Source: a virus. Taken from it: DNA of 24,109 nt. The stretch is taken from the IMG/VR virus record IMGVR_UViG_3300029787_000318, positions 308-24,416 of that record, one strand, 5' to 3'. The notes below the pieces were generated by a model. It was not told the origin of the DNA, ran no database searches, and saw only the letters and a program-made list of their open reading frames with translations. Below, piece after piece: positions 1 to 24,109 of this stretch. A program made the position numbers and the translations under genes. The number at the start of each line of letters is the position of its first letter. Position 1 is the stretch's first letter.

Positions 1-5
1 TGAGC

Positions 6-37
6 TAGACTTAAGGAATGGCATCTGTTATTATAAT
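6..37 (+). promoter_or_regulatory. Possible sigma70-type promoter for the first early unit
   Basis: A -35-like TAGACT (6-11) is followed after 17 nt by TATTAT (29-34), which overlaps a TATAAT at 32-37. The bases GACTTAA resemble the stronger promoter at 6247. A bulged stem follows in the leader: GATT-A-GTGTT (47-56) pairs with AACACAATC (66-74). The -35 box is poor, so this is a tentative call. Confidence 0.35.
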
Positions 38-111
38 GGTAGGCACGATTAGTGTTCTTATCTCCAACACAATCACTGCTTAGGTAATGCGTGTTATCTT
101 TCTCCCTCCTA

Positions 112-125
112 GTAACACGTGTTAC
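112..125. promoter_or_regulatory. 14-bp palindrome GTAACACGTGTTAC, copy 1
   Basis: Perfect palindrome and first of seven identical copies, 37 nt before the ATG of the 163-375 gene. A degenerate version (11 of 14 bases) lies just upstream at 84-97. As DNA it could be a dimer operator. As RNA it could fold into a 5-bp stem with an ACGU loop. Confidence 0.85.
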
Positions 126-162
126 CAAACAACAAACAACACAAACAAAGAAAGGAATTAAC

Positions 163-375
163 ATGATATTTGTATGTGAAGCTAGATATAGCATTAAGGA
201 CGAGAAGAAGCCTGATGATGAGAACTACGATTCATTTGGTAGAGTTATAGAGAAGACTAGTGCAAAGGGTTTCTTTGAAGCCACAGATTACTTTGAGGCT
301 AGTTTAGAAGTAATGCTAGGTAACTTACCTAGGTTAAGAGACTACGATATAATTAAGGTGGCATTAGATGAGTGA
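163..375 (+). CDS. Small hypothetical early protein (70 aa)
   Basis: I do not recognise this protein. The frame is open from 91, but the start at 163 is preferred because AAAGGA lies just before it and the upstream part would translate the palindrome. The product is acidic and has no clear membrane segment or metal-binding cysteines. It is the first gene after a palindrome copy and probably heads a unit running to 1378, since its last codons overlap the next ATG at 368 and the later genes are equally tight. An early accessory role is inferred from position only. Confidence 0.75.
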   Translation: MIFVCEARYSIKDEKKPDDENYDSFGRVIEKTSAKGFFEATDYFEASLEVMLGNLPRLRDYDIIKVALDE

Positions 376-526
376 CTTCTATTGTGAAAATTGTCAAGAA
401 CAAGATTTAAAAAATTACATAATTAATTTATTAGGTGATGTTTTTTGTTCTGACGAATGTCATGAAACATTTAAACAAAACTATGAAGGGGAATACCCTA
501 TTATTGAAAGGAAAGGTAATGACTAG
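368..526 (+). CDS. Small zinc-ribbon-like protein (52 aa)
   Basis: The 52-codon frame starts at ATG 368, overlapping the end of the preceding gene, and stops at 526, overlapping the ATG of the next (519). Two cysteine pairs, C6-x2-C9 and C27-x3-C31, are placed as in a small zinc ribbon or knuckle: CENC near the start and CSDEC in the middle, the second followed by His32. Proteins of this size and pattern often bind nucleic acid or a protein partner, but the family is not recognised. The linked overlaps on both sides support a real gene. Function is inference. Confidence 0.7.
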   Translation: MSDFYCENCQEQDLKNYIINLLGDVFCSDECHETFKQNYEGEYPIIERKGND

Positions 527-794
527 AACAGTAGGTACAAAAAATAAGATAAAATTTACTACTATTACAAAAGAACATTTAGAACGTGCAAAAAAAGTTA
601 TGTATGTTCATACTATTGATAGAGGTAATAAAGTTGAGTTTTTACCTATTACCATATCAAAAAAAGACCTCAAGGAATGGAAAGAAAAGATGAATGAGGG
701 TCTTGTATTAAAGGGTAATATGTTTGAGACTGGTTTTTTACCTCTCAGTATATTTGTATTTAGAACAGAATATAAGGAAGGAAGAATAGCATGA
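519..794 (+). CDS. Hypothetical protein (91 aa)
   Basis: The frame is open from 435, but the part before 519 lies over the zinc-ribbon gene. ATG 519 is chosen because GGAAAGG precedes it at good spacing and it overlaps the upstream stop in the usual phage manner. The protein is lysine-rich and mixed alpha/beta in appearance. Its stop overlaps the ATG at 791. I see no catalytic motif and do not recognise the family. Confidence 0.78.
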   Translation: MTRTVGTKNKIKFTTITKEHLERAKKVMYVHTIDRGNKVEFLPITISKKDLKEWKEKMNEGLVLKGNMFETGFLPLSIFVFRTEYKEGRIA

Positions 795-1378
795 AGAAAG
801 TATTTTATAAATCACTGTACAATATAGTACGTTCATTTCTCAGGTGGTGGCATAGAGAAGTGTTTGACTATCATAAAATGTATAGGGACATAACATTTAG
901 TTCTAATATTTCAAAGCATGAAGAGGATATATATAACTTTAATGTTGATGTCAGAAGACTAGACAAGCAGGAACTTAACTTACGTAAGAATGCTCAAATT
1001 AAAACAATGTATCACCACACAAAACAAAAAGACTATGAGATAGGTAAAAAGATAATAGATGCTAGTAGAGAAAGATTGTTAAAAGGTGAAATACAAAAAG
1101 ATGACCATGAACTTACTTTAAAATTATACGCAAAGAATTTAAGTAATCCCCAAGAACATTGGGAGTATGTAGGTATAAACTATAGGTACAACACTATTAC
1201 AGATAGAATACGTAGGTTTTTTCGTTTAACTTGTGTTCCTGTCCCTCATTTTATTAAAAAGGGTAAGGAGAATTGGTTAGCCTATCATTGGATTGATGGT
1301 TGTGAAATGATTGAAAATGTTATGCGTTACCTTGATTGGAAGTCTGAAGAAGACGAGTACGATAGCATTAGTGAGTAA
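791..1378 (+). CDS. Hypothetical protein (195 aa)
   Basis: Start at 791, overlapping the previous stop, with a purine-rich AAGGAAGGAAG just upstream. The protein is basic and aromatic in its first 30 residues (a tryptophan pair near residue 19), helical and charged in the middle, and ends in an acidic tail. No signal peptide, metal site or enzyme motif is evident. The stop codon TAA (1376-1378) lies inside palindrome copy 2, so the end of this gene and the control site of the next unit are physically joined. Family not recognised. Confidence 0.8.
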   Translation: MKKVFYKSLYNIVRSFLRWWHREVFDYHKMYRDITFSSNISKHEEDIYNFNVDVRRLDKQELNLRKNAQIKTMYHHTKQKDYEIGKKIIDASRERLLKGEIQKDDHELTLKLYAKNLSNPQEHWEYVGINYRYNTITDRIRRFFRLTCVPVPHFIKKGKENWLAYHWIDGCEMIENVMRYLDWKSEEDEYDSISE

Positions 1379-1388
1379 CACGTGTTAC
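1375..1388. promoter_or_regulatory. 14-bp palindrome GTAACACGTGTTAC, copy 2
   Basis: Exact copy overlapping the stop codon of the upstream gene and ending 26 nt before ATG 1415. A weak -10-like TAGCAT (1363-1368) lies six bases upstream, a spacing also seen for copy 5. Confidence 0.85.
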
Positions 1389-1414
1389 CATTATCATAAT
1401 GAAAGGAAGTAATT

Positions 1415-2104
1415 ATGAACACATGTAAATACCCTAAGAATGTTTTTGATACTGCTGATTATCAATTTAATGTATTGAAACGTAGTACCAATAAAAAGCT
1501 AGGTAGGAAAGTTACGAAGGGAAGACACAAGGATAAACCCTTTTATACTTTACATCTAGAAGTTAGAAAGAATTGTCCTAGTAGTTGTTTTCACTGGAAT
1601 AATTGCTATGACGATAACATGCCTTTTGCTCATCGATTTAAGTATTCTGACACTCTAATGGTGCGTATATGGAAAGAGCTAACTACATTAGACAAGAAGC
1701 ATCCTCAAGGTTTTCTTGTGCGTCTTCATGTAGGTGGTGACTTTCCTAGTGTGGAGTATGTAAAATTTTGGGAGATGGCATTACTAACATTTAGTACCTT
1801 GTCTTGTTATGGATATACTCATCACCATTATAATCGTAAACGTCATGACATTGACAACATTGGTATTAGTTGGAAAGAAGAAAGGAATATAGGTAAAGCT
1901 ATAAAAAATTTGAGAGATAAGATGTGGGATAGATTTTCTGTACGTTTCTCTGATTTATTAGAAGATGAGCTATCTGCCAATAGTAAAGATTTAACAGAAG
2001 AAGGTATCACTTGCCCTGAGCAATTAGGTAAGACTGCTAGTTGTGGTACGTGTACCCTTTGTTGGAATAAGGAAGTAAAAAGTGTATTATTTATTACACA
2101 TTAG
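1415..2104 (+). CDS. Cysteine-rich phage protein, gp88-like (229 aa)
   Basis: ATG 1415 follows GAAAGGAAG. Two cysteine clusters stand out: C54-x3-C58-x5-C64 (CPSSC..NNCY) and C200 with C210-x2-C213-x2-C216 (CPEQ...SCGTCTLCW). Between them is RLHVGGDF (103-110). This pattern matches phage proteins called 'gene product 88' or DUF7227, as I recall them. The cysteines suggest a metal or Fe-S site, and such proteins have been compared with radical SAM enzymes, but no canonical CxxxCxxC is present, so no reaction is assigned. It heads a two-gene unit behind palindrome copy 2. Confidence 0.7.
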   Translation: MNTCKYPKNVFDTADYQFNVLKRSTNKKLGRKVTKGRHKDKPFYTLHLEVRKNCPSSCFHWNNCYDDNMPFAHRFKYSDTLMVRIWKELTTLDKKHPQGFLVRLHVGGDFPSVEYVKFWEMALLTFSTLSCYGYTHHHYNRKRHDIDNIGISWKEERNIGKAIKNLRDKMWDRFSVRFSDLLEDELSANSKDLTEEGITCPEQLGKTASCGTCTLCWNKEVKSVLFITH

Positions 2105-2113
2105 GAGAATAGT

Positions 2114-2362
2114 ATGAAACATCTAGGACAATTAAATAGACTTTTATTAACTCAATTAGAAATGAAACATAGTAAAAATAAAGAGAAGATGAAAAAAACT
2201 AAATATCATAAGTGCGGTTGCCATGTAATAAACAGTAGTGGTAAGAAAGTATTTCTTAAATCAAATGTTAATTATCATGGCACTCACAAGCCTAGGTTGT
2301 TACTAGACCAACGTATTACCGATAAGGCTAATAGAGAATACATTAAGTCTAACAAACTTTAA
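2114..2362 (+). CDS. Small basic hypothetical protein (82 aa)
   Basis: ATG 2114 has TAGGAG nine bases upstream, right after the stop of the gp88-like gene. The product is strongly basic (many Lys, Arg and His) with a KCGCH stretch near residue 35, but too few cysteines for a clear zinc site. It may bind nucleic acid, which is inference from charge only. Its last four bases overlap the end of a gene on the opposite strand (2359-2541), so the two transcripts would be complementary at their 3' ends. Confidence 0.68.
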   Translation: MKHLGQLNRLLLTQLEMKHSKNKEKMKKTKYHKCGCHVINSSGKKVFLKSNVNYHGTHKPRLLLDQRITDKANREYIKSNKL

Positions 2363-2541
2363 CTATTAGATTTTTTTCCAATGTTTCCTGCTTTGACCTG
2401 CTCATAAGCCCACTGCCTGTCATAGGGTTTGAACTCGACTTCAACAAATCTTTTGACATGGTCTTTGTGGCTATCAAAAAAACTGAAACAGTTAAGGAAA
2501 AAATCAATAGACTTTTTAGTATTTGTAAATACATCATTCAT
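2359..2541 (-). CDS. Small opposite-strand hypothetical protein (60 aa)
   Basis: This is the only supported minus-strand gene in the left 14 kb. The start at 2541 is chosen because a strong GGAGGTGAA lies just before it; the frame is open to 2589 without another such site. The protein has an aromatic, hydrophobic N-terminal half (FFLNCFSFF around residues 15-23) and a charged C-terminal half. A TATAAT on the same strand lies at 2564-2569. The gene converges on 2114-2362 and could be expressed at a different time from its neighbours. Family not recognised. Confidence 0.62.
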   Translation of the reverse strand: MNDVFTNTKKSIDFFLNCFSFFDSHKDHVKRFVEVEFKPYDRQWAYEQVKAGNIGKKSNS

Positions 2542-2563
2542 AGTTTCACCTCCATTAATTACT

Positions 2564-2569
2564 ATTATA
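2564..2569 (-). promoter_or_regulatory. Possible -10 box for the opposite-strand gene
   Basis: Read on the minus strand this is TATAAT, 22 nt before the start at 2541. It sits in a near-palindrome (ACTATTATAGT, 2561-2571). No convincing -35 is seen 16-18 nt upstream, so it may be weak or need an activator. Confidence 0.3.
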
Positions 2570-2646
2570 GTGTTGGTGGTGGAAGACACTATTGCTAATC
2601 TGTAATATCAGGTATGCAAAAGTGTTTAAGTTATTGGAATATCCCT

Positions 2647-2677
2647 TTGATTTAACAGGGTTTTCTAGTAATATAAT
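2647..2677 (+). promoter_or_regulatory. Sigma70-type promoter with TTGATTTAACAGGG motif
   Basis: TTGATT (2647-2652) is followed after 16 nt by TAATAT (2669-2674), or after 19 nt by TATAAT (2672-2677). The first spacer bases, TAACAGGG, match those of the promoters at 3677 and 6247. It lies about 110 nt ahead of the DUF932-like gene. Confidence 0.6.
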
Positions 2678-2680
2678 AAT

Positions 2681-2728
2681 TGAGGGTTGAAGTGATAACG
2701 AGTCCGCTCAGGATTGACACTGCCCTCA
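2681..2728 (+). promoter_or_regulatory. Leader stem-loop ahead of the DUF932-like gene
   Basis: TGAGGG (2681-2686) pairs with CCCTCA (2723-2728), and AGTG (2691-2694) pairs with CACT (2718-2721) inside. AGTCC/GGATT or GAG/CTC pairs are possible in the apex. It lies immediately downstream of the 2647 promoter and upstream of palindrome copy 3. It has no U-run, so it is not a plain terminator. Confidence 0.45.
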
Positions 2729-2743
2729 CTTTATAAAATGTTG

Positions 2744-2757
2744 GTAACACGTGTTAC
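2744..2757. promoter_or_regulatory. 14-bp palindrome GTAACACGTGTTAC, copy 3
   Basis: Exact copy 27 nt before ATG 2785. A TTGACA (2714-2719) and TATAAA (2732-2737) lie just upstream, but their spacing of 12 nt is too short for a normal sigma70 promoter. TATAAA ends six bases before the palindrome. Confidence 0.85.
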
Positions 2758-2784
2758 TAACTCTTAACAAAGAAAGGTAAATAT

Positions 2785-3675
2785 ATGTTAAGCAACGAAG
2801 CAAAAGAAAAACTAGGTACAGAAAAATTTGATTATCCTGTATCTCTTAAAGCAATACAGACAGTATCATCATCATTTGTAATACCATTTGAGGTTGGTCG
2901 TGCGGTCTTTAGAGAAGACACACAAGAGGCAATAAGTATTGTAGGTAAGAACTATAAGTTAGTTCCTCACAAATCTCTTTATCAAACAGTAAACAGAGAA
3001 CTAGATAATTCGTATCGTGAGTTCAACAACATTGATGTCACTGACCAAGTATTTGACAAAGGTGCATTAGTTAAAAGAACTATTGTTTGTAAAGATGAAC
3101 AGTACAAAGTTAATATTCCTACAAAGAATGGTGATGACTTTCAGTATTTAAGATTTGATATTTACAATTCTTATAATATGAAAATGGCATTTCACTTTGT
3201 CTTTGGTGGGTATGGTGGTTACTGTGCTAATCTACAAGTATTCAATGGTAAAGCTTTTGTAAAGCATTATGGAAAGCATACTATAAACTTACAAGACTTA
3301 GAGTTAGTTAATGACATTGGAAGACTAGTAGATAATTACTTAGTACAAGCCAATAGAATGTCTACATGGGGTGTTAAAGAATTACCTCGACTAGACTATG
3401 CTAATACATTCTTTAAGAACACTATGTGTAGAGGCTCAAAGCATACAGCTAATAAAGTTAATCAAAAAAGATTAGAAGTCCTTAATGATATCTTTTCAAA
3501 AGAAAAAGAAAGATGGGGTAATACTGTGTGGTCTTTATACAATGCCATGACACACTGGTCTACTCATAACTTTAGAGGCAAGGCTAGAACTCCTAAGTTC
3601 CAAATGACAAGGCAATCCTCTGTCAGAAAAGCTTTATCATCTTCTGACTGGAATAGTCTCTTACAAGTAGCCTAA
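2785..3675 (+). CDS. DUF932-like phage protein (296 aa)
   Basis: ATG 2785 follows AAGAAAGG. Overall layout resembles DUF932 proteins of phages and plasmids: an N-terminal region with PFEVGRAVFR and 'I.GK.Y..VP' patterns, then a central beta region with LRFDIYNSYN and a glycine-rich GGYGGYCANLQVF around residues 145-155, where the family usually has a conserved C-N pair. The family is thought to act near DNA replication or recombination, but its biochemistry is not settled. It has its own promoter, leader stem and palindrome copy, and an inverted repeat directly after it, so it looks like a one-gene unit. Confidence 0.68.
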   Translation: MLSNEAKEKLGTEKFDYPVSLKAIQTVSSSFVIPFEVGRAVFREDTQEAISIVGKNYKLVPHKSLYQTVNRELDNSYREFNNIDVTDQVFDKGALVKRTIVCKDEQYKVNIPTKNGDDFQYLRFDIYNSYNMKMAFHFVFGGYGGYCANLQVFNGKAFVKHYGKHTINLQDLELVNDIGRLVDNYLVQANRMSTWGVKELPRLDYANTFFKNTMCRGSKHTANKVNQKRLEVLNDIFSKEKERWGNTVWSLYNAMTHWSTHNFRGKARTPKFQMTRQSSVRKALSSSDWNSLLQVA

Positions 3676-3676
3676 T

Positions 3677-3704
3677 TTGATTTAACAAGGGTGTATTTTA
3701 TAAT
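3677..3704 (+). promoter_or_regulatory. Sigma70-type promoter TTGATT-16-TATAAT
   Basis: TTGATT (3677-3682), a 16-nt spacer and a perfect TATAAT (3699-3704). Transcription should start near 3711, six bases before palindrome copy 4. The spacer (TAACAAGGGTGTATT) is nearly the same as that of the 6247 promoter. The -10 region is embedded in an imperfect inverted repeat, 3687-3712 (AAGGGTG...CACCCTT). Confidence 0.75.
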
Positions 3705-3716
3705 GCACCCTTATTG

Positions 3717-3730
3717 GTAACACGTGTTAC
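3717..3730. promoter_or_regulatory. 14-bp palindrome GTAACACGTGTTAC, copy 4
   Basis: Exact copy placed about +6 to +19 from the predicted transcription start of the 3677 promoter and 13 nt before ATG 3744. This is a natural operator position. The following CTAGAAAGGT, which supplies the ribosome binding site, is shared with copy 7. Confidence 0.88.
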
Positions 3731-3743
3731 TAGAAAGGTAATT

Positions 3744-3938
3744 ATGAAAAAAGAAAAAAAAGAAGAATCAGTTAGATATGTTTATATAATAGCAACAGAT
3801 GAGGGAGGTAAAGCGACTATACCATTTTGTGTACCTAAAAGTTCTCTTAGTGGAAACCAAGCTAAAAACTATATTTTAGATAATGGTCTTCACGTATTGG
3901 ATGGCAAGTTATTTGTAGAGGTAAACACAGATGATTGA
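3744..3938 (+). CDS. Small hypothetical protein (64 aa)
   Basis: The start at 3744 is set by GAAAGG at good spacing; the open frame upstream only translates the palindrome. After a lysine/glutamate-rich N-terminus it has a compact beta-rich body (VRYVYIIAT, KLFVEV). It heads a chain of eight small genes to 5206, each overlapping the next, with the eighth (5036) starting inside the seventh. The first of them is directly behind promoter 3677 and palindrome copy 4. Not recognised. Confidence 0.75.
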   Translation: MKKEKKEESVRYVYIIATDEGGKATIPFCVPKSSLSGNQAKNYILDNGLHVLDGKLFVEVNTDD

Positions 3939-4149
3939 TACTATAAAAGAAGCTAGGCTAGTAGTAAAAAAAACTGAGAAATATTTATCAGATATACTAG
4001 CTCATGAATGGATGCATCATCATCCTCATTTTCATGGTAACAGTAAAGAAACTATGAATGGTATAGTTAATAATCTTATAGGTACAAATCATCAATTAAA
4101 TTTACTTATAGGAAAGTTAAAGAAAGATATAAAAAATGACAACATTTAA
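3931..4149 (+). CDS. Small helical protein with HExxH-like histidine cluster (72 aa)
   Basis: ATG 3931 overlaps the previous stop by eight bases. The protein is largely helical. Residues 25-35 read HEWMHHHPHFH, which fits HExxH and is followed by four more histidines. A real zincin needs a longer fold and a third ligand, so I do not call a protease. A metal-binding or nickel/zinc-sensing role is possible. The C-terminus is lysine-rich. Family not recognised. Confidence 0.68.
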   Translation: MIDTIKEARLVVKKTEKYLSDILAHEWMHHHPHFHGNSKETMNGIVNNLIGTNHQLNLLIGKLKKDIKNDNI

Positions 4150-4321
4150 ATTTGCAGTTCCTTGCAGTTATACTTATGAGATAGATGCTAATTCAGAGGA
4201 TGAGGCTAGGAAGATATTAGAAGAAAAAGGAGGAATGGATATAATGGGTGAGCTTGAAATAGAAGAATATGATTATAAGTTTGCTACATTATTAAATATA
4301 GAAAGGCAAAACGATGCGTGA
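4136..4321 (+). CDS. Small DpnD-like beta-beta-alpha protein (61 aa)
   Basis: ATG 4136 lies inside the end of the previous gene. The pattern 'F.V...Y.Y.IDANSEDEARKILEE' (two strands, then A.SE.EA and a helix) is typical of small DpnD/PcfM-like or similar domains. Genes at 4834 and 5818 have the same layout. Such domains are common in phage small-gene runs and lack a known enzyme activity. No ribosome binding site better than a weak purine run is seen, so translational coupling is likely. Confidence 0.66.
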   Translation: MTTFKFAVPCSYTYEIDANSEDEARKILEEKGGMDIMGELEIEEYDYKFATLLNIERQNDA

Positions 4322-4523
4322 TATTAAAAAAATAATACCAAAAAATCATCATATAAGTGGTATTGAAGTTGAAAAATCTTTATCTCCTGATGAAGATAAG
4401 TATTGGAGAATAAGAATAAAAATAACTCATAATGATTATGAAGCTCAAGGGTATGGTGATTACAATAAAGATTACTTTGTATTTTTAATAAGCAAAGGAG
4501 GACTAGGCATATATGACAGATAA
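4314..4523 (+). CDS. Small hypothetical protein (69 aa)
   Basis: ATG 4314 overlaps the preceding stop by eight bases, with AGAAAGG just before it. The product looks mostly beta (YWRIRIKITH, YFVFLIS) with charged loops. No motif recognised. It sits in the middle of the small-gene chain and its 3' end carries AGGAGG, the ribosome binding site of the next gene. Confidence 0.7.
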   Translation: MRDIKKIIPKNHHISGIEVEKSLSPDEDKYWRIRIKITHNDYEAQGYGDYNKDYFVFLISKGGLGIYDR

Positions 4524-4671
4524 AGAGATAATTAAAGAACTAAGTATATCAGTAGCTTGTCTTTTAGATGATACTGGTTTTATTGTTGAGGATTATGTTG
4601 CAGATATAGAGCATATACAAAACTTGGTGACTAAACTAGAAAATATAATAGAAAGGAAATCAGATGAGTAA
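4513..4671 (+). CDS. Small acidic helical protein (52 aa)
   Basis: A 52-codon frame starts at ATG 4513, overlapping the previous stop, with AGGAGG at 4496-4501. It ends at TAA 4669-4671, overlapping the next ATG at 4664. The product is acidic and likely all-helical (TDKEIIKELSIS..., then IEHIQNLVTKLENI). The strong ribosome binding site and chained overlaps support it. Not recognised. Confidence 0.66.
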   Translation: MTDKEIIKELSISVACLLDDTGFIVEDYVADIEHIQNLVTKLENIIERKSDE

Positions 4672-4834
4672 CCAACAGAATGAAGAAGTAATGGAAAGTA
4701 TCAAAGATGAATTAGAAGGTATGTCTATGGCAGAATTTTCTAATCTAGTAGAAAAATATGACTTAGGTATAGAAACTATAGATAGTATGTTCTATGACGT
4801 TGTACATAAAATATTTGAAGAGAGGAGTAGGTAA
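4664..4834 (+). CDS. Small acidic helical protein (56 aa)
   Basis: A 56-codon frame starts at 4664 behind GAAAGG and ends at 4834, sharing one base with the ATG of the next gene (TAATG). It is rich in Glu, Asp and Met and probably helical throughout. No domain recognised. It resembles the 4513 gene in size and charge but not clearly in sequence. Confidence 0.66.
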   Translation: MSNQQNEEVMESIKDELEGMSMAEFSNLVEKYDLGIETIDSMFYDVVHKIFEERSR

Positions 4835-5046
4835 TGGGTTTTAAAAAAAATTATCCATTAGAAGTATCTTTTACTATTCGCTGTAAAGTAAAAGTAGCAG
4901 GGAACAGTAGAGATATCCATGAAGATGCAGAATATCTTGCTAAGAGAATGTTGTTAGATGAATATGGATTAGACTTCGACAAACATAAACTAGGTATTTA
5001 TGTTATGGTTGAAGATGATTTAGATGAGGTATCTAATGAAGCATGA
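4834..5046 (+). CDS. Small beta-beta-alpha protein (70 aa)
   Basis: ATG 4834 overlaps the previous TAA, with GAGAGGAG upstream. The layout 'LEVSFTIRCKVKVAGNSRDIHEDAEYLAKRML' is two strands, then a helix that begins after a short acidic loop, like the products of 4136 and 5818. It ends in an acidic tail. I read these as three divergent relatives in one region. Function unknown. Confidence 0.7.
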   Translation: MGFKKNYPLEVSFTIRCKVKVAGNSRDIHEDAEYLAKRMLLDEYGLDFDKHKLGIYVMVEDDLDEVSNEA

Positions 5047-5206
5047 TATTAAAATCATGAGCCACAAACCTAAGAAAAGTAATACAGCAGTTCTGTATTT
5101 AACAAGAAATGAAGTATTAACAAAAGAAGAAAGACTAAGAAGAAAAGAAAGGAGTAGAGTGGATAAGCTTCTCTCTCCTAATTATTTTAATAACGATAAT
5201 GCCTAA
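5036..5206 (+). CDS. Small basic protein (56 aa)
   Basis: The frame is open from 5024. ATG 5036 is preferred because GAGGT lies five bases before it, and it starts inside the end of the preceding gene. The product is very basic, with a run of Lys/Arg/Glu around residues 30-42 (EERLRRKERSR) that suggests a nucleic-acid or ribosome-binding helix. It is the last gene of the small-gene chain; a short inverted repeat (CCTAATA/TATTAGG, 5203-5218) overlaps its stop codon. Confidence 0.65.
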   Translation: MKHDIKIMSHKPKKSNTAVLYLTRNEVLTKEERLRRKERSRVDKLLSPNYFNNDNA

Positions 5207-5231
5207 TATGTATTAGGTAGAAAGAGAATGT

Positions 5232-5363
5232 ATGATAAAGACTAAATTTGATTTACCCTTTTGGTATGATATTATTAATAACAATAAAGGGGTATATATA
5301 TCCTCGGGGGTGGGAACCCCTTCTATCATGTATATTAAAATCTGTAAAGAAAAATATTGTTAA
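5232..5363 (+). CDS. Possible small protein (43 aa)
   Basis: A 43-codon frame from ATG 5232 (GAAAGAG upstream) to TAA 5361-5363 fills most of the gap after 5206. It contains FDLPFWYDIINN and a GVYISSGVGTP segment and has plausible composition. The same bases hold a promoter-like TTGATT-16-TATTAT (5248-5275) and two overlapping hairpins (AAGGGGT 5287-5293 or GGGGT 5307-5311 pairing with ACCCC(TT) 5316-5322). The stretch may therefore be a control region, not a gene. Confidence 0.42.
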   Translation: MIKTKFDLPFWYDIINNNKGVYISSGVGTPSIMYIKICKEKYC

Positions 5364-5369
5364 AAATAT

Positions 5370-5447
5370 ATGGACTTAGATATTATATTTTTAGTGGTTG
5401 TTTTAGTCATTCTACTCACATTTAAAAAATGGATTGGAATGTTATAA
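5370..5447 (+). CDS. Possible single-pass membrane micropeptide (25 aa)
   Basis: A 25-codon frame from ATG 5370 encodes MDLDII followed by an uninterrupted hydrophobic run (FLVVVLVILLTF) and a KKW basic end, the expected form of a tiny N-out or N-in membrane helix. There is no convincing ribosome binding site, so it could only be coupled to the 5232 frame, which ends six bases earlier. Its last bases overlap the TATAAT at 5443-5448. Confidence 0.35.
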   Translation: MDLDIIFLVVVLVILLTFKKWIGML

Positions 5448-5454
5448 TAAGTTA

Positions 5455-5468
5455 GTAACACGTGTTAC
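5455..5468. promoter_or_regulatory. 14-bp palindrome GTAACACGTGTTAC, copy 5
   Basis: Exact copy, 14 nt before ATG 5483, followed by TGGAAAGG. A perfect TATAAT (5443-5448) ends six bases upstream, though the -35 region (TTTAAA, 5421-5426) is weak. Transcription would begin at about the first base of the palindrome. Confidence 0.86.
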
Positions 5469-5482
5469 TGGAAAGGAATGAT

Positions 5483-5818
5483 ATGTTAATATCAAAACTA
5501 ACTGTACCTGAAGCTATTAAAGAAATGGTGGGTACTACTAATACTTTCTCTGTAGGTTTCTACAAGAAAGATGGAGCATTTAGAACTGGAGTATTCAGAC
5601 TAGGTGTAAAGAAAAATCAGAAAGGTGGTAAGCAATATACCAATCCTTCTAATTATCTTGTTGCATATGATATGCAGAAGAAAGGATATAGAAATATTAA
5701 TTACAATACGATTAAATATATAAAAGCAAAAGGTATGATTTATCATATTGATGTAGAGAACACTGATGATTACAGATTAATGTTTGTTGGTGTTGTCAAT
5801 ACTAAGGATGCAGACTAA
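5483..5818 (+). CDS. Conserved phage protein, small beta-barrel type (111 aa)
   Basis: ATG 5483 is chosen because GGAAAGG precedes it; the frame is open from 5462. The core 'FRTGVFRLGVKKNQKGGKQYTNPSNYLVAYDMQKKGYRNINYNTIKYIKAKG' resembles small proteins of marine podoviruses that run RTG.K...KGG, a stretch ending in V.D..K.GYR.IN, and a final strand. I regard this as an SH3-like or WYL-like barrel of unknown role, by pattern only. The gene heads a three-gene unit behind palindrome copy 5. Confidence 0.66.
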   Translation: MLISKLTVPEAIKEMVGTTNTFSVGFYKKDGAFRTGVFRLGVKKNQKGGKQYTNPSNYLVAYDMQKKGYRNINYNTIKYIKAKGMIYHIDVENTDDYRLMFVGVVNTKDAD

Positions 5819-6009
5819 TGCCTATGTATGAAGTAACAGTAGAAATTACTTATAGTAAAAAGTATTATGTTAAGGCAAAGGACATTGAAGAGGCACAAGA
5901 TAATTATCTTCTTGAAGGTCACACCAGTCCTTTGTACGACACACCTATTGATAGAACTATTATGGATGTTAATGAGATTGTCAAAAAGAATGGAGAAGAA
6001 TTTGATTAA
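5818..6009 (+). CDS. Small beta-beta-alpha protein (63 aa)
   Basis: ATG 5818 shares a base with the upstream TAA. The pattern 'YEVTVEITYSKKYYVKAKDIEEAQDNYLLEG' matches the beta-beta-alpha layout of the 4136 and 4834 products, with VKA.DIEEA as the helix start. It may start at the in-frame ATG 5824 instead. Function unknown; coupled translation is likely. Confidence 0.68.
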   Translation: MPMYEVTVEITYSKKYYVKAKDIEEAQDNYLLEGHTSPLYDTPIDRTIMDVNEIVKKNGEEFD

Positions 6010-6250
6010 ACGTATTCATATCAATCAACATAACATTAGATACAATAATAAAAATCCTAATGACACTAAGGATGTTATTACAGTTAAAACATATAAGAAT
6101 AATTATTATGGTTCTGATGTAGTTTGTAATGGTGCTACAAGAATTGTTTATAGTCCTGATAAGCCTCTGTCCTGCGGTGCTAAAGTTTGGATAGAAGCAT
6201 TAGGTGATGTTACTGTAATAGGTAAAGATAATAAACCCATAACAGTTTGA
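5990..6250 (+). CDS. Conserved hypothetical protein (86 aa)
   Basis: The frame is open from 5867, but that part lies over the 5818 gene; ATG 5990 leaves a usual 20-base overlap. Segments IKRIHINQHNIRYNNK, VITVKTYK and VVYSPDKPLSCGAKVWIE-like text (residues about 50-70) recall a small family found in phages and some bacteria, beginning 'IHVNQHVIR.N' and containing 'YSPDKPLSCGA.VWIE'. No function is known to me. Its stop codon lies within the -35 box of the 6247 promoter. Confidence 0.68.
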   Translation: MEKNLIKRIHINQHNIRYNNKNPNDTKDVITVKTYKNNYYGSDVVCNGATRIVYSPDKPLSCGAKVWIEALGDVTVIGKDNKPITV

Positions 6251-6274
6251 CTTAACAGGGGTGTATTATATAAT
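6247..6274 (+). promoter_or_regulatory. Strong sigma70-type promoter of the structured non-coding block
   Basis: TTGACT (6247-6252), a 16-nt spacer and TATAAT (6269-6274). The -10 sits in a perfect palindrome, GTATTATATAATAC (6263-6276 with the preceding G). Transcription should start near 6281, exactly where the first stem of the block begins. The spacer start (TAACAGGGGTGTATT) matches the 3677 promoter. The -35 overlaps the stop of the preceding gene. Confidence 0.78.
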
Positions 6275-6522
6275 ACTATTATCTTCTTTGACTAACCCTT
6301 TCAGTCAATAAGATGTTGTTATGCAACTGGGGTGTGGAGTTTAGTAGTGTTGTCTTCACACCCCTTAATTATGCGAAACACTTGTGTGCATATGAGTGTT
6401 TCGTATAGTTGACTATAACTCGTGCGTAAGCCATTTCGTATTCTTGGGTTCGTAGCCGAGTATAAACTCAAACGCAACGCAAAGTACCTTGGGGTAGATT
6501 GTACAGTCTGCCCCACGTAAAT

Positions 6523-6619
6523 TAGTTTAGTGGCAGGTCTGCTGAAAAATTATATGCAGAAACCAAGATATAGCCAAAAGGACGCAAAGCCTCGGGAACC
6601 TGACTTGGACACTAAACTA
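6523..6619 (+). ncRNA. Compact pseudoknotted RNA domain within the block
   Basis: A perfect 10-bp closing stem joins TAGTTTAGTG (6523-6532) and CACTAAACTA (6610-6619). Inside are a TCTGC/GCAGA hairpin (6538-6542 with 6556-6560), CCAAG 6563-6567 with CTTGG 6604-6608, and CAGG 6534-6537 with CCTG 6599-6602, which crosses it to form a pseudoknot. The 3' strand of the closing stem can pair instead with TAGTTTA at 6665-6671, so two exclusive folds are possible, as in a riboswitch. GGACGCAAAGCCTC (6580-6593) recalls part of the cyclic-di-GMP-I riboswitch core, but its partner strand is missing. Confidence 0.5.
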
Positions 6620-6626
6620 CTAGTTA

Positions 6627-6640
6627 GTAACACGTGTTAC
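6627..6640. promoter_or_regulatory. 14-bp palindrome GTAACACGTGTTAC, copy 6
   Basis: Exact copy inside the non-coding block, just after the pseudoknotted domain and between the two sequences that compete for its closing strand. Unlike the other six copies it is 140 nt from the next start codon (6781). Confidence 0.85.
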
Positions 6641-6780
6641 ACAATGGGTGTTGAATCGTAATACTAGTTTAATTAACTTAATGCGTGGATATAGTGTAGC
6701 ACGAATCCACCGCCCATATACACGGCTAAGGTAGTGCCAAGGGGATTTTCCCAAAACTACCTATCACAAAAGGAGTAATC

Positions 6781-6942
6781 ATGAATAGTACTGAAGCATA
6801 TCTAGAAAAATTTAATTCTAGATTATGGTCATTGTTAAGATACCATCAAGGGGAGTATCGAACAGACTTTGAATTTCCATTAATAAAAAAACATATAGAT
6901 AAAGATTTAAAGGACTTGCATTATCAGAAAAAAAAGTTATAA
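6781..6942 (+). CDS. Small hypothetical protein (53 aa)
   Basis: A 53-codon frame begins at ATG 6781 with AAAGGAG at ideal spacing and ends at TAA 6940-6942. The product is rich in Lys, Tyr and Phe, with a basic C-terminal end (YQKKKL); no motif is recognised. It follows the structured block and is closed off by two hairpins, so it would be the only protein made from that transcript. The strong ribosome binding site is the main support. Confidence 0.66.
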   Translation: MNSTEAYLEKFNSRLWSLLRYHQGEYRTDFEFPLIKKHIDKDLKDLHYQKKKL

Positions 6943-6978
6943 AGAAAGAGTATATTCACTCATATACTTTCTTTCTTT
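6941..6978 (+). terminator. Bulged stem-loop after the 53-codon gene
   Basis: AAAGAAAG (6941-6948) plus AGTATAT (6949-6955) pairs with ATATACT (6962-6968) and CTTTCTTT (6971-6978), with a two-base TT bulge and a six-base loop. There is no U-run after it, so it may act as an RNA-stabilising stem more than a terminator. Confidence 0.45.
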
Positions 6979-6985
6979 GTGGCTC

Positions 6986-7019
6986 AAAGGGGTGGTCAGA
7001 AATGACTGCCCCTTTTTTT
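6986..7019 (+). terminator. Intrinsic terminator before the replication operon
   Basis: AAAGGGGTGGTCA (6986-6998) pairs with TGACTGCCCCTTT through a GAAA loop (6999-7002), with two wobble pairs in the stem, and runs into seven T residues (7013-7019). This is a textbook rho-independent terminator. It separates the structured block from the replication genes, whose control site (copy 7) starts 23 bases later. Confidence 0.88.
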
Positions 7020-7042
7020 GGCTCTGAAGAAATTATGTTTTG

Positions 7043-7056
7043 GTAACACGTGTTAC
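7043..7056. promoter_or_regulatory. 14-bp palindrome GTAACACGTGTTAC, copy 7
   Basis: Exact and last copy, 13 nt before the primase ATG at 7070, with the same CTAGAAAGGT ribosome-binding segment as copy 4. Only 23 bases separate it from the terminator, too few for an ordinary full promoter (an AT-rich TTATGT is the only -10-like string). Transcription control of the replication operon may therefore depend on this site. Confidence 0.86.
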
Positions 7057-7069
7057 TAGAAAGGTTACA

Positions 7070-7873
7070 ATGTACATCACAAAGAAACATCAACTAGAAT
7101 ACATAAAACAATTAGACATACCTCCTAACAGTCAGGTTAGAATGGACTGTCCTTTTTGCCTCAACAAAAATACATTTTACATAAACACAGAAGACTTTAA
7201 AATTAAATGGGGATGCTATCATGCATCTTGTAAAATTGGTGGCAATACTGAACGTCAACTATCTCCTGAAGATGTTACAAATTTCTTGGAACTATCGTCA
7301 TCCGTCAAAACGGACGAACGGCAACAAAAGAGTTGGACAATACCTAGACACTTCACGAACATACAATCCAGTCAGAAATGTTTTTCTTATGTTAAAGAAA
7401 ATAATTGTTACCCTGCATACATTGAAGGATTAGCATCTATTTATTTTGACCCACGAAAGGACCGGGCTGTTTTTATTGTTAAGAACAAAGGGGAACCTGT
7501 ATCTGCAGTTGGTAGAAGTCTTAATCCAGTCATAATGCCTAAGTGGTTTAACTATAATAAAAATAATATTCCTTTTAGTTGCGGCACTGATGACACTGCA
7601 GTTGTTGTAGAAGATTGTGCTTCTGCTTGTGCTGTTAGTTCTATACACACAGGAATTGCTTTATTAGGTACAGCATTAAAAGAAGAGTATGCCATCTACT
7701 TAGCAAAAAATTTTAAAAAAGTTATTATAGCTTTAGATAGAGATGCAACTAAAAAGGCATTTGATTTATCAAAAGGACTGAGGTATCTTATCGATACGGA
7801 AGTAAAAGTCTTGGACGAAGACTTAAAGTATTTAGAGAACACAAAGATTAAGGAGTTATTTAATGTCACTTGA
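7070..7873 (+). CDS. DNA primase, T7 gp4 N-terminal type (267 aa)
   Basis: Makes RNA primers on the lagging strand. The N-terminal zinc-binding unit is C27-x2-C30 (CPFC), with C49 and C54 (CYHASC). The TOPRIM domain shows VVVEDCASAC with Glu181 and ALDRDAT with Asp223 and Asp225, the metal-binding acids. The order and size match the primase half of T7 gp4, here a separate gene from the helicase, which starts 11 bases before this stop. ATG 7070 is chosen over the open frame from 7040 because GAAAGG precedes it and the longer form would translate the palindrome. First gene of the replication operon. Confidence 0.88.
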   Translation: MYITKKHQLEYIKQLDIPPNSQVRMDCPFCLNKNTFYINTEDFKIKWGCYHASCKIGGNTERQLSPEDVTNFLELSSSVKTDERQQKSWTIPRHFTNIQSSQKCFSYVKENNCYPAYIEGLASIYFDPRKDRAVFIVKNKGEPVSAVGRSLNPVIMPKWFNYNKNNIPFSCGTDDTAVVVEDCASACAVSSIHTGIALLGTALKEEYAIYLAKNFKKVIIALDRDATKKAFDLSKGLRYLIDTEVKVLDEDLKYLENTKIKELFNVT

Positions 7874-9098
7874 AAATAGAATAATTAAATTTTGTTTAAA
7901 CCGTGATTTTTTTGAGGATAATAAAAAAAGGATTAGTAAGAAAAATTTTACTAATGGTTTAGCTGAAGTTTACACTGTTATAAAAAATACATATAACAAA
8001 CATAATGATGTGCAAAAACTTTCTGTAGAAGAAATTAAAGATGCATATTTTAATATATATAAACCTGCATCTACTACAGCTCATAGACAAAAAATGAGTG
8101 TTATATTAGATAACATAGGTTCTGATAATACAGAATATAATGAAGCTATAGTATCTGAAACATTAAAAAGTTTACGTATACAAGAACATGCTAGACAGCT
8201 TATAGAAGAAGCTAATGGTGTATGGAATGGTACACAAAAAACTTTAACAAATGTAAAAAAAATAGTAGATGAGTTTGATGAAGATGACATAGCAGGAGAA
8301 GATGGATTAGTTCCTGTCACTAAAGATATTAGTGAGATGCTCCAAGCTGTATCAGTTACTTCTAAATGGAAGTTTAATATAAAAACATTAGGAGATAGAA
8401 TTGATGGTGTAGGTGAAGGTAATCTTATGGTTATATTTGCTAGACCTGAGACAGGCAAGACAGCTTTTTGGGTAAGCTTAGTGGCAGGATATGATGGCTT
8501 TGCTCATCAAGGTGCTAAGGTTCATTGTTTTATTAATGAAGAACCTGCAGTAAGAACTCAAATGAGAATGGTATCTGCATGGACGGATATGCATAAAAAT
8601 GAAATAGAACATAATATGAAAGAAGCCACAGATGATTGGAAAAAAATTAGAGATAATATTATTTGTCACGATTCTGTAGATTGGTCTTTAGACTCTCTTG
8701 ATAAATATTGTGAAGATAATAAACCTGATATAGTTATTGTTGACCAATTAGATAAAATAAATGTAGAGGGAACTTTTGCTAGAGGAGATGAAAGGTTGAG
8801 AGCTATTTATTTAGGAGCGAGAGAGATAGCTAAAAGAAGAAATATAACTTTGATAGGAGTATCACAAGCTAATGCAGAGGCAGAAGGTTCTGCTATTCTG
8901 TCTTTTGACATGATGGAAAACAGTCGTACTGGTAAAGCTGCTGAAGCTGATTTAATTATAGGTATAGGTAAAGCACAACAAGATGGTGATACACCAAACT
9001 TTATGAGAAATTTAAATGTTATCAAAAATAAAATTAATGGTTGGCATGGTATTGTAAACACAGTGCTAGTACCTCAGAAGTCGAGGTTCATAGAATAA
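7863..9098 (+). CDS. Replicative DNA helicase, DnaB/gp4 family (411 aa)
   Basis: Unwinds DNA ahead of the phage polymerase as a ring ATPase. A helical N-terminal domain (about 1-150) precedes a RecA-type core: Walker A ARPETGKT (193-200, Ala in place of the usual first Gly), NEE with Glu226/227, Walker B IVIVDQLDKI (290-299) and GVSQAN (332-337). Size and motifs fit DnaB-like phage helicases. The start at 7863 has AGGAG upstream and overlaps the primase by 11 bases; the stop shares one base with the polymerase ATG. Partner of the separate primase, as in systems where gp4 is split. Confidence 0.9.
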   Translation: MSLENRIIKFCLNRDFFEDNKKRISKKNFTNGLAEVYTVIKNTYNKHNDVQKLSVEEIKDAYFNIYKPASTTAHRQKMSVILDNIGSDNTEYNEAIVSETLKSLRIQEHARQLIEEANGVWNGTQKTLTNVKKIVDEFDEDDIAGEDGLVPVTKDISEMLQAVSVTSKWKFNIKTLGDRIDGVGEGNLMVIFARPETGKTAFWVSLVAGYDGFAHQGAKVHCFINEEPAVRTQMRMVSAWTDMHKNEIEHNMKEATDDWKKIRDNIICHDSVDWSLDSLDKYCEDNKPDIVIVDQLDKINVEGTFARGDERLRAIYLGAREIAKRRNITLIGVSQANAEAEGSAILSFDMMENSRTGKAAEADLIIGIGKAQQDGDTPNFMRNLNVIKNKINGWHGIVNTVLVPQKSRFIE

Positions 9099-11191
9099 TG
9101 AAGGTAACTGTATTTGATGTAGAAACAACTGAGGAAGGATATAAAGGTAATCCTAATCCTTATTATCCTGACAATAAATTAATTAGTGTAGGAATTGATG
9201 AAGAATATTTATTTTTTTGGCATCCTGATTTGCCTGATATTGATTTAAAGAAAAACAAAAAGGTGGTACAGGACATTTTAAATAAGACAGATATTCTTGT
9301 AGGTCACAATATTAAATTTGATTTATCATGGATATACGCTTGTGGATTTAAATATGAAGGTAAGATTTATGACACAATGATAGCAGAGTATGTTTTGTAT
9401 CGTGGTGTTAAAACAAAAATATCTTTAGCTGAGTGTTGTGTTAGAAGAGGATTAATACATAAGGCTACATCTATTATTGATACCTATAGAAGCCAAGGTA
9501 TGAAGTTTAAAGATATTATACCTAAAGATATAGAGTTCTATGGTAGAAGAGATGTAGAATGTACAAGACAATTATTTCATTCTCAGGTGTCAGATTTTAA
9601 TAGAAAATCTAATTCTTCTTTAGTTCAAACTGTAAGGATGATGAATAAATTTACAGGAGTTCTAACTAATATGGAAATGAATGGTATCTATATTGATAAA
9701 GATAGTCTGACAGATGTTAGAGAAGAGTTTGAAAAAGAACATAAACATTTAAGAGTAAGTATTGATAATACAATTTGGGATATGATGGGCGATACTAAGA
9801 TAGAACCTAGTAGTGGTGAGCAATTATCTTGGTTAATATATGGATTAAAAGTAACTAATAAAAAGAAGTGGGCTGAGGCATTTAATATAGGTATAAATAA
9901 AGATACAGGAAAACCTAAAAGAAGACCAAGGATGAGTATCTCTGATTTTAATAAGTATTTAAAGATGTATACAAAGCCCTTACATAAAACTAAATCAGAA
10001 CAATGTTCTGAGTGCTATGGCAAAGGTAAAATACAAAAGATAAAAGTAGATGGCAGCCCTTATAAAAATTTAAGTAAATGTGAGAAATGTGAAGGTGGAG
10101 GTTTAATATATCATCAATTAAAAGAAGTAGCAGGATTTAAAGTCAATTTAAAAAGCATAGTTGAAAAGTATTCTAGAGACTCTAAAGATACTGCTAGTAA
10201 ATTAGTTGGTCTTGTTTGTAATACAGGATTTAAAACAGATAAAATAACTCTCATGACTATATCTAAGTATAGTAAAAATGGAATTGTTGACTTTGTAAAT
10301 GATATAACAAAGTATAGTGCTATTGAAACTTATCTAACAACTTTTGTAGAAGGTATGCAAAACTTTGTTGGTTGGGATTCTATACTTCATCCTAAATTTA
10401 TGCAGACAGCAACTACCACTGGTAGACTTTCAAGTAGAGACCCTAACTTTCAAAACCAACCACGTGCTAAAACTTTTCCAATTAGAAAAGTTATCAAGTC
10501 TAGATTTAAAAATGGTAAAATTATGGAAGTAGATTTTGCACAGTTAGAATTTAGAACTGCTGTTTTTCTTGCTCAGGACAAGCAAGGTATGAAAGATATT
10601 GAAGATGGTGTGGATGTTCATCAATTCACTGCTGACATTATTGGTGTCTCAAGACAGGAGGCTAAAGCTCATACTTTTAAACCTTTGTATGGAGGATTTA
10701 GTGGTACTGATGAAGAGAAAAAATATTACACAGAATTTTTAGTTAAGTATAAACAAATAAAAGAGTGGCATGATAAATTAGAATATGATGCTATAGCCAC
10801 TAAAGTAATTACCTTACCTACTGGTCGACAGTATTCTTTTCCTGATGCAAAACGTATGCCTTGGGGTAGTTCCAACTACTCTACTCAGATAAAGAATTAT
10901 CCTGTTCAGGGATTTGCTACTGCTGATATAGTTCCATTGGCATGTATTAATGCCTATGAAATGATGAAAGACAGTAAGGTAAAAAGTCTACTAATTAATA
11001 CAGTTCATGACAGTATTGTAGTAGATGTCTATCCGGGGGAAGAAAATGTTATGACAAAAATATTAGCCAAATCTACTAAAGGTGTTAAAAATACAATGAA
11101 ATCAATGTATAATATTGATTTTAATGTACCATTAGATATAGAAATAAAAGTAGGTTCTGACTGGCTTGACATGACAGAAATTAACCTGTAA
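9098..11191 (+). CDS. polA: Family A DNA polymerase with DnaJ-like zinc-finger insert (697 aa)
   Basis: Replicates the phage genome and proofreads. The 3'-5' exonuclease motifs are VFDVET (Asp7, Glu9), NIKFD (Asp75) and YGRRD (Tyr148, Asp152). The polymerase motifs are TTTGRLSS (438-445), motif A DFAQLEFR (479-486), O-helix R519-x3-K523-x3-F527-x3-YG (531-532) and motif C VHDS (636-639). Between the domains, CSECYGKG (303-310) and CEKCEGGG (328-335) form a DnaJ-type zinc finger. T7 polymerase is 704 residues, so the length is normal. ATG 9098 overlaps the helicase stop; the open frame upstream lies over the helicase. The finger insert is known from HMO-2011-type phages. Confidence 0.95.
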   Translation: MKVTVFDVETTEEGYKGNPNPYYPDNKLISVGIDEEYLFFWHPDLPDIDLKKNKKVVQDILNKTDILVGHNIKFDLSWIYACGFKYEGKIYDTMIAEYVLYRGVKTKISLAECCVRRGLIHKATSIIDTYRSQGMKFKDIIPKDIEFYGRRDVECTRQLFHSQVSDFNRKSNSSLVQTVRMMNKFTGVLTNMEMNGIYIDKDSLTDVREEFEKEHKHLRVSIDNTIWDMMGDTKIEPSSGEQLSWLIYGLKVTNKKKWAEAFNIGINKDTGKPKRRPRMSISDFNKYLKMYTKPLHKTKSEQCSECYGKGKIQKIKVDGSPYKNLSKCEKCEGGGLIYHQLKEVAGFKVNLKSIVEKYSRDSKDTASKLVGLVCNTGFKTDKITLMTISKYSKNGIVDFVNDITKYSAIETYLTTFVEGMQNFVGWDSILHPKFMQTATTTGRLSSRDPNFQNQPRAKTFPIRKVIKSRFKNGKIMEVDFAQLEFRTAVFLAQDKQGMKDIEDGVDVHQFTADIIGVSRQEAKAHTFKPLYGGFSGTDEEKKYYTEFLVKYKQIKEWHDKLEYDAIATKVITLPTGRQYSFPDAKRMPWGSSNYSTQIKNYPVQGFATADIVPLACINAYEMMKDSKVKSLLINTVHDSIVVDVYPGEENVMTKILAKSTKGVKNTMKSMYNIDFNVPLDIEIKVGSDWLDMTEINL

Positions 11192-11207
11192 CTTATCCAC
11201 AACTATA

Positions 11208-11227
11208 AATAATAAGGAGTTATTATT
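11208..11227 (+). promoter_or_regulatory. Hairpin presenting a Shine-Dalgarno sequence in its loop
   Basis: AATAATAA (11208-11215) and TTATTATT (11220-11227) form a perfect 8-bp stem whose four-base loop is GGAG (11216-11219), the core of the AAGGAG ribosome binding site for the next gene. The stem ends one base before ATG 11229. Confidence 0.6.
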
Positions 11228-11228
11228 A

Positions 11229-12047
11229 ATGATGACAAATGAAATATCAGTAAAAAGTATGTCCGATGCTCAGATTATGGCAGCAATCGGTCAAACTGTT
11301 GATACCAACAGACCAATACTATCTAGACTACAAATAAATAGAGATGCAGAGGATGATGAAGGTAATAGATTACCGACAGGACATTACTTTGTTTATCATC
11401 CTGAATTAGAACAGAATATATATGGGCAAACTGTAGAGTTCAGACCTTTCTATACTGCTTATCAGTACATGGCATATAACCCTGCTGAAAAAAAATATAC
11501 TTCTCGTTCTGTAATATTTAAAAATTGGAAAGAAGATATTATAGATACTTCAGGAGGTACTAGATGTGGTAAATTACCTGAAGCTAAAAAAGTAAATCTT
11601 AATCCTACTGAGTTAGAACTTCAGAAACAAATAAAATGTTATAAGATGACATATGGTACAGTTCACTTCAAAGGTAAAAATGCAAAAGGTGAAGATGTTG
11701 AAGTAAAAGATTTCCCAGTTTTATGGAGAAACACTGGTACTAATTATAATATTGTTAATGAAGCATTTACAGGGCTAACTAATTTAGGTAAGCCTATGTT
11801 TAAATATACTTTAACATTAGGAACAGAAAAAAGAAAAGCAGGTGCAGTTCGTTTCTTTGTTGCTACTTATAAAATAAACAAAGATGCTGAGTTAGATTTT
11901 ACTACTAAAGACGAAAAAACTTTAGAAAGTTTTCTAACAATCATTAATTCTGAAAATAAAAGTGTTAGTACACAACATGAAAAGGCTACAGTACAGGAAG
12001 CATCTGATGGTGACGATGCTAAGATAATAGAACAACTAGCCCAGTAG
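11229..12047 (+). CDS. Putative ssDNA-binding protein (272 aa)
   Basis: Position between DNA polymerase and exonuclease is where T7-like phages keep their gp2.5 single-strand-binding protein. The protein is beta-rich and soluble, with aromatic stretches (QTVEFRPFYTAYQYMAY around 67-83) and an acidic tail (DGDD.., last 20 residues), as expected for such proteins. I do not see a diagnostic motif, so this is inference from position and composition. A second ATG at 11232 is possible; 11229 gives nine bases from AAGGAG. The ribosome binding site lies in a hairpin loop, which could allow autoregulation. Confidence 0.55.
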   Translation: MMTNEISVKSMSDAQIMAAIGQTVDTNRPILSRLQINRDAEDDEGNRLPTGHYFVYHPELEQNIYGQTVEFRPFYTAYQYMAYNPAEKKYTSRSVIFKNWKEDIIDTSGGTRCGKLPEAKKVNLNPTELELQKQIKCYKMTYGTVHFKGKNAKGEDVEVKDFPVLWRNTGTNYNIVNEAFTGLTNLGKPMFKYTLTLGTEKRKAGAVRFFVATYKINKDAELDFTTKDEKTLESFLTIINSENKSVSTQHEKATVQEASDGDDAKIIEQLAQ

Positions 12048-12931
12048 TGGACTTATTACTAATAAAAATACAAGAAATGTTATCCCGCTCTGTAAAGGAG
12101 CGGGTTGATATATCAGAAGAGATTATTGAAGAATTTGGCGAAGCTTGTAAACAAGCATTTAAAAAACAATTTACAGAACAAAGAGACCCTAACTTTTCTA
12201 TAAGAATGTCAGGGATTGGCAAACCCTTATGTCAATTACAAATGGAAAAACAGAATAAAACTTCTGAACCTCCTCCCTATAATTTTAAAATGAGAGTACT
12301 ATTTGGAGATTTAATTGAGGCAGCAGCTATTGGTATTATGAAAGCAGCAGGTATTAAAATTCAATCTGAACAAAAAGAAGTACATAATGAAATAGCAGGT
12401 GTAAAAATTAAAGGTACTTATGATATTGAAATAGATGATAAAATTTATGATATTAAAAGTGCTTCACCTTGGGCATACACAAATAAATTTTCTAAAGGCT
12501 TTAACAGTGTAGAGGAAGATGATAATTTTGGTTATGTAGTACAAGGTTCTTTATATTCTGATTCTGCAGGAAAACCTTTTGGAGGTTGGATTGTTATAAA
12601 TAAGTCTACAGGAGAATGGCAGATAGTAGAAACTCCAAAATATAATGAAGATTATAAAGCTAAAGCTCTTGAGACTGCTAAAACTAATATAGATGCGTTA
12701 GTAAATGATAAACCTTTTGAGAGATGTTTTGAAGACGTGCCTGAAACTTTTAATAAAGTAACTACTGGCAATAGAGTTTTAAATACTGTTTGCTCTTTTT
12801 GCTCTTATAAAAAAGCTTGTTGGGGTAAAGACTTACAATTTCTACCTCAGCAACAATCTAAAGCAAAATCCCCTAGGTGGTTTTGGTATACTAAAATAAT
12901 TAATCGCAAGGAGGTTAATAAAGATGTCTAA
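12047..12931 (+). CDS. Cas4/RecB-like PD-(D/E)XK exonuclease with Fe-S cluster (294 aa)
   Basis: Predicted DNA exonuclease for host DNA breakdown or phage recombination. The nuclease core reads GTYDIEID...IYDIKSAS, with Asp126, Asp135 and Lys137 as the D...DxK acids and lysine. Four cysteines, C62 and C249-x2-C252-x5-C258, are placed as in the 4Fe-4S staple of Cas4 and AddB nucleases. The GTG start at 12047 overlaps the previous TAG by one base and has no ribosome binding site, so reinitiation is likely; ATG 12077 is an alternative. A 7-bp GC-rich hairpin lies in its early codons (12084-12104). No other CRISPR-type genes are near, so this is a phage nuclease. Confidence 0.83.
   Translation: MDLLLIKIQEMLSRSVKERVDISEEIIEEFGEACKQAFKKQFTEQRDPNFSIRMSGIGKPLCQLQMEKQNKTSEPPPYNFKMRVLFGDLIEAAAIGIMKAAGIKIQSEQKEVHNEIAGVKIKGTYDIEIDDKIYDIKSASPWAYTNKFSKGFNSVEEDDNFGYVVQGSLYSDSAGKPFGGWIVINKSTGEWQIVETPKYNEDYKAKALETAKTNIDALVNDKPFERCFEDVPETFNKVTTGNRVLNTVCSFCSYKKACWGKDLQFLPQQQSKAKSPRWFWYTKIINRKEVNKDV
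12084..12104 (+). promoter_or_regulatory. GC-rich hairpin in the first codons of the exonuclease gene
   Basis: CCCGCTC (12084-12090) and GAGCGGG (12098-12104) pair perfectly around a seven-base loop TGTAAAG. Such a GC stem is out of character with the AT-rich coding sequence. There is no following U-run. It encodes residues about 13-20 of the nuclease. Confidence 0.5.
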
Positions 12932-13256
12932 AAGTAAAGACTTAGAAACAAAAGGTCCAATAATATATGTGACCCCTGTACCCACTAAAGATGGGTCATT
13001 CATGTGTACTATTAAGAAAAATAAAAACCCATCTGATAATGAAAAAACTTGTGAGATTATGGCTATGGGTATGATGAAGATGGCTCTGACAGACCCTGCG
13101 TATGTTTATGATTTAGGATTAGAAGCTATAGAAGAAGATGGTAAATTATTATATGAAGAACCTATAGTAAAAGGTAATGGTAAACATAATGATACTAACA
13201 TAGTAGATATATTAGATTATATAAAATTTAAAAATGATGATGGTAAGTTAAATTAA
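12924..13256 (+). CDS. Hypothetical protein (110 aa)
   Basis: ATG 12924 has a strong AAGGAGG and overlaps the exonuclease stop by eight bases. Basic N-terminus, a beta-like middle (GPIIYVTPVPTKDGSFMCTIKK), a methionine-rich helix (MAMGMMKMALTDP near residue 50) and an acidic C-terminal half. The family is not recognised. Its place between two nucleases suggests a DNA metabolism role, by context only. Confidence 0.75.
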   Translation: MSKSKDLETKGPIIYVTPVPTKDGSFMCTIKKNKNPSDNEKTCEIMAMGMMKMALTDPAYVYDLGLEAIEEDGKLLYEEPIVKGNGKHNDTNIVDILDYIKFKNDDGKLN

Positions 13257-13666
13257 TGGATGATAATTTTAATAAATCTGATGATATTAAAACACTTAAG
13301 AAGTTTGATTTAGATTTACAATTTGGACAAATGCGTGAAAAAAAACTTCACGATATGTTTTTTAAAAAGAAATTTGAAATAAAATCAGAAAGGGATTGGT
13401 GGCAAAAGACAGGTAACATTGCTATAGAAATACAATGCTATGATAAGCCAAGTGGGATATCTGTTACTAAAGCTGATTACTGGATGCATATATTAACAGA
13501 TGGAGATGATGAGTACTGTACTTTAGTATTTAAGGTAAGCACTGTTAAGAAACTTGTAAAAAAGTATAAAAACAAAAATGTATTTGGTGGAGACCATAGA
13601 AAATCTAAATTTGTTTTAGTACCATTAAAAGAATTATTTGTGTTGGAGAACATAAAAAATGGATAA
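13256..13666 (+). CDS. PD-(D/E)XK-like nuclease (136 aa)
   Basis: The pattern FEIKSERDWWQKTGNIAIEIQCYDKPSGIS (residues 40-69) fits a small phage endonuclease-like family: E41-I-K43 as the (D/E)xK pair, the TGNI.IE segment with Glu58, and PSGI followed by 'T.ADYW' (71-76). Small PD-(D/E)XK enzymes of this size include Holliday-junction resolvases and restriction-like nucleases; the substrate is not evident. ATG 13256 shares a base with the previous TAA. It may act with the exonuclease in recombination or packaging. Confidence 0.68.
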   Translation: MDDNFNKSDDIKTLKKFDLDLQFGQMREKKLHDMFFKKKFEIKSERDWWQKTGNIAIEIQCYDKPSGISVTKADYWMHILTDGDDEYCTLVFKVSTVKKLVKKYKNKNVFGGDHRKSKFVLVPLKELFVLENIKNG

Positions 13667-13895
13667 AATAAATCCAAACTATTACAAAACTAAAACTATT
13701 CAAACTATTGAAGCTATAAAATCACAACTTACAATAGATGAATTTAGAGGTTATTTAAAAGGACAGATTTGGAAATATTTATCTAGACATAGAGAAAAGA
13801 ATGGCTTTGAAGATTTGCAGAAAGCAAAGTGGTATATGGACTACCTAATAAAGTTTGAGAAAGATATGGGTGAAGGAAATATAATTACCAATTAG
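13659..13895 (+). CDS. DUF3310 family protein (78 aa)
   Basis: The order 'P.YY......TIEAIKSQLT.DEFRGYLKGQIWKYLSRHREKNGFEDLQKAKWYMDYLI' is that of DUF3310, a short helical phage protein with the GN/GQ..KY..R...KNG.EDL.KA core. Databases often name it a nucleotide kinase, but no kinase motif is present here. ATG 13659 overlaps the preceding stop by eight bases, with GGAGAA upstream. The role in nucleotide or DNA metabolism is unproven. Confidence 0.85.
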   Translation: MDKINPNYYKTKTIQTIEAIKSQLTIDEFRGYLKGQIWKYLSRHREKNGFEDLQKAKWYMDYLIKFEKDMGEGNIITN

Positions 13896-13903
13896 GAGGT
13901 AAA

Positions 13904-14074
13904 ATGGCAAACAATAATTACATAATAACTGGCGAAGAAGTTCAAGTATTACTACGATATTTATTTACGAGACCTTATGGGGAAGTAATAAAACTAATAG
14001 AAATATTAGGTAAGTTGAGAGAATTAGATGGAAAAGTTAATGCGGACTTCATCTCGAAAAAAACGAGCAAGTAG
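13904..14074 (+). CDS. Small conserved phage protein (56 aa)
   Basis: A 56-codon frame starts at ATG 13904 with TTAGGAGG directly upstream, one of the best ribosome binding sites in the window. The helical segment ITGEEVQVLLRYLFTRPYGEV resembles a small protein common in marine podoviruses with 'TGEEVQ.IL.YL..RPY.EV'. Function unknown. Its end overlaps the next frame by 47 bases if that starts at 14028, or by 35 if at 14040. Confidence 0.75.
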   Translation: MANNNYIITGEEVQVLLRYLFTRPYGEVIKLIEILGKLRELDGKVNADFISKKTSK

Positions 14075-14285
14075 TAATCTTGCTACAATACACGTTAACC
14101 TAGATAAGAATGGTGAGATTAAGTTAGACTTAGACTATATCAAACCTTCTAATTTTATAGACACATTTAAAAAGAAATTTCCTGATTATGAAAACTCCGT
14201 ATTATTATCTTCTATTATTTACGATACTATTTATATTTATGAGGAGTTATACGACAGGATTAAAAATACTATAAATATGAACTAA
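14028..14285 (+). CDS. Hypothetical protein (85 aa), last plus-strand gene
   Basis: Frame from ATG 14028 (or ATG 14040, 81 aa) to TAA 14283-14285. The start is uncertain: GAGAG precedes the first, GGAAAA the second. Basic N-terminus (RTSSRKKRASS), then beta (IHVNLDKNGEIKLDLDYI) and a helical end. Not recognised. It ends the rightward module: its stop overlaps the stop of the lysozyme gene on the other strand by four bases, with no terminator hairpin at the junction. Confidence 0.65.
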   Translation: MEKLMRTSSRKKRASSNLATIHVNLDKNGEIKLDLDYIKPSNFIDTFKKKFPDYENSVLLSSIIYDTIYIYEELYDRIKNTINMN

Positions 14286-14713
14286 ATGTCTCTCATTTCC
14301 ATACTTAGCGACCTAGCTCTGTTAGGGGTTTGCTTGTACCAACGTGACCGCATCATTTCATTTGCTGCATCAGGATAGTTTTCTTCTTTTAAATACTTAA
14401 TCATATTTTTAAATTTAGATACTCCTGCAAATCCCATTTGGAAAATCATTTCACATATAATACCTTTAGCTTTAACAGGTAAATCAAGATTATTTTCAGC
14501 ACAAAACTTTTCCATTAAGTTCCATGCTTTGTCAAAATCTTCTTCAAAGATTTTATCCCATCCCTCTTTATCTTTAGGTGGTTCTTCTCCGGGTAACATT
14601 TTATGACCATAGCCCCCTGTTTTGAATCCAAGGGTATCGATATAAGTATCTAATCTATATCCTTCATGCTGTTTAATTCTTTCTTTTAATGCATCTTTAA
14701 TTATATCTGACAT
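14282..14713 (-). CDS. Endolysin, T4-type lysozyme (GH24), 143 aa
   Basis: Cuts the glycan strands of peptidoglycan at the end of infection. The catalytic set is Glu17 (QHEG), Asp26 (TYID) and Thr32 (FKTGGYGH), with the same spacing (9 and 6) as Glu11-Asp20-Thr26 of T4 lysozyme. The start at 14713 follows AGGAG; the longer open frame to 14791 runs over the holin gene. There is no signal peptide or N-terminal anchor, so export depends on the holin next door. It is the last gene of the leftward late module. Confidence 0.92.
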   Translation of the reverse strand: MSDIIKDALKERIKQHEGYRLDTYIDTLGFKTGGYGHKMLPGEEPPKDKEGWDKIFEEDFDKAWNLMEKFCAENNLDLPVKAKGIICEMIFQMGFAGVSKFKNMIKYLKEENYPDAANEMMRSRWYKQTPNRARSLSMEMRDI

Positions 14714-14738
14714 TATTTCTCCTATAGCTTTAGTTAAA

Positions 14739-15134
14739 CTATTTCTTTTTTGTAATAAGCCCCATAGCACCTTTAGCACCTTTAATACCAAAACTTGCTG
14801 AACAAGCTATATATAATAAATGTTTGTAGTAATCAGGAAGTGAATGTAGGGCTTCAAACCCTGCCTTAATATGAGGGGTCCATCCGGGTATAAATACTAG
14901 TACCGCAGGAATTAATAGGGCTAGTAAAATTACCTCATCTTTCCACGACCCTTTCATTTGGTCAACAGCACTTTGCTCCCACCCAATTGTTCCCGCAATT
15001 TGAGCCTCTTTAAGGCTCTTCTGTGCTTTTATTTCCGTTAGTGCTAGGTCTGCTTTAGCTTTCTTAGTTGCTACAAACCCCTTAATTGTGTCCCCTACTA
15101 TAGTAGTAATGGGACCTAATAACATATTTAACAT
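14739..15134 (-). CDS. Holin, 3-TM type (131 aa)
   Basis: Predicted membrane protein that times lysis. A short amphipathic N-terminus and charged helix (residues 20-60) lead to 'GSWKDEVILLALLIPAVLVFIPGWTPHIKAGFEAL..LPDYYKHLLYIACSASFGIKG'. This matches the Holin_3TMs pattern (as in gene-transfer-agent release holins): W-K-D-E before a hydrophobic helix, a P-G-W turn, and a second hydrophobic segment ending in SFGI. The start shares one base with the upstream stop. The gene lies 25 bases before the lysozyme start, forming a standard lysis cassette. Confidence 0.8.
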   Translation of the reverse strand: MLNMLLGPITTIVGDTIKGFVATKKAKADLALTEIKAQKSLKEAQIAGTIGWEQSAVDQMKGSWKDEVILLALLIPAVLVFIPGWTPHIKAGFEALHSLPDYYKHLLYIACSASFGIKGAKGAMGLITKKK

Positions 15135-15376
15135 TATGCTTCTACTCCTTTTACTCTTTCAAATTCCTTCAGCCATTCCATAAATGTCCAACATTGCATT
15201 TCTTGATATTCAACATTTTTAAATTGAACTGATATTGTTTCTTCTAATAATTTTTTATTTTTTTCTTTAAATAAAACACAGCTAGTCTCTGTGTCAAAGT
15301 TTATGTATGCGTATCTAAACATTTTAGGATTATTTTCTCCCGCAAAAAATATCATTAAAACTAATACAAATTTCAT
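15134..15376 (-). CDS. Small exported hypothetical protein (80 aa)
   Basis: The N-terminus MKFVLVLMIFFAG is a short hydrophobic segment like a signal peptide or anchor. Two cysteines (about residues 33 and 61) in the rest could form a disulfide in the periplasm. Small secreted proteins with this layout sit near lysis genes in marine phages, so a spanin-like or inhibitor role is possible, but there is no lipobox and no coiled coil. The start and stop each share one base with the neighbouring genes (TAATG). Confidence 0.65.
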   Translation of the reverse strand: MKFVLVLMIFFAGENNPKMFRYAYINFDTETSCVLFKEKNKKLLEETISVQFKNVEYQEMQCWTFMEWLKEFERVKGVEA

Positions 15377-18300
15377 TATTTAACTAAATCAAATGCATCA
15401 TTAAATATAATGTCTGCTTGTTTTTGTTTATCAGTCGTTACTTCACCCTTTAAATTTTTTGTAATTACATCTTGAGTTAAATCTTTCATTTTATTTTTTA
15501 TTTTTTTTATTATTCTTTGTCCATTATATCCCTGCCCTACCATATAATCTACATACATAGGAGGTAAATTACCTCCTTTTAACATGGCTAAAGCTGCCAT
15601 TTCTGTCCAATCATCTTCTACTATAGATTTTTTATTTTTCATTCTAGTCATATGCCATATAACTTTATTTATATAAGCTTCTTTTAATGTGTATGTGGAA
15701 AACAATCTACGAGACCAATCTGTTAAATCTCTGTCTATTTTTGCTCTTATTTTATTACCTGCTCCTACAACAACTACTCTATTTTCTCCTGTACTAGAAT
15801 CATTTATATATTTAACTACATTTTCACCTTCTAGTTTTGCATTATAATAAGCTTCTATCATAGGTTTAAATATATTAGGAGCAAATGAGTTATAAAATAT
15901 CATAGCATCACCGTCTTCATTAATTCCCTGTAACCATTTTTTTAAATAATTAGTGGTAGCACTACCTACATTACTTACTAGTTGAAGTCCGGGAGGCATT
16001 GTAAATATAGCATCTAATCCAATAGCAGCAGGAGCAGCTAAAGTGGCTGTTAAATCTGCATTAAGTGCTGTTGAAGGCACTCCAAATAATAAATAAGGAT
16101 GGAAGTCATTTTCATATAACCACTCAGAAAAAGTTGGTATTTTAAAATCGGGTTTAAACTTTCTTCCTACACCACCTAATACTGTATTTAAAGCCCCTAG
16201 TAATTTATCTGCAACTTCTATACCTATAACTCCATATAGACCTGCAGTAAAAACCATACTGGCAGCAAAAGAAGCAGTAGGACCAATATCTCCTGTTTTT
16301 TGTGTAGTTCTAACATGCTCTACCATTTGTGCTAAATAGTTGTGTTGAAAGGTTTTAAATAATCCAAAAGTTTTACCTACTGTTCTTCCTAGTAAACCTG
16401 AACTACTATATAACATAGGTCTTTGAGTAGCATTATATTCTACCATATAAGTATCTGCTAGTTGCCATGCTCTATCTTTAGCCATCTTATGAGACATGCC
16501 TCCTTCTCTTAATGAATGATAAAACATTAAAGTAGCGTTCATACGAGAGAATTGTTCTAATCTTGCAGAAAAACCTTTACCTGTGGCAGCGTTTAAAAAT
16601 TTTTCAAATCCTTTAAATGATTTACCTCTAATAGCTGCACCAAATTCATTTATAAAAGCAGCAGATATAGCTCTATTTTTAGCTGCTTCTTGTATAGCTT
16701 CTTTAGCTTCTCTAGAAGGATTTATTAAGTCTTTTTGTGATTTGATTAAAGCTTCTATAGGACTTCCTCCTTCCCCTATAGCTCTCATTCTAGAAAGTTG
16801 AGGTATTATCATTTGATAAGGTTGAATAACTTGAGATAAAGCAAATCTCATATTAAACATTAATAGTCTAGTTGTTAATGTAAAAGAATTTATGTTATTA
16901 ACAAATCTATCTAATCCGTTAGCACCTAAAAATTTTCCAAGAGTATTTTCTAAAGCTTGGTCTACTAAATGAGTTTTGCCTCCTCCTTTTTTTAATCCTA
17001 AAAAATCACCTGAAAAAACTGCACTATAATATCTGTTTAATAATTCAACAGTATTTTTATAATGTTTACTAATATTTTTATCAGTTGTTAAATCTTTTAA
17101 ATTTCTTCTTAATTTAATTTGATGCCCACTTCTAACAGCACCTTGTATATACGCCATATACCCTTTAACAAAATCAGATGTGTTTTTAATTCTAGCTACT
17201 CCTTCAGGAACACCTAGTTTTTTATATATAGCAGCATTACCACCTAGATAACCATCTACAAATTTTTGTTTACGTGGCATCTTATGAATATTAAATCCCA
17301 TTTTTACATACTGAGCTTCCCATACATCTTTAACTTCTTTTGCTAATTGTTTATTATTTCTTAAAAAATTCATTGTTTCAGCAAAAACGTGTACTTGCAT
17401 ATCTCCTGTTCTTTGAGCTGCGTCTACTTGAGTTTTCACGTCACCAAATTTTTTCTCTACTGCTTTTTGTAGTATTTTAGCTGATGCCTTACTATTAGCA
17501 GGTAGCACAGCTATCAATGAGTTATTAGATTTATTTCTAACAAATATTCTAAAATCTGCCATCCATATATGAGGAAAGTAAGAAGGAAGTTCATTAACAG
17601 TTTTAAATTCAGGTCCACCATATTTTAAACCCATTTCATTATAAAATTTTAAACTATCCTTTAATCCTTTTCTTAAAGTTTTGTATACTAAGATTTGATT
17701 ATCATTAAATTTAAAATTATCTCTAAGTGCTTTATTAGTTAAATCTCCCTCTCTTTTACTATATAATCTATTATTCTTTTTATTTTGAGTAGCAAATTTT
17801 TCTATAGCAGGTAATTTTTCTACTACTCCATTTAAAAATTTAGAGTTAGTATCTAATATTGCTTCTATAGAATTAGGGTCTCTTCCTGTTTTGGCATATT
17901 GATTAGCAGGAAGAATACTTATTTCTTTACCTGAAAATGGAGTTAAACCTTTAATAACATTAGTAAAATAAGGTTCCGCTTTATTAAATACAGGATTACG
18001 TAGTATTGCGTCTATAGTATTTTCTGCTGCTATTCTATTTTGAGTTACTAAATCTACACCTTTTTTAAATAAAGCATTAGTAGTTTTTGCAGCAAATCTT
18101 GCAGGAGCAGCTTGAAATATAAATTCATTTATAGCTCCTTTTATTCCAGAAGTAGTTAAGTCTTTTTCTGTAGGCTCATATTGGTATTCTTTCTTCTTAG
18201 TTTTTTTATTTACTTTTACACCTGAGGGTTTTATTAAACTATTAATTACTTCAGGTACAGAACGTAAGTCTAAGTATTCTTTAGACATTTGTATATTAGC

Positions 18301-19548
18301 ATTAGTCTTGTTAAAATTATCTCTTAAGGTATATATATCTCCTTCAAGTCTAGCTAATCTTTTTTCCATAGAATTTAATTCTTTTTTACCTACACTTTTA
18401 TCTCCCCTGCCTATTGCATCTTTAGCTAGAACTATTTGTTCATTTAATTGAGTGTATTCTTTAGATTTATTTTCTATAACATTTACTTGTCTACTACCTT
18501 CTAATTCTAATTCTTTAATAAATCTATTTTGTTGATAATTTCTTCCACTTAAATAAGAATTTAAATCATATTTTGCATCTCTAATACTTTTACCTTCTAA
18601 ATTTCCTATAGCACTTAAAGTTGCAAAGGTTATTCCTCCTACTAATTTATCTTCTAAATTTCCATCAGTTGTACCATAACCTAAAGCTCCCATAGTTGTA
18701 ACTCTTGTTCTAATATTAAAAGGTTCTAGAGTTTTCATTATACTTCCTAGAAGATATCCTTTACCTCCTGCTACAGCAGCTTCTTTTAATCCTTTATCTG
18801 ATTCTCTTAATGCATCTGTAACACCAAAACCTAAAGGAACTGATTTTAATAATCTAATAGGACCTATGTATTCTCCTATTGTAACTGGAGCAGCACCAAA
18901 TGCAGATGTTAACTTTCCTACAAAGGTATCAGGGTCTACTGGTCTATATCCATAAGTAGCTGAGGTATTAAAGTAAGGATTTTCAGAACTAGGATTGTAT
19001 TGTATAGATAAACTTTTTAAATAATCTTCTGCTACATCTAAAGCATAGGATAAACCTTCTTCATTATCTTCTTCATATGCTCCTTGAATACCTTTACCAA
19101 ATTTTTTTATAGCATATTTATTTAATTTATTAAGCCCCCCGGGAATATTACCCAATGTATGATAAAAAGAAGAAGCACTATTTAAATAACCATATAAAAT
19201 ATCATTACCAAAACCTTTTATACCATCCATAAAAGTACCCGGAACTTTTACTTGTCTGTCAGATTGCATACCTTCACTATATAAAGAAGAATTATTTTCT
19301 ATTTCTGAAATATCAGTTAGACCATCAAAACCTTGAGGTTTCGATATAGTAATACTTCCTTTATTATTGTTATAATTATTTATCTTATTAAATTCTTCAG
19401 ATAAATTAATATTTTTATTAGGTTTTTTATTTAATTTATTTTTTAATAACTCTATGTTATTTAAGGGGAGAGAGACATCTTGTTGAATAACAGTGTCCTT
19501 AGGTTCAGCTTCATTAAGCTTATTAATTAACAGTTCTATGTCTGCCAT
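15376..19548 (-). CDS. Very large virion protein, likely internal or ejection protein (1390 aa)
   Basis: Fills 4.2 kb. It starts with two copies of a short motif, DIELLINKLN (3-12) and NIELLKNKLN (31-40). A glycine-rich region (100-320), a coiled-coil-like stretch (about 345-420), a long helical part, and hydrophobic segments near 895-920 and 1090-1120 follow. No lytic transglycosylase motif was found. Marine podoviruses carry a protein of this size next to the tail and internal virion genes; by analogy with T7 gp16 it may be ejected with the DNA. That is inference. No clear ribosome binding site precedes the start at 19548. Confidence 0.75.
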   Translation of the reverse strand: MADIELLINKLNEAEPKDTVIQQDVSLPLNNIELLKNKLNKKPNKNINLSEEFNKINNYNNNKGSITISKPQGFDGLTDISEIENNSSLYSEGMQSDRQVKVPGTFMDGIKGFGNDILYGYLNSASSFYHTLGNIPGGLNKLNKYAIKKFGKGIQGAYEEDNEEGLSYALDVAEDYLKSLSIQYNPSSENPYFNTSATYGYRPVDPDTFVGKLTSAFGAAPVTIGEYIGPIRLLKSVPLGFGVTDALRESDKGLKEAAVAGGKGYLLGSIMKTLEPFNIRTRVTTMGALGYGTTDGNLEDKLVGGITFATLSAIGNLEGKSIRDAKYDLNSYLSGRNYQQNRFIKELELEGSRQVNVIENKSKEYTQLNEQIVLAKDAIGRGDKSVGKKELNSMEKRLARLEGDIYTLRDNFNKTNANIQMSKEYLDLRSVPEVINSLIKPSGVKVNKKTKKKEYQYEPTEKDLTTSGIKGAINEFIFQAAPARFAAKTTNALFKKGVDLVTQNRIAAENTIDAILRNPVFNKAEPYFTNVIKGLTPFSGKEISILPANQYAKTGRDPNSIEAILDTNSKFLNGVVEKLPAIEKFATQNKKNNRLYSKREGDLTNKALRDNFKFNDNQILVYKTLRKGLKDSLKFYNEMGLKYGGPEFKTVNELPSYFPHIWMADFRIFVRNKSNNSLIAVLPANSKASAKILQKAVEKKFGDVKTQVDAAQRTGDMQVHVFAETMNFLRNNKQLAKEVKDVWEAQYVKMGFNIHKMPRKQKFVDGYLGGNAAIYKKLGVPEGVARIKNTSDFVKGYMAYIQGAVRSGHQIKLRRNLKDLTTDKNISKHYKNTVELLNRYYSAVFSGDFLGLKKGGGKTHLVDQALENTLGKFLGANGLDRFVNNINSFTLTTRLLMFNMRFALSQVIQPYQMIIPQLSRMRAIGEGGSPIEALIKSQKDLINPSREAKEAIQEAAKNRAISAAFINEFGAAIRGKSFKGFEKFLNAATGKGFSARLEQFSRMNATLMFYHSLREGGMSHKMAKDRAWQLADTYMVEYNATQRPMLYSSSGLLGRTVGKTFGLFKTFQHNYLAQMVEHVRTTQKTGDIGPTASFAASMVFTAGLYGVIGIEVADKLLGALNTVLGGVGRKFKPDFKIPTFSEWLYENDFHPYLLFGVPSTALNADLTATLAAPAAIGLDAIFTMPPGLQLVSNVGSATTNYLKKWLQGINEDGDAMIFYNSFAPNIFKPMIEAYYNAKLEGENVVKYINDSSTGENRVVVVGAGNKIRAKIDRDLTDWSRRLFSTYTLKEAYINKVIWHMTRMKNKKSIVEDDWTEMAALAMLKGGNLPPMYVDYMVGQGYNGQRIIKKIKNKMKDLTQDVITKNLKGEVTTDKQKQADIIFNDAFDLVK

Positions 19549-19549
19549 T

Positions 19550-20632
19550 TTAATACTCTACAAAGTACGTTTGTCCATTAGATATAAACTCTATCATTGT
19601 TTTAGTTCCTTCTTCTATACTAGTTAATACATCTACAACTTCTTGATTACTCATAGTGTCCATATTTAATTTTACTTTTGGTAGATTATTCTGATAATCA
19701 GATAAAGATTCTACATTTCCTATAACATTATATCCTAAATCAACTATAGACTGCACATTAGTATCTTGTCCCATTTGTGAAGTATCTATATTAGAATAAA
19801 TATTTGTGTTATCTCTACTAGAATTAGTTGTACCCAAAATTTGATTAATACCTGTTATAATATTCTCTCTTGGTTCTCCTTCTAAAAATTGTACAGAAGC
19901 ATAATCTTTTGCAGCAAATTGTAAAATATTGTTTAAAATATCTTCGGCACTATCTGCTTGAGCGTTATCACCTTTTATGAGATTGTATTCCATTTCATTT
20001 AAAGCAAATTCTCCTAACTGTGGATTCATAGCATCCTCTATAGGTATTTGATTTTGAACTAAATAAGCTAATTTATTGTAGGCATTTGACACATAATCAC
20101 TTTTATCTAATCCGGGTAAAGGACTAGTTATAGGTTCTGCTCCTATTGTAGGAGCATCAGATAAAGTAGTAAAAGATTTTGTGTAATCTCTAGAAGGTAT
20201 TAATAATTCTGCTGTTTTGTTTCCTGTATTTAAACTTGTGTAAAGATTATTAATAGCTGACATATCATTTTCATATATACTTTGACTTGCTTCACCTAAA
20301 TAGTCATAAGGATTAGCTATGCTTTTTATGTAATCTTCAGGAATTTGAAATTCTGAAACTCTTTTAGCTATATCATCAACATCATCATTAAAGTCAATAG
20401 AATTATTATCTACTTGATAAGCTAATTGATAAATACCATTTTTACCATACTTTGAGTTCATTATACCTGCAACTTTTTGTAACTTATTTACTTTTTGTGT
20501 AGCGTTATCATCTGCTGTTACAAGTTTATCTCCTAGTGTTTTTATTTTAGTAGCTATGGCGGCATCTTCTTGCCCCCAATTATCTAATTGTCTTTGTAGC
20601 ATACCTGTTAAAAATGATGTTCCAAATGCCAT
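19550..20632 (-). CDS. Putative virion structural protein (360 aa)
   Basis: ATG at 20632 shares a base with the upstream stop and has AAGGAG. The product is soluble, acidic, helical in the first 120 residues and rich in Asn, Asp and Thr later, with no cysteine-rich or enzyme motif. It lies directly before the 1390-residue protein and the two are separated by one base, so they are surely co-translated. A virion role is inferred from this setting only. Confidence 0.65.
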   Translation of the reverse strand: MAFGTSFLTGMLQRQLDNWGQEDAAIATKIKTLGDKLVTADDNATQKVNKLQKVAGIMNSKYGKNGIYQLAYQVDNNSIDFNDDVDDIAKRVSEFQIPEDYIKSIANPYDYLGEASQSIYENDMSAINNLYTSLNTGNKTAELLIPSRDYTKSFTTLSDAPTIGAEPITSPLPGLDKSDYVSNAYNKLAYLVQNQIPIEDAMNPQLGEFALNEMEYNLIKGDNAQADSAEDILNNILQFAAKDYASVQFLEGEPRENIITGINQILGTTNSSRDNTNIYSNIDTSQMGQDTNVQSIVDLGYNVIGNVESLSDYQNNLPKVKLNMDTMSNQEVVDVLTSIEEGTKTMIEFISNGQTYFVEY

Positions 20633-21138
20633 TATTTTTCTCCTTCAGTTTCTTTTTCCATTAAACCCATAAGTTTAGGGGATTCTTCTATTGTAACATT
20701 TTCTTCTTTTGCAGTTTGTTCTACTTTTATATTATTAATTACTTTGTCAAATTTTTTACGAACTAAAAATTCTTCTGCAATTTTAGTAGGTGACTTATCA
20801 TCCATTGTTATAACAATCTCTTTTATATTGGCTTTTTTTGCTATAGCTATAACCATAGACATAACTATGGGAGTAAGTAAAAGACCTAAATCAGGATTAA
20901 ATTTACCCTCTGTAAAACCTGCAAACAATAAAGTTCTAACAATAGCTTCTACAGGAACCCCTGACTTTAACATTGCTAACATATTTAAAGCAGCATCTTC
21001 TTCTGTTATAGCTCTAAATATAGATTCAGCAGCTTCGTTTATATTAGTATGCTTAGGAGAATGTTCCCAAGGATAATTACCGGGATTGTCAGTTAAAGAT
21101 TGACCCGGAACTGGTGCATCAAATGGATTATATTTCAT
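20632..21138 (-). CDS. Conserved phage structural protein (168 aa)
   Basis: The N-terminal text 'YNPFDAPVPGQSLTDNPGNYPWEHSPKHTNINEA' resembles a small virion protein seen in many marine podo- and myophages (FN.MDAP.PG.SLTDEP..YPWE.PP). It is followed by helices and a hydrophobic patch (LLLTPIVMSMVIAIA about 86-100). The family's exact place in the particle is not known to me. The C-terminus is charged and acidic. Two bases separate it from the upstream gene. Confidence 0.72.
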   Translation of the reverse strand: MKYNPFDAPVPGQSLTDNPGNYPWEHSPKHTNINEAAESIFRAITEEDAALNMLAMLKSGVPVEAIVRTLLFAGFTEGKFNPDLGLLLTPIVMSMVIAIAKKANIKEIVITMDDKSPTKIAEEFLVRKKFDKVINNIKVEQTAKEENVTIEESPKLMGLMEKETEGEK

Positions 21139-21140
21139 AA

Positions 21141-21389
21141 TTAGGACTGCACAAATCTGTTAATACGTTGTAACCAACTGTTTAATACTTCATCATAATT
21201 ATAAACATCAGGTGCTTTAGGTCCCTCTGCTTTATCCATTCCTGAAGAAGATAACTCAAACATACCCCCTAAACTAGGCTCTTCAATTAAAGGTGTAGGT
21301 GTTCTATCTTTTTGTTTATTAGTAACTGTTTTATATATATCAGCTCCTGTTTTTATTACTTTATATATTTTTGCTATATCTCCAAACAT
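21141..21389 (-). CDS. Small hypothetical virion-module protein (82 aa)
   Basis: ATG at 21389 follows AGGAGG. A short helix (IAKIYKVIKTGADIYKTV) precedes a proline- and serine-rich linker and a C-terminal helix ending LNSWLQRINRFV. It may be a small tail or connector component. Not recognised. Eight bases separate it from the upstream gene. Confidence 0.65.
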   Translation of the reverse strand: MFGDIAKIYKVIKTGADIYKTVTNKQKDRTPTPLIEEPSLGGMFELSSSGMDKAEGPKAPDVYNYDEVLNSWLQRINRFVQS

Positions 21390-21397
21390 GTTTCCTC

Positions 21398-22978
21398 CTA
21401 AATTCTGTTAATAATTTCTACTGCAAATTCACCCATTAATTCATATAACTTTGTCTTTTGATTTTCATCTGCTATATCAAAAGCTGTTTGTCTTTGTAAA
21501 GCAGCTACTGCTAAGTTGTGTTGCCTGTTTAAAGAATTTTCAGCAGCAGTATTAGACCATGATGCTTCATCTCTCCATTGTTGCCACAATCCTGACATAG
21601 CAAAGTTTGATATACCTAATAAGTTTGCAGCATTGGTTTGATTAGCAGCATTAATAGCTGCCGTGTTCGCTGTATTAGTATTTCTTCTCCATGCTACATT
21701 TGATTGGTCGATAACACGTTGATTTTCTACATTAAATCTTTCTCTTTGGTCTTTTACTTGAGTATTAAATTGACTTATCTGTGCTTGTAAAGCTGAGTTA
21801 GCTTGGTCTACTGCTATTTTATTATTAGCATTTTCTGCTTCTAATCTATTTTTTTCTGTAGCATTAAACTGACCCATAGAATTTTGCATAGTGCTATTAT
21901 TTTGTTTAATTTGAGCTTGAAGATTATCAAAGAATTGGTCAGTTTGAGACTGGCTTTCTGAATTAAATTGTCTAGCTGCATTAATAGCAGATTGGTCTGA
22001 TAAAAGTTTTTGTTGTCTTAGTTGTACATTTTGTAAATTAGCTTGTTGAGTATTATTTAAATTAGTCATATCCATTTGGAAATGCTGTTGAGCATTTAAT
22101 ACTGCAGCTTGTTGTCTATTATTTAAATTTTGAAATATTAACTGTGAATATGTTTGTGCATCTTGTTGAGCAATAGGAACAGAGGCATCTAAAACTCCTC
22201 TAGCAATAGCTTCAGCAGCAATACTAGAAGAACTTAATCCTCTTTTTGCCATAGCGGCATCTGCAACTCTTTGAGCAGCACTTGCAAATGCGGGTAAAGG
22301 TTGTCCTGCTTGTTGGGCAGCAGTTACTTCGTTAGAAATATTTTCTAATTGACCCATAACAGTAGCTTCTTTTGGTATATCGGCTACATTCATAGTAGCA
22401 GCAATAGCAGGTTGAGTAACACTACCTTGTGCAGCAGCCATTTGCTCGGCAGGAACTCCTGCTTGAACAGCATAGTTTTGATATGTTTTAGTAAAATCAG
22501 AAGGTTCAACTTGAGCGGTAGTAGCAACAGTTGTAGGGGTTATTGTAGGAGCAGTAGGAACAATAGCTTGAGCTGTAGGACTAGGTGTAGTTAATCCGGG
22601 AGTAGCTTGTATCTCACCAGTTCTTACTTGTTGTAATTGAGGACTAATCATAGCACCACTAGGTAGCGTAGGCTGTACCATTTGAGCTGCAGTAGTGGCT
22701 TGAGTTAATGCTGAAGTGTTTGTTTGAGTAGAAGGTATAGCTTGTTGAATAGCACCTACTTGTTGTTCTCTTGTTGTTGGTGATGTAGGAGAAGGTTGAG
22801 GTGTCATAGCTGTATTAGATTTCATATTAAATACTTGACCTGCTACAGTGCCTCCTTGAAACCCTATAGGTACTTGATATCTTGTACCATCTCTATCATA
22901 CATATACTGATTGCCATCCTGAGGCATAACAGCAGTATAAGGCTGACTCCCCGGTCCATATCCTAATTCAATAGCCAT
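21398..22978 (-). CDS. Low-complexity Gln/Ala/Asn/Thr-rich virion protein (526 aa)
   Basis: The first 60 residues are an ordinary Gly/Tyr-rich head. From about 60 to 190 the chain is Pro/Thr/Gln/Ala-rich and likely unfolded. From about 200 to the end it is a long, almost continuous series of helices with Gln, Asn and Ala at repeating positions (QQ, NN, AQ), as in fibrous or internal virion proteins. Proteins of this type are common in the structural modules of marine phages. No catalytic motif is seen. The stop and start spacing is tight on both sides. Confidence 0.72.
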   Translation of the reverse strand: MAIELGYGPGSQPYTAVMPQDGNQYMYDRDGTRYQVPIGFQGGTVAGQVFNMKSNTAMTPQPSPTSPTTREQQVGAIQQAIPSTQTNTSALTQATTAAQMVQPTLPSGAMISPQLQQVRTGEIQATPGLTTPSPTAQAIVPTAPTITPTTVATTAQVEPSDFTKTYQNYAVQAGVPAEQMAAAQGSVTQPAIAATMNVADIPKEATVMGQLENISNEVTAAQQAGQPLPAFASAAQRVADAAMAKRGLSSSSIAAEAIARGVLDASVPIAQQDAQTYSQLIFQNLNNRQQAAVLNAQQHFQMDMTNLNNTQQANLQNVQLRQQKLLSDQSAINAARQFNSESQSQTDQFFDNLQAQIKQNNSTMQNSMGQFNATEKNRLEAENANNKIAVDQANSALQAQISQFNTQVKDQRERFNVENQRVIDQSNVAWRRNTNTANTAAINAANQTNAANLLGISNFAMSGLWQQWRDEASWSNTAAENSLNRQHNLAVAALQRQTAFDIADENQKTKLYELMGEFAVEIINRI

Positions 22979-23178
22979 TAATTTTTACTCCCTTTAATCA
23001 TATATGCTTCCATCCACATAATTTTTTCTTTTATTACTGCTATATCTCTTTGCATTTCTATTACAGAATCTGCTTTAGCTTCTACTGCATCAAGTCGTTC
23101 TGAAAACATACCCCAAGTCATACCAATTGTTACCAATAGCACAAGATAAGGTAATAATGTTTTCAGTTCTAGTTTCAT
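22978..23178 (-). CDS. Small membrane protein with coiled coil (66 aa)
   Basis: One hydrophobic segment (LLPYLVLLVTIGMTWGMF, about 8-25) is followed by a charged helix (DAVEAKADSVIEMQRDIAVIKEKI) of coiled-coil type. That layout suits an inner-membrane spanin-like or minor holin-like protein, but it lies far from the lysis genes. The start overlaps the previous stop by four bases (ATGA). Confidence 0.68.
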   Translation of the reverse strand: MKLELKTLLPYLVLLVTIGMTWGMFSERLDAVEAKADSVIEMQRDIAVIKEKIMWMEAYMIKGSKN

Positions 23179-23471
23179 CCGTTTGCTACCTTTAGTCCAT
23201 TAACTTGATTTGAACGCTCGCTTTGTTCTTCCCACGTTCTTGCTAGTTCTTTATCTTTTGTATAATCATGTTTGTCTTTGTTCATAGCAACTACTTCATC
23301 CACAGTCATATTCATTCTTTTTTGTCTTTCTTGAAAATTTCTTTCTGCCCATGTTTCTAATCTATCTATTAAGAATTGATTATGAATAACTAATTCTTTA
23401 TTTTCTTTTCTTAATATTTTAAGTTCTTTTCTGTATTCAGTTACTTGTTCTTCAAGTTTTTTTAATGACAT
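23175..23471 (-). CDS. Coiled-coil protein (98 aa)
   Basis: ATG at 23471 has AGGAG. Residues 1-45 are a strong leucine/lysine/glutamate coiled coil (LKKLEEQVTEYRKELKILRK and on), and the rest is charged and hydrophilic. No membrane segment. It may bind one of the two membrane-anchored coiled-coil proteins encoded on either side of it. The role is inference. Confidence 0.7.
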   Translation of the reverse strand: MSLKKLEEQVTEYRKELKILRKENKELVIHNQFLIDRLETWAERNFQERQKRMNMTVDEVVAMNKDKHDYTKDKELARTWEEQSERSNQVNGLKVANG

Positions 23472-23479
23472 GTTTACTC

Positions 23480-23995
23480 CTATTTACTTTTTGCTGACAT
23501 TCCTGCTAAAGGATTGTTCAACGCTTTATTTATTTGTAATTCTAAACTTTCTTCTAGTAACTTCATTTCTTCTATAAGCTCTCTTGAATCTTCTTTTTGT
23601 CTATCTTCCACGTCATTCACAATTTCGGTTATGTGTCGTACGTCTTGCTCAACAGCTCTTAAATCTGTTTTAAGGTCATCTTTAAGTTCCCGACTAACAG
23701 TACTTATTAAGTCTATTTCACCTAGTATAATTTCTAACTCACTTTTTAAAGCATCTAATTGTTGTGATACAAGCTCTATTTGTGCTTTTGTTTGTGTTTC
23801 TACAAGAGCAATCTTTTTATCAAAGCCACTTAAATCAGGGGCAGTGTATGATTCTATTTGTGCAGACATATCTTGAAATTTTTTAAATGCCTCAAATCCG
23901 CCATATAGAACTCCTACAGCACTACTTAATGCTAGGATGACTGCAAACATCTTTCCTCCTTTAAAGGAAATACCGCCTACGCTCACTTCTGCCAT
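23480..23995 (-). CDS. Membrane-anchored coiled-coil protein (171 aa)
   Basis: A short N-terminal part, then one hydrophobic segment (FAVILALSSAVGVLYGGF, about 17-34) and over 100 residues of predicted coiled coil (residues about 55-160, with Leu and Ile at heptad spacing). The start at 23995 lies 13 bases inside the end of the upstream gene. With 22978-23178 and 23175-23471 it makes a set of three coiled-coil genes in a row, possibly one complex. Confidence 0.7.
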   Translation of the reverse strand: MAEVSVGGISFKGGKMFAVILALSSAVGVLYGGFEAFKKFQDMSAQIESYTAPDLSGFDKKIALVETQTKAQIELVSQQLDALKSELEIILGEIDLISTVSRELKDDLKTDLRAVEQDVRHITEIVNDVEDRQKEDSRELIEEMKLLEESLELQINKALNNPLAGMSAKSK

Positions 23996-24109
23996 TGTGA
24001 GTTCACCATATCATCTATTGTTTGTTGTTGTGCCATATTAAATAATACTCCGTAATTGTCTTCTATTGTTTTGTTTAAATACTCATTAACATTTGTGTCT
24101 TGTATAGCT
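23983..24109 (-). CDS. C-terminal end of a virion-module protein (partial)
   Basis: A frame on the minus strand is open from the window edge to TGA at 23985-23983. The visible 41 residues include NVNEYLNKTIEDNYGVLF, a Gln-rich turn and end DDMVNSQWQK. The gene continues beyond the window and overlaps the next start by 13 bases. Too little is visible to identify it. Confidence 0.55.
   Translation of the reverse strand, partial: AIQDTNVNEYLNKTIEDNYGVLFNMAQQQTIDDMVNSQWQK

Follow-up and report, generated by a model that had tools for sequence, protein, structure and literature searches.

Large structured non-coding RNAs such as GOLLD and ROOL are known, some of them from phages or prophages, and viral xrRNAs form tandem compact pseudoknots in viral untranslated regions. 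Type III antitoxins (ToxI, AntiQ, CptI, TenpI) are short pseudoknotted RNAs in arrays of near-identical tandem repeats, with an endoribonuclease toxin gene downstream behind a terminator. A related pseudoknot RNA, pseudo-ToxI, was found expanded as a decoy in phage escape mutants (PMC5086642). RNA anti-CRISPRs (Racr) are small phage RNAs, solitary units that act in trans on host defense (PMC10651486), and the HK022 put RNA is a single short cis element (PMC9378689). Here we describe a marine phage locus that is very probably an array of RNA modules, compact pseudoknots for the most part, that fold independently of one another and can be exchanged; transcription is predicted from a promoter of its own.

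The window, a stretch of 24,109 nt, is part of a 24.4-kb viral contig and contains consecutive genes for primase, DnaB helicase and DNA polymerase. Pelagibacter phage HTVC033P has the nearest polymerase, at 55% identity over 97%, followed by HMO-2011-type phages; SAR11 is the host of the nearest isolates. Upstream of the primase lies an interval bounded by an ORF that ends at 6250 and a 53-aa ORF that starts at 6781. The first-pass annotation had described it as a hairpin-rich non-coding block, and the description holds: 6251–6780 contains short unsupported ORFs but no family-matched gene, and folding predicts nine or more stems, with hairpins of 22 bp and 11 bp among them. The array region itself, about 480 nt between the promoter and the 53-aa ORF, is also richer in G+C than nearby genes, as had been noted (41.8% over 6281–6761, compared with 31.6% in ten coding genes of the window). 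A promoter of the block's own, with a start near the first stem at 6281, had been proposed as well; the site in question (Table 1) ranks first among 35 promoter-like sites in 2500–8000. The predicted end of the transcript at 7019 coincides with an intrinsic terminator. The stretch 6986–7070 places a strong terminator ahead of the primase, with just a weak promoter candidate between them.

Table 1. Features of the array and its surroundings (window coordinates unless a contig is named)
Feature	Position	Strand	Remarks
Promoter TTGACT-16-TATAAT	6247–6274	+	Predicted to drive the array; 11/12 consensus
Leader hairpin, predicted 5′ end	6281–6314	+	From the fold; a different hairpin in the same place in L009–L012
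11-bp hairpin GGGGTGTGGAG/CTTCACACCCC	6329–6364	+	From the fold; terminator-like in relatives (followed by TTTTT)
M2, long hairpin	6366–6417	+	Segment swapped in L007
M4, predicted H-type pseudoknot	6418–6488	+	P1 ACUCG.GC/GCCGAGU crossed by GUAU..UUG/CAA.GUAC; 30 contigs
M5, GC-rich spacer hairpin	6491–6514	+	Kept with M4 in L007, L009–L011, L013, L023
M6, closing helix and predicted pseudoknot	6524–6618	+	CAGGU/ACCUG x CCAAG/CUUGG; 9 contigs
14-bp perfect palindrome GTAACACGTGTTAC	6627–6640	.	Probable DNA operator; recurs through the phage genome
M7, three-helix RNA	6645–6716	+	AAUACUAGUU nearly invariant, ACUUAAU invariant; 22 contigs
M8, predicted H-type pseudoknot	6723–6762	+	NGGC/GCCN x RGGUAGU/ACUACCY, variable insert; 59 contigs (strict pattern)
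53-aa ORF after the array	6781–6942	+	Kept in relatives whichever array precedes it
Intrinsic terminator, predicted transcript end	6986–7019	+	
Pyrimidine-dimer-glycosylase-like gene in relatives	L008:546–1031; L013 about 880–1364		Pfam Pyr_excise (L008)

The folding energy of the block corresponds to a z-score of −4.1 (100 shuffles; −3.4 with 24 shuffles), but values of −3.7 and −3.3 also occur in 530-nt windows elsewhere in this phage. Because a few other windows are similarly stable, folding energy is not decisive by itself, and the case therefore rests on comparison with relatives, where conservation and covariation are the part that exceeds chance. Twelve related phage contigs were located through the primase; L numbers below denote such contigs and other array-bearing loci compared with the window. 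For M7, 14 distinct sequences keep 92% of the cells of 15 pairs paired, and eight of the 15 pairs have changed on both sides; the covariation score of 0.36, compared with 0.13 in shuffles, was reached by none of 500 of them, and slid controls collapse. The 38 distinct sequences of M8 retain 97.4% of the pair cells in two crossing helices; much of the invariance seen in M8 was imposed by the search pattern (92 hits, about 13 of which were excluded as GC-rich coding chance matches). The stems show compensatory changes, with a covariation score that none of 500 shuffles reached. The outer pair of stem 1, left free in the pattern, occurs as U-A, C-G, A-U and G-C and is absent in 10 of the 38 sequences, including that of the window. 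M4, M6, M9 and E1 each display two crossing helices with compensatory changes in small samples laid out by hand, as seen in P1 and S2 of M4 and in the M6 copies of L008, L039 and L123. By these comparisons M4, M6 and M8 are predicted pseudoknots. Stems of M7 and M8 tolerate G-U pairs as RNA does, and M8 copies span 28–117 nt owing to an insert of freely variable length, which is expected of non-coding RNA and not of coding sequence. Compensatory changes in relatives had been proposed as a check on the structured-RNA claim, and they speak for it.

In related contigs the promoter and the 53-aa ORF stay the same while the string of elements between them differs: the block consists of separable modules, at least four of them folding as units of their own, and is not one structure. 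L007 has flanks 99.2% (left) and 99.9% (right) identical to those of the window, while the 52 nt of the M2 hairpin are replaced by approximately 136 nt comprising an operator, a hairpin and a structured element, M3. A comparably clean exchange separates L009 from L011, and swapping of this kind is recent. Hairpins of the M2 type also precede M4 in L021, L023, L024 and L029. Pattern searches of IMG/VR show that M4, M6, M7 and M8 each recur in other uncultured marine phages, often unrelated ones, in varied order and beside varied genes, and array carriers include phages of different polymerase or terminase lineage. A family census by iterated nhmmer over the fetched loci, with closely related contigs included in the counts, found 21 module families in 232 copies on 102 contigs, forming 43 distinct ordered neighbor pairs. 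All 55 multi-module arrays are co-oriented throughout. We are confident that the modules come from a stock of 20 or more mutually unrelated families that HMO-2011-type and other marine phages share. The modules of the window are mutually unrelated; M8–M8 pairs occur occasionally elsewhere. Additional unnamed modules are visible, for example M15 in L011 and L013, and the longest arrays, of about 7–10 modules with several unnamed, are found at L097:1–720, L150:573–1412 (− strand) and L013:1–850. In some relatives the pyrimidine-dimer-glycosylase-like gene lies between the array and the homologue of the 53-aa ORF.

The window and 33 array-bearing loci have no match in Rfam 15 at the gathering threshold, so the covariance-model search suggested in the first-pass annotation returned no family; a permissive scan of the block gave weak candidates far below the thresholds. 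A single large RNA in the style of GOLLD or ROOL, also suggested there, is not supported: the covariance models of both find no match in the block, and its modules, about 40–110 nt each, are separable, occur alone and reordered elsewhere, and share no single conserved architecture. With xrRNAs the array has in common tandem compact pseudoknots in untranslated regions, a likeness of predicted fold, but it belongs to DNA phages and mixes many unrelated families. M8, M4 and M6 resemble type III antitoxins in being pseudoknotted units, as folded by comparison, and they too are short and set in arrays. However, the window's array holds modules unlike one another in place of near-identical repeats, and no toxin gene was found nearby: the proteins neighboring the array include no defense or toxin match, and it is the primase that follows the terminator. 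With Racr, which mimic CRISPR repeats, the modules would share the character of small phage RNAs that act in trans.

The contexts of the modules vary widely. Some lie in leaders, immediately ahead of a ribosome-binding site; others occupy 3′ UTRs that lead into a terminator (M7 in L041 and L043); still others make up gene-free units of their own, each running from promoter through array to terminator (L097, L144, L028). The same module is found before, after or far from unrelated genes, independently of what its neighbor encodes. Such varied placement speaks against control of one particular downstream gene, and the diversity of families, exchanged quickly and cleanly, points to many different partners. 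For these reasons we favor, tentatively, a role of the modules as trans-acting, protein-binding decoy or inhibitor RNAs directed against the host, similar to phage pseudo-ToxI and with RNA anti-CRISPRs as a further precedent. The array would be transcribed early from its own promoter, and the transcript would fold into discrete units that bind protein and that cleavage at the spacer hairpins might separate. Working in trans, these units would serve as decoys for, or inhibitors of, RNA-binding proteins of the host or its RNA-targeting defenses, and phages would gain, lose and swap them as their hosts change. Several observations count against such decoys. Many copies, above all of M8, directly precede a ribosome-binding site, a position that fits a cis role too; no toxin or defense gene was found beside the array; and SAR11 is not, to our knowledge, noted for rich defense systems. 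The identity of the array together with the trans-decoy mechanism is the best explanation as a whole, one to which we lean with some reserve. The stronger proposal, that the pool is assembled into arrays as an RNA arsenal in which each module neutralizes a different host protein, seems rather unlikely; if true, the arrays would be interchangeable anti-host cassettes made of RNA.

A rival reading is protection of the transcript. Modules at 5′ ends and in 3′ UTRs might block host exonucleases or RNase E and stabilize early mRNAs, and would then be comparable to the exonuclease-resistant pseudoknots that plant and animal RNA viruses carry in tandem. The tandem arrays of compact pseudoknots suit this idea, as do M6 in a 5′ leader right after a promoter (L123), M8 directly upstream of ribosome-binding sites and the M7 copies that precede terminators. 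A single roadblock should be enough, however, and more than 20 unrelated, sequence-conserved and rapidly swapped families suggest many targets and not one enzyme, which makes protection unlikely as the explanation. Nascent modules might instead bind RNA polymerase, as does the HK022 put RNA, likewise a structured element close to where an early transcript begins, and carry it through downstream terminators into the replication genes. Arrays are often upstream of replication genes, and in the window a strong terminator stands between array and primase, with just a weak promoter candidate there. Yet the arrays of L028, L034 and L097 end at a terminator that is followed by a new promoter, and modules also lie in 3′ UTRs. 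The put RNA is a lone short element (PMC9378689) that acts in cis and binds RNA polymerase, whereas the modules are many and swappable; we regard antitermination as improbable. Whether as decoys, as roadblocks to decay or as antiterminators, the modules would act in ways that we infer.

Leader positions and pseudoknots with conserved loops also invite comparison with leaders that sense a ligand in riboswitch fashion, or with ribozymes that process themselves, in either case controlling the gene that follows, and M6 contains GGACGCAAAGCCTC. Such control is quite improbable, given that no Rfam family matches, c-di-GMP-I included, that one and the same module may stand ahead of unrelated genes or of no gene, and that arrays mix many families. 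The string in M6 (6579–6592), known from c-di-GMP-I riboswitches, occurs without the rest of that aptamer. M6 was considered as a c-di-GMP-I riboswitch on its account and dropped: such a riboswitch would need the full two-helix aptamer in addition to GGACGCAAAGCC, and the Rfam scan gave no c-di-GMP-I match up to E=10 in 6000–7100. A replication origin, the other suggestion of the first-pass annotation, or another DNA-level element rich in inverted repeats would be consistent with a position upstream of the primase, with the inverted repeats themselves and with a palindromic operator inside the block. Against it, the stems covary in RNA-like fashion and admit G-U pairs, co-orientation is strict, and modules occupy many unrelated genome positions (intergenic, within 3′ UTRs, ahead of genes for terminase or SSB); GC skew merely flattens here and reverses near 14 kb. 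We consider an origin or similar DNA element extremely improbable.

No prior description of the modules was found in the literature searched, which was thin on subscription journals and preprints, and the individual modules would be new RNA families. We know of no counterpart to this arrangement, in which pseudoknots unlike one another are strung together and pass between phages as cassettes. A pool of pseudoknot modules that phages share and recombine would add a new layer to phage biology and supply structural studies with RNA folds; should the modules act in trans, dozens of RNA effectors would become available for testing. The dominant viral groups of the ocean include HMO-2011-type phages, for which the paper reporting this describes no non-coding RNA (PMC9038755).

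Strict M8 and M7 patterns had no match in the genomes of 84,980 bacterial and archaeal species, one genome per species, the patterns being exact so that distant copies could escape. Among isolate phages, blastn with the whole block gave chance matches only, HTVC033P and HMO-2011 have no M8-like site with up to one mismatch, and no module was found within the first 9–14 kb of these two phages or of HTVC103P. The only clear blastn match to a module among 50,697 isolate phage records was in Pelagibacter phage HTVC115P, with E1 at 2746–2857, E9 at 7732–7778 and a divergent M8 at 7790–7831. This M8 is by itself a weak match (E 0.058), but its stem changes are compensatory (UGGU/ACCA, GAGUAGU/ACUACUC) and the common E9-M8 order is kept. 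One carrier is therefore a cultured phage with a cultured host, and the question is directly testable.

The promoter motif TTTGAYTTAACARGGGTGTATTWTATAAT has nearly the same copies at 3676–3704 and 6246–6274 and a weaker one near 2652 (2652–2680). An ORF upstream of the array (5462–5818) has a sub-threshold match to WYL_2 (Sm-like). The perfect palindrome TAACACGTGTTA occurs six times (1367–1388, 2736–2757, 3714–3730, 5447–5468, 6619–6640 and 7040–7056), mostly immediately before ribosome-binding sites. In relatives the palindrome is altered symmetrically, to CTTAACACGTGTTAAG or TTATAACGTTATAA, as would be expected of operators of a co-evolving phage repressor.
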